DNA from: Cellulomonas sp. S1-8
Lineage (GTDB): Bacteria > Actinomycetota > Actinomycetes > Actinomycetales > Cellulomonadaceae
Reading direction: 5' to 3'
Assembly: GCF_026184235.1 (NCBI RefSeq)
Contig: NZ_CP110806.1
Span: 1,054,001 to 1,118,000, forward strand
DNA length: 64,000 bases
The position numbers and the translations under genes were made by a program. How positions within the stretch are numbered: the stretch's first letter is position 1; every line of letters begins with the position of its first letter. This document shows positions 1 through 64,000 of this stretch, one piece after another. Under the pieces are notes generated by a model. It did no database searches. It worked only from the letters and a program-made list of their open reading frames with translations, and was not told the DNA's origin.

Positions 1-789
1 GCTGATCCGGGACTGCACGATCGCCTGCCCGTCGAGCGCGAGGAACAGCCCCGCCGTGGTCCCCAGCGCGGTCGACGCGAACAGGCGCCGCGCGATCCGG
101 GCGATCATCAGGACGGCGAGGGTCCCGCACACGGCCGCGGCGAACCGCCAGGCGAACGAGCTCTCGACCCCGCCTCCCAGCCGCATGCCGAGCGCGATCA
201 TCCACTTGCCGACGGGCGGGTGGACGACGTACTCGGGGTCGGTGCCCAGCATGCTCGTGTCGCCGGCCTCGAACCGCGCGTTCGGCTCGTCGCCCCACGA
301 CGCCTCGAAGCCGCGGACGAGCATCGAGTACGCCTGCTTGACGTAGTACGTCTCGTCGAAGACCAGGACGTGCGGGCGCCCCAGGTCCCACAGCCGCAGG
401 AACCCGGCCAGTGCCGTGACGCCCAGCGCCCACAGCCAGCCGTGCAGACGGGCGCGCGGGGTCGCGTCGAGCTCGAGCGTCCCGGAGCCGAGCAGGCGGC
501 GCAGCAGGCGCGGCCCGTGCGGTGCCGTGTCGGCGGCGGGCACGACGTCCTCGCCCGACGCGGCGGGATCGGGCACGGGGTCCGGCTCGGCCGCCGGTCC
601 CACGTCCGGCTCGACGTCCGGTCCCACGTCCGGCTCGACGCCGGGCCGGACCTCGGGACCGGCGTGCGCGTCCGGGTCGGGCGGCGCGTCGTCGCTCACG
701 GCCGTGGCTGGGAGCGCGCCCGCGGCGGTCGGCAGGGGAGTCCCCTGGCCGGCAGGCTGGCGCTCGGTGTCGTCTCCGTCGGTCGGCAC
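1..789 (-). CDS. pmt: Dolichyl-phosphate-mannose-protein mannosyltransferase (partial, C-terminus outside window)
   Basis: GT39-family membrane mannosyltransferase that moves mannose from polyprenyl-phosphate-mannose to Ser/Thr of exported proteins. Reading the minus strand gives 263 codons to the window edge. A Pro/Asp-rich cytoplasmic N-terminus of about 100 residues is followed by a first membrane segment, then FDETYYVKQAYSMLVRGFEA and HPPVGKWMIALG, which are the family hallmarks (the DE pair lies in the first extracytoplasmic loop). The tail reads into LDGQAIVQSRIS, also typical. Start chosen at GTG 789, six bases downstream of a TACGAT -10-like box (801-796), which suggests a leaderless transcript. 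It is divergent from rsmI, as in other actinobacteria. Most of the membrane domain is missing because the window begins here. Confidence 0.9.
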   Translation of the reverse strand, partial: MPTDGDDTERQPAGQGTPLPTAAGALPATAVSDDAPPDPDAHAGPEVRPGVEPDVGPDVEPDVGPAAEPDPVPDPAASGEDVVPAADTAPHGPRLLRRLLGSGTLELDATPRARLHGWLWALGVTALAGFLRLWDLGRPHVLVFDETYYVKQAYSMLVRGFEASWGDEPNARFEAGDTSMLGTDPEYVVHPPVGKWMIALGMRLGGGVESSFAWRFAAAVCGTLAVLMIARIARRLFASTALGTTAGLFLALDGQAIVQSRIS

Positions 790-795
790 CGGGCC

Positions 796-801
796 ATCGT
801 A
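796..801 (-). promoter_or_regulatory. Candidate -10 box of pmt (leaderless)
   Basis: TACGAT on the minus strand ends six bases before the GTG start at 789, so transcription would begin at or next to the start codon. No convincing -35 was seen. The 115-bp divergent gap to rsmI holds nothing else recognised. Confidence 0.45.
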
Positions 802-904
802 GAGGTACCGGACCGGGGCAATCCGGCAGTCCGCCGGCCGGTGCCCGACGGCCCCGGCGCGCGGCCCGGACGGGCGGCGACGGGCGCGGTGGCAGGCTGG
901 GGCG

Positions 905-1891
905 GTGACCCCGACGCCCCCGGCCCTGCCCGGCCCCGACGCAGGTCCCGACGCGACGCCGGACGCGGCGTCCGACACGACGCCCGGCGCGGCGTCCCAC
1001 CCGGCCCAGGACGACGCCCCGGCCGCCCGCGTCCCGGCGGCGCGCTCGGTGCGCGGCGGTGCGCTGGTGCTGGCCGCGACGCCCATCGGGGACGCCGAGG
1101 ACGCGTCGGCGCGGCTGCGCCGGTTGCTGGCGCAGGCCGACGTGGTCGCGGCCGAGGACACCCGCCGGACGCGTGCGCTGGCGGCCCGCCTCGGCGTGAC
1201 GATCGGCGGCCGCGTCGTCAGCCACCACGAGCACAACGAGGCGGACCGCGCGGACGACCTGCTGGAGGTGGTCGCGGGCGGCGGCACGGTGCTGGTCGTG
1301 TCCGACGCGGGCATGCCGACCGTCTCGGACCCCGGGTTCCGCGTCGTGCAGGCGGCCGTGGCCGCCGGGCTGGCCGTGACGGTCGCGCCGGGACCGAGCG
1401 CGGTGCTGACGGCGCTCGCGCTGTCCGGCCTGCCGACGGACCGGTTCTGCTACGAGGGCTTCCTGCCGCGCCGGCCGGGGGACCGGGCGCGCGCGCTGGC
1501 CGCACTCGCCGCGGAGCGCCGCACGATCGTGCTGTTCGAGGCGCCCCACCGGGTGGCCGACGCGCTCGACGCGCTGGTCGTGGCGTTCGGCCCCGAGCGG
1601 CCGGCGGCGGTGTGCCGGGAGCTGACCAAGACGTACGAGGAGGTGCGGCGCGGGCCGCTGGCGGAGCTGGCGGCGTGGGCCCACGCGGACGAGGTGCGCG
1701 GCGAGGTCGTGCTGGTCGTCGGCGGCGCACCGGCGGACGGCCCGCGCGACGTCGCCGACCTGGTCCCCGAGGTGCTGGCCCGCGTCGACTCCGGTGAGCG
1801 GCTCAAGACGGTCGTCGCGGAGGTCGCCGAGGCCACCGGCGTCCCCAAGCGCGACCTGTACGCGGCGGCCCTGGCCTCCCGCACGACCTGA
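905..1891 (+). CDS. rsmI: 16S rRNA (cytidine(1402)-2'-O)-methyltransferase RsmI
   Basis: SAM-dependent tetrapyrrole-methylase-fold enzyme that 2'-O-methylates C1402 in the decoding centre of 16S rRNA. Its 328 residues carry LVLAATPIGDAEDASAR, AEDTRRTRALAARLG, VSDAGMPTVSDPGFRVVQAA, VAPGPSAVLTALALSGLPTD and a late ELTKTYEEVRRG motif, all diagnostic of RsmI. The first 50 or so residues are an Ala/Pro/Asp-rich extension not found in the core family, so the functional start could lie further in (for example the valine at VRGGALVLAAT). The annotated GTG start at 905 keeps the longest reading. A divergent pmt upstream matches the conserved actinobacterial arrangement. Confidence 0.95.
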   Translation: MTPTPPALPGPDAGPDATPDAASDTTPGAASHPAQDDAPAARVPAARSVRGGALVLAATPIGDAEDASARLRRLLAQADVVAAEDTRRTRALAARLGVTIGGRVVSHHEHNEADRADDLLEVVAGGGTVLVVSDAGMPTVSDPGFRVVQAAVAAGLAVTVAPGPSAVLTALALSGLPTDRFCYEGFLPRRPGDRARALAALAAERRTIVLFEAPHRVADALDALVVAFGPERPAAVCRELTKTYEEVRRGPLAELAAWAHADEVRGEVVLVVGGAPADGPRDVADLVPEVLARVDSGERLKTVVAEVAEATGVPKRDLYAAALASRTT

Positions 1892-1946
1892 CGCCCGGCC
1901 GGCCTCCCGGGCTGCGGTGCCCCCGGGCGCCGGGAAGAGTGGGGGC

Positions 1947-3236
1947 ATGGGACGCCGGACGGGGGACGCACGGGTGCAGGTCGGGGCTGCGCGAGGCGTC
2001 GCCCGGTGGTGCACGCGTGACGCGTCGCGGGTGGGTGCGGCCGCGCTCGCGGGGGTGCTGCTGGTCGGCGGCTGCTCGTCCGGCACCCCGGACGCCGCCC
2101 CGACGACCTCGCCGGCGGCCGCCACGAGCGCGTCCGCGACGCCGGGGCCGACGCCCACCGCCGCGGCCGACCCCGGGTCGGTCGTCCGCGACGTCCCGAC
2201 CGTCACGGTCGAGTCGGTGCAGGACGTCGCCACGGGGCTCGACGCGCCGTGGGGGCTCGCGTTCCTGCCCGACGGGAACGCCCTGGTGACGCTGCGCGAC
2301 GCGGCCGGCCTGGTGGTGGTCGGCGCCGACGGGTCGGTGGCCGACGTGACGGGCCCGGGCGCGGACGAGATCGCGGCCGCCACCGTCGCGCGCGGCGAGG
2401 GCGGCCTGCTCGGCGTGGCCGTCGTCCCCGGGGACGCGGCGACCGTCGACGTCGTCGTGTACCTGACGTCGGACGAGGACAACCGCGTCCTGCGCGCGAC
2501 GCTCGACGGCACCACGCTCGGGCCCACGCGGGTGCTGCTCGACGGCATCCCGCGCGGCCAGAACCACAACGGCGGGCGCCTCGCGTTCGGCCCGGACGGC
2601 TACCTGTACGTCACGACGGGCGACGTCTACACGACGCGCCTGGCGCCGGACCCCGGCAGCCTGGGCGGCAAGGTGCTGTGCATCACGGCCGACGGCGAGC
2701 CCGCTCCCGACAACCCCGACCCGTCGTCGCCGGTGTGGACGCTGGGCCACCGCAACGTCCAGGGCATCGGCTGGGCACCCGACGGGCGGACCTTCGCCGC
2801 GGAGTTCGGCCAGGACACGTGGGACGAGCTCAACGTGCTGCGCGGCGGCGCCGACCACGGCTGGCCGCAGGTCGAGGGCATCGGCGGCGCCGAGCAGGGC
2901 TACGCGGAGCCCGTGGCGGTGTGGGCGACGTCCGAGGCGTCGCCGTCCGGGCTCGCCGTGACGGACGAGGGCGTGTACCTCGCGGGGCTGCGCGGCCGCA
3001 CGCTGTGGCGGGTGCCGCTGCGGCCCGTCGACCCGGCGTCCCTCGACGACCCGGCGCTCGACGCGGCGGGCGTCGGCACGCCGCAGCCGCTGCTCGCCGA
3101 CGAGCACGGCCGGCTGCGCGCGGTCGAGGTCGCCCCCGACGGGTCGCTGTGGGTGCTGACGAACAACACCGACGGCCGCGGCGACCCGGTCGCCGGGGAC
3201 GACCGGATCCTGCGCGTGAGCGTGAGAGCAGACTGA
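1947..3236 (+). CDS. Secreted lipoprotein, PQQ-dependent sugar dehydrogenase family (glucose/sorbosone dehydrogenase)
   Basis: 429-residue six-bladed beta-propeller of the GSDH family, which in characterised members oxidises aldoses with PQQ. An N-terminal signal ends in the lipobox-like LLVGGC, followed by a Thr/Ala/Pro-rich linker, so it is probably a membrane-anchored extracellular lipoprotein. Family motifs are LDAPWGLAFLPDGNALVT, GEGGLLGVAV, GQNHNGGRLAFGPDGYLYV, GHRNVQGIGWAPDG, FGQDTWDELNVL and NNTDGRG. The ATG at 1947 is preceded by a GA-rich ribosome-binding region; upstream in-frame codons are rsmI-proximal noise. Many actinobacterial homologues have no proven substrate, and no PQQ synthesis genes are in the window, so the activity is inferred. 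Confidence 0.87.
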   Translation: MGRRTGDARVQVGAARGVARWCTRDASRVGAAALAGVLLVGGCSSGTPDAAPTTSPAAATSASATPGPTPTAAADPGSVVRDVPTVTVESVQDVATGLDAPWGLAFLPDGNALVTLRDAAGLVVVGADGSVADVTGPGADEIAAATVARGEGGLLGVAVVPGDAATVDVVVYLTSDEDNRVLRATLDGTTLGPTRVLLDGIPRGQNHNGGRLAFGPDGYLYVTTGDVYTTRLAPDPGSLGGKVLCITADGEPAPDNPDPSSPVWTLGHRNVQGIGWAPDGRTFAAEFGQDTWDELNVLRGGADHGWPQVEGIGGAEQGYAEPVAVWATSEASPSGLAVTDEGVYLAGLRGRTLWRVPLRPVDPASLDDPALDAAGVGTPQPLLADEHGRLRAVEVAPDGSLWVLTNNTDGRGDPVAGDDRILRVSVRAD

Positions 3237-3405
3237 GAGTCCGGTTCTGCCCGGCGTGGCCTGTTCGGGCGGATCGTCCGGGATCGGTACTGTGTGCGCC
3301 GTCCGGTCGGGCCGCGCCATGCGGCCCCCGGAACCTGCCGGACGACGACGGCGGCGGTGACTCCAGCACGACGACGCGACGACGAGCACACGACAGGAGC
3401 CGACC

Positions 3406-3573
3406 ATGCCGGCGAGGGCGAAGAGCATCCTCATGTGGATCGTCGTGATCTTCATCCTCTATGCCGTGGTGACGAACCCGGACCAGGCCGCGGCCGTCGT
3501 GGAGGGCATCGGGGACTTCATCTACGGCGCGTTCATGGGATTCGCGCGGTTCTTCGACAACCTGGCGTCCTGA
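3406..3573 (+). CDS. Small single-pass membrane protein (55 aa)
   Basis: Short open frame that starts at ATG 3406 behind a good ribosome-binding site (AGGAG, about 3395-3399) and stops at TGA 3573. The product has a basic N-terminus (MPARAK), one hydrophobic helix (ILMWIVVIFILYAVV) and an amphipathic aromatic tail ending FARFFDNLAS. It precedes the PH-domain membrane protein gene by 52 bp in the same direction, so the two may be co-transcribed. A TACTGT -10-like box sits at 3288-3293. Function is unknown. Codon use (third positions nearly all G/C) supports real coding. Confidence 0.65.
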   Translation: MPARAKSILMWIVVIFILYAVVTNPDQAAAVVEGIGDFIYGAFMGFARFFDNLAS

Positions 3574-3625
3574 GGGGCGGGACGACGCGCCGGGCGACGG
3601 CCGGCCGCGAGCGGGAGGTGACGAC

Positions 3626-4789
3626 GTGACGACCGACCACGCGACGCGCATCGTCATGTCCCACCGCCTGCTGCGGCGTTACGTGCTGCCCGGGGAGCGC
3701 GTCGTGCTCGCGACCCGTCGGCACTGGGCCAAGCTCCTCGAGCCGGCCGGGGTCGCGGCCGCGGTGTTCTGCGTGTGCGCCTGGCTGACGTACGTGCTGC
3801 AGCCGACGCTGGGGGACGGCGCGCTCGTCGTGTGGTGGCTGTGGCTCGCGGCGCTCGCGCGGTTCGGCTGGTTCCTGCTGGTGTGGCGCGTGGAGTGGTT
3901 CGTCGCCACGGACAAGCGGATGCTCCTGCTGACGGGCCTGATCACGCACCAGATCGGCATGATGCCGCTGATGAAGGTCACGGACATGCGGTACTCCCGC
4001 TCGGTGCTGGGCCAGGTCCTGGGCTACGGGCAGTTCCTGCTGGAGTCCGCGGGCCAGGACCAGGCGCTGCGGCAGATCAACTGGGTGGCCCGCCCGGACG
4101 CGACGTACCGGGACCTGTGCGCGCTGATCTTCACGCCCGTGACGGCGTCGCAGTCGGACGGCGAGGACGACGACGGCGGGCCGCGCCGCGGGCGTGCGCG
4201 CCGCGGCGACCGCCCGCCGACCGTCCCGCCCGCTCGGACGCCGTCGCGGACCGCGGCCGGCGGCGGCGTCGCGGTCGCCGACGCCCCCGCGCGCGCCGTC
4301 CCGGCCCCGCGGCCGGGGACCGCGCGCACCGCCGCGCCCGCCGACCCGTCGCGCGGCGACGTGCCCGACCTGCCGGACGACGGGGACCCGGGTACCTGGG
4401 CGGAGCCCGTCGTGGTGTGGCCGTCGCGCGACCACCCGTTCGAGCCCGACGACACCCAGCCGCTGCGGATCCGTCCGCGGGACGAGACCGACGACGTCGA
4501 CGCCGAGCCCGACGAGGACATGAGCCCGGAGCGCCGGCTGCCGCCCACCCTCGCCGAGGCGACGGAGGACGGCACGTCGGTGGAGGCCGAGGCCATCGCC
4601 GGCGAGGAGGCGCTGCGCCTCGACGAGGAGGAGGCGCAGGAGCGCGCCTGGGACGTCTCCGACTCGACCGCGCGCTTCGTCGACCTGGGGCGCCGGCGGT
4701 GGCGCCAGGACCTGGACGCGCCCGACGACGCGACCGAGCCGCCTGCGGGGGGCGATATCGAGGACGGCGACGAGGGGCGTCGCACCTAG
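3626..4789 (+). CDS. PH domain-containing membrane protein (bPH_2/DUF304 type)
   Basis: 387 residues starting at GTG 3626 behind GGGAGG. Two membrane helices (about 33-55 and 62-80) are followed by a bacterial PH domain (about 85-165; VEWFVATDKRMLLLTGL, MPLMKVTDMRYSRSVLGQ, GYGQFLLESAGQDQALRQI). The remaining 220 residues are Arg/Pro- then Asp/Glu-rich and look disordered. Bacterial PH_2 membrane proteins are widespread and mostly uncharacterised; a lipid or scaffold role at the membrane is an inference. It lies only 9 bp upstream of metG, but metG has its own leaderless-type promoter in the end of this gene. Confidence 0.85.
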   Translation: MTTDHATRIVMSHRLLRRYVLPGERVVLATRRHWAKLLEPAGVAAAVFCVCAWLTYVLQPTLGDGALVVWWLWLAALARFGWFLLVWRVEWFVATDKRMLLLTGLITHQIGMMPLMKVTDMRYSRSVLGQVLGYGQFLLESAGQDQALRQINWVARPDATYRDLCALIFTPVTASQSDGEDDDGGPRRGRARRGDRPPTVPPARTPSRTAAGGGVAVADAPARAVPAPRPGTARTAAPADPSRGDVPDLPDDGDPGTWAEPVVVWPSRDHPFEPDDTQPLRIRPRDETDDVDAEPDEDMSPERRLPPTLAEATEDGTSVEAEAIAGEEALRLDEEEAQERAWDVSDSTARFVDLGRRRWRQDLDAPDDATEPPAGGDIEDGDEGRRT

Positions 4790-4792
4790 GAT
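4787..4792 (+). promoter_or_regulatory. Candidate -10 box of metG (leaderless)
   Basis: TAGGAT overlaps the stop codon of the PH-domain gene and ends six bases before the metG ATG, so the transcript would start at the initiation codon. No ribosome-binding site is present in the intervening bases, which fits leaderless translation. Confidence 0.5.
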
Positions 4793-4798
4793 CGACGC

Positions 4799-6586
4799 AT
4801 GTCCCGCATCCTGTCGGCCGTCGCATGGCCCTACGCGAACGGCCCCCGCCACATCGGTCACGTCGCCGGCTTCGGCATCCCCTCGGACGTCTTCAGCCGG
4901 TACATGCGGATGGCGGGGCACGACGTGCTCATGGTCTCGGGCACCGACGAGCACGGCACGCCGATCCTCGTGCAGGCCGACAAGGAGGGCGTCAGCGCCC
5001 AGGAGCTCGCGGACCGGTACAACCGCGTGATCGTCGAGGACCTCACCGCGCTCGGCCTGTCCTACGACCTGTTCACGCGGACCACGACGCGCAACCACTA
5101 CGCCGTCGTGCAGGAGATGTTCCGCACGGTGCACAAGAACGGGTACATGGTCGAGCGCACGACCATGGGCGCCGTCAGCCCGTCGACGGGCCGCACGCTG
5201 CCCGACCGCTACATCGAGGGCACCTGCCCCATCTGCGGGTACGACGGCGCGCGCGGCGACCAGTGCGACAACTGCGGCAACCAGCTCGACGCGATCGAGC
5301 TGATCAACCCGAAGAGCAAGATCAACGGCGAGACGCCGAAGTTCGTCGAGTCGGAGCACTTCTTCCTCGACCTGCCGGCCTTCGTCGACGCGCTCGGGGA
5401 CTGGCTGCGCACGCGCACGGGGTGGCGCCCCAACGTCTTGAAGTTCTCGCTCAACCTGCTCGACGACGTGCGCCCGCGCGCCATGACGCGGGACATCGAC
5501 TGGGGCATCCCGGTGCCGCTGGACGGCTGGGAGCAGAACCCGACCAAGCGGCTGTACGTGTGGTTCGACGCGGTCATCGGGTACCTGTCGGCGTCGATCG
5601 AGTGGGCGCGCCGCAGCGGCGACCCCGACGCGTGGCGGCAGTGGTGGAACGACCCCGAGGCCCTGTCGTACTACTTCATGGGCAAGGACAACATCACGTT
5701 CCACTCCCAGATCTGGCCGGCGGAGCTGCTGGGCTACGACGGCAAGGGGTCGAAGGGTGGGGCGCCCGGCGCGTACGGGTCGCTGAACCTGCCCACGGAG
5801 GTCGTGTCGAGCGAGTTCCTCAACGTCGAGGGCAAGCAGTTCTCGACGTCGCGCGGTCGCGTGATCCTGGTCCGCGACATGCTCGCGCGGTACCAGCCGG
5901 ACGCGCTGCGCTACTACATCTCGATCGCCGGGCCGGAGACGCAGGACGTCGACTTCACGTGGGCGGAGTTCAAGCGCCGCACCAACGACGAGCTCGTCGC
6001 GGGCTGGGGCAACCTCGTGAACCGCACGGCGAGCATGGTGCACAAGAGCTTCGGCGAGATCCCCGCGCCCGGGCAGCGGCAGCCGGTCGACGAGGCGTTG
6101 AGCGCGGAGGTCACCACGGCGTTCGGGCGCGTCGGGGAGCTCGTCGGGGCGCACAAGCAGCGTCAGGCGCTGCAGGAGGCGATGCGGGTCGTCGGTGAGG
6201 CGAACAAGTACGTCTCGGAGACCGAGCCGTGGAAGCTGAAGACGGACCCGGACCGTCTGGCCACGGTCCTGCACACGACGACGCAGGCGGTCAGCGACCT
6301 CAACACGCTGCTCGCGCCGTTCCTGCCGCACGCCGCCCAGCAGGTGCACGAGGTGCTGGGCGGGACGGGCACGTTCTCGCCGCAGCCGCGGATCGAGGAG
6401 GTCACGGACCTCGACGACGACGCGCGCCGCTACCCCGTCATCACGGGCGACTACCGGGGCGTGCGCGGCACGTGGCAGCCACGCGCGATCGTGCCGGGGA
6501 CGAAGCTCGACAAGCCGGTGCCGGTCTTCACCAAGCTCGACGACGCGATCGTCGAGGAGGAGCTCGAGCGGCTGCGGCAGTCCTGA
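4799..6586 (+). CDS. metG: Methionine-tRNA ligase
   Basis: Class I aminoacyl-tRNA synthetase charging initiator and elongator tRNA-Met in the cytoplasm. Its 595 residues have the HIGH motif at 18-21, a zinc knuckle with four Cys (143, 146, 156, 159; CPIC...CDNC) and the second ATP motif in the variant FSTSR form (about 347-351) seen in the actinobacterial/archaeal-like MetRS type instead of KMSKS. The anticodon-binding helical domain fills the C-terminal third. There is no C-terminal tRNA-binding EMAP-like extension. Probably co-transcribed with tatD, which begins 1 bp after the stop. Confidence 0.97.
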
Positions 6587-6587
6587 C

Positions 6588-7535
6588 GTGGCCCGCAAGC
6601 GCCGCGAGACGGGCTGGCCGCCGCCGCCCGAGCCCCTGCCGTCGCCCGTCGTCGACAACCACACCCACCTGGAGTCCGTGGTCGGTTGGCGGGCGGGCGG
6701 CTGGGACGTCGACGACGCTGCGGACCCCGCCGCCGCCGCGCACCCCGACCTCGCCGCGCACCTGACGCGCGCGGCGGCGGTCGGGGTGACCCGCATGGTG
6801 CAGGTCGGCTGCGACCTCGACGCGGTCGTCTGGACGGACGCGGCGGTGCGCGCGCACCCGGCGCTGCTGGGGGCCGTCGCGATCCACCCCAACGAGGCGG
6901 TCCTGCACGCGGGCGTCCGCGAGGTCGCCCCCGACGGGCTCGACCCGGACCCGCAGCCCCGGCACGACGTGCCGCTGGACGAGGCGATCGCGACCGTGGC
7001 CGCCGTCGCGCGCGCCAACCCGCGGGTGCGGGCGATCGGGGAGACGGGCCTCGACTTCTTCCGTGCGGGCGAGCGGGGACGCCAGGTGCAGCGCGAGGCG
7101 TTCCGGGCCCACGTCGCGCTCGCCAAGGAGCTGGGCCTGGCCCTGCAGATCCACGACCGGGACGCGCACGAGGACGTCGTCGACGTGCTGCTCGCCGACG
7201 GGGCGCCCGAGCGGACGGTGTTCCACTGCTTCTCGGGTGGGCCCGGCCTGGCGCGCGTGTGCGCCGACGAGGGCTGGTACTGCTCGTTCGCCGGACCGGT
7301 GTCGTTCCCCGCCAACGAGGAGCTGCGGGCCGCGCTCCGCGTGCTGCCGGCGTCGCTGGTGCTCGTCGAGACCGACGCGCCCTACCTGACGGTCCACCCG
7401 TTCCGGGGCCGGCCGAACGCGCCGTACCTGCTCCCCGGGACGGTCCGCGCCGTCGCGGACGCCACCGGCAGGCCGCTCGCGGACGTGTGTGCGCAGGTCG
7501 GCGCGGCGTCCGAGCAGGTGTACGGCCCGTGGTGA
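6588..7535 (+). CDS. tatD: TatD family metal-dependent hydrolase/DNase
   Basis: TIM-barrel metallohydrolase of 315 residues. Metal ligands are visible in DNHTHLE (about 23-28), in the FFRAGERG segment following AIGETGLD, in QIHDRDAHED, in VFHCFSGG and in VETDAPYLTVHPFRG, in the order usual for TatD. Characterised members are 3'-5' exonucleases on DNA or RNA. The start is GTG 6588, directly after the metG stop, giving a metG-tatD unit as in many actinobacteria. The N-terminal 20 residues are a Pro-rich extension. Confidence 0.93.
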   Translation: MARKRRETGWPPPPEPLPSPVVDNHTHLESVVGWRAGGWDVDDAADPAAAAHPDLAAHLTRAAAVGVTRMVQVGCDLDAVVWTDAAVRAHPALLGAVAIHPNEAVLHAGVREVAPDGLDPDPQPRHDVPLDEAIATVAAVARANPRVRAIGETGLDFFRAGERGRQVQREAFRAHVALAKELGLALQIHDRDAHEDVVDVLLADGAPERTVFHCFSGGPGLARVCADEGWYCSFAGPVSFPANEELRAALRVLPASLVLVETDAPYLTVHPFRGRPNAPYLLPGTVRAVADATGRPLADVCAQVGAASEQVYGPW

Positions 7536-7619
7536 CCCCCGTGCGGCGGGTCGGCCGTGCCACGTCCCGACGGCCGCGCGTCAGCACCTGCTGTCCGGAC
7601 CGTGGGACGTCGGCCCGTC

Positions 7620-7673
7620 GAGACCGGCCTGAGTGAGCGTCCGGGCCCCGGAATGACGACTCAGCCCGGTCTC
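7620..7673 (+). terminator. Imperfect inverted repeat after tatD
   Basis: Arms GAGACCGGCCTGAGT (7620-7634) and ACTCAGCCCGGTCTC (7659-7673) pair over 14 of 15 positions. The 24-nt loop itself contains the self-complementary CCGGGCCCCGG. There is no T-tract. It could end the metG-tatD transcript or be part of the 5' leader of the next gene. Confidence 0.5.
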
Positions 7674-7773
7674 ACCCGGGCGGATGTCCAGGATGTGGCG
7701 GACGAGGGTGCGGCGGTGCCGTGGGGCCGGGCCCGTCCGGCACCAGGCAGCGTCCGGGCACGGGTGTCGCGGC

Positions 7774-7794
7774 GGTCACGGATCGGTTACGGTC
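7774..7794 (+). promoter_or_regulatory. Shared regulatory element, copy 1 (MtrA-like)
   Basis: GTCACGGATCGGTTACGGTC (from 7775) matches 17 of 20 positions of the element before the rpf gene (9191-9210). The spaced GTCAC...GTTAC halves resemble published MtrA binding motifs in actinobacteria, and MtrA is known to control rpf genes. Assignment to MtrA is inference from the motif. Confidence 0.45.
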
Positions 7795-7891
7795 TGACCG
7801 GCGCCGTCGGGCCCGCGTGGTCAAGAACCAGCGGCGGCGTGCCGATGACATTGCCGGGGCAGCGATCCCTCCCGCCGACCCGAAGGACTCC

Positions 7892-9088
7892 GTGACCGCC
7901 TCCGACCAGGTACCGGGCCGCCGCGCAGCACGCGCGCGCGACCGGGCCTCTCGCGCCGCCGCGCAGGCGGTGGTGCTCGCGCTCGTCGCGGGCGGCACCA
8001 GCGCGTTCGCCGCGATGCACAAGGACGTGACCGTCGACGTCGACGGCACCGAGGTGCAGGTGCAGACGTTCGGGCGCACGGTGTCGGACGTGCTGGCCGC
8101 CGGGGGCATCGAGGTGTCCGAGGGCGACCTGGTGGCGCCGGGCCTCGACCAGCCGGTGGGGCGTACGGGTCAGGTCGTCGTGCGGCACGGCCGCGAGATC
8201 GCGGTCGAGGTCGACGGTGAGCAGCGCGAGGTCTGGACGACCGCGCTGACCGTGGGCGAGGCCGTCGAGGAGCTGGGGCTGCGCGACGGCGTGCGCCTGT
8301 CGGCGTCGCGCTCCGCCACGGTGGGCCGCGACGTGCTGCGCGTCTCCACCGAGAAGACCGTGCACCTCGTCGTCGACGGCCAGGTCATCGACGGCGTGAC
8401 GAGCGGGTCGACCGTGCGGGACGCGCTGCGGGAGATCGGGCTCGTCCTCGAGGAGGCGGACCAGGTCTCCGTCCCGCTGGACGCGGCGGCCGTCGACGGG
8501 CTCGTCGTGCTGGTCACGCGCGCGGCGACCGGCGGCGAGACCGTCACGGAGGCCGTGCCGTTCGCCGAGGTCGAGGTCGAGGACCCGCTGCTCGTCAAGG
8601 GCAACCGCGCCGTCAAGACCAAGGGCAAGGCCGGTCTGCGCACGACGACGTACTCCCTGGACGTCGTCGGCGGCGTGGTCGTGGGCCGCACGGTGCTGGC
8701 GTCGGTGGTGACCGTGGCCCCGGTCGACCAGGTGACCCGTGTCGGCACGGCCGAGCTGCCGGACCCGTCGACCGTGGCCGTCGAGCCGGGCACCGCCCAG
8801 GCGATGGGCAAGGAGATGGCCGCGGCCCGCGGGTGGGGCGACGACCAGTTCGCCTGCCTGCTCTCGCTGTGGAACAAGGAGAGCGGCTGGCGCTGGAACG
8901 CCGAGAACAAGTCCTCGGGCGCGTACGGCATCCCGCAGTCCCTGCCGGGCTCGAAGATGGCGTCCGTCGCCGACGACTGGCGCACGAACCCGGCCACCCA
9001 GATCACCTGGGGGCTGAACTACATCGCCGGCCGGTACGGCGACCCGTGCGGTGCGTGGGCGCACTCGCAGGCCAAGAACTGGTACTGA
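7892..9088 (+). CDS. Secreted cell-wall enzyme: DUF348 repeats + G5 + transglycosylase-like domain
   Basis: 398 residues from GTG 7892, chosen because AAGGA lies four bases upstream; longer in-frame starts exist but read poor sequence. A basic N-terminus and one hydrophobic segment (AVVLALVAGGTSAFAA) give export or anchoring. Then come three DUF348 ubiquitin-like modules (about 45-215), a G5 domain (about 220-295) and a C-terminal lysozyme-like domain with LWNKESGWRWNAENKSSGAY and WGLNYIAGRYGDPCGAW. The Glu of NKESGW is the likely catalytic acid. This terminal domain is of the aggregation-promoting-factor/SLT type, not the Rpf type of the downstream paralogue. Predicted role: peptidoglycan remodelling outside the cell. 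Confidence 0.88.
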   Translation: MTASDQVPGRRAARARDRASRAAAQAVVLALVAGGTSAFAAMHKDVTVDVDGTEVQVQTFGRTVSDVLAAGGIEVSEGDLVAPGLDQPVGRTGQVVVRHGREIAVEVDGEQREVWTTALTVGEAVEELGLRDGVRLSASRSATVGRDVLRVSTEKTVHLVVDGQVIDGVTSGSTVRDALREIGLVLEEADQVSVPLDAAAVDGLVVLVTRAATGGETVTEAVPFAEVEVEDPLLVKGNRAVKTKGKAGLRTTTYSLDVVGGVVVGRTVLASVVTVAPVDQVTRVGTAELPDPSTVAVEPGTAQAMGKEMAAARGWGDDQFACLLSLWNKESGWRWNAENKSSGAYGIPQSLPGSKMASVADDWRTNPATQITWGLNYIAGRYGDPCGAWAHSQAKNWY

Positions 9089-9390
9089 CCTCCCCTTTCG
9101 TCGCCGTCGGCCGTCGCGCGCTGGATTCACACCGCCGGACGGGTGATGTCGACGTGACGCGCGTCTCGTCGCGCAGGGGTTGGAATCCCGGTCACGATTC
9201 CGTTACGGTCGCGTGTCACGTTTGCACGGACGGGTGAACCCGCTCGTCCGGGTGACATCGGCGGCCGCTCGCGCGGCCGCTGCGAACCGCCGGATCGGGG
9301 TCCCTCCGTCGTGCGGACGTGCACGGCGACCCGTCGCCACGCCACGCCCCGCGGCACCCCGTGCCCGGGCGCGACGACGGCTGGAGCCTC
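9089..9390 (+). promoter_or_regulatory. 302-bp intergenic region upstream of rpf
   Basis: No gene supported. It contains the second copy of the GTCAC/GTTAC element (9190-9210), a GC-rich leader with several small inverted repeats (for example GCGGCCGCTCGCGCGGCCGC near 9262-9281) and the ribosome-binding site CTGGAG (9381-9386) before GTG 9391. Some actinobacterial rpf leaders carry a c-di-AMP (ydaO) riboswitch; I could not match its conserved core here with confidence. Confidence 0.55.
9190..9210 (+). promoter_or_regulatory. Shared regulatory element, copy 2 (MtrA-like)
   Basis: GTCACGATTCCGTTACGGTC (from 9191) is nearly identical to the element at 7775-7794. A further GTCACG follows at about 9215, giving an array of GTCAC half-sites. 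It lies about 180 bp before the rpf start. Confidence 0.45.
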
Positions 9391-10635
9391 GTGCAGAACT
9401 CGACCCGCCACACCGGTCCGACCCCCGCGACGGCCCACACCGCCGCGACCCCGCCCGACACCGGACCGGAGCCGGGTCACCTGCCCGCCGCCACGGCCGC
9501 CCCGCGCCGCCGGCTGCGCTGGCCGCTCGTCGCCGCCGGAGCCGCCGTGCTCGTCGTGGGCGCCGGCGGGGCCGCCTACGCGCAGGCCCACAAGACCGTC
9601 GCGCTCGACGTCGACGGCGAGCTCACCCACGTCACCACGTTCGCCGGCTCCGTCGAGGGGCTGCTCGCGGCCCACGACGTCGAGGTCGGCGACCGCGACA
9701 CCGTCTCGCACAGCGGCTCGCTCGCCGACGGCGCCGAGATCGTCGTCCGGCACGCCACCGCGCTCGTCGTGCAGGTCGACGGCACCCGGCAGGTCGTCTG
9801 GACCACCGCGCTCAGCGCCGACGAGGCCCTCGACACGCTCGCGTCCCGCGCCCGCACGGTCGCGCTCGTCGCCTCCCGGTCGGCCGACCGCGCCGACCTG
9901 CCGCTCGACCTCACGCTGAGCGGGCGCGCGGAGGTCCTCGTCGACGGGGGCGTGATCGACGTCCCCGACGCCGACGCGACCGTCTCGGAGGTCCTCGCCG
10001 AGCTCGGCGTCACGCTGCAGCCGCTCGACCGCGTGCACGTGCAGAACGGCCCCACGGGCGTCGTCCAGCTCGTCGTGCAGCGCGTCGTCGTCCAGGACGT
10101 CGCGACGACGTCCGAGGTGCCGTTCACGTCGCGCACGCAGGACGACGCGTCGCGGCTCGTCGGCCAGAAGGTCGTCGCGCAGGCCGGCGTGCCGGGCGTG
10201 CGCACGGTCGTCGACCGCGTCACCACGGTCGACGGTGTCGAGGAGACCCGCGAGCCCGTCAGCGACGGCGTCACGCAGGCCCCCGTCGAGGAGGTCGTCC
10301 ACGTCGGCACCAAGCCGCGTCCCGTCGTCGCAGCGGCACCCGCCGCGTCGGCCGGCTCGGCTGCCGCAGGCCCGATCGCCGCCGGCGGCGACGCCGACTC
10401 GCTCAACTGGGCCGCGCTGGCGAAGTGCGAGTCCGGCGGCCGCGCCGACGTCGTCTCGTCGACCGGCAAGTACCACGGCCTGTACCAGTTCTCCGTCGCC
10501 ACGTGGCAGGCGGTCGGCGGTGCCGGCCTGCCGTCGCAGGCGTCGGCCGAGGAACAGACCGCCCGCGCGAAGATGCTCTACAACCGCTCGGGTGCCGGCC
10601 AGTGGCCGCACTGCGGCAAGAACCTCTTCAGCTGA
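9391..10635 (+). CDS. rpfB: Resuscitation-promoting factor (RpfB-like)
   Basis: 414 residues from GTG 9391 (CTGGAG four bases upstream). A Pro/Thr-rich cytoplasmic stretch and a membrane helix (LVAAGAAVLVVGAGGAAYA) precede DUF348 modules, a G5 domain (SEVPFTSRTQDDASRLVGQ onward), an Ala-rich linker and a C-terminal Rpf domain: WAALAKCESGG with the catalytic Glu, GLYQFSVATWQAVGG and the second Cys in WPHC, which should form the Rpf disulfide. It cleaves peptidoglycan and in relatives promotes regrowth of dormant cells. Tandem with a related enzyme upstream and followed by rsmA and ispE, the conserved actinobacterial order. Confidence 0.95.
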   Translation: MQNSTRHTGPTPATAHTAATPPDTGPEPGHLPAATAAPRRRLRWPLVAAGAAVLVVGAGGAAYAQAHKTVALDVDGELTHVTTFAGSVEGLLAAHDVEVGDRDTVSHSGSLADGAEIVVRHATALVVQVDGTRQVVWTTALSADEALDTLASRARTVALVASRSADRADLPLDLTLSGRAEVLVDGGVIDVPDADATVSEVLAELGVTLQPLDRVHVQNGPTGVVQLVVQRVVVQDVATTSEVPFTSRTQDDASRLVGQKVVAQAGVPGVRTVVDRVTTVDGVEETREPVSDGVTQAPVEEVVHVGTKPRPVVAAAPAASAGSAAAGPIAAGGDADSLNWAALAKCESGGRADVVSSTGKYHGLYQFSVATWQAVGGAGLPSQASAEEQTARAKMLYNRSGAGQWPHCGKNLFS

Positions 10636-10639
10636 CCAC

Positions 10640-10696
10640 CGGACTGGATTGCTCTCTCACCAGCCCCTGGAGGGCGTGAGAGAGCAATCCAGTCCG
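10640..10696 (+). terminator. Perfect 21-bp hairpin made of an inverted repeat pair, 4 bp after the rpf stop
   Basis: The left arm 10640-10660 (includes GGACTGGATTGCTCTCTCAC) and right arm 10676-10696 (includes GTGAGAGAGCAATCCAGTCC) are exact complements around a 15-nt loop. No T-tract follows. The arms are copies of the dispersed GAGAGAGCAATCCAG repeat family. Position right after the rpf stop codon suggests transcription termination or 3' end protection. Confidence 0.7.
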
Positions 10697-10778
10697 CCCA
10701 CCGGATCCCCCTGTGGGCGTGAGAGAGCAATCCAGTCTGGCCACCGGACCCCCTGTGGGCGTGAGAGAGCAATCCAGT
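10643..10778 (+). repeat. Intergenic repeat cluster A (4 copies of an 18-bp element)
   Basis: One copy in reverse (10643-10660) and three forward copies of GTGAGAGAGCAATCCAGT at 10676-10693, 10719-10736 and 10761-10778. The forward copies are spaced 43 and 42 bp, and the linkers are also alike (ccaccgga-ccccctgtgggc), so the unit was duplicated as a block of about 42 bp. The same core appears in the cluster at 31154-31400. Confidence 0.9.
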
Positions 10779-10824
10779 GCCTCCGCCTCGGGGTGGTGTG
10801 GGAGGGCGTCGTCGTCGAGGCCCG

Positions 10825-10830
10825 TAGGCT
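10825..10830 (+). promoter_or_regulatory. Candidate -10 box of rsmA (leaderless)
   Basis: TAGGCT ends eight bases before the rsmA ATG at 10839; there is no ribosome-binding site between them beyond a short G-run. This fits a leaderless transcript starting at the initiation codon. Confidence 0.45.
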
Positions 10831-10838
10831 CGGGGGCC

Positions 10839-11798
10839 ATGTCGGCGATCACCCTGCTCGGGCCTGCGCAGATCCGGGCGCTCGCGCAGCGCGCCGGCAT
10901 CCGGCCCACCAAGACGCTCGGTCAGAACTTCGTGATCGATGCCGGCACGGTCCGCAAGATCGTGCGGCAGGCGGACGTCACGCCCGGTGAGCGGGTCGTC
11001 GAGGTCGGCCCGGGGCTCGGGTCGCTGACGCTCGGGCTGCTCGAGGCCGACGCCGACGTGGTCGCGGTCGAGATCGACCCCGTCCTGGCGCGCCTCCTGC
11101 CGCAGACGGTCGTCGCGCACGTCCCCGGGCTCACCGTGGACACCGCGGCGAGCACGCAGGACGACGGCTCGCGCACCGTCGTGCTGCGCGACGGTGACGG
11201 GCGCGCGCGGCTGACCGTCGTGACGCAGGACGCCCTGACGGTCACGGCGCTGCCGGGCCCGCCACCGACCGCCCTCGTCGCGAACCTGCCGTACAACGTG
11301 TCGGTCCCGGTGCTCCTCACGTTCCTCGAGCGCTTCGACTCCCTGCAGCGCGGGCTGATCATGGTGCAGGCGGAGGTCGCCGACCGGCTCGCGGCGCCCC
11401 CGGGCAGCCGCACGTACGGGGTGCCGTCGGCCAAGGTCGCCTGGTACGCGGCGGCGCGCCGCACCGCGACCGTGGGCCGCGCCGTGTTCTGGCCGGCGCC
11501 GCACGTCGACTCGGCGCTCGTCCGCCTGGACCGCCGGGAGCCCCCCGCGGCGACGGTCTCCCGGCGCGAGGTGTTCGCGGTCGTCGACGCCGCGTTCGCG
11601 CAGCGCCGCAAGATGCTGCGCTCGGCGCTCGCGGGCATCGCCGGGTCGTCGGCCGCCGCCGAGTCGGCGGTCCGCGCCGCGGGCCTGGACCCGCAGTCGC
11701 GCGGTGAGCAGGTCGACGTGGTCGGCTTCGCGCGGATCGCCGAGGCGCTGGAGATCGCGCGGCCCGCGCCGCCGGGACCTGGCACAGTGTCACCGTGA
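10839..11798 (+). CDS. rsmA: 16S rRNA (adenine(1518)-N6/adenine(1519)-N6)-dimethyltransferase
   Basis: KsgA/Dim1 methyltransferase of 319 residues that dimethylates two adjacent adenines in the 3' hairpin of 16S rRNA during 30S maturation. Visible motifs: [12 protein letters not shown] at the N-terminus, the SAM loop [18 protein letters not shown] (about 54-71), the acidic VAVEIDP, and catalytic motif [11 protein letters not shown]. The C-terminal helical domain includes [13 protein letters not shown]. The ATG at 10839 follows the leaderless-type promoter; longer in-frame readings run back into the repeat cluster and are not credible. The stop overlaps the ispE start (GTGA). Confidence 0.96.
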
Positions 11799-12733
11799 CG
11801 CTGACCCCCCTGGACGACCTGTCCGACCGCGCCGTCCGTGTGCGCGCGCCCGGCAAGGTCAACCTGTCGTTGCGCGTCGGCCCGCGGGCGCACGACGGCT
11901 ACCACCCCGTGTCGACGGTGTTCCAGGCCGTGTCGGTCTACGAGGAGGTCGTCGCGACGGCGGCCGAGGTCTTCGGCGTCAGCGCGAGCGGGCCGCAGTC
12001 GGAGGCGGTTCCGACGGACGAGTCGAACCTCGCGCTGCGTGCCGCGCGCGCCGTCGCGCAGCGTGCGGGCGTCGACGAGGCCGTGCACCTGCACCTCGTG
12101 AAGGGGGTGCCCGTCGCCGGGGGCATGGCGGGCGGCTCGGCCGACGCCGCCGCGGCGCTCGTCGCGTGCGACGCCCTGTGGGGCACGGGCCTGTCGCGCG
12201 ACGACCTGCTGGAGCTCGCGGCCGAGCTGGGGTCCGACGTGCCGTTCTCGCTCGTCGGGCACACGGCCGTCGGCCAGGGCCGGGGCCACCTGCTGACGCC
12301 CGCGCTGAGCCGCGGGGAGTTCCACTGGGCGTTCGCGGTGCAGGACCGCGGCCTGTCCACGGCCGCGGTGTACGAGGCGTACGACGACCTCGTCGCCGAG
12401 CACGTCGACCCGCTCGACGACGAGCAGGACGTGCCGCTCATGCAGGCGCTGCTCGCGGGCGACGCGGCCGCGCTGGGCGCTGCGCTGCACAACGACCTCG
12501 AGACCGCGGCGCTCGAGCTCGACCCGGCGCTCACCGAGCCGCTCGCCGTCGCGACCGACGCGGGTGCGCTCGGCGTCGTGGTGTCCGGCTCGGGGCCGAC
12601 GATCGCGGCGCTCGCGCGCAGCCGCCAGCACGCGCTGGCCGTCGCCGCGGCCCTCACGGCGGCGGGCGTCGCCGACCGGGTGCTCACGGCGTCGGGCCCG
12701 GTCGCCGGTGCGCGGGTCGTCGCGGGGGAGTGA
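11795..12733 (+). CDS. ispE: 4-diphosphocytidyl-2-C-methyl-D-erythritol kinase
   Basis: GHMP kinase of the MEP isoprenoid pathway, phosphorylating CDP-methylerythritol. 312 residues with [21 protein letters not shown] (the typical IspE N-terminus with the active-site Lys), GHMP loop [16 protein letters not shown] (about 106-121), [11 protein letters not shown] with the catalytic Asp, and [12 protein letters not shown] near the C-terminus. Its start overlaps the rsmA stop by 4 bp, so the two are translationally coupled. Confidence 0.96.
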
Positions 12734-12761
12734 TGCCGGTGACCTGCCCCCGGGGGCGTCG

Positions 12762-14231
12762 ATGACCGACGTGGCGGGACGCACGCTCGACGTCGTGCGC
12801 CGCGTCGACGCCGCGCCGCCGGCGCCGACGGACCCCGACGAGCCGGGCTGGGTGCGGCCGTCCCCGGACGCCGACGTGCTCCGCTGGGACGCGCTGCTGG
12901 CCGCGGCCCTGTACGTGGGTGCGCTGCTGTCGATGGTGCTCGTGAGCGTGGCCGGGATCTACGAGGAGCCGTCGGAGGGCTGGGTCGCGGCGCTCGCGCT
13001 CGCGGCGACCACGCTGCCGCTCGCGGTGCGACGCCGCTGGCCGAGCGCCGTGCTCGTGGTCGTCGGCGCGGCCTTCGTCGTCGCCCAGGTGCTGCAGGTG
13101 CCCGAGGTGCTGGTGTCGAACATCGCGCTGTTCTGCGCGATGTACACGGTCGGCGCGTGGGAGACGGACCGGCGCCGCGCGACCACGGTCCGCGGCGTGG
13201 TCGTCGTCGCGATGATCGTGTGGCTCTTCGTCGCGCTGTTCCTCGCGGCGACCGACCCGGAGCTGGCCGACGAGATCCCGGACCGCGTCGGCATCTTCTC
13301 GCCCTTCGTGTCGTGGACACTGCTGCAGCTGCTGACCAACGCCCTGTACTTCGGCGGGGCGTGGTTCTTCGGTGAGCACGCGTGGCGCTCGGCGCGCGAG
13401 CGGTCCCGCACCGCGTGGCGCACGCACCTGCTGGTGCTCGAGCGCAGGCGCGCGGAGGAGCAGGCGGTCGCGCTGGAGCGGTTGCGGCTGGCGCGCGAGC
13501 TGCACGACGCCGTCGCCCACCACGTCTCGCTCATGGGCGTGCAGGCCGCCGCGGCGCGCACGGTCCTCCTCGCGGACCCCGTCCGCGCGGCCGACGCGCT
13601 CGGCCACGTCGAGCAGGCCGCGCGCGACGCGGTGCGCGAGCTGCACGGCATCCTCGGCATGCTGCGCGACGGCGAGGGCATGGGGGTCGGCGGCGGGGAC
13701 GGTCCGGCGCGCGCCGTCGACGCGACGGCGTCGGGGGAGGCGCTCGCGTCGCTCGACGTCGGCCGGCTGCCGGACCTCGTCGAACGGGCCCGCGCGGCCG
13801 GCCTGCAGGTCGCCTACCAGGAGGTCGGGGAGCCGCAGCGGCTGCGTCCGCTCGCGTCCCTCAACCTGTACCGCATCGCGCAGGAGGCGCTGACCAACAC
13901 CCGCAAGCACGCGGGCGTCGGTGCGCACGCCGACGTCCGGCTGCGCTGGCTGGCCGACGAGGTCGAGCTCGAGGTGTCCGACGACGGCGGCTCGGGTCGG
14001 CGCACCGGGCCGGTGCCGTCGTCGGGCATGGGGCTCGTCGGCATGCGGGAGCGCACCGCCTCCGACGGGGGCACGTTCGAGGCGGCACGGCGCCGATCCG
14101 GCGGCTTCGTCGTGCGCGTCCGGCTGCCGCTGGTGGCGCCCGACGACGGCGGGACGACGACCGCGGCACAGGTCGCGGCGCACGACGAGGGCATGGCGGA
14201 GGACGAGGGCATGGCGGAGGACCGGGCATGA
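12762..14231 (+). CDS. Two-component sensor histidine kinase (NarL-associated, HisKA_3)
   Basis: 489 residues from ATG 12762. A Pro/Asp-rich start leads into about six membrane helices (about 45-205) with little extracytoplasmic sequence, a coiled linker rich in Arg/Glu, the HisKA_3 dimerisation motif ARELHDAVAHHVS (phospho-His about 247) and a HATPase domain (NLYRIAQEALTNTRKHAG, VSDDGGSG, GMGLVGMRER). This architecture (DesK-like) suggests sensing within the membrane. The C-terminus ends in a twice-repeated EGMAED, the product of an 18-bp tandem duplication. The stop overlaps the response-regulator start (ATGA). Confidence 0.93.
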   Translation: MTDVAGRTLDVVRRVDAAPPAPTDPDEPGWVRPSPDADVLRWDALLAAALYVGALLSMVLVSVAGIYEEPSEGWVAALALAATTLPLAVRRRWPSAVLVVVGAAFVVAQVLQVPEVLVSNIALFCAMYTVGAWETDRRRATTVRGVVVVAMIVWLFVALFLAATDPELADEIPDRVGIFSPFVSWTLLQLLTNALYFGGAWFFGEHAWRSARERSRTAWRTHLLVLERRRAEEQAVALERLRLARELHDAVAHHVSLMGVQAAAARTVLLADPVRAADALGHVEQAARDAVRELHGILGMLRDGEGMGVGGGDGPARAVDATASGEALASLDVGRLPDLVERARAAGLQVAYQEVGEPQRLRPLASLNLYRIAQEALTNTRKHAGVGAHADVRLRWLADEVELEVSDDGGSGRRTGPVPSSGMGLVGMRERTASDGGTFEAARRRSGGFVVRVRLPLVAPDDGGTTTAAQVAAHDEGMAEDEGMAEDRA

Positions 14232-14263
14232 CGCAGGGTGCGGGCATGACGCAGGGTGCGGGC
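14187..14263 (+). repeat. Two adjacent 18-bp tandem duplications across the kinase/regulator junction
   Basis: GAGGGCATGGCGGAGGAC occurs at 14187-14204 and 14205-14222 (end of the kinase). ATGACGCAGGGTGCGGGC occurs at 14228-14245 and 14246-14263 (start of the regulator). All copies are exact. Both duplications keep frame, and the second one also duplicates the start codon. Confidence 0.9.
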
Positions 14264-14932
14264 GGGACGTCGGAGGCGGCGCGGGTCAGGGTCGTGCTCG
14301 TCGACGACCAGGCGCTGCTGCGCGCCGGCATCGGCACGATCCTGTCGGCGCACCCCGGCATCGAGGTCGTCGGCGAGGCGGGCACCGGCGCGCAGGCCGT
14401 CGACCTGGTGCGCGCGACGCGTCCCGACGTCGTCTGCATGGACGTGCAGATGCCGGACATGGACGGGCTCGAGGCGACGCGGCGCATCGTCGCGGATCCC
14501 GACCTGCACGCGGCCGTCGTGATCCTGACGACGTTCAACCGCGAGGACTACCTCGTCGAGGCGCTGCGCGCGGGCGCCGTCGGGTACCTGCTCAAGACGT
14601 CGCGGCCCGAGCAGCTCACCGAGGCCGTGCTCAGCGCCGCCGCCGGCGAGGGGCTGCTGTCGCCGGAGGTGACGCGCGCGGTGATCGCGCGCGCGGTCCA
14701 GGACCGGCCGCCGACCCGCCCCGCGCCGCGGCCCGTCGTCCCGCTGACGGAGCGGGAGCAGGAGGTGCTCACGCTCGTCGCGCGGGGCATGAGCAACGAC
14801 GAGATCGCGGCCGAGCTGGTCGTGAGCCGGGCGACCGTCAAGACGCACGTGTCGAACCTGCTGGCCAAGCTGGCGTTGCGGGACCGGGTGCAGGCCGTCG
14901 TGTACGCGCACGAGCACGGCCTGCTCGGCTGA
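14228..14932 (+). CDS. Two-component response regulator, NarL/LuxR family
   Basis: 234 residues: receiver domain (about 19-135) with acidic pair VDD, phospho-acceptor D72 in CMDVQMPDMDG, the conserved Thr in ILTTFN and Lys in LLKTS; then a LuxR-type HTH (about 165-230; LTEREQEVLTLVARGMSNDEIA, VSRATVKTHVSNLLAKL). The ATG at 14228 overlaps the kinase stop; a second in-frame ATG at 14246 lies in a perfect duplication of the first six codons, so initiation could occur at either. Cognate partner of the preceding kinase. A likely nearby target is the ABC transporter operon, whose promoter region holds a 20-bp palindrome. Confidence 0.95.
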   Translation: MTQGAGMTQGAGGTSEAARVRVVLVDDQALLRAGIGTILSAHPGIEVVGEAGTGAQAVDLVRATRPDVVCMDVQMPDMDGLEATRRIVADPDLHAAVVILTTFNREDYLVEALRAGAVGYLLKTSRPEQLTEAVLSAAAGEGLLSPEVTRAVIARAVQDRPPTRPAPRPVVPLTEREQEVLTLVARGMSNDEIAAELVVSRATVKTHVSNLLAKLALRDRVQAVVYAHEHGLLG

Positions 14933-14956
14933 CGCGCCCCCTCGGCTGCGGGCCCT

Positions 14957-14976
14957 TCTCCGTCCCGGGACGGAGA
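14957..14976 (+). promoter_or_regulatory. 20-bp perfect palindrome between the two-component system and the ABC operon
   Basis: TCTCCGTCCCGGGACGGAGA is self-complementary with no loop, which suits a dimeric regulator better than an RNA terminator. A TACCGT -10-like box follows at 15022-15027, about 55 bp before the ABC start, so the palindrome lies upstream of the promoter. Operator for the adjacent regulator is an inference. Confidence 0.5.
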
Positions 14977-15080
14977 CGCATGATCGGCCGGGCGCCCGAC
15001 GCGCCGCCGCGGCGCGCCGCCTACCGTCGTGACCAGGACGTCCGGGGCCACCCGGACGCGGACGCGGCAGGGGAGGGACG

Positions 15081-15998
15081 ATGCTCGAGCTGCACGGGAT
15101 CAGCCGGTCGTTCGGCGACCGGCTCGTGCTCGACGACGTGAGCTTCACCGTCGGGCGCGGGCGGCTCACGGGGTTCGTCGGCGGCAACGGGGCCGGCAAG
15201 ACCACGACGATGCGGATCATCCTGGGGGTGCTGGCACCGCACGCCGGCACCGTCACGATCGACGGCGCACCGGTGGCCGGTGCCCGGCGCGCCCGCTTCG
15301 GCTACATGCCCGAGGAGCGGGGGCTCTACCCCAAGATGGGGCTCGTCGAGCACCTGACGTACCTGGCGCGGCTGCACGGGTTCGACCGGCAGGGCGCCAC
15401 CGAGCGCGCCGAGGCGCTCGTCGAGCGGATGGACCTGACGGCGCGCGCCAAGGACCCCGTCGAGAACCTGTCGCTGGGCAACCAGCAGCGGGCGCAGATC
15501 GCGGCGGCCCTGGTCCACGACCCCGACGTGCTGGTGCTCGACGAGCCGTTCTCGGGGCTGGACCCGATGGCCGTCGAGGTCGTGCAGGGCGTGCTCTCCG
15601 AGCGCGCGGCGCAGGGCGTGCCGGTGCTGTTCTCCTCCCACCAGCTCGACGTGGTCGAGCGGCTCTGCGACGACCTCGTCATCATCGCGGGGGGCCGGGT
15701 GCGCGCGGCGGGCACGCGGGACGACCTGCGGCGGCAGCACGGCACCGCCCGGCACGAGATCGTCGCCGCCGGCGACATGGGCTGGCTGCGCGACGTGCCG
15801 GACGTCCGCGTCGACGAGCTCGCGGGCGGGTCCGCGGTGTTCGAGGCGTCGCAGGACGTCGCGCAGCACGTGCTGAACGCCGCGCTGACCCGCGGCCCCG
15901 TGCACGCGTTCACCCCGCTGCGGCCGACGCTGGCGGAGATCTTCCGCGACGTCGTCGCCGACGAGCCCCAGCCCGAGCTGCAGGAGACGACCCGATGA
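15081..15998 (+). CDS. ABC transporter ATP-binding protein (NatA-like)
   Basis: 305 residues. Walker A GGNGAGKTTT (about 34-43), Q-loop region GYMPEERGLYPKM, signature LSLGNQQ (about 131-137), Walker B VLVLDEPFSGLDP (about 151-163) and the switch His in FSSHQLD. The C-terminal 80 residues form a DUF4162-type domain common in NatA-like exporters. The EERGLYPKM segment matches the Na+/drug-export branch. Start ATG 15081 follows GGGAGGGAC. Its stop overlaps the permease start by 4 bp. Confidence 0.93.
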   Translation: MLELHGISRSFGDRLVLDDVSFTVGRGRLTGFVGGNGAGKTTTMRIILGVLAPHAGTVTIDGAPVAGARRARFGYMPEERGLYPKMGLVEHLTYLARLHGFDRQGATERAEALVERMDLTARAKDPVENLSLGNQQRAQIAAALVHDPDVLVLDEPFSGLDPMAVEVVQGVLSERAAQGVPVLFSSHQLDVVERLCDDLVIIAGGRVRAAGTRDDLRRQHGTARHEIVAAGDMGWLRDVPDVRVDELAGGSAVFEASQDVAQHVLNAALTRGPVHAFTPLRPTLAEIFRDVVADEPQPELQETTR

Positions 15999-17110
15999 GC
16001 ACCCGACCGTCCGCACCGACCCCGCCCTCGCAGGTCCGCGCCGCACTGCTCGTCGCCGAGCGCGAGATCACGTCGCAGGTGCGCACCAAGTCGTTCCTCA
16101 TCTCCACGGCCATCCTGCTGGTGGGGATCCTCGCGGCGATCGTCGTCAGCTCGGTCCTGTCGGGACGCGAGGGCGACGACGTGCCGGTGGCGGTGGTGTC
16201 GTCCGTCGCGGCGGGGCTCGACGCGGCCGACGGCCTCGCCGTGTCCGACGTGGCGGACCGCGACGCAGCCGAGCAGGCCGTCCGCGACGGCGACGTGGAC
16301 GCAGCCGTCGTGCCCGGTGACGGCCCGCTGGGCGTCGAGGTCATCGCGATGGACGCCGCACCGCAGGAGGTCCTCGACGCGCTGACCGAGGCACCGGAGG
16401 TCGTGCTGCTGGAGCCGGCCGCCGCCGAGGGCGGCATCCGCTACCTGGTGACGTTCGGGTTCGGCCTGGTCTTCATGATGTCGGCCATCGGCTTCGGCTC
16501 GACGATCGCGCAGAACACCGTGACGGAGAAGCAGACGCGGATCGTGGAGATCCTGCTCTCGGCGGTCCCGGCGCGCGCGCTGCTCGCCGGCAAGATCCTC
16601 GGCAACTCCGCGCTGGCCCTGGGGCAGACGGCGGCGATCGCGGCGGTCTCGGTGCTGGCCCTGGTCGTCACGGGGCAGGACGACGTGCTGACGATGATCG
16701 GGACGCCCATCGTGTGGTTCGTGGTGTTCTTCGCGATCGGGTTCGTGCTCCTGGCCGCGATCTTCGCCGCGAGCGCGTCGCTGGTCTCGCGCATCGAGGA
16801 CACGGGTGTCGTCCTGCAGCCGGCCATCTGGCTGACGATGCTGCCGTACTTCCTCGTCGTGTTCTTCAACGACAACGCCACGGTGCTGACCGTCATGTCC
16901 TACGTGCCGTTCAGCGCCCCCGTCGGGATGCCGGTGCGGCTGTTCCTGGGGGAGGCCGCCTGGTGGGAGCCGCTGCTGTCGCTCGCGCTGCTCGCCGCTG
17001 CCTGCCTCGGGGTGATCGCGATCGCCGCGCGGATCTACGAGCGGTCGGTGCTGCGGATGGGCGGGCGGGTCCGGGTCCGCGAGGTGCTGTCGGGCGCGAG
17101 CGCCGACTGA
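15995..17110 (+). CDS. ABC-2 type permease (NatB-like)
   Basis: 371 residues: cytoplasmic N-terminus with VAEREITSQVRTKSFLIST (the entry motif of the NatB/ABC-2_3 family), first helix, a large extracytoplasmic domain (about 60-150), then five helices, including VTEKQTRIVEILLSAVPARA before helix 3. Partner of the preceding ATPase. Family members export sodium, lantibiotics or other compounds; the substrate cannot be read from sequence. Confidence 0.9.
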   Translation: MSTRPSAPTPPSQVRAALLVAEREITSQVRTKSFLISTAILLVGILAAIVVSSVLSGREGDDVPVAVVSSVAAGLDAADGLAVSDVADRDAAEQAVRDGDVDAAVVPGDGPLGVEVIAMDAAPQEVLDALTEAPEVVLLEPAAAEGGIRYLVTFGFGLVFMMSAIGFGSTIAQNTVTEKQTRIVEILLSAVPARALLAGKILGNSALALGQTAAIAAVSVLALVVTGQDDVLTMIGTPIVWFVVFFAIGFVLLAAIFAASASLVSRIEDTGVVLQPAIWLTMLPYFLVVFFNDNATVLTVMSYVPFSAPVGMPVRLFLGEAAWWEPLLSLALLAAACLGVIAIAARIYERSVLRMGGRVRVREVLSGASAD

Positions 17111-17116
17111 CGTACG

Positions 17117-17157
17117 GACGGGGTCGTGGGGTGCCGTCGGCACCTCGCGGCCCCGTC
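17117..17157 (+). terminator. Nested hairpin after the ABC permease
   Basis: Outer arms GACGGGG (17117-17123) and CCCCGTC (17151-17157) enclose a perfect inner hairpin GGTGCC-GTC-GGCACC (17130-17144). It lies seven bases after the permease stop and has no T-tract. Confidence 0.65.
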
Positions 17158-17206
17158 GGCGTCCCGCTTCGACACCCCGCGGGTCACCTGGCAGGCTGAC
17201 AGCCTC

Positions 17207-19081
<1,875 letters not shown>

Positions 19082-19084
19082 GCG

Positions 19085-19438
19085 ATGACCGGTGCCGCCC
19101 GCGGTGCGACGTCGCGCGACGAGGAGCCCGGCCGCGCGCTCGTCCGCCGGGTCGGCGTGCCGGCGCGGACCCCGGACGACGACCTGGACCGGCTGTTCCG
19201 CGCCCTGTCCGACGCGACGCGCCGGGCGGTCGTCGCGCGGCTCGCCGAGGGGGGCGCGTCGGTCACCGAGCTCGCCGCCCCGTTCGCGATGTCGCTGCCC
19301 GCGGTCGTCCAGCACCTCGCGGTGCTGGAGCGCGCGGGCGTCGTCGTCTCCGAGAAGACGGGACGCGTCCGCACGTACCGGCTCGCGCGCGACGGCACCG
19401 ACACGGCCCGGGAGTGGCTGGACGACCTGCGGGCGTAG
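19085..19438 (+). CDS. ArsR family winged-helix regulator
   Basis: 117 residues with one winged helix (about 37-110): LFRALSDATRRAVVARLAEG, VTELAAPFAMSLPAVVQHLA, LERAGVVVSEKTGRVRTYRL. No Cys metal-binding pair is present, so it is not a classical metal sensor; it resembles the ArsR/SmtB branch that accompanies SRPBCC proteins. It begins 3 bp after the ABC-F stop and is probably co-transcribed. It converges with the MFS gene (1-bp gap). Confidence 0.87.
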   Translation: MTGAARGATSRDEEPGRALVRRVGVPARTPDDDLDRLFRALSDATRRAVVARLAEGGASVTELAAPFAMSLPAVVQHLAVLERAGVVVSEKTGRVRTYRLARDGTDTAREWLDDLRA

Positions 19439-19439
19439 G

Positions 19440-20666
19440 TCACCGGGCGCGGGCCGCCAGGCCACCGGCGGCGACGGTGAGCGTGACCGTCGCCAGGGTG
19501 AGCAGCGCCGCGATCGTCAGGAGCGGGACCGTCCAGCCGGACGTGGCGGTGAAGAGCGACCCGAGCGCGTACGGGGTCGCCGCCGCGGCGGCGTAGCCGA
19601 CGGTCTGGACGGTCGCCGACATGCGGCGGACGTCGGCGGAGCGGCCCGCGACGTGCGCGACCACCGTGAACAGCACGACGAAGTTCGCGGCCTGCGCGAG
19701 CCCGGCGAGCGCCGTCCAGGCCACCCAGGCGCCCGGGGCGAGCAGCAGCCCGACCGGCAGCGCCAGCCAGCAGGCCGCGACGACGAGCACCAGCACCCGC
19801 GGCGGGACCCGACGCGCGAGCGCGGCCGGGACCAGGACGCTGCCGAGCACCCCCAGCAGCTGGAACAGCGACGCCGCGGCGCCGGCGCCCGTGACGCTCA
19901 GCCCTGCCGTGTCGTGCAGCACCGACGGCAGCCACGCGGTGACACCCATGTAGGACGACGCCTGCCCGACGAACGCCGCGCACAGCACCCACGTCACCGG
20001 CCGGCGCAGCACCGGCACGCTGCCGGGCACGCTCCCCGCCGCGTCCCGGCCGCCGGCCCGGTCGGCCGCGGCCCGCACCGGCCCGCCCCCGTCAGGCGCA
20101 CCCGCCGCGTGGACCCGCGCCCACCCCACGAGCGCGCCGACCGCCAGCACCCCCCACGCGGCGAGCGCCCACCGCCACCCGACGAGCGCCGCGAGCGGCG
20201 CCGTGCCGAGGGTCGTCAGCGCGGCGCCGCCGTTCATCACCGCGATGAACAGGCCCATGACGCGCGGCACCCGGGTGGGGAAGTCCCGCGCGATGACCAG
20301 CGGGAGGCCCACGTTGCCCACGGTGATCGCGGCACCGATGACGACCGTCCCGGCGAACGCGCCCGGGACACCGCCGAACGAGCGCAGCAACGTGCCGGCC
20401 AGGATCGCCACGAGCGCCGCGGCGAGCATGCGCGTGGTCCCGGCGCGGGCGAGCGCGACGGCCGCGAGCGGGGTCAGCAGCGCGAAGCACAGGATCGGCA
20501 GACCGGTGAGCCACCCCGCGGTCGCCGGGCTGAGGGCGAGGTCGGCGGCGACGGCGTCGACGACGGGCGGGAGCGCCGTGATGGGTCCGCGCAGGTTGAG
20601 CGCGACGAGCAGCAGCGCGACGAGCAGCGCCGCACCGCCCGCGGGGGCGGCAGCGCGGCGGCTCAC
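19440..20666 (-). CDS. MFS transporter, CynX/NimT family
   Basis: About 408 residues with 12 hydrophobic segments. LVALLLVALNLRGPITALPPV at the first helix is the signature of the CynX/NimT (cyanate/nitroimidazole) group. A central Arg/Gly-rich loop splits the two six-helix halves. Start set at GTG 20666, just before the first helix; longer in-frame readings overlap the upstream marR gene. Downstream of marR in the same direction (22-bp gap), so probably under its control. The substrate is unknown. Confidence 0.88.
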   Translation of the reverse strand: MSRRAAAPAGGAALLVALLLVALNLRGPITALPPVVDAVAADLALSPATAGWLTGLPILCFALLTPLAAVALARAGTTRMLAAALVAILAGTLLRSFGGVPGAFAGTVVIGAAITVGNVGLPLVIARDFPTRVPRVMGLFIAVMNGGAALTTLGTAPLAALVGWRWALAAWGVLAVGALVGWARVHAAGAPDGGGPVRAAADRAGGRDAAGSVPGSVPVLRRPVTWVLCAAFVGQASSYMGVTAWLPSVLHDTAGLSVTGAGAAASLFQLLGVLGSVLVPAALARRVPPRVLVLVVAACWLALPVGLLLAPGAWVAWTALAGLAQAANFVVLFTVVAHVAGRSADVRRMSATVQTVGYAAAAATPYALGSLFTATSGWTVPLLTIAALLTLATVTLTVAAGGLAARAR

Positions 20667-20688
20667 GGCAGGAGCGGCGGGCCGGGAC

Positions 20689-21207
20689 TCACGACGCGTC
20701 GAACAGCGTGAGCACGTCGCGCAGCAGCTCCGCGAGGCGCTCGCGATCACCCTCCGGCAGGTCGCCGATGAGGCTGCGCTCGACGTCGAGCAGGTCGGCG
20801 AACGCCTCGTCGACCCGCTCCGCGCCGGCGGTGGTGAGCTGGACCAGGACGCCGCGGCGGTCGTCGGGCGAGGGGAGCCGCTCGACGAGGCCGTGCTCGA
20901 CGAGGCGGTCGATGCGGTTGGTCATGGTGCCGCTGGTGACCAGCGTCTGCGTCAGGAGCGCCCCGGGTGACAGCCGGTAGGGGGACCCGGCGCGGCGCAG
21001 CGCCGCGAGCACGTCGAACTCCCAGGTCTCCAGCCCGTGGCGCGCGAACGCGCCGCGACGGGCGAGGTCGAGGTGCCGGGCCAGCCTGCTGACGCGGGAG
21101 AGGACGGTCAGGGGCCGCACGTCCAGGTCCGGTCGCTCGCGCGCCCAGGCGGCGACGATCCGGTCGACCTCGTCGCGGGGCGGCCGGCCGGTGTGGGTCT
21201 CGGCCAT
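20689..21207 (-). CDS. MarR family transcriptional regulator
   Basis: 172 residues with the MarR winged helix: WEFDVLAALRRAG, LSPGALLTQTLVTSGTMTNR (recognition region), LVEHGLVERLPSPDDRRGVLVQLT (wing). It heads a two-gene unit with the CynX-type exporter, the usual MarR-efflux pairing, so it most likely represses both until a ligand binds. The promoter overlaps an AT-richer partial palindrome at 21211-21235. Confidence 0.93.
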   Translation of the reverse strand: MAETHTGRPPRDEVDRIVAAWARERPDLDVRPLTVLSRVSRLARHLDLARRGAFARHGLETWEFDVLAALRRAGSPYRLSPGALLTQTLVTSGTMTNRIDRLVEHGLVERLPSPDDRRGVLVQLTTAGAERVDEAFADLLDVERSLIGDLPEGDRERLAELLRDVLTLFDAS

Positions 21208-21210
21208 GCC

Positions 21211-21235
21211 CCGACATTAGTCGACATCGAGACAC
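21211..21235 (-). promoter_or_regulatory. Candidate marR operator/promoter
   Basis: The segment just upstream of marR contains TCTCGATGTCGACTAATGTC (minus strand). It has TCGA half-sites on a GTCGAC centre and is conspicuously AT-richer than its surroundings. MarR proteins usually bind such short inverted repeats over their own promoter. The symmetry is only partial. Confidence 0.35.
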
Positions 21236-21430
21236 CCGGGCTCGCGTCGGCCCGGTGCGCCGGGACCCGCGCGACGGCGGTGGCCTGCGGCGATGCGCGC
21301 CGCGTGACCAGCGGGTGAGATACCGCCCAGGTCCTGCCCGGCGCGCCGTCGGTGGCGATACGGTTCCGCGTGTCAGGCCCGGTCCACGTCGCGGTCCGAG
21401 CCCGCACCACCCGTGAGCCGGAGGAGCACC

Positions 21431-22633
21431 GTGGGATTCATCAAGGCATTCGCCGGGGCGCTGGGCGGCACGCTCGCCGACCAGTGGAAGGACTTCCTGA
21501 CCCCGCCGGACGGTCTGCCGCCGACGGCCGCGATCTTCCCCGCCGTGCCGCGCGGGCAGAACGCCGGCAGGGGCTCGAACACCAAGGCGTCGGACAACAT
21601 CATCACCAACGGCAGCCGCATCGTGGTGCCCGAGGGGGTCGCGCTCCTGACGTTCCAGGACGGGCAGCTCACGGGCCTGGTCGCCGAGCCCGGCGGGTAC
21701 GAGTACCGGTCGGACGACCCGAACTCCCGGTCCGTGTTCGCGGGTGACGGCATCCTCGCCTCGACCGTGCAGACGTCGTGGGAGCGGTTCAAGTTCGGCG
21801 GGCAGCCGGGGTCGCAGCAGCTCGCGTTCTACGTGAACCTCAAGGAGATCCCGAACAACCGGTTCGGCACCCAGTCGGAGATCTACTGGGACGACGCGTA
21901 CCTCAACGCGCAGGTGGGCGCCGTCACGCGGGGCACGTACACGTTGCGGGTCGTCGACCCCGTCCTGCTGGTCAAGGGCTTCGTCCCCCTGACGTACCTC
22001 ACGCCCGGCGGGCCGGTCTTCGACTTCTCCGACCTGGACAACCCGGCCGCGAGCCAGCTGTTCACGGAGGTCGTCGGCTCGCTGGCCGCCGCGTTCTCGA
22101 AGTACACGAACGACCCCGCGCAGGGCAACCGGATCACGCGGATCCAGAGCGACTCGGTCGGCTTCGGGCAGGCGCTCGCCGGTGCCGTCGAGGAGGGGTT
22201 CATGTGGACCTCGCAGCGCGGCCTGACGATCGGCAAGGTCGCGATCGCCGCGATCGAGTACGACGAGGACACGCGCGCGCTCCTCAGCGACGTCAAGAAG
22301 GCCGACGCGCTCGGCGGGGCGCGCGGCAACTCCTTCCTGCAGCAGTCGGTCGCACGCGGCATGCAGGCCGCCGGCGAGGGCGGTGGCGGCGCGGCCAACA
22401 TGGCGGTGCTGGGTCTGGGCCTGGGCGCGGCGGGCGGCGCGGCCGGTGCGCTGCAGCAGCCGACGGCGCCCGCACCCGCCCCGCAGGCGGCGACGACTGC
22501 GCCGGCCGCCCCGGCGGCGCCCGCGGCCGACGACACGGTCGCCAGGCTCACGCAGCTCAAGGCGCTGTTCGACCAGGGCCTGATCACGCAGGCCGACTAC
22601 GACGCCGCCAAGGCGAAGGCCCTCGGTCTGTAG
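21431..22633 (+). CDS. SPFH domain protein with C-terminal SHOCT (YdjI-like)
   Basis: 400 residues from GTG 21431, chosen because GGAGGAG lies just upstream. An N-terminal amphipathic stretch (GFIKAFAGALGGTLADQWKD) precedes an SPFH/virion-core-like domain (about 35-290), which starts with the SRIVVPEGVALLTFQDGQLT fold entry. Then come a Gly/Ala/Pro-rich linker and a SHOCT helical hairpin (about 370-400; LTQLKALFDQGLITQADYDA). In Bacillus the YdjI relative anchors a PspA-family protein at the membrane with the zinc-ribbon protein YdjG. The next gene here is also a zinc-ribbon membrane protein, so an envelope-stress scaffold is plausible, but no PspA gene is in the window. Confidence 0.85.
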   Translation: MGFIKAFAGALGGTLADQWKDFLTPPDGLPPTAAIFPAVPRGQNAGRGSNTKASDNIITNGSRIVVPEGVALLTFQDGQLTGLVAEPGGYEYRSDDPNSRSVFAGDGILASTVQTSWERFKFGGQPGSQQLAFYVNLKEIPNNRFGTQSEIYWDDAYLNAQVGAVTRGTYTLRVVDPVLLVKGFVPLTYLTPGGPVFDFSDLDNPAASQLFTEVVGSLAAAFSKYTNDPAQGNRITRIQSDSVGFGQALAGAVEEGFMWTSQRGLTIGKVAIAAIEYDEDTRALLSDVKKADALGGARGNSFLQQSVARGMQAAGEGGGGAANMAVLGLGLGAAGGAAGALQQPTAPAPAPQAATTAPAAPAAPAADDTVARLTQLKALFDQGLITQADYDAAKAKALGL

Positions 22634-22635
22634 CG

Positions 22636-23853
22636 ATGAGCGACGCCGACGCCCCGCAGCCCGGGGCCCCGCCCGACGGTCCGCGCGTCGTCAGCACCGG
22701 GGGCGACCGCAGCGACGGGATCGTGCGCTGCGAGCGGTGCGGGGCCAGCGAGGCCTCGCTGAACGTGGCGACCGGCATGCTGCGCTGCGGCTTCTGCCGG
22801 TACGAGTGGCGCACCGAGAACGCGCTGGTGACGTTCGACCTCGACGGTGCGATCGGCGAGCTGTCCGGTGTCGTCGTCGGCTCCGGGACCGCGGACGTCA
22901 CCGCCGACCCGTCGGTCACGCTGCGCTGCACGGCCTGCGGCGCGGACGTCGTCATCGACACCACCGCGGGCGTGCAGGCGCGCTGCCACTGGTGCCGTCA
23001 CACCCTGTCGCTCACGGAGCAGGTGCCGAACGGTGCGGTACCGGACATGCTCCTGCCGTTCCGCGTCCCCAAGGCCGACGCGGTCACCCGGGTCGCGGAG
23101 TTCGTCGGCAAGCGCACGTTCTTCGCCCACCCGCGGTTCCGGGCGGAGTTCACGCCGGAGAACGTCATGGGCGTCTACCTGCCGTACATGGTGGTCGACG
23201 TCAACGCCCACGCGCGCGTCGCCGGCGAGGGCGAGCACCAGACCCGCTCGTACACGGTGCAGGTGCGCAACTCCGAGGGTGAGACGCGCAGCGAGCGCCG
23301 CTACGACGCCGACGTGTACGACGTGCGCCGCGCGTTCGACGTGCACGTCGACGACCTGACCGTCGAGTCGTCGGCCGAGCGGCTGGACCGCGACACCGAG
23401 CGCACGTCGAACAACGTCATCAACACGATCCTGCCGTTCGACGTCGAGAACGGCGTGCGCTACGACCCCCGGTACCTGCAGGGGTTCACGTCCGAGCGCC
23501 GGGACGTCGACGTCGACGCGCTGCGGGGTGCCGTCCACCAGCAGGTGGGCGACATCGCGCGCTGGCGAGCCGACGAGACGATCGACCACTACGACCGCGG
23601 CGTCCGCTGGGACAGCACGGACGTCGACGTGCACGGAGAGCGCTGGGTCAGCGCGTACCTGCCGGTGTGGCTGTACAGCTACCTCGAGGAGAAGAAGGAC
23701 GGCTCGACGCTGCTGCACTACGTGGCCGTCAACGGCCGGACCGGGGAGACGATGGGCAGCATCCCGCTGAACAAGGGACGCCTCGCGCTCGTCGCGGGCG
23801 TCGTCGAGGCGTTCGCGCTGGTGGCGGCCGTGGTGCTGTGGGTGCTGATGTGA
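22636..23853 (+). CDS. Zinc-ribbon membrane protein (TFIIB-type zinc ribbon, YdjG-like context)
   Basis: 405 residues starting 2 bp after the SPFH gene. Two zinc ribbons: C32-x2-C35...C51-x2-C54 and C98-x2-C101...C117-x2-C120. A mixed alpha/beta domain of about 250 residues follows (SYTVQVRNSEGETRSERRYD, LPFDVENGVRYDPRYLQGF, WVSAYLPVWLYSYLEEKKDG), then one C-terminal membrane helix (LVAGVVEAFALVAAVVLWVL), putting the ribbons in the cytoplasm. The stop overlaps the next start. A functional link to the SPFH protein is inferred from operon structure. Confidence 0.82.
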   Translation: MSDADAPQPGAPPDGPRVVSTGGDRSDGIVRCERCGASEASLNVATGMLRCGFCRYEWRTENALVTFDLDGAIGELSGVVVGSGTADVTADPSVTLRCTACGADVVIDTTAGVQARCHWCRHTLSLTEQVPNGAVPDMLLPFRVPKADAVTRVAEFVGKRTFFAHPRFRAEFTPENVMGVYLPYMVVDVNAHARVAGEGEHQTRSYTVQVRNSEGETRSERRYDADVYDVRRAFDVHVDDLTVESSAERLDRDTERTSNNVINTILPFDVENGVRYDPRYLQGFTSERRDVDVDALRGAVHQQVGDIARWRADETIDHYDRGVRWDSTDVDVHGERWVSAYLPVWLYSYLEEKKDGSTLLHYVAVNGRTGETMGSIPLNKGRLALVAGVVEAFALVAAVVLWVLM

Positions 23854-24131
23854 CGGGCGCGGTGGTGCTGGCGGCCGACGTCCTGGCGAGCTCCGGGGGC
23901 GGTGACGGCAGCGGCAAGGCGATCCTGCTGGCGCTCCTGCTCGCCGGCCCGCTCTTCTACGGCTGGGTCCACCTGCGGTACCGCAACACCGACAAGCGGC
24001 ATCACCACGAGTCGGAGACCCGCTCGCAGATGCTCGACGTGCAGGCGCAGGACACGCACATCGGGTCGCGCACGGGCCTGACGAGCGCGCGGATGAAGGG
24101 CGCGAACAGCCGCAAGGTCCGGGCACCCTGA
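23850..24131 (+). CDS. Small membrane protein, third gene of the SPFH operon
   Basis: 93 residues from GTG 23850, overlapping the zinc-ribbon stop by 4 bp. One membrane helix (AILLALLLAGPLFYGWVHLRY) is followed by a His/Arg-rich cytoplasmic tail (DKRHHHESE) ending in SARMKGANSRKVRAP. No family recognised. Its coupling to the SPFH and zinc-ribbon genes suggests one complex. Confidence 0.75.
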   Translation: MTGAVVLAADVLASSGGGDGSGKAILLALLLAGPLFYGWVHLRYRNTDKRHHHESETRSQMLDVQAQDTHIGSRTGLTSARMKGANSRKVRAP

Positions 24132-24172
24132 CGGCAAGCGCCCTGACGGCCGGGCCCTGACGGCCGGGCCGC

Positions 24173-24811
24173 CTACGGCGCGGTCGGCTTGGTCAGCTCG
24201 GGGCGTCGCTCCAGGCCCTCCAGGCCGTTCCACGCGAGGTTGACCAGGTGCGCGGCGACGTCGGTCTTGCGCGGGCTGCGGGCGTCGAGCCACCACTGAC
24301 CCGTCAGCGCGACCATGCCGACGAGCATCTGCGCGTACATCGGGGCGTTGCGCTGGTCCAGGCCCTGCTTCTTGAACTGCGCGCCCAGCAGGTGCTCGAC
24401 CTGCGAGGCGACGTCGCCGATGAGCGAGGAGAAGGTGCCCGTCGCCTGCGCGACGGGGGAGTCGCGCACGAGGATCCGGAAGCCGTCCTCGGACGCCTCG
24501 ATGTACGACAGCAGCGCCAACGCGGTCCGCTCGACCATCACCTTGGGGTGCCCACCGAGCTCCAGCGCGGTCGTGAGCGCACCGGTGAGGGCCTGGATCT
24601 CGCGGTCGACGACGACCGCGTACACGCCCTCCTTGCCACCGAAGTGCTCGTACACCACGGGCTTGGACACCTCGGCGCGGGCCGCGATCTCCTCGACCGA
24701 CGTGCCCTCGAACCCCTTCTCCGCGAAGAGCTTGCGCGACACGTCGAGCAGCTGCGCGCGCCGCTGGGTGCCCGTCATCCGTGCACGGGACCGCTTGGAG
24801 TCGGTGGTCAT
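24173..24811 (-). CDS. TetR family transcriptional regulator
   Basis: 212 residues: N-terminal HTH (about 14-62; RRAQLLDVSRKLFAEKGFEG, VEEIAARAEVSKPVVYEHFG) and a helical ligand domain. In other actinobacteria a TetR gene sits next to glmU (Rv1019 beside Rv1018c); here it is separated from glmU by tRNA-Gln and 12 kb of other genes. A CACAAT box (24823-24818, minus strand) ends six bases before the ATG, suggesting a leaderless transcript. Confidence 0.93.
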   Translation of the reverse strand: MTTDSKRSRARMTGTQRRAQLLDVSRKLFAEKGFEGTSVEEIAARAEVSKPVVYEHFGGKEGVYAVVVDREIQALTGALTTALELGGHPKVMVERTALALLSYIEASEDGFRILVRDSPVAQATGTFSSLIGDVASQVEHLLGAQFKKQGLDQRNAPMYAQMLVGMVALTGQWWLDARSPRKTDVAAHLVNLAWNGLEGLERRPELTKPTAP

Positions 24812-24817
24812 CGGGCC

Positions 24818-24823
24818 ATTGTG
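24818..24823 (-). promoter_or_regulatory. Candidate -10 box of the TetR gene (leaderless)
   Basis: CACAAT on the minus strand, six bases before ATG 24811, with no ribosome-binding site in between. Only a partial match to TANNNT. Confidence 0.35.
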
Positions 24824-24902
24824 CCGTGCGGGTCCGGCGCGCCCGGCGACGACCCCCTCCGGAGAGGCACGTCGGCCGTGGGCTGGCAGACTAGGCGGCC
24901 GG

Positions 24903-24973
24903 TCCGCCCTGGTGTAACGGCAGCACGCCGGCCTTTGGAGCCGTGCAGTCCAGGTTCGAATCCTGGGGGCGGA
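24903..24973 (+). tRNA. tRNA-Gln (anticodon TTG)
   Basis: Acceptor arms TCCGCCC (24903-24909) and GGGCGGA (24967-24973) pair fully. D-arm GTG...CAC; anticodon loop CTTTGGA (24933-24939) with TTG at 24935-24937; T-arm CCAGG-TTCGAAT-CCTGG. The first pair of the anticodon stem is C-T, otherwise regular. CCA is not encoded. A CAGACT -10-like box lies at 24887-24892. It decodes CAA and also CAG by wobble. Confidence 0.93.
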
Positions 24974-24997
24974 GCGTCGGCCGGTGTACAGCCGAAG

Positions 24998-25034
24998 TGC
25001 AGCGTTCGGGACGTCAGACGTCCCGAACGCTGCA
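24998..25034 (+). terminator. Perfect 17-bp hairpin downstream of tRNA-Gln
   Basis: TGCAGCGTTCGGGACGT (24998-25014), loop CAG, ACGTCCCGAACGCTGCA (25018-25034), exact complements. It is placed 24 bp behind the tRNA and could terminate or process its transcript. Not T-rich. It is a different sequence from the GAGAGAGCAATCCAG family. Confidence 0.65.
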
Positions 25035-25130
25035 CGCCTCGCGTGTCAGTCGGTCTCGGTCTCGCGTGCTGCCCGGTGTCCGCCGACGGGAGGACGCGAC
25101 CCGCCGCCCGACGCCGCTACCGTCCTCGCG

Positions 25131-25853
25131 ATGGATGCGCCAGGGGCAGCGGACGGCACGGACGTCGAGATCGCGACGGACGTCGAGAGCAGCGGCGGGC
25201 AGCAGGCGGCCCGTCGGACCGTGATCGCACGACTCCTCGTCGGGGTGGCGGTCACGCCCGCTGTCCTGGCGTGGGTCACGCTCGCGAGCGAGCAGGTGGC
25301 GTGGGCGCTGGCGAGGCGGGGGATGCTGCCGGAGCGCCTGGAGGGTCTGACGGCGGCGCGCGGGATCCACGAGCTCGCGATGTTCGTCAGCTTCGTGCTC
25401 GTGATCCCGCTGACGGTCCTGGCGGCGTTCGTCGTCGCCCGTCGTCGCCGCCGGCGGTGGCCGGTCGCCGCGATCACGTGCGTCGTGGTCGTGGCCCTGG
25501 TGATGGCCCTCTCCGGTCCGCTCCCCGGGTGGAGGGAGGAGTTCGAGATCCGCCGGCCCGCCTACGAGGAGGCCGTGACGGACGTGCGCGCCCGGTCGGG
25601 GTCGTGGGACGGCGTGCGTCTGAGGCCGGAGCACCAGCACCTCACCGCCGGCGGCCGGGTCTACGTGCTGGGGGATCACGTGTTCTTCCCGCTGTGGACG
25701 GCCGTCCCCGACGACGCCGGTGGTCTTTTCCACAGCCCGCAGGAGTCGCCGGAGGGCATGGACATGCGCGGGATGCGGTGCGTCGACCCGGTGCGTCTCG
25801 ACGGTGAGTGGTGGGCGTGCGGGATGGCGGACGTGGTCACCGAGGAGGGGTGA
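25131..25853 (+). CDS. Hypothetical membrane protein (240 aa)
   Basis: No family recognised. Start ATG 25131 after a short acidic cytoplasmic stretch. Three hydrophobic segments (about 32-52, 80-103, 110-128) separated by an Arg-rich cytoplasmic turn (VARRRRRRWP), then an extracytoplasmic C-terminal domain of about 110 residues. That domain has VYVLGDHVFFPLWTAVPDD and two Cys (MRCVDP, WWACGM) that could form a disulfide. It ends tail-to-tail with the MFS gene, overlapping by 17 bp. Confidence 0.6.
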   Translation: MDAPGAADGTDVEIATDVESSGGQQAARRTVIARLLVGVAVTPAVLAWVTLASEQVAWALARRGMLPERLEGLTAARGIHELAMFVSFVLVIPLTVLAAFVVARRRRRRWPVAAITCVVVVALVMALSGPLPGWREEFEIRRPAYEEAVTDVRARSGSWDGVRLRPEHQHLTAGGRVYVLGDHVFFPLWTAVPDDAGGLFHSPQESPEGMDMRGMRCVDPVRLDGEWWACGMADVVTEEG

Positions 25854-27069
25854 CGCGCCCACCCACCAGCACGGTCACGGCGAACACCAGGGGGACCGCC
25901 GCGCTGAGCAGCAGCCCGGCGCGCAGACCTGTGCCCGAGTCCGGGGGCAGCGCCGACGCCAGGCCCGCGAGCGGTCCGTCGGCGAGCCCCGCGAACAGCC
26001 CGGCGCTGAGCGGACCGATCGCCCCGCCCGCGTCCCCGGCCAGGGCCAGCACCGCGAACATCGCCGCCCCGCCCAACGGGAACCGGGCCGACGTCAGCGA
26101 GAACGTCCCGGGCCACAGCAGCGCGACCGCGAGCCCGCACAGCGCGCACGCGGCGAGGCTGACGACGGGCACGGCCGCGGTCGCGGCGACGACGTAGCAG
26201 ACGGCCGCGGCCACCCCCGAGACGGCGAGCAGCGGCCGCAGCGGCACGTCGTGCCCCCACAGGCCGTAGGCCGCGCGGCCCAGGCCCATGAGGAGCGCGA
26301 ACAGCCCGGGACCGAGCAGGTCGCCGACCTCCTTGGGCACGCCCGTGCCCTGCTCGGCGAAGAACGACGACCACTGCGCCATCGTCAGCTCGGCCGCGCC
26401 GCCGGTCGTCATGAGGACCAGCGCGGCGAGGAACAGGGGGGTGCCGAACAGCGCGCGCAGGGGTGTGCGGTGCTCGTCGGGGACGGTCGGCGGCATCGGC
26501 ACCCGCAGCAGCGCGACGAGGTTCGCCAGCGGCACCACCGCCCACAGCACGGGCAGCAGCGGCCACAGCTCGGTGCCCAGCACCGCGAGCAGCCCGGTGG
26601 TGACCACGACGACCGCGAGCTGGCCCCAGCAGTAGAAGGAGTGGGCCAGCGCCATGCCCGCGGCCTTCGACTCCGACGGGCTGGGCAGGTGCTCGACGAC
26701 CGGCGACACCAGCACCTCGAGCAACCCGCCGCCCACGCCGTACACGACCACCGCCAGGCACAGCCCCACGAACGGGGACGGCAGGACGAGCGGCAGGACC
26801 GCGAGCAGCACGAGCCCCAGCGCCGCGAGGACGTGCGCGAGCACCAGCGGGCGCCGGTAGCCGACGCGGTCGACGATGCGCACGGCGACCAGGTCGGTGA
26901 GCAGCTGCACCCCGAAGTTCAGGGCCGCGAGCGCGCCGAGCTGCGCGACCGGCACGTCGAGCGACGTGTGGAACACGACGAACAGCAGCGGCGCGAGGTT
27001 GTTGACGATCGCCTGGACGACGTAGCCCGCGTGCGCGGACCGACGGGTGGCGGTGTAGGTCAGGGGCAC
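25837..27069 (-). CDS. MFS transporter (sugar/fucose-type)
   Basis: 410 residues and 12 hydrophobic segments in two halves, with the interhelix RIVDRVGYRRPLVLAHV motif after helix 2 and a charged central loop. Long segments such as VVYGVGGGLLEVLVSPVVEH resemble the FucP/FHS-like branch, but the substrate is not readable. GTG start at 27069. A TAACCT box seven bases before it overlaps the stop codon of the upstream TIGR00645 gene, so it may be leaderless as well as read through. Confidence 0.85.
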   Translation of the reverse strand: MPLTYTATRRSAHAGYVVQAIVNNLAPLLFVVFHTSLDVPVAQLGALAALNFGVQLLTDLVAVRIVDRVGYRRPLVLAHVLAALGLVLLAVLPLVLPSPFVGLCLAVVVYGVGGGLLEVLVSPVVEHLPSPSESKAAGMALAHSFYCWGQLAVVVVTTGLLAVLGTELWPLLPVLWAVVPLANLVALLRVPMPPTVPDEHRTPLRALFGTPLFLAALVLMTTGGAAELTMAQWSSFFAEQGTGVPKEVGDLLGPGLFALLMGLGRAAYGLWGHDVPLRPLLAVSGVAAAVCYVVAATAAVPVVSLAACALCGLAVALLWPGTFSLTSARFPLGGAAMFAVLALAGDAGGAIGPLSAGLFAGLADGPLAGLASALPPDSGTGLRAGLLLSAAVPLVFAVTVLVGGRVTPPR

Positions 27070-27079
27070 CCGGACGAGG

Positions 27080-27709
27080 TTACGGAGCAGCAGCCGGCGC
27101 GGGTGCCGGCGGTGCGGGTGCGGCGTGCTGGACGGTCCCGGCCGACATCCGGTCGATCCACGCCAGCGCCAGCGCGGACGCGACGAACGCGACGTGGATG
27201 ATCGTCTGCCACATCATCGTCTCGGCGCTGACGTGGCCGACCGACGACTCGATGAACGTGCGCAGCAGGTGGATCGAGGAGATCCCGATGATCGACATCG
27301 CCAGCTTCGTCTTGAGCACGTTGGCGTTGACGTGGCTCAGCCACTCCGGCTGGTCGGGGTGGCCGTCGAGGCGCATGCGCGACACGAACGTCTCGTACCC
27401 GCCGATGATCACCATGATCAGCAGGTTCGAGATCATCACGACGTCGACGAGGCCCAGGACGATGAGCATCGTCGTGGCCTCGGTCCCGAACTCCGCCATC
27501 GCCTCGACCTCGTGCCCGAAGACGGCGAAGTCGATGAGGTGCCAGACCTCCTTCATGAACTGCCACACGTAGACGACCTGCGCGACGATCAGGCCCAGGT
27601 ACAGCGGCAGCTGCAGCCACCGCGAGAAGAAGATCAGCGACGACACGGACTGCCGGTAGGAGCGGCCCGCGGGGGCGGGCTCGGTGATCGGGGGTGGGGT
27701 CGACGTCAC
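27080..27709 (-). CDS. TIGR00645/UPF0114 family membrane protein (YqhA-like)
   Basis: 209 residues with four hydrophobic segments. LIFFSRWLQLPLYLGLIVAQ near the N-terminus and LLIMVIIGGYETFVSRM, LKTKLAMSIIGISSIHLLRT are family signatures. Function unknown in all members. Start GTG 27709 behind GAGGAA. The Ala/Pro-rich C-terminus is a lineage-specific tail. Confidence 0.88.
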   Translation of the reverse strand: MTSTPPPITEPAPAGRSYRQSVSSLIFFSRWLQLPLYLGLIVAQVVYVWQFMKEVWHLIDFAVFGHEVEAMAEFGTEATTMLIVLGLVDVVMISNLLIMVIIGGYETFVSRMRLDGHPDQPEWLSHVNANVLKTKLAMSIIGISSIHLLRTFIESSVGHVSAETMMWQTIIHVAFVASALALAWIDRMSAGTVQHAAPAPPAPAPAAAP

Positions 27710-27828
27710 AGGGTGTTTCCTCGCTGGCTCGTGCGGGCCGTGGCCCGGCGGGGTCGGCGACGTCTGAACGCGTGGCCGCGCGGATCGGTTCCCCGGCGGT
27801 GAGGGTGAACCGCGCATCGCGGCAGGCG

Positions 27829-28344
27829 TCAGGCCGCGACGCGCAGCCGGTCCGCCGCCGCCTCGGCCAGCTCGTCGGGCGGCCACACCACGTTCAGCAC
27901 CCACCCGGGCTCGTCGTCGTCCAGCGGCTCGAGGGTCGCGAGCTGGCTGTCGAGCAGCGCCGGTGGCATGAAGTGGTCGAGCCGCGCCCCGAGGCGCGCG
28001 GCGAGGATCTCGCGCGTCCCGGTGAGGTGCACGAACACCGTGCCCGGCGCTCCGGCGCGCAGCGCGTCGCGGTACCGGCGACGCAGCGCCGAGCACGCGA
28101 CCACCAGACCCCTGGGCGCCTCCGCGAGCTCGGCGGCCACGGCCGCGAGCCACGGTGCGCGGTCGTCGTCGGTCAGCGGGACGCCCGCGCTCATGCGGGC
28201 GACGTTCGCGTGCGGGTGCAGGCCGTCGGCGTCGACGAACGGCACGCCCAGCCGCCGGGCCAGCGCGGACCCGACGGTGGACTTGCCGCACCCCGCGACA
28301 CCCATGACGACGACCCGGGGGACGGTCCTCCCGGTCCTGGTCAC
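27829..28344 (-). CDS. gntK: Gluconokinase family protein (GntK type)
   Basis: 171-residue P-loop sugar kinase. Walker [10 protein letters not shown] (about 16-24), [19 protein letters not shown] and [12 protein letters not shown] are GntK signatures, and the lid-like [20 protein letters not shown] matches too. GntK phosphorylates gluconate. Here the start overlaps the mannonate dehydratase stop by 4 bp, so it may serve the glucuronate route, whose next step is phosphorylation of 2-keto-3-deoxygluconate. That step is normally done by a PfkB-type KdgK, which is absent from the window. The substrate is therefore open. Confidence 0.88.
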
Positions 28345-29579
28345 CAGTCGTGCACCGTGCCGTCGGCCAGCCGGTTGTACGGCAGGTACGCCCGCTGGTA
28401 CGGGTACCTGCCGGCCTCGTCGAGGTCCATCTCGACGCCCAGGCCCGGCTGGTCGCCCGGGTGCAGGAACCCGTCGGTGAACGTCATCGACTGCCGGAAC
28501 ACCTCGTTGGTCCGCTCCCCGTGCTGCATGTACTCCTGGATCCCGAAGTTGTGGATCGCGAGCCCCACGTGCATCTGCGCGGCCAGGCCGACGGGGGAGA
28601 TGTCGGTCGGTCCGTGGAAGCCGGAGCGGATCTGGTACTGCGCGGCGTAGTCCATGACCTTCTTCAGCGGGCTGATCCCACCGAAGTGCGTGGACGCGGC
28701 GCGCACGTAGTCGATGAGCTGCTCGCGGATGATCAGCTGGAAGTCCCACACGGTGTTGAAGATCTCACCGATCGCCAGCGGCGTCGTCGAGTGCTGCCGC
28801 ACCAGGCGCAGCGCCTCCTGGTTCTCTGCCGGGGTGCAGTCCTCGAGCCAGAACAGGTCGTACGGCTCGAGCGACTTCGCCAGTCGTGCCGCCTGGATCG
28901 GGGTCATGCGGTGGTGGCCGTCGTGGAGCAGCGGGAGCTCCGGACCGAACTCGCTGCGCACGGCCTCGAAGACGGTCGGCACGTGCCGCAGGTAGGAACG
29001 GGTGTCCCAGTCCTCCTCGGAGGGCAGGTCACCGCGCTGCGCCGGCTCGTGGTCGTACCGCTCGCCCGCGTTGCCGTCGAACGTCGCGTTGGACGCGATG
29101 CCGTAGATCGACTTCAGGCCCGGGACGCCCGTCTGGACGCGGATCGCCTGGTACCCCTGCTCCTGGTGCTCGCGGACGGAGTCGAACAGCTCGGGCAGCT
29201 CCTTGCCCGACGCGTGCCCGTACGCGAGCAGCCCGCTGCGCGACGCGCCGCCGAGCAGCTGGTACACCGGCATGCCCGCGGCCTTGCCCTTGATGTCCCA
29301 CAGCGCCATGTCGACGGCGGCGATGGCGGCCATCGTCACCGGCCCACGGCGCCAGTACGAGCTGCGGTAGAGGAACTGCCAGGCGTCCTCGATGCGGTGG
29401 GCGTCGCGGCCGATCAGCAGCGGCACGACGTGGTCGCGCAGGTAGGACACGACCGCGAGCTCGCGCCCGTTCAGGGTCGCGTCACCCAGGCCCGTGAGGC
29501 CGTCGTCGGTGGTGATCTTCAGGGTGACGAAGTTGCGGTGCGGGCTGGTGACGACGACGTCGGCAGCGACGATCCTCAT
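28341..29579 (-). CDS. D-mannonate dehydratase, enolase superfamily (ManD type)
   Basis: 412 residues, cytoplasmic. Converts D-mannonate to 2-keto-3-deoxygluconate. N-terminal capping domain starts [20 protein letters not shown]. The barrel carries the Mg ligand set: Asp in [11 protein letters not shown], Glu in [12 protein letters not shown] and Glu in AIGEIFNT, close to the ManD pattern. [19 protein letters not shown] and [19 protein letters not shown] are also typical. Some close relatives act weakly or on D-gluconate; the adjacent fructuronate reductase and glucuronate isomerase favour mannonate. Replaces UxuA in this pathway. Confidence 0.92.
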
Positions 29580-29604
29580 GGCGGTCTCCGGTGGTGGGTG
29601 GTGG

Positions 29605-31041
29605 TCAGGACGGGGTCAGGGCGTGCCGGGCGGCGACGGCCCCGGCGACGGTGGCGACGAACGTGCGGTCGTCGGCGAGGTCGGGCGCGAGCGCCGCGAC
29701 GACGAACGCCGCGGCCGTGTCTGGGTCGGCGTCCCGCAGCCGGTCGGCGAGGTGCGCGGCGGCGAGGTCCGGGTGGGCCTCGTCGCCGGCCACGCCGACG
29801 CTGTCGCGCAGGTGCTGGGCCCAGTCGGCGAGGACGCCCGCACCGGCCGGGCCCACGGGGAGCCCGGCGTCGCGTCGCGTGCGGGCGACGGCCAGCACGC
29901 GCACGGGCAGCTTCTGCGACCCGTCGCGGGCGATCTGCTCCAGGCGGTGCTCGATGCGCGCGTTCGCGAAGCGGGAGCGCAGGTCGGCGAGCGCGTCGTC
30001 GAGCTCGCCGCCCGTCAGCGGGAGCACCTCGCGGGCCTCACGCCACAGCTCCTCCAGCCGGGTCCGGACCACGGGGTCGGCGTACGCCTCGGCGACGGTG
30101 CGGGCCCCGCGCGGCAGGCCCGCGTACGCGAGCAGCGAGTGCCCGGCGTTCAGCAGCCACAGCTTGCGGTGCTCGTACGGTGCGAGGTCGGCGACGAACC
30201 GCGCGCCCGCGACGTCCCAGGCGGGGCGCCCGGCGGGGAACCGGCCGGAGAGCACCCACTCGCGGAACGGCTCGGTCACGACGGGCGCGGCGTCCTGCCG
30301 GCCGGTCGCGTCGCGCACGGCGGTGCGGTCGGCGTCCGTGGTGGCGGGCGTGATCCGGTCGACCATGCTCGAGACGAACGCGACGTGCGTCCGGACCCAG
30401 CCGGCCAGGTCGTGGTCGACGTCCTCGGCGAGCTCGAGGACGACGCGCCGCAGCGCGTCGCCGTTGTCGGGCAGGTTGTCCAGGCTCACCACCGCCAGGG
30501 TTCCGCCGCCGGCGGCGCGTCGGGCGCGCAGCCCGTCGAGCACGCGCCCCGGCGCGGTCGTCGCGGCGCGCGCCGTGCCACCCGCGTCCCCGTCGGCGAC
30601 GTACCGGCCGAGCAGCGCCGCGTCGTCGCGGACCTGGGCGTCGCGGCGGTCGAGCGCACCCGTGGAGGTCCGCCGGTACCCGGCCTCGGTGACGGTGAGC
30701 GTGAGCACCGCGACCTCCGGCCGGGCCAGCAGGGCGCGCCACCGGGTGGCGTCGGCGCCGTCGTGCACCTCCACGAGCGCGTCGACGACCCGGGTCCGGT
30801 CACCGTCGACGCCCCGCTCGACGAGCGTGTACCGCCCGTCCTGCGAGGCGAGGTCGTGCGCGGCCCGCGCCGAGCGCCCGGTGAACCCGGCCACACCCCA
30901 CCGCTGCGCCGGCGGCAGGTCCGCACCGGCGTCCTGCGTGTAGGTCAGCAGGTGGGCGCGGGCGAACGCGCCGAGGCCGAGGTGCACGACGCGGACCGGC
31001 GGCGCCGGCTCGTCACGGCGCCAGGCGGGGGAGACGTCCAC
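29605..31041 (-). CDS. uxuB: Mannitol dehydrogenase family protein, probable D-fructuronate reductase (UxuB)
   Basis: 478-residue NAD-dependent polyol/sugar-acid dehydrogenase. Rossmann start [18 protein letters not shown], then GVAGFTGRS, a central [34 protein letters not shown], and [19 protein letters not shown] with [20 protein letters not shown] (the Lys-x5-Asn-x2-His catalytic motif). Sequence alone cannot separate mannitol 2-dehydrogenase from fructuronate reductase; the cluster supports the latter. First gene of the uxuB-manD-gntK unit, 25 bp before manD, with an operator-like element about 70-95 bp upstream. Confidence 0.88.
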
Positions 31042-31112
31042 GGTGCGACCTTCCGACGGGGTGCACCGGTGCGGTGCGCGCTCCCTCGATTGAGCACTGT
31101 GGGCCCGTCCCG

Positions 31113-31137
31113 TGACAACCGGTTGCCGTCAGTTGCC
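31113..31137 (-). promoter_or_regulatory. LacI-type operator, copy 1 (uxuB promoter)
   Basis: The minus strand reads GGCAACT-GAC-GGCAACC-GG-TTGTC, with the 10-bp palindrome CAACCGGTTG at 31116-31125. The same bipartite pattern occurs at 32455-32479 between lacI and the glucuronidase gene. LacI-family proteins bind such CG-centred palindromes. Confidence 0.6.
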
Positions 31138-31153
31138 GCCCACCCCCTGGGTC

Positions 31154-31400
31154 GCGAGAGTGCAATCCAGCCCACCCACAATCCGCGAGAGTGCGATCCA
31201 GCCCACCCCTTTGCCGTGAGAGTGCAATCCAGCACAGCCTCTGGCCGCGAGAGTGCAATCCAGCACAGCCTCTGGCCGCGAGAGTGCAATCCAGCTCGCT
31301 GCGGACGGTGCTGGATTGCTCTCTCACGCCCATGGGGTGGGGCTGGATTGCTCTCTCGTGCTCATGGGGTGGGCGGGGTGGTGCTGGATTGCTCTCTCGC
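31154..31400 (+). repeat. Intergenic repeat cluster B (8 copies)
   Basis: Five forward copies of G(C/T)GAGAGTGC(A/G)ATCCAG start at 31154, 31185, 31216, 31247 and 31278, an exact 31-bp period. The 14-bp linkers after copies 3 and 4 are identical (cacagcctctggcc). Three reverse copies (CTGGATTGCTCTCTC) follow at 31311, 31343 and 31384. The last forward and first reverse copy could fold into a stem with one mismatch. Same family as cluster A at 10643-10778. Confidence 0.9.
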
Positions 31401-31419
31401 GGGGGACGGGGGTAGGGGG

Positions 31420-32433
31420 TCAGGGGGGTGGGGCTGTGGACTCGCGCTCGACCAGGCGGGCGGGGAGTCGCGCGGGACGGACCTCGCGCGGTGTGCGTGC
31501 CCGGGCCTCGTGCAGCAGCATGCGCACGGCGTACTGCCCGAGCGCCGTGAGCGGGGCCGCCACCGTCGTGAGCGTCGGCGTGCACAGCTCGGCACCGAAG
31601 ATGTCGTCGAACCCGACGACGCTCAGGTCCTGCGGGATGCGCACCCCCTGCTGCGTCAGGCGCCGCAGCAGGCCGATCGCGACGAGGTCGTTGTACGCCA
31701 CGACGCCCGTCACGCCGCTGGCGAGCACCGGCTCGGCTGCGAGCGCGCCGCCGGCCAGCGTCGGGGGGAACGGGCCGACGCGGTGCGCGTGCATCTCCAG
31801 GTCGTGCGCGGCCTCCCGCATCGCCAGCCAGCGCGTACCGTCCGCCCACGACGCCTCCGGGCCCGCGACGTACCCGATCGACCGGTGCCCCAGGCTGCCC
31901 AGGTGCTCGACGGCCTGCCGCATGCCCTTGGCGTTGTCGGTGACGACGCTCGGGATGCCGGTGACGACGCGGTTGAGCACGACCGTCGGACGTTGTCGCG
32001 CGATCACGCGCACCGCGGAGTCCGACATCCGTGACGTGCCCAGCACCAGGCCCTCGACGAACGGGAGGGACCGCTCGAGCGCCGTGCGCTCGACGTGGGC
32101 GTCCTCGAGCACGTCGGCGACGAGCAGCGTGTAGTCCTGCTCGTTGGCGGCCGCCTCGGCGCCGCGGATGATCTCGAAGTAGAACGGGTTGGTCACGTCG
32201 GACACGACCATGGCCAGCATCGACGTGCGTCCGGTCGGCAGGGCGCGTGCGAGCGCGTTGGCGCGGTAGCCCAGGCGTTCGGCCGCCTCGTGGATGCGCG
32301 CGGACGTCTCGACGCTGACGCGTCCGGGCCGGGAGAACGCGCGGGACACCGTCGAGGGCGCGACCCCGACGGCCGCCGCGACGTCGTAGATCGTCGGGGC
32401 GGACCGTGCCCGGCCACCATGCCGATCGGCCAT
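31420..32433 (-). CDS. LacI family regulator of the glucuronide cluster
   Basis: 337 residues: N-terminal HTH and hinge (about 12-65; TIYDVAAAVGVAPSTVSRAF, VSVETSARIHEAAERLGY) and a periplasmic-binding-like sensor domain. Divergent from the beta-glucuronidase gene and downstream of the uxuB operon. The two matching operator-like elements (31113-31137 and 32455-32479) make it the likely repressor of both, probably induced by a glucuronate-derived intermediate. A TAGCGT box (32446-32441) ends seven bases before the ATG, so it looks leaderless, and the second operator lies just upstream of that promoter, allowing autoregulation. Confidence 0.93.
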   Translation of the reverse strand: MADRHGGRARSAPTIYDVAAAVGVAPSTVSRAFSRPGRVSVETSARIHEAAERLGYRANALARALPTGRTSMLAMVVSDVTNPFYFEIIRGAEAAANEQDYTLLVADVLEDAHVERTALERSLPFVEGLVLGTSRMSDSAVRVIARQRPTVVLNRVVTGIPSVVTDNAKGMRQAVEHLGSLGHRSIGYVAGPEASWADGTRWLAMREAAHDLEMHAHRVGPFPPTLAGGALAAEPVLASGVTGVVAYNDLVAIGLLRRLTQQGVRIPQDLSVVGFDDIFGAELCTPTLTTVAAPLTALGQYAVRMLLHEARARTPREVRPARLPARLVERESTAPPP

Positions 32434-32440
32434 GCCCGCG

Positions 32441-32446
32441 ACGCTA
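32441..32446 (-). promoter_or_regulatory. Candidate -10 box of lacI-type gene (leaderless)
   Basis: TAGCGT on the minus strand, seven bases before the ATG at 32433; no ribosome-binding site in between. Confidence 0.4.
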
Positions 32447-32454
32447 GGCCGGAT

Positions 32455-32479
32455 GGCAACTCATGGCAACCACTTGTCG
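32455..32479 (+). promoter_or_regulatory. LacI-type operator, copy 2 (divergent lacI/uidA promoter)
   Basis: GGCAACT-CAT-GGCAACC-AC-TTGTC matches 20 of 25 positions of the element at the uxuB promoter. The two GGCAAC repeats are ten bases apart (one helix turn), and the second GGCAAC with TTGTC forms an imperfect palindrome. Located between the divergent starts at 32433 and 32572. Confidence 0.6.
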
Positions 32480-32505
32480 GTACAACACCGCGCACCGCCC
32501 AATGA

Positions 32506-34365
<1,860 letters not shown>

Positions 34366-34425
34366 CCCGTCCACCCATCCCGATCCCGACGGGCGTCGCC
34401 CGTCCCCGTACCTCTGGAGCACGCC

Positions 34426-35841
34426 ATGACCAGCACCGCCGCTGTTCCGGCACCCACTGCCGGCGTCCCGCCCAGCACCGCCCCCGGTCGCCTGCGGCTG
34501 CGCAACTACCTCGGGTACGGGGCGGGTGACGCCGCGAACAACCTGGCGTTCTCGATGACGTCGATGTTCCTGCTCGTCTACTACACCGACGTCGTCGGGA
34601 TCTCCGCCGCCGCGGCCGGGACGCTGTTCCTGGTCGTGCGGGTGTGGGACGCGTTCGCCGACATGTACGCCGGCCGGCTCGTCGACCGGACGATGACCCG
34701 CTGGGGCAAGTTCCGACCGTTCTTCCTGTTCGGCTCGTTGCCCCTGCTGCTGCTGTCCGTCGCGACGTTCACGGTCCCGGGCGGGCTGTCCGGCACCGGC
34801 AAGCTCGTCTACGCGTACATCACCTACGCCGCGCTGGGCCTGGCGTACAGCCTCGTCAACATCCCGTACGGCTCGCTGGCCTCGGCGATGACGCAGGCGT
34901 CGGACGAGCGCGCGCGGCTCGCGAGCTTCCGCATGATGGGCACCGCGGCGACGATCCTGCTGCTCGCGTTCGTCGTGACGCCGCAGATCAAGAACGCGGA
35001 GAACCTGCAGCAGTCCCTGACGATGACGACCCTGCTGTTCGTGGTCGTGGGGATGGGGCTGTACGCGATCCTGTTCCGCACGTCCCGCGAGACCGTGCAG
35101 CGCGACGTCGCGCGGGTGTCGCTGCGCCAGAGCCTGGGGACCCTCAAGGGCAACCGCCCGCTGCTCATGCTGTGCGGCAGCGCGGTGGCGTTCCTCACCG
35201 GCATGTTCACGCTGCAGACGCTGCAGCTGTACTACGCCCGCGACGTGCTGGGCGACGCCGGCTACTTCATCCCCCTGACGCTCGTGAGCACCGTCAGCAT
35301 GTTCGTCGTGTCGCCGCTGGTCCCGCGGCTCGTGCGCCGGTTCGGCAAGCGCCTGTCGTACATCGGGGCGGGCGTCGTCGCGGTGGTCGCGTCGATCGGC
35401 ATCGCGCTCGCGCCGCCGTCCGTGCCGGCCGTCGCGATCGCGTTCTTCGCGCTCTACGGCGTCGGCCTGTCGGCCGTCAACGTGCTGATGTTCGCCCTCG
35501 AGGCCGACACCGTGGAGTACGGCGAGTGGCGCAGCGGCGTGCGGACGGAGGGCACGACGTACGCGGTGTTCTCGTTCACGCGCAAGGTCGGGCAGGCCGT
35601 CGGCGGTGCCGCTGCGGCGTACGGGCTGGGGCTCGTCGGGTACGTCGGCCTCGCCGACGTGCAGTCGCCCGCCACCCTCGACGGCATCCGCCACGTCGCC
35701 GGGTTCGTGCCCGCGGTGTTCATCACCATCGGCGTCCTCATCATGCTCGTCTACCCGCTGACGGAGCAGGTGCACGCCCGCATGGTGGCCGAGGTCGCCG
35801 AGCGTCGTGCCGCGCGCACGGCAGCTGACGGGACGGCGTGA
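34426..35841 (+). CDS. GPH family sugar/glucuronide:cation symporter
   Basis: 471 residues and 12 hydrophobic segments. Family motifs: GYGAGDAANNLAFSMTSMFL in helix 1, VRVWDAFADMYAGRLVDRT after helix 2, NIPYGSLASAMT, and FALEADTVEYGEWRSGVRTEG in the second half. Its position between the beta-glucuronidase and glucuronate isomerase genes makes it the likely glucuronide carrier (UidB role). Start ATG 34426 follows CTGGAGC. Confidence 0.92.
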   Translation: MTSTAAVPAPTAGVPPSTAPGRLRLRNYLGYGAGDAANNLAFSMTSMFLLVYYTDVVGISAAAAGTLFLVVRVWDAFADMYAGRLVDRTMTRWGKFRPFFLFGSLPLLLLSVATFTVPGGLSGTGKLVYAYITYAALGLAYSLVNIPYGSLASAMTQASDERARLASFRMMGTAATILLLAFVVTPQIKNAENLQQSLTMTTLLFVVVGMGLYAILFRTSRETVQRDVARVSLRQSLGTLKGNRPLLMLCGSAVAFLTGMFTLQTLQLYYARDVLGDAGYFIPLTLVSTVSMFVVSPLVPRLVRRFGKRLSYIGAGVVAVVASIGIALAPPSVPAVAIAFFALYGVGLSAVNVLMFALEADTVEYGEWRSGVRTEGTTYAVFSFTRKVGQAVGGAAAAYGLGLVGYVGLADVQSPATLDGIRHVAGFVPAVFITIGVLIMLVYPLTEQVHARMVAEVAERRAARTAADGTA

Positions 35842-37253
35842 CGGTGAGGACCCGCGCGCACCACGACGACCGCCTGCTGCCCCTCGACCCGGGGGTGCGC
35901 ACCCTCGCACGCGACCTCTACAAGGGCGTCCGCGACCTGCCGATCATCTCGCCGCACGGGCACGTGCCCGCCCAGCTGCTCCTCGACGACGAGCCGTTCC
36001 GCGACCCGACGTCGCTGCTGCTCACGCCCGACCACTACGTGACGCGCCTGCTGCACGCGTCGGGCGTGCCCCTCGAGACGCTCGGGGTGGGCGGTGAGCC
36101 GCTCGACGCGGACGCGGCCCGGGTGGCGTGGCGCGCGCTGTGCACGCACTGGCACGTCCTGCGCGGCACCGCGGTGCGGTACTGGTTCGACGCCACGCTG
36201 CAGGGCGTCTTCGGCACCGACCTGCGACCCGGCGCGGACACCGCCGACGAGCTGTACGACCTGGTCGACGACCGGCTGCGCCGCCCCGCGTTCCGTCCGC
36301 GTGCGCTGCTGGACCGGTTCGGCATCGACGTGCTCGCCACCACGGACGACCCGGTCGACGACCTGGCGGCGCACGCCGCGCTGCGCGACGACCCGACCTG
36401 CACCACCCGGGTGCTGCCGACGTTCCGACCGGACCGGTACCTGGAGCCGGCCGTCGCGGGCTGGGCGGACGCCGTCGCCCGGCTGGGCGCGGCCGCCGGG
36501 ACCGGGACCGGCACGTACGCCGGCTGGGTCGCGGCCATGGCCGACCGGCGCGCGTACTTCCGCGCGCACGGCGCGGTGTCGGCGGACCACAGCCACGAGG
36601 ACGTCGGCACGGCCCCGCTCGACGACGTCGACGCCGAGCTGCTCTACGCCCGCGCGCTGGCCGGCACGGTCAGCGCCGACGAGGGTGCCGCGCTGCGCCG
36701 CCACATGCTGCTGGAGATGGCCCGCCTGTCCACGCAGGACGGCCTGACGATGACGCTGCACCCGGGGGTGCGGCGCAACCACCACGGCCCGTCGCACGCG
36801 CGGTACGGCCCTGACAGCGGGCACGACATCCCGCTGCCGGGCGCGTTCACCGACCACCTGCGCCCCCTGCTCGAGCGGTACGGCACCCACCCCGACCTGC
36901 GGCTGGTGCTGTTCACGCTCGACGAGTCGGTGGTCTCGCGCGAGCTGGCGCCGCTGGCCGGGTTCTACCCGTCGGTGTACGTCGGTGCGCCGTGGTGGTT
37001 CCTCGACGCGCCCGCGTCGATCCGCCGGTGGCGCGAGTCCGTGACGGAGATCGCCGGGCTGAGCCGCACGAGCGGGTTCATCGACGACACGCGCGCGCTG
37101 TGCTCGATCCCGGCGCGGCACGACATGGCGCGCCGCCTCGACGCCGGGTTCCTCGCGTCCCTCGTCGCCGAGCACCGCCTGGAGGAGGACGAGGCGGCGG
37201 ACGCGCTCGTCGACCTGGTGACGGGCCGGCCGGCCGCGGTGTTCCGCCTCTGA
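35838..37253 (+). CDS. uxaC: Glucuronate isomerase
   Basis: 471-residue amidohydrolase-superfamily enzyme converting D-glucuronate to D-fructuronate. IISPHGHVPAQLLLDDEPF near the N-terminus has the HxH metal motif; YWFDATLQGVFG, VLATTDDPVDDL, TFRPDRYLEPA and LARTGGF-like GLSRTSGFIDDTRALCSIPARHD are typical of UxaC. The GTG start overlaps the permease stop (GTGA). Completes the glucuronide to fructuronate steps of this operon; uxuB and manD on the other strand continue the route. Confidence 0.95.
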   Translation: MTVRTRAHHDDRLLPLDPGVRTLARDLYKGVRDLPIISPHGHVPAQLLLDDEPFRDPTSLLLTPDHYVTRLLHASGVPLETLGVGGEPLDADAARVAWRALCTHWHVLRGTAVRYWFDATLQGVFGTDLRPGADTADELYDLVDDRLRRPAFRPRALLDRFGIDVLATTDDPVDDLAAHAALRDDPTCTTRVLPTFRPDRYLEPAVAGWADAVARLGAAAGTGTGTYAGWVAAMADRRAYFRAHGAVSADHSHEDVGTAPLDDVDAELLYARALAGTVSADEGAALRRHMLLEMARLSTQDGLTMTLHPGVRRNHHGPSHARYGPDSGHDIPLPGAFTDHLRPLLERYGTHPDLRLVLFTLDESVVSRELAPLAGFYPSVYVGAPWWFLDAPASIRRWRESVTEIAGLSRTSGFIDDTRALCSIPARHDMARRLDAGFLASLVAEHRLEEDEAADALVDLVTGRPAAVFRL

Positions 37254-37261
37254 GGCCGTGA

Positions 37262-37310
37262 CGGTGCCGCATGCCGGACCAGGGCCGCGCCGCTGCCCCG
37301 TGCGGCACCG
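37262..37310 (+). terminator. Inverted repeat after uxaC
   Basis: CGGTGCCGCA (37262-37271) and TGCGGCACCG (37301-37310) are exact complements around a 29-nt GC-rich loop. It separates the accessory operon from glmU. No T-tract. Confidence 0.5.
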
Positions 37311-37311
37311 G

Positions 37312-37317
37312 TAGAGT
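37312..37317 (+). promoter_or_regulatory. Candidate -10 box of glmU
   Basis: TAGAGT directly behind the inverted repeat, with a predicted start near 37324 and a leader of about 50 nt ending in GAGGAGC before GTG 37375. Confidence 0.45.
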
Positions 37318-37374
37318 CCCATCACGGCAGAACCACCGCCCGTCCGCGGGCAGATCCGCGAGGAGCACCCACTG

Positions 37375-39051
37375 GTGACCGTCCGCCCAGCCGCCGTCGT
37401 CGTCCTCGCAGCGGGTGAGGGCACGCGCATGCGCTCCGCCACCCCCAAGGTCCTGCACTCCCTCGGGGGGCGCAGCATGGTCGGGCACGCGCTGGCCGCG
37501 GCCCGCGCGCTCGAGCCGCACCGGGTGGCCGTCGTCGTCCGGCACGAGCGCGAGCTCGTCGCCGCGCACGTCCTGCAGGTCGACCCGGACGCGCTGCTCG
37601 TCGACCAGGACGACGTCCCGGGCACCGGCAGGGCCGTGCAGGTCGCGATGTCGGCGCTCGACGCCGCCGCGCAGGCCGCCACCGCCGACGTCTCGGCGCG
37701 GGGCCACGACGTGGGGGGCTCCGCCGCCGACTCGGTGCTCGCGGGCGCCGTCGTCGTCGTCGCGGGCGACGTCCCGCTGCTCGACGCGGGCACGCTGCGC
37801 GAGCTGCTCGCGGCGCACGTCGCCGACGCGAACGCCGTCACGGTGCTCACCACCGAGGTGCCCGAGCCGACCGGCTACGGCCGCATCCTGCGCGAGCCCG
37901 GCACGGGCGACGTCCTGGGCATCGTCGAGGAGAAGGACGCCGACGACGCCCAGCGGGGGATCACCGAGATCAACACCTCGGTCTACGTCTTCGACGCGGG
38001 CGTGCTGCGCACCGCGCTGGCCCGGCTGCGTCGCGACAACGCGCAGGGCGAGGTGTACCTGACGGACGTGCTCGCGATCGCGCGCACCGACGGCGGTCAC
38101 GTGCGCGCGCTGCGCACCGACGACCCGCTGAGCGTCGAGGGCGTCAACGACCGCGTGCAGCTCGCGGTGCTGCGCGCCGAGCTCAACCGCCGCGTCCTGG
38201 AGGAGTGGATGCGCGCCGGCGTCACCGTCGTCGACCCGGGCACCACGTGGGTCGACGTCGACGTGGAGCTCGGGCGCGACGTCACCCTGCTGCCGGGCAC
38301 CCAGCTGCACGGTGCGACCGTCGTCGGCGAGGGCGCCACCGTCGGACCGGACACCACGCTCACCGACGTCGAGGTCGGCCCCGGCGCGGTCGTCGTGCGC
38401 ACGCACGGGTCCCTGTCCGTCATCGGCGCGGGCGCCACCGTCGGCCCGTTCGCGTACCTGCGGCCCGGCACGGACCTGGGCGCGGACGGCAAGATCGGCA
38501 CGTTCGTCGAGACGAAGAACGCGCAGATCGGCGTGGGGTCGAAGATCCCGCACCTGTCCTACGTCGGGGACGCGACGATCGGCGAGCACTCGAACATCGG
38601 TGCCGCGTCGGTGACCGTCAACTACGACGGCGTCAACAAGCACCGCACGGTCATCGGCTCGTACGCCCGCACGGGCTCGGACAACATGTTCGTCGCGCCC
38701 GTCGTGGTCGGCGACGGCGCGTACACGGGTGCCGGCACGGTCGTGCGCCGCGACGTCCCCGCGGGGGCGCTCGCCGTGAGCGCCGGCGCGCAGCGCAACA
38801 TCGAGGGCTGGGTCGCGCGCTCCCGGGCGGGCACGGCCGCGGCCGACGCCGCCACCCGCGCGCGGGGCTCGCGCGACGTCGCGGGGCTGTCCCCGCAGGC
38901 GCGCCAGGAGCTCGACCGCGCCGCGACCGCGGCGATCCCCGTGACGCCACCGCCGCACCTGCCCGGCCAGCCCGCCCCGCTGGAGGACCCCACGGACGCC
39001 CCGGCGCAGAGCCCGACGACCGGCACGACGACCGAGGACGGGCAGCGATGA
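37375..39051 (+). CDS. glmU: Bifunctional N-acetylglucosamine-1-phosphate uridyltransferase/glucosamine-1-phosphate acetyltransferase
   Basis: 558 residues. N-terminal pyrophosphorylase domain begins [21 protein letters not shown]. It carries an extra Ala-rich loop (about 98-125) before [12 protein letters not shown], then [11 protein letters not shown] and [10 protein letters not shown]. The C-terminal left-handed beta helix has [46 protein letters not shown] and SDNMFVAPV. The last 75 residues are a Pro/Ala/Thr-rich tail. Makes UDP-GlcNAc for peptidoglycan and surface sugars. The stop overlaps the prs start. Confidence 0.97.
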
Positions 39052-40031
39052 CCGGCATCATCAGGCACGACGGGGAGAAGCGCCTGGTGGTGGCCTCCGG
39101 CCGAGCGCACCCCGAGCTCGCGCAGGACGTGGCACGGGCGCTGGACATCGAGCTGCTGCCGACCACCGCGTACGACTTCGCCAACGGCGAGATCTACGTG
39201 CGGTTCGGGGAGTCGGTCCGCGGGTCCGACGCGTTCGTCCTGCAGTCGCACTGCGCGCCGATCAACCAGTGGATCATGGAGCAGCTGCTCATGGTCGACG
39301 CCCTGAAGCGCGCCTCGGCCAAGACCATCACCGTGATCGCGCCGTTCTACGGGTACGCCCGGCAGGACAAGAAGCACCGCGGGCGCGAGCCCATCTCGGC
39401 GCGGCTCATGGCCGACCTGTTCCTCACCGCCGGTGCCGACCGCCTCATGAGCGTCGACCTGCACGCCGCGCAGACGCAGGGGTACTTCGACGGGCCGGTC
39501 GACCACCTGTGGGCGCAGCCGATCCTCGTCGACTACGTGCGCACGCGCGTCGACACGTCGAACGTCACGGTCGTCTCGCCCGACGCCGGTCGCATCCGCG
39601 TCGCCGAGCAGTGGGCCGCGAAGCTCGGCGGCGGCCCGCTCGCCTTCGTCCACAAGACGCGCGACATCCGCAGCCCCAACAAGGCGGTCGCCAACCGGGT
39701 CGTCGGCGACGTCGAGGGCAAGAGCTGCGTGATCGTCGACGACCTCATCGACACGGCCGGCACGATCGCCGGTGCCGTCCGGGTGGTGCTCGACGCGGGC
39801 GCCAAGGACGTCATCGTCGCCGCGACGCACGGCGTGCTGTCGGACCCCGCCGTCGAGCGCCTGCAGCAGTGCGGCGCGCGCGAGGTCATCATCACCGACA
39901 CCCTGCCGATCGCCGAGGACCGCCGGTTCCCGCAGCTCACGGTCCTGTCGATCGCTCCGCTGCTCGCCCGCGCGATCCGCGAGGTGTTCGACGACGGCTC
40001 GGTGACGTCCCTGTTCGACGGGAACGCCTGA
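39048..40031 (+). CDS. prs: Ribose-phosphate pyrophosphokinase
   Basis: 327 residues, class I PRPP synthase. [43 protein letters not shown] (catalytic and ATP-binding), [12 protein letters not shown], and the PRPP loop [16 protein letters not shown]. Supplies PRPP for nucleotides, His, Trp and arabinan precursors. glmU-prs coupling (4-bp overlap) is conserved in actinobacteria. Confidence 0.97.
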
Positions 40032-40032
40032 C

Positions 40033-40692
40033 GTGTCGCACGACGAGCGCGGTGACGGCGGCCGCCGCGGCGGCGTGACCGTGCGCGGCGCGGGCGCCGC
40101 GGAGGCGGTGCCGGACGTCGTCGTCGCCGACCTCGGCACCGAGGTGCGGGCGCCGGACGTCAGCGCCGCGCTGCGGGACGCGACCGACGCCCTTGCGGCC
40201 GTCCGCGCCGCGCTGCGCGCCGCGGGCGTCGAGGACCGCGCCGTGCGCACCGGCAGCACGTCCACGTGGACCGAGCAGACCGGGCCCGACGGCGAGGGCC
40301 TGCGAGTCGTCGCGCACCTCGGGCTGGTCGTCACGCTGCGGGACGTCGCCACGGCCGGCGACGTGATCGGCGGGGCCCTGGCCGCGGGTGGCGCGCACGT
40401 GCGCCTGGGCGGCCTGCGGCTCGTCGTCAGCGACCCCGGACCGGCGCAGACCCGCGCGCGCGAGGCCGCGTGGCAGGACGCCGCGGCGAAGGCCGAGCAC
40501 CTCGCCGCCCTGGCCGGGCGCCCGCTGGGCCGCGTGCTGTGGGTCCGGGAGGACGAGCCCGGTGGCGGGGCCACGCCCCGGTTCGCGCGTGCGGCGGTCG
40601 CCGGGGCGTTCGCGGCGCCCGTCGAGCCCGGCGAGCAGACGGTGCAGGCGGCCGTGACGGCCCGGTGGGCCTGGGCGGACGACCCCGCCTGA
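40033..40692 (+). CDS. SIMPL (DUF541) domain protein
   Basis: 219 residues starting 1 bp after prs. Predicted beta-alpha repeats of the SIMPL family: VTVRGAGAAEAVPDVVVADL at the start, VRTGSTSTWTEQ, and AREAAWQDAAAKAEHLAALAGRPLG near the C-terminus. No signal peptide is seen, unlike many SIMPL proteins. Function unknown; relatives are linked to envelope stress or signalling complexes. Confidence 0.82.
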   Translation: MSHDERGDGGRRGGVTVRGAGAAEAVPDVVVADLGTEVRAPDVSAALRDATDALAAVRAALRAAGVEDRAVRTGSTSTWTEQTGPDGEGLRVVAHLGLVVTLRDVATAGDVIGGALAAGGAHVRLGGLRLVVSDPGPAQTRAREAAWQDAAAKAEHLAALAGRPLGRVLWVREDEPGGGATPRFARAAVAGAFAAPVEPGEQTVQAAVTARWAWADDPA

Positions 40693-40993
40693 GTGGCGTC
40701 CGGCGACGTGCGCGTCGTCCGGCGGGTGTCGTCGCCGACGCCGTGTTCCGGTAGGATCGCCAGGTTGCCTCGGCGAGGGACGACGGACGGTCCACCGGTA
40801 GCACCACCTCCGGCCGGCACCGCCGGCTCCGTGATCGACTGGGTGGTCGCCTCCGCGTGCCCGTCCTGCGTCCCGCGTCGAGGCCACCGGGCCCTGTGCC
40901 CGCACCACCCGAGGAGCCCGCCGGCCCGCCGGGCCCGTCAGACCCCCGCGCCCGCGCACCACCGCGGCGCCACGTCACGCCTGAGGAGCACCC
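40693..40993 (+). promoter_or_regulatory. rplY promoter and long leader
   Basis: 301 bp without a supported gene. TAGGAT at 40752-40757 is a good -10 box; a transcript from about 40764 would have a leader of about 230 nt ending in GAGGAGC before GTG 40994. The leader contains GCCTCGGCGAGG and CCGGCCGGCACCGCCGG, both self-complementary. A regulatory role (attenuation or ribosomal protein feedback) is possible but not shown. Confidence 0.5.
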
Positions 40994-41614
40994 GTGTCCG
41001 AGATCAAGCTCGCCGCCATCCCCCGCACCGAGTTCGGCAAGGGCGCAGCGCGCCGCCTGCGCCGCACCAACCACATCCCCGCCGTCCTGTACGGGCACGG
41101 CACCGACCCGCTGCACGTGGCGCTCCCGGGCCACGAGACGATGCTCGCGCTGAAGCACTCCAACGCGCTGTACTCGATCGAGCTCGACGGGGTCACGACC
41201 CTCGCGATCGTCAAGGACGTCCAGCGCGACGTCGTGCGCCAGATCATCGAGCACGTCGACCTCCTCATCGTGAAGAAGGGCGAGAAGGTCACCGTCGACG
41301 TCCCCGTCCACGTGGTGGGTGAGTCCTACCCCGGCACGATCCACGTCGTCGAGACGCAGAACCTGTCCCTCGAGGCCGAGGCCACGCACCTGCCGCAGTT
41401 CGTCGAGGTGTCGATCGAGGGCCTGGTCGCCGGCGCGACGGTCACCGCCGGTGACGTCGTCCTGCCGCAGGGCGCGACGCTCCTGAGCGACGCCGACCTC
41501 ACGGTCGTCGCCGTCAGCGTCCCGCAGGCGTCCGCCGCCGACGTCGCCGCCGACGAGGCCGTCGCCGACCTCGCCGCGAAGCAGTCGGCCGAATCGGCCG
41601 CCGAGAGCCTCTGA
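40994..41614 (+). CDS. rplY: 50S ribosomal protein L25/general stress protein Ctc
   Basis: 206 residues: N-terminal 5S-rRNA-binding L25 domain ([22 protein letters not shown], about 13-34) and the C-terminal TL5/Ctc beta domain ([38 protein letters not shown]). An Ala/Asp/Glu-rich tail ends the protein. Followed by a strong hairpin and then pth, the conserved order. Confidence 0.96.
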
Positions 41615-41632
41615 GCCTGCGCCGCACGTCCC

Positions 41633-41664
41633 GACGCCCGGTACCGTCCTCGGTGCCGGGCGTC
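41633..41664 (+). terminator. Hairpin terminator after rplY
   Basis: GACGCCCGGTACCG (41633-41646), loop TCCT, CGGTGCCGGGCGTC (41651-41664): 14-bp stem with one G-T wobble. Followed by CGTCGTA rather than a T-run. Confidence 0.75.
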
Positions 41665-41765
41665 GTCGTACCCCCGTCGGCCTGACGACCGACACCCGTG
41701 CCCCCGCCCGCCGGCACGACCGCACCCCGTCCCCCGGCACGACCGCACCCCTGGAGGACCGCCCC

Positions 41766-42386
41766 GTGAGCGACGGACCCTGGCTCGTCGTCGGCCTCGG
41801 GAACCCCGGCGCGCCGTACGCGGGCAATCGGCACAACGTCGGCCAGATGGTGCTCGACGAGCTCGCGCGTCGCGCGGGTGCTGCGTTCGCCACGCGCGGC
41901 GGCGGCCTGCTCGGCCGGCGCCCGCAGGCCGCGACCGCGGAGACCCGCCTGGGCACGCTGCCCGGGGGGGTGCCCGGCCCGCGGGTCGTCCTCGCCAAGC
42001 CGACGACGTACATGAACGTGTCCGGCGGCCCCGTGGCGGCACTGGCGCGCTACCACGACGTCCCCGTCGAGCGGGTCGTCGTCGTGCACGACGAGCTCGA
42101 CATCCCGTTCGCGGACGTGCGGCTCAAGCGCGGCGGCGGCGAGGGTGGCCACAACGGCCTGCGGGACACCAGCAAGGCGCTCGGCAGCAAGGAGTACGTG
42201 CGCGTGCGCGTCGGCGTCGGTCGGCCCCCCGGCCGTCAGGACCCCGCGGACTTCGTGCTCAAGGACTTCTCCGGGCCGGAGAAGAAGGACCTGCCGTGGC
42301 TGGTCGACCGTGCCGCGGACGCGGTCGAGGCCGTCGTCCTCGAGGGCCTGCAGGCCGCGCAGCTGCGCTTCCACACCAAGGCCTGA
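41766..42386 (+). CDS. pth: Peptidyl-tRNA hydrolase
   Basis: 206 residues. Releases peptides from dropped-off peptidyl-t[23 protein letters not shown] carries Asn13 and catalytic His23; [43 protein letters not shown] and [19 protein letters not shown] complete the pattern. A Gly/Pro-rich insertion of about 15 residues precedes RVVLAKP. Start GTG 41766 behind GGAGG. Confidence 0.97.
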
Positions 42387-42402
42387 GCCCCGAGGCGGGG
42401 CT
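42386..42402 (+). terminator. Hairpin terminator after pth
   Basis: AGCCCCG-AGG-CGGGGCT begins on the last base of the pth stop codon and is followed by TCCTCGG. 7-bp perfect stem. Confidence 0.7.
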
Positions 42403-42536
42403 TCCTCGGCGTCGTCGCGCCGTCACCCGGTCGGCCCTGCGGCACGGCGAGACGGTGGACCCGCGCGAGTGGTGTGCGTCACGAGTGTGGCGTGAGGGCG
42501 TGTACCTGGGGTGAAATCGGACAGAACGGACGCCGT

Positions 42537-42557
42537 CGGGCGATCCGCCCGTATAGC
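42537..42557 (+). promoter_or_regulatory. Promoter region of the exopolysaccharide initiating transferase
   Basis: CGGGCG-ATC-CGCCCG (42537-42551) is followed directly by TATAGC (42552-42557), a good -10 box about 40 bp before GTG 42598. GGGTGAAATC at 42509-42518 recurs at two other promoters of this locus. Confidence 0.45.
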
Positions 42558-42597
42558 CTCCGAACATCCCACAACGACGCGAACCGGGGGGCTCATT

Positions 42598-44124
42598 GTG
42601 ACCGTGACGGCCGACGGGGTACACCGACACACCGACGACGTCGACGAGCGACGGCGTCCCGCACGCCAGCCGCGACGGTCCTGGGCCTCGCCCCAGCCGT
42701 TCATCCGACGGGTCACGCCCTTCAACACCCCGGACGCGCTCACGAGCGCATGGGCCACGGTCGGCAAGGACTACGCGCGCACCTCGGCGCTGTCGGACGG
42801 CATGCTCGCGCTCGCGGTGGGTGCCCTGTCGCTGCTGCCCGCCCACGGCCTGACGCTCGGCGTGGTGCTGTGGGCGAGCCTCGGCTCGATCGCCTTCGCG
42901 GGTCTCGTCCTCGTCTTCGGCGGGTACCGGCCCGACCACCTCGGCGACGGCCCGGGGGAGCTGCAGGCCGTGCTCCGCGCCGGGCTCGCGCTCGCGGCCT
43001 CGCTCATGGCGGTCGCGTACCTGCTGCAGCTCATGGTGCCGCGGCTCGCCGTCGTCGTCGGGATCCCGGTCCTGCTCGTCCTGGCGCTCGGGCAGCGGCA
43101 CCTGCACCGCACCCGGCTGCACCGGGACCGGACCGCGGGCGCCGGCATGCGCCGCACGCTCGTCGTCGGCGACGCCGCGTCGTCCGCGCGCCTCGTCGGT
43201 GACCTCGTGCTCGCGCCGCACCACGGCTACCTGCCCGTCGGCGTGTGCCTCGCCGAGCGCGACAGGGGCGCCCTCGAGGGCGTCCCGGTGCTCGGCGGCC
43301 TCGCCGACGTGGTGCAGGTCGTGGCCGACCACGCGGTCGAGACCGTCGTGGTCTCCGGCAGCGAGCTCAGCGGTGACGCGCTGCGTCGCCTGAGCTGGGC
43401 CCTCGGCCGCGCCGGCGCCCAGCTGGTCGTGGCGCCCGACATCGTCGAGGTCTCCCGCCCGCGCCTGACGGTGCGGCCGACGGCCGGGCTGTCGCTGCTC
43501 GAGGTCGAGGTCGGCGCGCCGCGCCACCGGCTGCTCGTCAAGTCGGTGCTCGACCGCACGTTCGGGTTCCTGCTGCTGATGGCGGCGTCGCCCGTCATCG
43601 GGGCGGCGGCCCTCGCGGTCGCCACGACGTCGCCCGGCGGCGCGTTCTACCGCCAGGAGCGCGTCGGCCTGGACGGCACGACGTTCACGATGTGGAAGCT
43701 GCGGTCGATGTACATCGACGCCGAGGAGCGTCGCCGTGCGCTGCTCGAGAAGTCCGACCGCGACGGCCTGATGTTCAAGATGCGCGAGGACCCGCGGGTC
43801 ACGCGCGTCGGCAGGATCCTGCGCCGCTACTCGGTCGACGAGCTGCCGCAGCTCATCAACGTCGTGCTCGGCGACATGTCGCTCGTCGGTCCGCGCCCGC
43901 CGCTGCTGTCCGAGGTCTCCCAGTACGCCGACCCGGTCGGTCGTCGGCTGCACGTGCGCCCCGGCGTCACGGGCCTGTGGCAGGTCAGCGGCCGCGCGGA
44001 CCTCAGCTGGGACGAGTCCGTCCGGCTGGACCTGCGGTACGTCGACAACTGGTCGGTCGCGATGGACCTCACGATCCTGTGGAAGACCGGGCGCGCCGTC
44101 GTGCGGGGCTCGGGGGCCTACTGA
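42598..44124 (+). CDS. Polyprenyl-phosphate sugar-1-phosphate transferase (exopolysaccharide initiation, WbaP/CpsE type)
   Basis: 508 residues from GTG 42598; an in-frame GTG at 42511 would add 29 residues, but it lies before the -10 box. Four or five N-terminal helices, a cytoplasmic CoA-binding-like domain (RTLVVGDAASSARLVGDLVL), then the phosphoglycosyltransferase domain: a hydrophobic anchor, FYRQERVGLDGTTFTMWKLR, RVGRILRRYSVDELPQLINV, LGDMSLVGPRPP with the catalytic Asp-Glu pair, and RPGVTGLWQVSGR. Starts the lipid-linked repeat unit at the inner membrane. First gene of the polysaccharide locus. Confidence 0.94.
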   Translation: MTVTADGVHRHTDDVDERRRPARQPRRSWASPQPFIRRVTPFNTPDALTSAWATVGKDYARTSALSDGMLALAVGALSLLPAHGLTLGVVLWASLGSIAFAGLVLVFGGYRPDHLGDGPGELQAVLRAGLALAASLMAVAYLLQLMVPRLAVVVGIPVLLVLALGQRHLHRTRLHRDRTAGAGMRRTLVVGDAASSARLVGDLVLAPHHGYLPVGVCLAERDRGALEGVPVLGGLADVVQVVADHAVETVVVSGSELSGDALRRLSWALGRAGAQLVVAPDIVEVSRPRLTVRPTAGLSLLEVEVGAPRHRLLVKSVLDRTFGFLLLMAASPVIGAAALAVATTSPGGAFYRQERVGLDGTTFTMWKLRSMYIDAEERRRALLEKSDRDGLMFKMREDPRVTRVGRILRRYSVDELPQLINVVLGDMSLVGPRPPLLSEVSQYADPVGRRLHVRPGVTGLWQVSGRADLSWDESVRLDLRYVDNWSVAMDLTILWKTGRAVVRGSGAY

Positions 44125-44140
44125 CCCCCGTGCCGCCGCG

Positions 44141-45328
44141 TCACGCGCCCGGGTCCGCCGGGCGCACGCGCAGGGCGGCGACGACCAGCACGAGGGACCG
44201 GGCCACGAAGCTCGCCGAGAGGCCCGCCGCGGCCCCCTCGGGCCCGGCGACGGCAGCACCCACGGCCACGCCCACGAGCAGGACCACCGCGAACACGACG
44301 CCGACCACCGCGGCCAGGCGCGCACGGTCCTGGCCCTGCAGGATCGCGGCGAGCGGCGCCGACAGCGCGACGAACGGCATGCCGACGAGCAGCACCCGGA
44401 ACGTGTCCGCCGACGACGCGTACTGCTCGCCCATGACCAGCACCAGCAGCCACGGCGCGACGAGCGCGAGCGGGATCACGACCACCAGCGAGGCCACGCC
44501 GGCCAGCAGCAGGGGTCGCACCATGCGCCGCGACGCCGCCACGCCCACGCGCGCGGCCCGCGGCAGCACGAGCGACGCGATGGTCTGCGGCACGAGCAGC
44601 ACCGGCTGGACCAGCTTGGAGGCTGCGGCGTACGCACCGGCCGCGGCGGGCGTCAGGACGGCGGCGACGACCGCCGTGTCGAGCATGCGCGACTGCGCCG
44701 CGACCGTGTTCCACATGTACGGCGCACCCGTGCGTACCAGCGTGCGCCACGGCACCGTCGGCCGACCCGCGAGCGGGACGAGGCGCTGCGTCATCAGCTG
44801 CGCGACCACGGCGCCCACCAGCATCGCGCCCGCGTACGACCACAGCGCGTCCAGTCCCGCCGCCAGGGCCGCGACCAGCAGCCCGACCGCGACCGCGCGG
44901 CGTGCCAGCACCGGCCAGCCCGACACCAGGACGCGGCCGTCGGCGATCGGGACGTTGAGCGCCGCGTCCGTCGTGCGCTCCACGGTCAGCGCGAGCGCGA
45001 TGAGCACCAGGGCCGCCGGCACGTCCGCGAGCGCCGCCCAGCCGCCGAGCGCGAGCGCGAGCACGACCGCCGTCAGGAGCCCCGAGACCCAGGTGAGCCG
45101 CACGGCCGACGCGACCTCGTCGGCCCGGCCCTGCGCGTGCGCCCGGGACACGAGGGTGCCCTGGCCCGCTCCGGTGGCGACCAGCACGACACCGACGACG
45201 CCGGTGACCGCGGCGACCAGTCCGAAGACCGCGGGCGAGACGTTGCGCGCCAGCAGCGCGAACAGCACGGCCTGGAGCAGCGAGGCGGTGACGCGTGAAC
45301 CCAGCAGCAGCACGAACTGACGTCCCAC
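44141..45328 (-). CDS. Polysaccharide flippase, Wzx/MATE-like (first copy)
   Basis: 395 residues from GTG 45328 (GAGGGG upstream), with 11-12 hydrophobic segments. FVLLLGSRVTASLLQAVLFA, LARNVSPAVFGLVAAVTGVV and APYMWNTVAAQSRMLDTAVV match the oligosaccharide flippase family. Likely moves lipid-linked repeat units across the membrane. Convergent with the initiating transferase (16-bp gap) and divergent from the ligase/polymerase at 45466. Confidence 0.87.
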   Translation of the reverse strand: MGRQFVLLLGSRVTASLLQAVLFALLARNVSPAVFGLVAAVTGVVGVVLVATGAGQGTLVSRAHAQGRADEVASAVRLTWVSGLLTAVVLALALGGWAALADVPAALVLIALALTVERTTDAALNVPIADGRVLVSGWPVLARRAVAVGLLVAALAAGLDALWSYAGAMLVGAVVAQLMTQRLVPLAGRPTVPWRTLVRTGAPYMWNTVAAQSRMLDTAVVAAVLTPAAAGAYAAASKLVQPVLLVPQTIASLVLPRAARVGVAASRRMVRPLLLAGVASLVVVIPLALVAPWLLVLVMGEQYASSADTFRVLLVGMPFVALSAPLAAILQGQDRARLAAVVGVVFAVVLLVGVAVGAAVAGPEGAAAGLSASFVARSLVLVVAALRVRPADPGA

Positions 45329-45465
45329 GTCCGCCCCTCGGGGTAGGCGACCGGCCGGTCCGGCGCTCGGGTGATGATCTGGCCCCGGCGACTGCGGGCC
45401 TGCACCGAGCCCGTAAGTTAGCACCGGGGCGCCCGGTGGGGCCGGGACGATCGGGAGACCACCAC

Positions 45466-46839
45466 ATGGCGGGGACGGGGCCGGGCCGCGAGACGGCGGC
45501 GCAGGTGCGGACGCGCGTGCGCGTGCTGCTCGCCGCGTGCGTCGTCGGGGCCGTCGTCGGCGGCTGGCTGCTGGCGCAGGGCGTCGCACCTGTCCTCGTC
45601 GTGGCGGCCGCGGCCGGCCCGCTGCTGCTCGCCGTCGGGCACCGCTACGGCTTCTGGTTCCTCGCCGGTGCGGTGGTGCTGCGTCCGCTCGTCGACTCGG
45701 GTGAGGTGCCGGGGGCGACCGGCGCCCTGGGTGTCGGCGTCCTGGCGCTCGGTCTGGTCGCGGCGCTGCACGACGTGCGCGCGCTCATCCTGCTCGCGCT
45801 CGCCGCCGTCCCCGTGGGCGTGGCCACGGCTGTCGGGTACCCCGCGCACGGGATGATCGCCATCGAGGAGGGCCTGCGCCTGCTGAGCGTCGTCGCCGTC
45901 GCGGCGGTCGTGCTGGCGGACCGTGCGCGTCCCACGCGGACGCGGGCCGCGCGCGTGGTGCAGGTCGCCGGCATCGTGCCGGCGCTCGTGGCGGTCCAGC
46001 AGGCCGTGACCGGGAGCGGGACGACGATCGGCACGACGATGCGCGCGTCGGGCACCCTGTCGCAGGCGAACCCCGCCGCTTTCTTCTTCACGCTGTGCGC
46101 GATCGCCTCGCTCGTCCTGGCGTTCGAGGGCACGCGTCGCCGTCTCGACCTCGCCGCCGTGGTCGGGTTCTCGGTCGCGGTCGTCACGACGGGGTCCATC
46201 ACGGGCCTGATGTCGCTCGTCCTCGGGCTCGTCCTGTGCACGGTGCTCATGCGCGGGCTGCTGTCGCGCGCGACGGGGGTGCTGCTGCTCAGCCTCGGTG
46301 TCCTGGTCCTCGGCGCGCTGGCCTCCCCCGTGGGACGGGGCCGGCTGGCGGAGTTCACCGCCGCCCCCAGCGCCGAGGCCGAGGGCAACTCGCTGCTCTG
46401 GCGGTACGAGGCGTGGGGCAAGATCATCGACGCGTGGCAGACGTCGCCCGTGACGGGCCTCGGCCTCGGGGCGACGATGCCCGGCGGGGTGCTGGTGACG
46501 AACATCCCGCACAACGAGTACCTGTGGCTGCTCGCCGAGATGGGCGTGCTCGGGCTCGGCCTGCTCGTGCTCGTCGTCCTGGCCACCGTCGGCCTGGTCC
46601 TGCGCTTCGTGCGGCAGGGCGCGGCGCGGGAGAACGCCGCGCTCGTCGTGACGCTCGTGGCCGCGACGGCGCTCAACGCGTCCGCGGACAACACGCTGCA
46701 CTTCACGCCCTCGCTGTACGCGCTCACGCTGCTGCTCGCGACGGCGTGGCGGTGCGCGAGCGTCGAGCGCGCGGTCGCGCGCGCGCTCGACCCGCCCGTC
46801 GGTCCGCCCCCCCACCTCGACCTCAGGAGAGCGCCGTGA
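45466..46839 (+). CDS. O-antigen ligase/polymerase family protein (Wzy-like, first copy)
   Basis: 457 residues, 11-12 hydrophobic segments, ATG 45466 behind GGGAG. The large periplasmic loop near residues 290-350 holds the Wzy_C pattern: SLLWRYEAWGKIIDAWQTSP, VTGLGLGATMPGG, NIPHNEYLWLLAEMGVLGL. Polymerises or ligates repeat units outside the membrane. Stop overlaps the following glycosyltransferase start. Confidence 0.88.
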   Translation: MAGTGPGRETAAQVRTRVRVLLAACVVGAVVGGWLLAQGVAPVLVVAAAAGPLLLAVGHRYGFWFLAGAVVLRPLVDSGEVPGATGALGVGVLALGLVAALHDVRALILLALAAVPVGVATAVGYPAHGMIAIEEGLRLLSVVAVAAVVLADRARPTRTRAARVVQVAGIVPALVAVQQAVTGSGTTIGTTMRASGTLSQANPAAFFFTLCAIASLVLAFEGTRRRLDLAAVVGFSVAVVTTGSITGLMSLVLGLVLCTVLMRGLLSRATGVLLLSLGVLVLGALASPVGRGRLAEFTAAPSAEAEGNSLLWRYEAWGKIIDAWQTSPVTGLGLGATMPGGVLVTNIPHNEYLWLLAEMGVLGLGLLVLVVLATVGLVLRFVRQGAARENAALVVTLVAATALNASADNTLHFTPSLYALTLLLATAWRCASVERAVARALDPPVGPPPHLDLRRAP

Positions 46840-47894
46840 CCGACGCGACCCGCCCGCTGCGCGTCATGCAGGTCCTCGACCCGCCCGACGGCACCACCCG
46901 GTACGCCGACCAGGTCGTGCGCCACCTGCCCGCCGACGTCGAGATCACGTGGTTCACGTGGCGTCGCGCGTTCACGCAGCGGTACGACGTGCTCCACGTC
47001 CACTGGCCCGAGCGTCTCGTGCGCGACGAGCGCCGCGGCGGGGTGCGGACCTGGGCCAAGCGGGCCGCCTGCCTCGCGCTGGTGGCGCGGTGCGCGCTGC
47101 TGCGCGTCGCGGTCGTGCGCACCGAGCACAACCTGGCCCCCCACGAGCCCGGGGACCGCGTCGAGTCGTGGGTCCTGGGCGCGCTGGACCGCGCGACCGC
47201 GTGGACGATCGTGCTGAACGAGGCGACGCCGGTGCGACCCGGCCGCCCGCGCACCCTGGTGCGGCTGGCGGACTACCGCGAGCCCTTCGGGGCGCACGTG
47301 CGCCCCGACCGGGTGGCCGGGCGCGTCCTGAACTTCGGCATCATCCGGGACTACAAGGGGGTCGACAGGCTCCTCGACGTCGTCCGCGAGATCCCCGACG
47401 ACGGCCTGACCCTGCGCGTCGTCGGCCGTCCCGCGACCGACCGCTGGCGGGAGGTCGTCGAGTCGGCCGCCGCCGCGGACCCGCGGGTCCGGCCCGTGCT
47501 CGACTTCGTCCCGGACGCCGAGCTGGTCGCGCACGTCGGCGAGGCCCAGCTCGTGGTGCTCCCGTACCGGGAGCTGCACAACTCCGGTGCGGTCCTGGTC
47601 CCGCTCTCGCTGGACCGCCCGGTGCTGGTCCCCCGTACCCCCACCACCGTCGACCTGCAGCACGAGGTCGGGGCGCAGTGGGTGCACCTCTACGACGGCG
47701 AGCTGACCGCCGCCGACGTGGTGTCGTCGCTCGCCGCGGCGGCGCGCATCCCCCCGGGGGAGCGGTCCGGGCTCACCGACAGGGACTGGCCGACGGTGGG
47801 CCGCCGGCACGTCGAGGTCTGGCGGGCCGCGGTCGCCGCCGTCCGTCACACCCCCGCGCCGGCGCCCGAGGACGTCCCCGCGGTGCGCGGGTGA
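46836..47894 (+). CDS. Glycosyltransferase, GT-B fold
   Basis: 352 residues, GTG start overlapping the upstream stop (GTGA). N-terminal half has YDVLHVHWPERLVRDERRGG and VVRTEHNLAPHEPGD; the C-terminal half has NFGIIRDYKGVDRLLDVVRE, LRVVGRPATDRWREVV and VLPYRELHNSGAVLVPLSLD, the donor-sugar nucleotide domain. It resembles GumK/GT4-type enzymes adding a sugar to the lipid-linked unit. Donor and acceptor unknown. Confidence 0.85.
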   Translation: MTDATRPLRVMQVLDPPDGTTRYADQVVRHLPADVEITWFTWRRAFTQRYDVLHVHWPERLVRDERRGGVRTWAKRAACLALVARCALLRVAVVRTEHNLAPHEPGDRVESWVLGALDRATAWTIVLNEATPVRPGRPRTLVRLADYREPFGAHVRPDRVAGRVLNFGIIRDYKGVDRLLDVVREIPDDGLTLRVVGRPATDRWREVVESAAAADPRVRPVLDFVPDAELVAHVGEAQLVVLPYRELHNSGAVLVPLSLDRPVLVPRTPTTVDLQHEVGAQWVHLYDGELTAADVVSSLAAAARIPPGERSGLTDRDWPTVGRRHVEVWRAAVAAVRHTPAPAPEDVPAVRG

Positions 47895-47933
47895 ACGTCG
47901 CGTCGCCCTCCTCCTGTGCTGCGTCCCGCTGTG

Positions 47934-47939
47934 TAGCAT
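47934..47939 (+). promoter_or_regulatory. Candidate -10 box of the chain-length gene
   Basis: TAGCAT in the 168-bp gap before ATG 48063; predicted leader of about 115 nt ending in GGAAGGGTCTGCG. No clear -35. Confidence 0.35.
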
Positions 47940-48062
47940 CACTCGGCGGGCCGGTCGCCCGCTGGGTGTCGACCTGCCCGCCCCCACACCGTCGTCGGAA
48001 CCGTCCTTCCGTCGTCGGGCAGTGGTGGTCACCGACTCGGCCGACCAACGGAAGGGTCTGCG

Positions 48063-49547
48063 ATGGACCTGCGTGAGCTCCTGGGTGCCCTGCGCAAGCA
48101 GTGGGTGCCGATCCTGGCTCTGACCCTCCTGGGCGCGGTCGCCGCGTTCGCGTTCTCGGTGAACCAGCAGAAGATGTGGACGGCGCAGGCCACGATCCTC
48201 GTGCGGCCCGCGTCGGGGCAGTCCACCGCGGACCTCAACAGCGGCGCCGTCTTCGTCGAGCGCGTCGTCGGCACGTACGCGGCGCTCGCGCGCACCCCCG
48301 TCGTGCTCGACCCCGTCGCCGACGAGCTGGGCCTCGAGTCGTCCTCCGAGCTGCGGGGCAAGGTGACCGCGGCGATCTCGTCCGGCACGACGTTCATCTC
48401 GGTCTCCGCGACGTGGCGGGACGCCGAGGGTGCCGCACGGGTCGCGAACGCCGTCGCGGACGAGATGCAGATCGCGATCGTCGACGCCGCCCCGCTGCAG
48501 CAGGGTCAGCCGTCGATCGTCGTGTCGTCGGTCGCGCCCGCGGTCGCCCCCGGCTCGCCGTCGTCGCCCGACGTGACGGCCAACGTCCTGGTCGGCACGT
48601 TCGCCGGCTTCCTCGTCGGCCTGGGCTTCGTGCTGCTGCGCTCGGCGCTCGACTCGCGCGTGCGCACCGTGGCGGACGCCCGGCGCCTGACGTCGTCGCC
48701 TGTGCTGGGGGAGATCGCCCCGCCCCGTCGGCCGTCGCGCAGCGCGATCCCCGACGCCGACCCGTGGGCGGAGGACTACCGCCGGCTGCGTACGAACCTG
48801 CGCCTGCTCGACGTGGGGGAGCGACCCGCGAGCGTCCTCGTCACGTCGTGCACCGCCGACGAGGGGGCGGCGACGGTGAGCCTCGGGCTCGCGCGCACCG
48901 CCGTCGAGGGGGGTCTGCGCACCGTCCTGGTCGAGGCGGACCTGCGTCATCCGCGCCTCGCGCAGGACCTGCGCCTGCCGGCCGGCCCCGGGCTCAGCGA
49001 TCTCGTCGCCACCCGGGGCGACATCGCCGCGGCCGTCCACGTCGTCGACGGCGTGGACGTGCTGCCCGCGGGCGCCGCGGTCGCCAGCCCCGGGGACCTC
49101 GTGACGTCACCCGCGATGGGTGACCTGCTCGCACGGCTCGTCGAGGGCTACGACCTCGTCGTGTGCCTGGCCCCGCCGGTGCTGACCGTGACCGACGCGG
49201 CGGCGCTCGGCGCCGGCACCCACGGCGTCGTGCTGGTCGTCGGGCGCCCGCGCGTCACGAGCGACCAGGTCACCGAGGCCGTGAACGCCCTGTCGATGGC
49301 CGGCGCCAGCCTGCTCGGCGTCGTGATGAACGACGCGGCGTCCGTCGCGCCGGCGCGGTTGTCGCGGCGTGCGGCCGACCGTCCCGGTGCGCCGGGCACG
49401 GGGAACGCGCGTCGGCAGCCCGGCGCCCCGGCCGCCCCGGGCGCGGGCGGGTCCGTCCCCGGGCAGGCGGGGTCGCCGTCGAGCGGCACGTCGACGCCCG
49501 CTGGCGCCCCGGCCCGGCGCGGCGAGGGCGCGCAGCCCGCTCGCTGA
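48063..49547 (+). CDS. Wzz-like chain-length/polysaccharide co-polymerase with degenerate kinase domain
   Basis: 494 residues. Two membrane helices (about 14-33 and 178-196) flank an extracytoplasmic Wzz domain (VNQQKMWTAQATILVRPASG at its start). The cytoplasmic part aligns with bacterial tyrosine kinases (DPWAEDYRRLRTNLRLL, VLVTSCTADEGAATVSLGLA, VLVEADLRHPRLAQDL). The P-loop reads TADEGAAT where GxGKST is expected, so the nucleotide-binding Lys is missing. The C-terminal tail is Pro/Gly/Ala-rich and lacks a Tyr cluster. Probably a chain-length regulator without kinase activity. Confidence 0.85.
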   Translation: MDLRELLGALRKQWVPILALTLLGAVAAFAFSVNQQKMWTAQATILVRPASGQSTADLNSGAVFVERVVGTYAALARTPVVLDPVADELGLESSSELRGKVTAAISSGTTFISVSATWRDAEGAARVANAVADEMQIAIVDAAPLQQGQPSIVVSSVAPAVAPGSPSSPDVTANVLVGTFAGFLVGLGFVLLRSALDSRVRTVADARRLTSSPVLGEIAPPRRPSRSAIPDADPWAEDYRRLRTNLRLLDVGERPASVLVTSCTADEGAATVSLGLARTAVEGGLRTVLVEADLRHPRLAQDLRLPAGPGLSDLVATRGDIAAAVHVVDGVDVLPAGAAVASPGDLVTSPAMGDLLARLVEGYDLVVCLAPPVLTVTDAAALGAGTHGVVLVVGRPRVTSDQVTEAVNALSMAGASLLGVVMNDAASVAPARLSRRAADRPGAPGTGNARRQPGAPAAPGAGGSVPGQAGSPSSGTSTPAGAPARRGEGAQPAR

Positions 49548-49626
49548 GGGGCCGCGGCCCCGGGGCCGACCGGCACCGGCACCTGTACCGGCATCCGCAC
49601 CGGCACCGGCCGGCGGCGCCGCGCTC
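49548..49626. repeat. Short GC-rich simple repeat between convergent genes
   Basis: 79 bp between the Wzz-like gene and the second flippase. It contains about five imperfect copies of CACCGGCA/TACCGGCA and GGCCGGCGGCGCC, and could act as a bidirectional terminator. Confidence 0.45.
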
Positions 49627-51078
49627 TCAGCGCCGGACGACGAGCCGAGCGGTCCGCCACATCGTGACGGCGTCGCGCCGCACCGCCGGTACGGCCGCAC
49701 CGACGACGACCGCCGCGACCCCGGCGGCGAGGACGCCGACGAGGACCTGCCAGAACGCCCCGTCGACGAGGCGGGCGGCCGCCCACGCGGCGGCGCCCAC
49801 GGGGGCACCCACGGCGAACACGGCCAGCGCGGTGGTGCGGACGAGCGGTGCCACGCGCACCCCGGTCGCTCGGCCGAGGGCGACCAGCGAGACGACCCAG
49901 TACAGGACGTTCGCGACGAGGTGCCCGACGGCGACACCGACGGGTCCCCACGGCACACCGCCCAGGACCAGCACGATCATCAGCGGCTGCGTCCACAGCT
50001 GCAGCCGCAGCAGCTGGGAGGTGCGGCCCGTCGCGAGGTAGCCCCAGTACGCGATCTGCGACACGGAGCGGAAGATGCCGCCGAGGGCGAGCACCGCCAG
50101 GATCGGCGCGACCTCCTGCCAGCCCGCACCCAGCACGAGGTCGACGAGCGGCCCGGCGAGCGCGGCCGCGACCACCAGGAGCGGGACGGTGACGTAGCAC
50201 GCGACGAGCTGCGCGCGCCGCAGACCGGCCGTCAGCTGCTCGCGGTCCTCGTGGACGCGCGCCAGCACGGGCACGGCGACGTTCGTCAGCGGCGCGTTGA
50301 TCTGGTTGATCGGCACCATGACGAGCTGGTACGCCCGGGAGTACAGACCCAGCTCGGCGGGGCCGCGCACGGCACCGAGCGCCACGTTGTCGACGTTGCG
50401 CGTGACGTAGTTCAGCAGCTGGGTGCCCAGCACGTGCCCGCCGAACCGGAAGAAGCGCCCCACGGGCACGTCCCGGCGGTACCGCTGCGGCCGCCACCGT
50501 CCCGCGACGACCACGATCACGAGGATCGTCGCGGCCCCCACGAGCTGCTGCGCGACCAGCGCCCACACGCCCGCGCCGGCCGCACCGAGCGCCACGGCCG
50601 CGGCGATCCCGGCCGCGGGGCCCGCGAGGTCGGCGGCCGCGACGGTGCCGAAGCGCAGGCGCCGCGCGAGGTCCGCGCGGTACTGCGTCGTGAGCCCGGA
50701 CAGCAGGAACACGGCGGCCAGCGGCGGCACGACGGCGCTCAGCTGCGGTTCGTCGTAGAGGAGGACGATCGCGGGCGTCAGCGCCGCCGCGAGCAGCGCG
50801 CAGGCCGTCCCCAACCCGGCGTTGGCCCAGAACAGGTTGCTGCGCTCGGCGGGGGTGACCTCCTTGGCCTGGACCGACGCGAGCGACAGCCCGAAGTCGC
50901 GCAGCAGGTCCGCCACCCCGATGACGGCGGTGACCATGGCGACCAGACCGAACTCCTCGGGCGTGAGCAGCCGCGCCAGCACCACGACCGAGCCGACCTG
51001 CAGGACGATGCGGGCGACCTGCGCGCCGACCGTCACGGCACCGCCGCGCGCGGCGGCCCCGGCGAGCGCCGTGCTCAT
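49627..51078 (-). CDS. Polysaccharide flippase, Wzx-like (second copy)
   Basis: 483 residues, about 12-14 hydrophobic segments, ATG 51078 overlapping the pyruvyl transferase stop. VTVGAQVARIVLQVGSVVVL, LTPEEFGLVAMVTAVIGVAD, NLFWANAGLGTACALLAAAL and QLLNYVTRNVDNVALGAVRG are typical of the WzxC/lipopolysaccharide exporter branch. Longer than the first flippase and from a different branch of the superfamily, so the locus may export two products. Confidence 0.9.
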   Translation of the reverse strand: MSTALAGAAARGGAVTVGAQVARIVLQVGSVVVLARLLTPEEFGLVAMVTAVIGVADLLRDFGLSLASVQAKEVTPAERSNLFWANAGLGTACALLAAALTPAIVLLYDEPQLSAVVPPLAAVFLLSGLTTQYRADLARRLRFGTVAAADLAGPAAGIAAAVALGAAGAGVWALVAQQLVGAATILVIVVVAGRWRPQRYRRDVPVGRFFRFGGHVLGTQLLNYVTRNVDNVALGAVRGPAELGLYSRAYQLVMVPINQINAPLTNVAVPVLARVHEDREQLTAGLRRAQLVACYVTVPLLVVAAALAGPLVDLVLGAGWQEVAPILAVLALGGIFRSVSQIAYWGYLATGRTSQLLRLQLWTQPLMIVLVLGGVPWGPVGVAVGHLVANVLYWVVSLVALGRATGVRVAPLVRTTALAVFAVGAPVGAAAWAAARLVDGAFWQVLVGVLAAGVAAVVVGAAVPAVRRDAVTMWRTARLVVRR

Positions 51079-52202
51079 GACCCGTCGACGGGAGCCGCCG
51101 ACGGCACCACCGCGGTGTCGGCGGCGCGCGGCGCACCGTGGACGAGGCGACCCACCCGGTCCGCGAGCGCGGTGAGGCGGTCGCGCGCGGTGTCGGCGGC
51201 AGCGAGCACCGCGTCGCGGTCGTCGAGCAGGGCGTGCACCGCCGGCACGGCGACGGTCGCGTCGTCCGCCGGCACCGCCGAGGCCGCGAGACCCACCGTG
51301 GCCATCGTGCGACGGATCTTCGCCACCGCGTGACCGAGACCGACCGGGACCGCCCCCTCCGTGTGACCGACGACCACGGCGTGCAGCCGGTCGCTCACCA
51401 CGAGGGCGGCGCGGCGGTAGACCGCCCGCACCCGGGCCTCGACGACGTCGTGGGCCCAGTCGTCGCCGTCGACCAGCTCGCCGTCGAGCCGCGCGGCCAG
51501 CTCCGCGGCGCGGGTGCGGTCCCGCCCGACCTGCGGGGCCACCACGACGGACAGCCCGCGGTCCGCCGCGACCGCCCGCACCGTGTCGAACCACGCGTCG
51601 GACGGCGTCCCGCGGTCGCCGCGCATCGACAGCGCGAGGACGTCACGGCCCTGCGACGGCAGGTCGGCCACGGACGTGCCCGGAGCGGTGCCGCCGGGGC
51701 CCGTCGGTCCCGCGGCCCAGCCCCAGTCCGGTGCGGTCGTGCCGGTGCCCACCCAGCGGCGGGAGTCGTCGTCGCGCCACGTCACCAGGTCGCACGGGGC
51801 CAGGCTCGCGCGCACGACCGTGCCCCACACCGGGTGCGGGGCACGCAGCCCGAAGCCGAGGTGCACGGCGTGGCCGCCGCGGAGCCGCGCGAGGGCCAGG
51901 AGGGGCGCCATGCGGGCGTAGCCGAGCGCCCAGGACCGCGTGAGCAGCGCCTCCCCGGCGTTGTGCGCGAGGACGTCGCCCTGCCGCGCGGCGGCGAGCA
52001 CCTCCTGCTGCCACTGGGCCCGGGACGTGACGACCGTGTCCTGCGGTCGCAGGCGCAGGCCCGTGACGTAGTCGTCCGTCGTGTCGGCGAGCCGGACGAC
52101 GAGCCGGCCGTGCGGGCGCAGCGAGTCGAGCAGCCCACGGCGCAGCACCGAGTCGCCGACGTTGTCGCTCTGGCCCTCCGCGGACACGAGGATGCGGGTC
52201 AT
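51075..52202 (-). CDS. Polysaccharide pyruvyl transferase family protein
   Basis: 375 residues. VSAEGQSDNVGDSVLRRGLL at the start has the N-x-GD motif of the family; LAHNAGEALLTR, LSMRGDRGTP, VAPQVGRDRTRAAELAARL and LVVSDRLHAVVVGHTEGAVP with the conserved RLH follow. Adds a ketal pyruvate to a sugar of the repeat unit from phosphoenolpyruvate, giving an acidic polysaccharide. Coupled on both sides by 4-bp overlaps. Confidence 0.9.
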   Translation of the reverse strand: MTRILVSAEGQSDNVGDSVLRRGLLDSLRPHGRLVVRLADTTDDYVTGLRLRPQDTVVTSRAQWQQEVLAAARQGDVLAHNAGEALLTRSWALGYARMAPLLALARLRGGHAVHLGFGLRAPHPVWGTVVRASLAPCDLVTWRDDDSRRWVGTGTTAPDWGWAAGPTGPGGTAPGTSVADLPSQGRDVLALSMRGDRGTPSDAWFDTVRAVAADRGLSVVVAPQVGRDRTRAAELAARLDGELVDGDDWAHDVVEARVRAVYRRAALVVSDRLHAVVVGHTEGAVPVGLGHAVAKIRRTMATVGLAASAVPADDATVAVPAVHALLDDRDAVLAAADTARDRLTALADRVGRLVHGAPRAADTAVVPSAAPVDGS

Positions 52203-53542
52203 CGGACCTCCTGGTCGCTGCCCGCGGCGGCGGACCGGGCGGGTGCCGGTGCGTCGGCGGTGTCGGGCGGCGCGTGGCGCCGCTCGGGTGGGGTGGCGTC
52301 CGGCGCCGGGCGCCACGCCAGGACGAGGACGAGGGGCAGCAGCGCGACCGGTGCGTACATGACCCGGTCCACGACGCCCAGCGGCACCTCGAGGAGCGCC
52401 GCGCACAGCAGCGCGACGAGGAACGTCGTCGGCCAGGCGTCGGTCTGCGCCGCCCGCACGGCCCGGACGCCGGCCGCGACCACGGCGGCGCCCACGAGCG
52501 CCAGCATGACGACACCCCCCGTGACCAGCAGCTGCACGACCTGGTTGTGCGCCTGGTAGGCGTAGCCGCCCAGCTCGCCGCCCTCGCGCGCGACCCTCGT
52601 GTAGTAGTCGGCGCCGTGCCCGAGCAGGGGAGCGTCCCCCCATGCGTCGATGCCTGCGATCCAGTAGGTCGCCCGGTTGGTGAAGGCGGTCGGGTCGCTC
52701 ACGACGAACGGCAGCACGACGTTCGCCGTGCCGACCGCGCCGAGCGCGAGCGCGGCCAGGACGTCACGCCGGCGCCCGGCGACGTGCAGGGCGAGCGCCG
52801 TGACGAGCGCGGCACCGGCAGCGAGCCACGACGCGCGCGACGCTGTCCACGCCAGGGCGGCCAGGACCGTGAGCACGGCGGTCCACCGCAGCCACGCGCG
52901 ACGCAGCACCAGGACGGCCGGCAGGCCGAGCGCGAGCGCGACGCCCAGGTTGTTGCCCGACGGCAGCACGCCCGCGAGGATGCCGAGCGCGCCGACGGGC
53001 TTCTCGTCGGCGACCGCCTCGGGCCGGACGTAGCGTCCTGCGGACGGCAGCAGCAGCCCGAGCACCAGGCTCAGCGCGGCGACGGCCGCGGTCGACGCGC
53101 CCACCGCGGCGACGGCCGCACGGCCGGGGCGCAGCAGGGTGCCGGCGGCCACGACCAGCGGGACCAGGACGACGGCGCGCGGCACCTCCGCGTCGTGCGC
53201 GATCAGCACGCCGAGCGCGACCGCCCAGGCCGCGAGGAGCAGCGCGGACGGGCCGAGCAGGTCGCGCCAGCGCCGCCGGTGCACCACCAGGACCGTCAGG
53301 CACGCGGCCAGGACGAGCAGGTTGCCGACCGTCCCGGCGAGCGCGACGACCGGCGGGTCCGGCACGGGCGCGGCGGTGATCGGGCGGAACTCCTTCACGC
53401 CGGTGAGCGAGTCGACCAGCAGCGGCAGGAGGAACCCGACCGTGACCGCGACGACGAGGCCCGGCTCGAGCCACGGCTGGAGCCGGGGCGCGGCGGTGGT
53501 CGACCGAGCAGCCCGCCGGTGCGACGTCCCGCGGTCGCTCAC
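52199..53542 (-). CDS. O-antigen ligase/polymerase family protein (Wzy-like, second copy)
   Basis: 447 residues from GTG 53542, 11-12 hydrophobic segments. The Wzy_C loop reads TNRATYWIAGIDAWGDAPLL, GHGADYYTR and YAYQAHNQVVQLLVTGGVVM. The GTG overlaps the stop of the glycosyltransferase fusion. With the second flippase it makes a second assembly set in the locus. Confidence 0.87.
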   Translation of the reverse strand: MSDRGTSHRRAARSTTAAPRLQPWLEPGLVVAVTVGFLLPLLVDSLTGVKEFRPITAAPVPDPPVVALAGTVGNLLVLAACLTVLVVHRRRWRDLLGPSALLLAAWAVALGVLIAHDAEVPRAVVLVPLVVAAGTLLRPGRAAVAAVGASTAAVAALSLVLGLLLPSAGRYVRPEAVADEKPVGALGILAGVLPSGNNLGVALALGLPAVLVLRRAWLRWTAVLTVLAALAWTASRASWLAAGAALVTALALHVAGRRRDVLAALALGAVGTANVVLPFVVSDPTAFTNRATYWIAGIDAWGDAPLLGHGADYYTRVAREGGELGGYAYQAHNQVVQLLVTGGVVMLALVGAAVVAAGVRAVRAAQTDAWPTTFLVALLCAALLEVPLGVVDRVMYAPVALLPLVLVLAWRPAPDATPPERRHAPPDTADAPAPARSAAAGSDQEVR

Positions 53543-55302
53543 AGCGCGCCCGCCAGCACCTCGGTCGCCGGGAGCGCCGGCTGCAGGGGAGGCGGCACCG
53601 GGCGCCGGCCGCTCGCCCGGCGCGGGCGGCTGACGAGCAGCGCCGCGCGCCCGGCGGCCGTGGCGGCCGTCCACGCCACCCTGTCGAGGGCGCGCGGGGC
53701 GCTGACCCGGCGGATGCCGGCGACGATCGTCCCGATGACGACCTGGTCGCGCAGGCCCAGGAGGTCACGGTGCTTGCGCCGGTAGGCCAGCACCCCCTGG
53801 GCGCGCCGCTCGGTCTTGTCGGTGAGCTGGCCGCCCGCGTGGATCCGGTTGCGCACGGTGACGCGCGGCACGACGCAGTACCGCGCACCGGACCGCAGCA
53901 GGCGGACGAGCAGGTCCTGGTCGTTCGCGACGCGCAGCGCCGGGTCGAAGCCGCGGACGGCCTGCAGGACGTCGGTGCGGACCAGGAAGTTGCTGCCCAC
54001 GAACCCCGGGTTGCGGGACACGACGTCGGGCACCCGCAGGCCGGACGTCATGCGGGCGAACACGAACGTGGGGTCGTCGGCGGCCGTCCAGGCGACCGCG
54101 AGGTCCGCGTCGTCGCGCGACAGCGACAGGTGGAGACGCTCGAGGTGCTCGGGCAACCACGTGTCGTCGTCGTCGAGGAACGCCAGCAGGGGCGCGGACG
54201 CGAGCGCCGCGCCCACGTTGCGCGACGCACCGGCGGTGCCGGCGGCGGGGCCGGAGCTGTCGACGTACCGGACGAGGCCGTCCGTGCGGTCCGTCCACCT
54301 GGCCACGACGGTGCGGGTGGTCGCGGACCCGAGGTCGTCGCAGACGAGGACCTCGTGCGCGGGGAGGGTCTGGGCCAGGACGGATGCGATCGCGTCCTCG
54401 ACCTGCTCGTCGCGGTCGTGGGTGGGGATCACGACGCTGATCCGTGCGGGGAGCGGTGCGCGGCGCTCGCGGGGCCGGTACGCCGACGCGCTGCGGTCGG
54501 CACGCGCGACGGGTCGGCCCCGGGCGGCCTGCGCGAGGGAGCGCGCGACGACGCCGAGGAAGAGCGGCCCGCGCAGCAGGTAGCGCCCGGCGAGCCGGCT
54601 CGGCTCCTGCGCCAGCCGGTACAGCCACTCGGCGCCGATCGCCTGCACGGCGCGGGGTGCGCGCGAGCGCAGCCCGGCGGCGAAGTCGACGGCGGCACCG
54701 GCGCCGACGTACAGGGCGGGCGGCAGGTCGTCCCGCCAGTGCTCCACCCACGCCTCCTGCTTCGGCGCACCGAGGCACACGAAGACGATGTCGGGCCGCG
54801 CCTCGCGCAGGGCGTCGACGACGCTGCGCCCGGCCGGGTCGTCGTGACCGTCGAGCAGCGGGAACGGCAGGGCGACGACGTCGGCGCCGCTCTGCTCGCG
54901 CAGGTGCTCGGCCGCGAGCTGCGCGACCCCGTCACGCCCGCCCGTCAGCACGATGCGCCACCCCGTGCGCGCGGCGCGCGCGCACGTCTCGGGCAGCAGG
55001 TCCGCGCCGGTGAGGCGGTGCAGGTCGCGTGCGCCCAGCAGGCGGGCGAGCCACACCAGCGGTGCGCCGTCGGCGAGCAGCAGGTCGGCGTCCTGCACGG
55101 CCCGCGCCATGCGGGCGTCCGAGCGCATGAGCACCGTGAAGTCGGTGTTGGGCGTCACCGCGGTGAGGGTCGCGCTCGCGGGCAGCCGCAGCTCGAGGTG
55201 GTCGAGCAGGTCCGCCATGGACCCGGAGACCAGCGGGCGCCCGGCCAGGTGGGCGCGGCGCCTGTGGTCGACGGTGAGGACGACGTCGGCGGTCTCAGCC
55301 AC
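53539..55302 (-). CDS. Fusion of WecG/TagA/CpsF glycosyltransferase and GT2 glycosyltransferase
   Basis: 587 residues from GTG 55302. First domain (about 20-240): VTPNTDFTVLMRSDARMARA, LLADGAPLVWLARLLGA, LTGADLLPETCARA, VFVCLGAPKQEAWVEHWRD, GAAVDFAAGL and IGAEWLYRLAQEPSRL are WecG/TagA/CpsF signatures (ManNAc- or other sugar transferase to a lipid-linked acceptor). Second domain (about 290-540): ISVVIPTHDRDEQVEDAIAS, ASRNVGAALASAPLLAFLDD (DDD metal motif) and NPGFVGSNFLVRTDVL are GT2. The single reading frame is continuous. Two consecutive sugar additions by one protein is an inference. Confidence 0.9.
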   Translation of the reverse strand: MAETADVVLTVDHRRRAHLAGRPLVSGSMADLLDHLELRLPASATLTAVTPNTDFTVLMRSDARMARAVQDADLLLADGAPLVWLARLLGARDLHRLTGADLLPETCARAARTGWRIVLTGGRDGVAQLAAEHLREQSGADVVALPFPLLDGHDDPAGRSVVDALREARPDIVFVCLGAPKQEAWVEHWRDDLPPALYVGAGAAVDFAAGLRSRAPRAVQAIGAEWLYRLAQEPSRLAGRYLLRGPLFLGVVARSLAQAARGRPVARADRSASAYRPRERRAPLPARISVVIPTHDRDEQVEDAIASVLAQTLPAHEVLVCDDLGSATTRTVVARWTDRTDGLVRYVDSSGPAAGTAGASRNVGAALASAPLLAFLDDDDTWLPEHLERLHLSLSRDDADLAVAWTAADDPTFVFARMTSGLRVPDVVSRNPGFVGSNFLVRTDVLQAVRGFDPALRVANDQDLLVRLLRSGARYCVVPRVTVRNRIHAGGQLTDKTERRAQGVLAYRRKHRDLLGLRDQVVIGTIVAGIRRVSAPRALDRVAWTAATAAGRAALLVSRPRRASGRRPVPPPLQPALPATEVLAGAL

Positions 55303-56497
55303 GGGGCACCTGCTCCAGCTCGAGGATGCGGGACACGACCTGCTCGGCCGCGAGCCCGTCGACGGACGCGCGCGCACCGGCGCGCGACAGGTCGACCGCG
55401 GCGCGCAGGGCGGCGGCGATCTCGTCGGGGTCGCGTCCCGTGACGAAGCCGTTGGCGCCGCCGGTCACGAGCCGACCGGTGTCGCTGCCGTCGGTCACGA
55501 CGGCGGGCAGGCCCGCGGCGAGCGCCTCGACGAGCACGCGGGGGTGCCCCTCGTAGCCGGCGACGGACGTCATCACGAAGACGCCGGAGCTGCCGAGCAG
55601 CTCACCGACCTCGTCCGGGGGCACGGCGCCGGCGAGCCGGACCCGGTCGGCGACCGCGGGGTCGAGCGCGGCGCGGCGCTCCGCCAGGTCGGCGGCGAGC
55701 GTGCCGGAGCCGATGACGAGGAGGGACCAGGGGTGCGCGGGGTCGAGCGCGACGAGCGCCGCGAACGCCTCGAGCGCGAGCAGGGGGTCCTTCATCGGCT
55801 CGAGCCGGCCGAGCCAGACCACGCGGTACGGCTCGGCGGCCTCGGGCCGGTACCGCACGACGTCGGGCTCGTACCAGTTGGGCGAGAACGCGACGCGCGG
55901 CGACCGCTCGCCGAGCGTGCGGGCGTAGTCCTCGTTGAACACGACGGTCGCGCGTGCGCCGCGCACGACGGACCGCTCGAGCGCGGCGTGCACGCGCGGC
56001 GCGCGGGCCCAGAAGGAGTCGGTCGCGCCGCTGGTCAGCCCGTTCTCCTGGTTGTGCACGAAGTGCACGAGCGGGGTGCGGGGGAACAGCCGCCGGGCTG
56101 CCCACGCGGTGTCGACGCGGTGCGCGTGGACCGTCCGCGCCCGCGGCAGCCGGTGCCGGTGACGCAGGGCGCCGAGCACGAGCCGCACCGAGTGCGGGAC
56201 GCTGCGGCGCTGGTCGCTGGAGTCGAGCCGTGCGACGGGCAGGAACCAGATCGTGCGCCCGGCCACGTCGTGCCGCTCCCACCGCCCGACGGCTCGTCCG
56301 GGCGCCTCGCGGGCGAGCACGCCGACCACCGCGACGACGTCCTGCGCGGGGGCGAACCGCAGGATCCCGCGCACGACGCCGTCGACACCGCCGGGCACGG
56401 GGTGCCCGACGTCCAGCTGGTGGACGACGAGGCGGTCGACCGTGGCGGGGCGGGTGTCGTGCGCCGGTGCGGCGACGCTGTCGTGTGCCACGGGCAT
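55295..56497 (-). CDS. Glycosyltransferase family 4 protein
   Basis: 400 residues from ATG 56497, selected for GGAGG five bases upstream. N-terminal acceptor domain (VHQLDVGHPVPGGVDGVVRG, RTVHAHRVDTAWAARRLFP, VHFVHNQENGLTSG), C-terminal GT4 domain (YRVVWLGRLEPMKDPLLALE, LVIGSGTLAADLAER, GVFVMTSVAGYEGHPRVLVE with the conserved Glu). First gene of a five-gene minus-strand operon running to 49627; its stop overlaps the fusion start by 8 bp. Confidence 0.9.
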   Translation of the reverse strand: MPVAHDSVAAPAHDTRPATVDRLVVHQLDVGHPVPGGVDGVVRGILRFAPAQDVVAVVGVLAREAPGRAVGRWERHDVAGRTIWFLPVARLDSSDQRRSVPHSVRLVLGALRHRHRLPRARTVHAHRVDTAWAARRLFPRTPLVHFVHNQENGLTSGATDSFWARAPRVHAALERSVVRGARATVVFNEDYARTLGERSPRVAFSPNWYEPDVVRYRPEAAEPYRVVWLGRLEPMKDPLLALEAFAALVALDPAHPWSLLVIGSGTLAADLAERRAALDPAVADRVRLAGAVPPDEVGELLGSSGVFVMTSVAGYEGHPRVLVEALAAGLPAVVTDGSDTGRLVTGGANGFVTGRDPDEIAAALRAAVDLSRAGARASVDGLAAEQVVSRILELEQVPRG

Positions 56498-56662
56498 GCG
56501 GGCCTCCGCGTTCGTCTCGAGGGGTGCGGCCGGGCGGTCCGCGCCCGTCGCTCGGGCCCTCCGCACGCCTGTGACCGGTGGTCTGTGCCACCGTGGCCCG
56601 TCGTCGAGCCGTGGGGCGACGCTACCAACGTCGTGTGCCCCGGATGTGAAGGATGGGCGGAT

Positions 56663-56700
56663 TTCGCCCGTTCAGCCCGACAGGTGGGCGAACGGGCGAA
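56663..56700. repeat. Long inverted repeat in the divergent promoter region
   Basis: TTCGCCCGTTCAGCCC (56663-56678) and GGGCGAACGGGCGAA (56686-56700) pair over 15 bp with one bulged A around a 7-nt loop. Its place 20 bp from the CRP-type site, not behind a gene, suits a regulator site. Confidence 0.6.
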
Positions 56701-56719
56701 TCGAACGAAGTGTCCACAA

Positions 56720-56735
56720 TGTGACGACGGTCACA
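56720..56735. promoter_or_regulatory. CRP/GlxR-type binding site
   Basis: TGTGACGACGGTCACA matches the TGTGA-N6-TCACA consensus of the CRP/GlxR family exactly. It lies about 225 bp before the lectin-like protein start and the same distance before the glycosyltransferase operon. A near match precedes the paralogue at 58631-58646. Confidence 0.65.
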
Positions 56736-56960
56736 CACCATTCACCCAGGACTCGCTATTCTCCCCGGAGGCCGTCGCCCGGGTGGACCCTTCCACTCAC
56801 CCGTCCGGGTGATGCCGACCAGCTCCACCGCGTTCGCTCGTGAGCGCGCGTCCTTCACCCACGGGCGGTCCCCTCCGCCCCCGTTTACGTGTGGCGTCGC
56901 AAGCTCGTCGCTGCCCGACGTCCCGCGCCCTGGCGCGGGCACCGTCAGGAGGTCCAGCCC

Positions 56961-58520
56961 ATGATCCGCTACCGATCCCTGCATTCCCGGGGCATCGCCG
57001 CTCTCGTCGGGAGCGCTCTCGTCCTCGGAGGGGCGACCGCGGCTCTCGCCGACCAGCGCACCGCCGTCGCCCAGCCTGCCGCGCTGACCGCGCCCGCCCA
57101 CGGCGACCGCCTCCTCGTCGGGGAGCGCCTGGACGTGGGCGCGAAGCTGCGGTCCCGCAACGGCCAGTACACGCTCACGGTCGAGGCGTCCGGTGCCGCG
57201 GCCCTCCTCACGTCCAGCGGGGGTGCGCTGTGGCGCACCCGTGCCGCGGGCACGGGCGCCTACCTGACCGTGAAGGCGGACGGCAAGGTCGTGCTGTACA
57301 ACCGCAAGGGCGTGCCGGTCTGGTACGGCCCGGCGGTCGGGCGCAACGCCGTCCTGGTCGTGCAGGACGCGGGCCACCTCGTCGAGTACGTCGGCGGCGT
57401 CGCCCGCTGGTGGACCACGCGCAAGGCCTACGCGCCGGTGCTGCGGATGCCCGCGGCAGCCGCGACGACCGCCCCGCGGCCGACCGCGTCGCCCACGCCG
57501 AGCCGGACGCCGGTCGCGACGCCGTCGCCCACGCCCAGCCCGACGCCGGTCGCGACCCCGTCGCCCACGCCGAGCCCGACGAAGGCCCCGGCGCCGAGCC
57601 CCACCCCGTCACCCACCCCGGCGCCGGCCCCACCCGCGCAGGAGGCCGGGGCGCGCGACGCGGCCGTCTACCCGTTCGCCTCGACGTCGATCTGGAACAC
57701 CCCGATCGGGTCGCGGGCCGCGTTCGACGGGGCGACCAGCGCGCGCACCCTGAGCCTGAACAGCGGCGCCAAGCCCGTGGTCAACCGGGACTCCTGGTCG
57801 GTGTCGGTCGCTGCGGCCGTCCCGCAGGACACGCGCGTCACGCTGGAGGCCGTGCGCAACAAGACGAGCTACACGGCCAACATCCCCGCGGGGACCGTGG
57901 CGACGGCGGGTGAGGACAAGCACGTGACCGTCATCCAGCCCGACCGGCTCCTCGCGTACGACACGTTCAAGATGGAGAAGGTGTCGAACACGCACTGGGA
58001 GGCGCAGGTGGCCTTCCCCGTGGACCTGCGGGGCACGGGCATGGGCACGGGCACCCGGGCCGCGGGTGTCCCCGCGGTGGCGGGCCTGATCCGGGCGCAG
58101 GAGCTCGAGCAGAACTCGATCAAGCACGCGCTGGCCCTGGCGATCCCGGGCGAGATGCTCAAGCCCGGACCGGTCTGGCCCGCGTCGCGCCAGGACTCCG
58201 ACATCAGCGGCTACACGGGTGCCGTCCCCATGGGGACGTTGTTCGCGCTGCCGCCGTCGGTCGACGTCTCCAAGCTCGGGCTGTCGCCCGAGGGCACCGC
58301 GCTCGCACGCGCCCTGCAGGACTACGGCGCGTACGTGGTCGACCGCGCCGGGACCGTCGCGCTCTACTGCGAGCTCGCGTGCGACGACGACGGCTACGAG
58401 AAGCTGCGTGAGGCATGGCGGGTCCTGCACCCGCAGGTGCGTGCGGTGGCGAACAGCTCCGCGAGCTCCGTCGGGGGTGGCGGCTCACCGCGCGTCCCGC
58501 TGCTGGCCGACGTCGGCTGA
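56961..58520 (+). CDS. Secreted protein: lectin-like N-terminus, Pro/Thr linker, conserved C-terminal domain (paralogue 1)
   Basis: 519 residues, ATG 56961 behind AGGAGG. Signal peptide of about 30 residues (GIAALVGSALVLGGATAALA). Residues about 45-150 resemble a bulb-type mannose-binding lectin (RSRNGQYTLTVEASGAAALL, GKVVLYNRKGVPVWYG). A Pro/Thr/Ser/Val linker with 12-residue repeats (36-bp DNA repeats from about 57510) follows. The C-terminal 290 residues (SIWNTPIGSRAAFDGAT, HVTVIQPDRLLAYDTFKMEK, GAVPMGTLFALPPSVDVSKL) form a domain I know from actinobacterial secreted proteins without an assigned function. Location in the polysaccharide locus and a lectin fold suggest binding or remodelling of the polymer. 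Confidence 0.85.
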   Translation: MIRYRSLHSRGIAALVGSALVLGGATAALADQRTAVAQPAALTAPAHGDRLLVGERLDVGAKLRSRNGQYTLTVEASGAAALLTSSGGALWRTRAAGTGAYLTVKADGKVVLYNRKGVPVWYGPAVGRNAVLVVQDAGHLVEYVGGVARWWTTRKAYAPVLRMPAAAATTAPRPTASPTPSRTPVATPSPTPSPTPVATPSPTPSPTKAPAPSPTPSPTPAPAPPAQEAGARDAAVYPFASTSIWNTPIGSRAAFDGATSARTLSLNSGAKPVVNRDSWSVSVAAAVPQDTRVTLEAVRNKTSYTANIPAGTVATAGEDKHVTVIQPDRLLAYDTFKMEKVSNTHWEAQVAFPVDLRGTGMGTGTRAAGVPAVAGLIRAQELEQNSIKHALALAIPGEMLKPGPVWPASRQDSDISGYTGAVPMGTLFALPPSVDVSKLGLSPEGTALARALQDYGAYVVDRAGTVALYCELACDDDGYEKLREAWRVLHPQVRAVANSSASSVGGGGSPRVPLLADVG

Positions 58521-58548
58521 TCTCCGCGTCCGACCGGTCGCGACACCC

Positions 58549-58581
58549 CGGGCCCGCCCTGCCTCGTGCAGGGCGGGCCCG
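58549..58581 (+). terminator. Strong hairpin terminator after paralogue 1
   Basis: CGGGCCCGCCCTGC (58549-58562), loop CTCGT, GCAGGGCGGGCCCG (58568-58581): perfect 14-bp GC stem, followed by CGTGCGTTGTG. Confidence 0.8.
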
Positions 58582-58883
58582 CGTGCGTTGTGCGCGGATT
58601 TGCCACGAGTGCGGCTCTTGCGCCGGCGGATGTGACGACCGTCACGACGCTGGACCTCTCGCGGGCCGCACGAGCGCCTTCGCCGCATCCGCGCAGGTCA
58701 TCCGCCGCCGTCGCACCTGTCGCATACCTCCGACGCCGGGTGAAACCAGCGCCTGGGTCCGATTTCATGGATCGTCCTGTTAAGTCTTTGAAACGTTCCA
58801 CCGATCTACAGATCAGCGAGTCACGCCGACGCACCGAGCCCACACGGGGCCAGTCGGACGTGCTCGTGGGGGGGTCGTTTCTC
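58582..58883 (+). promoter_or_regulatory. Promoter region of paralogue 2
   Basis: 302 bp after the terminator. Contains the CRP-like site at 58631-58646, GGGTGAAACC at 58738-58747, a noticeably AT-rich stretch around 58765-58820 (for example CCTGTTAAGTCTTTGAAACG) and a G-run before GTG 58884. An open frame extends back through it, but the amino acid pattern is Arg/Ser-rich noise. Confidence 0.5.
58631..58646. promoter_or_regulatory. CRP/GlxR-like binding site, near match
   Basis: TGTGACGACCGTCACG differs from the TGTGA-N6-TCACA consensus at the last base and shares 14 of 16 bases with the site at 56720-56735. About 240 bp before the start of paralogue 2. Confidence 0.55.
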
Positions 58884-60407
<1,524 letters not shown>

Positions 60408-60426
60408 CCTCGGCTCACGACGGTGA

Positions 60427-60441
60427 GCGGGTGAAACCCGC
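60427..60441 (+). terminator. Small hairpin after paralogue 2
   Basis: GCGGGT-GAA-ACCCGC, 20 bp behind the stop codon; it also contains one copy of the GGGTGAAACC motif. Weak as a terminator; the 159-bp gap holds nothing else certain. Confidence 0.4.
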
Positions 60442-60566
60442 CGCCATCCGGGCGAAGTCTCCTTGACAAGCGTCCATCCCACTCGTCCCCCCGGTTAGTG
60501 TGTCCGAATCGTCGCGATTGATCGAGAGAAACCGGATTTGCCCGGTGCCTCCGCTCGCGACATCCG

Positions 60567-61733
60567 ATGACGGACACCCCGGGGGGACGAGTGCGTATTG
60601 CCATGGTCGGCACGCGTGGGGTCCCGGCCCGCTACGGCGGGTTCGAGACCTGCGTGGAGGAGGTCGGGTCGCGGCTGGTCGAGCGCGGGCACGACGTCAC
60701 CGTCTACTGCCGGGCGCCCGACGGGGCGGACCGGCCCGCGTCGCACCTGGGGATGCACCTCGTGCACCTGCCGGCCGTCCGGCGCCGCGCGCTCGAGACC
60801 GTGAGCCACACCGCGGTGTCCGTCGGGCACCTGCTGGCCCGCCGGACGGACGTGGCGTTCGTCTTCAACGCCGCCAACGCACCCTTCCTGCCCGCGCTGC
60901 GTGCGCGGGGCGTCCCGGTCGCCACCCACGTCGACGGTCTCGAGTGGAAGCGTGCGAAGTGGTCGACCGGTGGGCGCCGCTACTACCGCGTCGCCGAGGC
61001 GATGGCCGTGCGCTGGTCCGACGCGCTCATCGCCGACGCCGAGGGCGTCGCCGCGTACTACGCGTCGGAGTTCGACACCCCGACCGTCCCCATCTCCTAC
61101 GGCTCGCACCCCGTGCCGCAGTCGTCCGTCGACCGCGTCGCGGAGCTCGGCCTCGAGCCGGGCCGGTACCACCTCGCGGTCGCCCGCTTCGAGCCGGAGA
61201 ACCACGTCGACCTGGTCGTCGGCGGCTACGTGCGCTCCCGGGCAGTGTTCCCGCTGGTCGTCGTCGGGTCCGCGCCCTACGGGCAGGAGTACACGGACCG
61301 CGTCCAGAAGCTCGGCGACGAGCGCGTGCGCTTCCTCGGAGGCGTCTGGGACGCGGAGCTGCTCGACGGGCTCTACGCGGGCAGCCTGAGCTACCTGCAC
61401 GGCCACTCGGTCGGTGGCACCAACCCGTCGCTGCTCCGCGCGATGGGCGCGGGCGCGTCGGTCATCGCCTACGACGTGGGCTTCAACCGCGAGGTGCTCG
61501 GGCGGGCCGGGCTGTACTTCCGCGACGCGATCGACGTCGGCGCCCGCATCGAGCGGACCGAGGCCGACCCCGTCGCCGCACGGGCACGGGGCGAGCGCGC
61601 GCGGGCGGAGGTCGCCCGGTACGACTGGGACGACGTCGCGCGGCGGTACGAGGACCTCGCGCTGGAGCTGCCGGCGCGCCGCGCGGCCGCCCCGCGCGCC
61701 ACGGGGCGTCGCGCGATCGGTGGCGCCTGGTGA
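60567..61733 (+). CDS. Glycosyltransferase family 4 with DUF1972 N-terminal domain
   Basis: 388 residues. IAMVGTRGVPARYGGFETCV and VSRLVERGHDVTVYCR-like text at the start identify the DUF1972 rhamnosyltransferase-type group; THVDGLEWKRAKWSTGGRRY, GSHPVPQSS, YHLAVARFEPENHVDLVVGG, and HGHSVGGTNPSLLRAMGAG (conserved Glu replaced by Asn-Pro-Ser context, as in the family) follow. Probably adds a deoxyhexose to the repeat unit. Start ATG 60567. Overlaps the next gene by 4 bp (GTGA). Confidence 0.9.
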   Translation: MTDTPGGRVRIAMVGTRGVPARYGGFETCVEEVGSRLVERGHDVTVYCRAPDGADRPASHLGMHLVHLPAVRRRALETVSHTAVSVGHLLARRTDVAFVFNAANAPFLPALRARGVPVATHVDGLEWKRAKWSTGGRRYYRVAEAMAVRWSDALIADAEGVAAYYASEFDTPTVPISYGSHPVPQSSVDRVAELGLEPGRYHLAVARFEPENHVDLVVGGYVRSRAVFPLVVVGSAPYGQEYTDRVQKLGDERVRFLGGVWDAELLDGLYAGSLSYLHGHSVGGTNPSLLRAMGAGASVIAYDVGFNREVLGRAGLYFRDAIDVGARIERTEADPVAARARGERARAEVARYDWDDVARRYEDLALELPARRAAAPRATGRRAIGGAW

Positions 61734-62455
61734 GCGACGAGCAGGCCGCGGGGCGCCGGACGTGGCTCCCCGGCGCCCTGGCCGGGGTGGTGGCCGCTGC
61801 CGTCGTCGTGGCCGCCGCGCTGGCCACCGCCGCGAGCGACCCGACCGCCACCGGGCCGACGTCGTCGGCACCGACCGCGGCGCCCACGGTGGCGTCCGCG
61901 ACCGCGGACGCCGTGACCACGTCGGCACCCGACGACGCGCCCGCGGCCCCGGGCACCGACGCCTCGACCCCCGTCCCGTCCGCGTCGCCGCTGGCGCAGC
62001 CGGTCCAGGACGTGGTCGACCTGGTCCTCGAGCTCGAGAGCGGCTCGCAGGTCGCGACGCCCGTGGGTCTCGGCGCGGACGTCGAGGCGCTGCCCGGCGT
62101 CCGGGTGGCGATCGACCGGGTCCAGGTCGTCGACGGTCAGGGGGTCGGTCCGGGGGAGTCGAGCGGCCCGGCGCTCGCGCTCGACGTGCGCATCACCAAC
62201 GACTCCGGTGCGGCCGTCTCGGCCGACGGGCTGGTCGTCAACATCTACGGCACCGACGGGGTCCCGGGCAGCCAGCTGCTCGGCGACCCGCGCTCGGTGC
62301 CGCTGCAGGGGGACATCGCAGGGGGAACCTCCGCTCAGGGGGTGTACGTGCTGACGGGCCCGGGTGGGAGCACCACCGGGCCTCACGTGGTCTCGATCGC
62401 ACTCGGTGCCGGCTCGGCCACCGCCCTCGTCGTCCTCACCCCGGAAGCAGGCTGA
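61730..62455 (+). CDS. Exported or membrane-anchored protein with Ser/Thr/Ala linker, function unknown
   Basis: 241 residues from GTG 61730. One N-terminal hydrophobic segment (LPGALAGVVAAAVVVAAALA), a 60-residue Thr/Ala/Pro/Ser linker, then a beta-rich domain of about 150 residues (VRVAIDRVQVVDGQGVGPG, ALALDVRITNDSGAAVSADG, VNIYGTDGVPGSQLLGDPRS) resembling DUF4352/telomeric-repeat-binding-like extracellular domains. Between a glycosyltransferase and a secreted propeller protein, 3 bp before the latter. Confidence 0.7.
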   Translation: MSDEQAAGRRTWLPGALAGVVAAAVVVAAALATAASDPTATGPTSSAPTAAPTVASATADAVTTSAPDDAPAAPGTDASTPVPSASPLAQPVQDVVDLVLELESGSQVATPVGLGADVEALPGVRVAIDRVQVVDGQGVGPGESSGPALALDVRITNDSGAAVSADGLVVNIYGTDGVPGSQLLGDPRSVPLQGDIAGGTSAQGVYVLTGPGGSTTGPHVVSIALGAGSATALVVLTPEAG

Positions 62456-62458
62456 CCC

Positions 62459-64000
62459 ATGCCGTCCCGTGCCCCCCGCACGCCCCGCCGCCTCGTCGCG
62501 GCGCTGGGCGCGGTCTGCGCCCTCGCCCTGCCCCTGGTGCTCGCGCCCGCCGCGAACGCCGCCGCCGTCGTGCCCGCGGCCCCCGTGGCCGCCGCACCCG
62601 ACGCGGTCACCACCGCACCGACGGGCCCGCCGCCGGCGATCACGCAGCAGACGGTCTCCACCGACGCGCTGCCGACCGTGCAGACCAACGGCATCGTGTG
62701 GGCGCAGGTCGTGGTCGGCACCACCGTCTACGCGACCGGTGACTTCACGAGCGCGCGCCCCGCGGGCGCCGCGCTCGGCACGAACGAGACCGCCCGGGGC
62801 CGGCTGCTGGCCTACGACATCCGCACGGGCGAGCTGATCGCCTCCTGGGCGCCGACGATCAACGCGGTGGGCCGCGCCATCGAGGCGTCCCCCGACGGTC
62901 GGACGATCTACGTCGGTGGCGACTTCACCGCGGCCAACGGGTCGACGCGCGGCCGGTTCGCGGCCTTCGACGCGACGACGGGCGCCCTGAGCACGACGCT
63001 CAAGCCGCTCGCCAACGCGTCCGTGCGCACCATCCTCGCGTCGGGCAACACCGTCTGGTTCGGCGGCAGCTTCGAGAACGTGACGGTCGCGCCGGCGGCG
63101 TCGGTGCGCAAGCCCCGCGTCGCGGCGATCAACGCGACGACCGGGGCGCTCCTGCCGTTCTTCACCGCGGCGAACCCGGCACAGGTCGAGGCGCTGGCGC
63201 TGACGCCCGACGCGGCGCGCCTCGTCATCGGAGGGCGCTTCCAGTACCTCAACAACATCTACAACCCGGGGATCGGCTGGGTCGACGCGACGAGCGGCGC
63301 CGTGCTGCCGTTCCCGGCGAACACGGTGGCGAAGAACTGGGGCTACGCCGCGGGCTACTACAGCCTGACGGTCACGGGTGACCAGATCGTCGGCACCGGG
63401 TTCGGCTTCATCAAGAACGCGACCAGCGCCGCCAACGTCGAGGGCATGATCTCCGCCGACGCCACGACGGGTGAGCTGCGCTGGATCCAGAACTGCCTCG
63501 GCGACTCGTACGACGCGTACTCGTCGGCGGACGGCTTCCTGTACCTGGCGGGTCACCCCCACACGTGCGCCAACGCAGCCGCGTTCCCCGAGGCCTCGCC
63601 GCGCATCTTCCGCTACGGGCTGGCGTTCACGCAGGACGCCCGCCACCCGACGGTGAAGAACGCGGCGTCCGGGTACGCCGAGTGGGCGGGCACGCCGTCG
63701 CCCGCGATCGGCAACTGGTTCCCCACGTTCACGCCCGGCACGTTCTCCGGGCAGGCGCAGGCCGGCTGGTCCGTCGAGGGCAACGACGACTACGTCGTGT
63801 ACGGCGGGGAGTTCCCGACCGTGAACGGGACCCCGCAGATGGGGCTCGTGCGGTTCGCGCGGCGTGACCTCGCGCCCAACGCGCGGGGTCCGCAGGTCAC
63901 GGGCACGACGACCCGCCCGTCGGCCGTCTCCCGGGCGCGCGGCACGGTGCAGGTCTCGTGGCCCGTCAACTGGGACACCGACGACGCGACGCTCACCTAC
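62459..64000 (+). CDS. Large secreted beta-propeller-like protein (partial, continues past window)
   Basis: 514 codons to the window end without a stop. ATG 62459, signal peptide (RRLVAALGAVCALALPLVLA), then repeated units of the type GDFTSARPAG, VYVGGDFTAANG, VWFGGSFENVT, LVIGGRFQYLNN, VVYGGEFPTVNG, each with a preceding AFDATTGAL or WVDATSGAV segment. This is the propeller seen in actinobacterial surface proteins that later carry PKD or fibronectin modules. VSWPVNWDTDDATLTY at the edge fits the start of such a module. Probably a cell-surface adhesin or polysaccharide-associated protein. Confidence 0.82.
   Translation, partial: MPSRAPRTPRRLVAALGAVCALALPLVLAPAANAAAVVPAAPVAAAPDAVTTAPTGPPPAITQQTVSTDALPTVQTNGIVWAQVVVGTTVYATGDFTSARPAGAALGTNETARGRLLAYDIRTGELIASWAPTINAVGRAIEASPDGRTIYVGGDFTAANGSTRGRFAAFDATTGALSTTLKPLANASVRTILASGNTVWFGGSFENVTVAPAASVRKPRVAAINATTGALLPFFTAANPAQVEALALTPDAARLVIGGRFQYLNNIYNPGIGWVDATSGAVLPFPANTVAKNWGYAAGYYSLTVTGDQIVGTGFGFIKNATSAANVEGMISADATTGELRWIQNCLGDSYDAYSSADGFLYLAGHPHTCANAAAFPEASPRIFRYGLAFTQDARHPTVKNAASGYAEWAGTPSPAIGNWFPTFTPGTFSGQAQAGWSVEGNDDYVVYGGEFPTVNGTPQMGLVRFARRDLAPNARGPQVTGTTTRPSAVSRARGTVQVSWPVNWDTDDATLTY

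What the first reader, a model, noticed from the sequence alone, without database searches (positions are those of the whole stretch)
10640..10778. Dispersed GAGAGAGCAATCCAG repeat forms a perfect 21-bp hairpin and a tandem array behind rpf
Seen directly: an inverted pair with arms of 21 bp begins 4 bp after the rpf stop, then two more forward copies follow at 43- and 42-bp spacing with similar linkers. The exact conservation of both arms implies selection or recent spread. It could be a lineage-specific transcription terminator or 3' mRNA element that multiplies like REP sequences, or a small non-autonomous mobile repeat. No match to a named repeat family is known to me.
Basis: partly seen in the sequence, partly recalled or inferred. 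Interest (0 to 1): 0.75.

Follow-up and report, generated by a model that had tools for sequence, protein, structure and literature searches.

The report
Phased repeat arrays at gene ends
One group of related Cellulomonas bacteria carries up to hundreds of copies of a short, nearly invariant DNA word, laid out in regularly spaced arrays mostly just behind genes; facing copies form hairpins like those that end transcription, and the spacing suggests that an unknown protein binds them.

Summary
In detail: 21-bp inverted pair, distance from the rpf stop, 43/42-bp forward copies, and a second array at 31156-31398.
The genome holds 209 copies (<=2 mismatches; reversed control 1). Twelve of 81 genus genomes carry the family (14-323 copies); by longest match they are the 12 with KsgA >=86% identical.
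Arrays sit mostly behind genes: 60 of 70 are intergenic and only 5 of those lie between divergent genes (167 of 764 gaps do). In tandem gene pairs the median distance from the stop is 22.5 nt. A second species agrees (21 of 22 intergenic, none divergent).
At rpf-ksgA, relatives without arrays have an ordinary terminator-type hairpin; three of five array species build one from two repeat arms. The terminator reading is partly right.
But 28 of 70 clusters have one copy or one orientation, spacings are helically phased (about 31/42/52 bp), arrays also lie in frame inside six genes, and the word is better kept than its linkers.
Best reading: a new STAR/REP-like array-forming repeat, probably a protein-binding site, whose facing pairs double as terminators. 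No REP transposase (PF01797) was found in the 12 genomes; the binder is unknown.

The parts
10640..10696 (.). Perfect inverted pair (<>), 21-bp arms, 15-nt loop, 4 nt behind the rpf stop; terminator-type hairpin made of two repeat arms
10644..10658 (-). Repeat copy GAGAGAGCAATCCAG
10678..10692 (+). Repeat copy GAGAGAGCAATCCAG
10721..10735 (+). Repeat copy, 43 bp from the previous one
10763..10777 (+). Repeat copy, 42 bp from the previous one
10664..10778 (+). Tandem array, period 43, 2.7 copies; in the compared unit pair all differences lie in the linker
9319..10635 (+). Gene upstream of the array: Rpf-type protein (DUF348, G5, transglycosylase-like domain)
10839..11798 (+). Gene downstream: KsgA (ribosomal RNA adenine dimethylase)
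31156..31294 (+). Second cluster, five direct copies (31-bp spacing), four GAGAGTGCAATCCAG and one GAGAGTGCGATCCAG
31311..31398 (-). Second cluster, three GAGAGAGCAATCCAG copies on the - strand (spacing 32 and 41)
31420..32433 (-). LacI-family regulator whose 3' end lies 21 nt from the second cluster
29605..31041 (-). Mannitol-dehydrogenase-family gene on the other side of the second cluster (start side, 114 nt)

Best explanation
A lineage-specific dispersed repeat whose unit is a C-rich tract of about 15-25 nt followed by a conserved 15-20 bp word (SSGYGAGAGNKCRATCCAGYNC). Units multiply into arrays in both orientations. SHOWN by sequence: restriction to 12 closely related genomes; placement mostly at 3' ends; at one locus (rpf-ksgA), placement where relatives have a terminator-type hairpin; the word diverges less than its linkers; helically phased spacing; occasional in-frame arrays in proteins. 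INFERRED: (1) the phased arrays are bound as DNA by a protein sitting on one face of the helix; (2) facing neighbours are transcribed as hairpins and stop RNA polymerase, which makes the 3' zone a tolerated or even favoured home; (3) arrays grow and shrink by tandem duplication, and new loci are seeded by an unknown trans-acting factor or ectopic copying.
For: Copy number and controls (234 PWM hits in 1.126 Mb, none on reversed sequence). Restriction to close relatives. 3'-end placement: 21 convergent, 34 tandem and 5 divergent of 60, against 173/424/167 of 764 gaps; nearer the stop in 28 of 34 tandem pairs, p=0.0002; second species 11/10/0 of 21. Terminator replacement at rpf-ksgA; hairpins behind stops in G096/G100. 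Ends with facing copies have hairpins as strong as array-free convergent ends (<=-25 kcal/mol: 0.64 vs 0.58), direct-only arrays weaker (0.43). Phasing: one spacing per locus, 35 of 42 direct and 18 of 23 >< within 2.1 bp of 31.5+10.5k, 40% expected; three genomes. Constraint: 19 of 425 word positions differ against 55 of 475 linker positions in 25 duplicated unit pairs, p=9e-5; with stricter linker identity 13 of 357 against 34 of 406, p=0.007. In-frame arrays.
Against: No binding protein was found. Copies are recognised by the word itself, which biases the constraint test, and unit pairs of one cluster are not independent. Phasing was measured after the main peak was seen, and orthologous arrays in the three genomes may share ancestry. 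The <> class fits 10.5 bp less well. Facing arms share changes beyond shuffled partners in G000, marginally in G096/G100, not significantly in G102, but adjacent direct copies are just as alike, so local duplication can explain it. No clear strand preference relative to the gene (58 sense, 44 antisense copies in tandem pairs). In several loci an independent hairpin lies next to the array (e.g. 2037237, 3572468). Convergent excess is modest (p=0.024). Copy number falls to 14 and 34 in G100 and G096, so the arrays are dispensable.
Confidence: 0.55

Rival explanations
1. A family of sequence-related intrinsic terminators only: selection acts on the RNA hairpin, and single or direct copies are decayed or half-built hairpins.
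For: G096 and G100 keep close inverted pairs forming hairpins a few tens of nt behind stop codons; arm-built hairpins stand in place of ordinary ones at rpf-ksgA in G000, G003 and G101; the two arms of close pairs match better than shuffled partners in G000; one singleton pairs with a degenerate arm (3915131).
Against: 12 of 54 multi-copy clusters are one orientation only and 16 of 70 are single recognised copies; helical phasing of direct copies has no RNA explanation that I know of; arrays occur in coding sequence.
Confidence: 0.2
2. Selfish or neutral repeat: arrays expand by slippage and copy to new places, and survive only where insertion does little harm (behind genes, in flexible protein loops). 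No function.
For: Copy number varies 14-323 between close species; scarce between divergent genes; several different reading frames used inside genes (by eye); array content differs between species at the same locus.
Against: The word is kept better than its linker within duplicated units and spacing is phased, so something reads the word.
Confidence: 0.15
3. Chromosome-organising sites (in the manner of SlmA, Noc or matS sites; names recalled): the arrays mark the origin half of the chromosome.
For: 38 of 48 clusters that hold a GAGAGWGCAATCCAG copy lie in the origin-proximal half of G000, p=6e-5, origin placed by parS sites and ParAB-like genes named by eye; phasing.
Against: Strong variation and near absence in G096/G100; core genes are often origin-proximal (recalled), which could explain the bias; no binder known.
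Confidence: 0.1

Closest known systems
STAR elements of Staphylococcus (PMC3532100; abstract and passages read)
   Same: Short conserved core (14 bp) in arrays separated by less conserved, locus-specific spacers; intergenic; copy number differs between species; local expansion; function and dispersal mechanism unknown
   Different: Core sequence unrelated; STAR described as direct repeats with spacers of 40 bp or more, the loci in the passages lie upstream of genes; here both orientations, mostly 3' ends, C-rich linkers, helical phasing, in-frame arrays in genes
REP/BIME sequences with RAYT transposases (features recalled; RepRanger paper PMC12306157, passages read)
   Same: Many copies, extragenic, at 3' ends, hairpin-forming clusters
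   Different: Unit here is not a palindrome on its own; no PF01797 match in any of the 12 genomes
Neisseria dRS3/NIME arrays (PMC3898611, passages read)
   Same: 20-bp repeats, hundreds of copies, concentrated in intergenic arrays
   Different: dRS3 is ATTCCC(N8)GGGAAT with terminal inverted repeats and lies with 30-160 bp RS elements; the word here does not fit that pattern (RS-like elements were not searched for)
Rickettsia palindromic elements (PMC10969869, passages read)
   Same: In-frame presence inside unrelated protein genes
   Different: RPEs are about 150-bp units; here arrays of 15-20 bp words, mostly intergenic
DNA uptake sequences (features recalled)
   Same: Conserved short word, inverted pairs at terminators
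   Different: DUS are far more numerous (1831-1910 in seven meningococcal genomes, table seen); phased arrays are not a DUS feature that I know of

Membership tests
REP/BIME | Associated REP transposase (RAYT, Y1 family PF01797) | tested here: not met
   0 of 12 repeat-bearing genomes; 1 of 81 in the genus, a non-bearer; the same search rang in 5 of 14 control genomes including E. coli
REP/BIME | Extragenic, at 3' ends | tested here: met
REP/BIME | Unit itself palindromic | tested here: not met
   consensus SSGYGAGAGNKCRATCCAGYNC is asymmetric; 28 of 70 clusters have one orientation or one recognised copy
STAR | Core T(G/A/T)TGTTG(G/T)GGCCC(C/A) | tested here: not met
   consensus compared with the one read; the genome was not scanned for the STAR core
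STAR | Arrays of a short core with variable, locus-specific spacers | tested here: met
dRS3/NIME | ATTCCC(N8)GGGAAT repeat | tested here: not met
   consensus compared with the pattern read; the genome was not scanned for it
Intrinsic terminator | Stable hairpin shortly behind the stop codon | tested here: inconclusive
   met where copies face each other, weaker for direct-only arrays
Intrinsic terminator | RNA 3' ends at the hairpin | not testable with these tools
   needs Term-seq
CRISPR | Cas genes beside arrays | not tested
   set aside on anatomy alone: mixed orientations, C-rich linkers, dozens of arrays
MITE | Terminal inverted repeats and target-site duplication | not tested
   insertion boundaries not resolved; the sites seen are too diverged
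Rfam RNA family | Match above gathering score | tested here: not met
   first array only (window 10500-10900): best 22.9 bits against a threshold of 79

The most novel reading that the evidence does not exclude
The phased arrays are binding sites of a dedicated DNA-binding protein that has colonised the terminator zones of this lineage, either as an architectural or nucleoid system concentrated in the origin half of the chromosome, or as the recognition site of a homing-like factor that spreads its own site. It was lost or never expanded in the G096/G100 lineage, where mainly terminator-type hairpins remain.
Probability: 0.3. Interest if true: 0.8.

Novelty: new variant of a known kind. Interest (0 to 1): 0.6.

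Why it matters
How short non-coding repeats without a transposase spread and persist is an open question (the STAR paper states that function, origin and spread are unknown). Here a group of species with 14-323 copies, near-bare sister species and comparable loci is available. The phasing gives a direct biochemical test (find the binder), and the replacement of an ordinary terminator by repeat arms gives a direct transcription test. In-frame arrays inside a haem-biosynthesis gene show how freely the repeat can enter genes.

Tried and rejected
Hairpins in the linkers: rejected, 85 distinct linkers fold no better than shuffles (mean -3.9 vs -3.5 kcal/mol, 32 of 85 lower). Mobile cassette flanked by arrays: rejected, flanked genes look unrelated by eye; the one AbiEi-type gene between two arrays in four species is explained by neighbouring 3' ends (Pfam, with a REase-like match below its cut-off). 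Plasmid or phage origin: no blastn match of the first array (window 10636-10790) in plasmids or phages; viral contigs gave 14 stretches with one exact hit each, taken as chance. Rfam: nothing above threshold for the first array. RAYT: none found in the 12 genomes. Compensatory change as proof of RNA pairing: not accepted, local duplication gives the same signal. G4 potential: 30 of 70 clusters against 45 of 322 array-free gaps of 120 nt or more, a by-product of the C-rich tract and not pursued. In print, within the held library only: no paper joins Cellulomonas with 'intergenic repeat' or 'dispersed repeats'; three that look unrelated join it with 'repetitive extragenic palindromic' (listing only).

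Full report
CHECK. The inverted pair 10640-10660/10676-10696 (21 nt, 15-nt loop) and forward copies at 43 and 42 bp are real. In the window the 15-mer has 12 sites with <=3 mismatches against 0.54 expected. The genome (4,504,702 bases, one contig) has 209 sites with <=2 mismatches; the reversed control has 1. A weight matrix started from 125 exact copies found 234 copies in 70 clusters in the 1.126 Mb that I held, and nothing on reversed sequence. Apart from the window and 3.763-4.5 Mb, stretches were chosen because they held copies. Consensus: SSGYGAGAGNKCRATCCAGYNC, with the free positions 5, 6 and 8 of the 15-mer counted from 0, preceded by a C-rich tract (positions -20 to -6: C 0.58-0.75, G 0.07-0.18; C enrichment reaches back to about -40).

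WHO HAS IT. With a degenerate pattern (<=1 mismatch), 12 of 81 genus genomes stand out: 323, 256, 239, 232, 168, 162, 87, 84, 83, 79, 34 and 14 copies. The other 69 have 0-6, near the control level of 0-5. By longest KsgA match the 12 are 86-91% identical to G000 and the rest 83% or less; G019 and G101 match in part or in two pieces, and one 74-residue fragment of a non-bearer (G095) also reaches 86%. So they are close relatives, probably one clade, though I built no tree with the many outgroups. A tree of hemB/L/C for 11 of the 12 (G007 lacking) plus one outgroup puts G029 deepest and G096+G100 beside G101, so the low counts of G096/G100 are probably a loss or a failure to expand.

WHERE. Genes were called with a simple codon-usage finder of my own, not a published tool. 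Of 70 clusters, 60 are intergenic: 34 between co-directional, 21 between convergent and 5 between divergent genes, against 424, 173 and 167 of 764 gaps. Convergent excess p=0.024, divergent deficit p=0.008. In the 34 tandem cases the stop side is nearer in 28; median 22.5 nt from the stop, 77 from the start. In G102 I fetched 22 of the 24 clusters among its first 100 listed places: 11 convergent, 10 tandem, 0 divergent, 1 in a gene; stop side nearer in 10 of 10. Of the remaining 10 clusters in G000, I read six as inside real genes: HemD, a CopA-type ATPase, UreF, an AAA ATPase, a double GNAT protein and an EamA-like transporter. Four are a small doubtful ORF, a stretch edge, an overlap with a short ORF and one weak hit (Pfam for four of the six, CopA and EamA named by eye).

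IN FRAME. HemD was readable in 10 of 12 sequences: pattern copies lie between the same two conserved segments in G000, G074, G016, G019, G102 and G101; none in G096, G100 or the outgroup G082; G068 has another in-frame tandem repeat there. CopA was readable in 6 of 12 and carries repeat sequence in all six, in G016 and G102 only as a GACAG variant seen by eye. UreF was readable in 5 of 11, with repeat-derived peptides by eye in all five. Different reading frames are used, so the peptide is not what is conserved.

TERMINATOR EVIDENCE. The rpf-ksgA gap was read in 10 clade members and 19 outgroup species (G007, G019 and G078 not readable; in G082 the script picked a wrong upstream stop and the true gap was read by eye). 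No outgroup carries the repeat; by eye on the predicted folds each has an ordinary long GC-rich hairpin behind rpf. G096, G100, G068 and G029 do the same; G074 has the hairpin plus one repeat behind it. In G000, G003 and G101 the first hairpin is made of two repeat arms. In G016 and G102 direct copies are followed by inverted copies. In G096/G100, 30 of 77 places became loci; of the 23 that I examined after dropping neighbours, 7 fall in called genes (mostly one-mismatch hits, probably chance) and most of the 16 intergenic ones sit in a strong hairpin by eye, usually within about 45 nt of a stop. Eight close inverted pairs were collected there. In G000, ends with facing copies reach <=-25 kcal/mol in 0.64 (convergent, n=28) and 0.63 (tandem, n=19); array-free ends 0.58 (n=146) and 0.35 (n=255); direct-only arrays 0.43 (n=14) and 0.33 (n=15). 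So facing pairs look like terminators and direct arrays do not. Clusters of one orientation are as frequent as chance (12 of 54, 11.5 expected).

PHASING. Adjacent direct copies peak at 30-33, 41-43 and 51-55 bp; >< pairs at 20-22, 28-32, 40-42 and 52; <> pairs at 17, 25, 34-35, 44-46 and 53 (three genomes; the G101 and G102 lists were cut at 100 places). With one value per locus in G000, 35 of 42 direct and 18 of 23 >< spacings lie within 2.1 bp of 31.5+10.5k; a smoothed resampling null was not reached in 5000 trials. The phase was chosen after seeing the main peak; leaving out spacings of 30-33, 15 of the remaining 22 direct values are still in phase (my count from the list). The <> class fits less well (p=0.016-0.026, best period 9.25-9.5). 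Linkers of 26-28 nt at different loci are hardly more alike than shuffled ones (0.48-0.52 against 0.41-0.48; 0 of 35 pairs at 0.7 or more); those of 16-17 nt somewhat more (0.46-0.47 against 0.35-0.38; 16 of 176 pairs). Shared descent of one linker therefore does not readily explain the second peak; a DNA-bound protein does.

CONSTRAINT. In 25 pairs of duplicated units the 17 word positions differ at 0.045 and linkers at 0.116 (p=9e-5); 13 of the 19 word changes fall on free positions. Copies are found by the word, with a loose threshold, so some bias remains.

MECHANISM. I commit to a protein-binding, array-forming repeat whose facing pairs also serve as terminators. The binding, the termination and the way of spreading are inferences. 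REP-type spread by a Y1 transposase is excluded as far as PF01797 can tell.

LITERATURE. Closest is the STAR element (PMC3532100; abstract and passages). NIME/dRS3 (PMC3898611), MITE/RPE (PMC10969869) and REP (PMC12306157) papers were read in passages only. That actinobacterial terminators often lack a U-tract is recalled; only the listing was seen.

Noticed in passing
G000 whole chromosome: Clusters crowd into the origin-proximal half (38 of 48). G003 looks the same by my count of exact-pattern places (24 of 32 clusters, assuming the origin at coordinate 0; no parS was found there).
   Followed up: partly
G000:2076743-2077600; L315-L317: An AbiEi-type gene with a weak REase-like match (72-74% identity between species, below KsgA's 90-91%) lies between two arrays in four species.
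   Followed up: partly
L261 (G068), HemD start: HemD of G068 has four in-frame copies of another 36-bp unit (TPTPPSPASRRS) at the same site, possibly a decayed form of the repeat.
   Followed up: no
window 14184-14263: 18-bp tandem repeats at the junction of a histidine-kinase-like gene and the next gene (names by eye).
   Followed up: no
window 57481-57581 and 59431-59518: 36-bp and 6/18-bp tandem repeats inside predicted genes.
   Followed up: no
G000:670086-670590: Largest cluster found: 11 copies, largely alternating in orientation, between divergent genes (MutY-like and a membrane protein, by eye), an exception to the 3'-end rule.
   Followed up: partly
window 7817-10635: Two consecutive Rpf-like genes with DUF348/G5-type sequence; only the second was checked by Pfam.
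   Followed up: no
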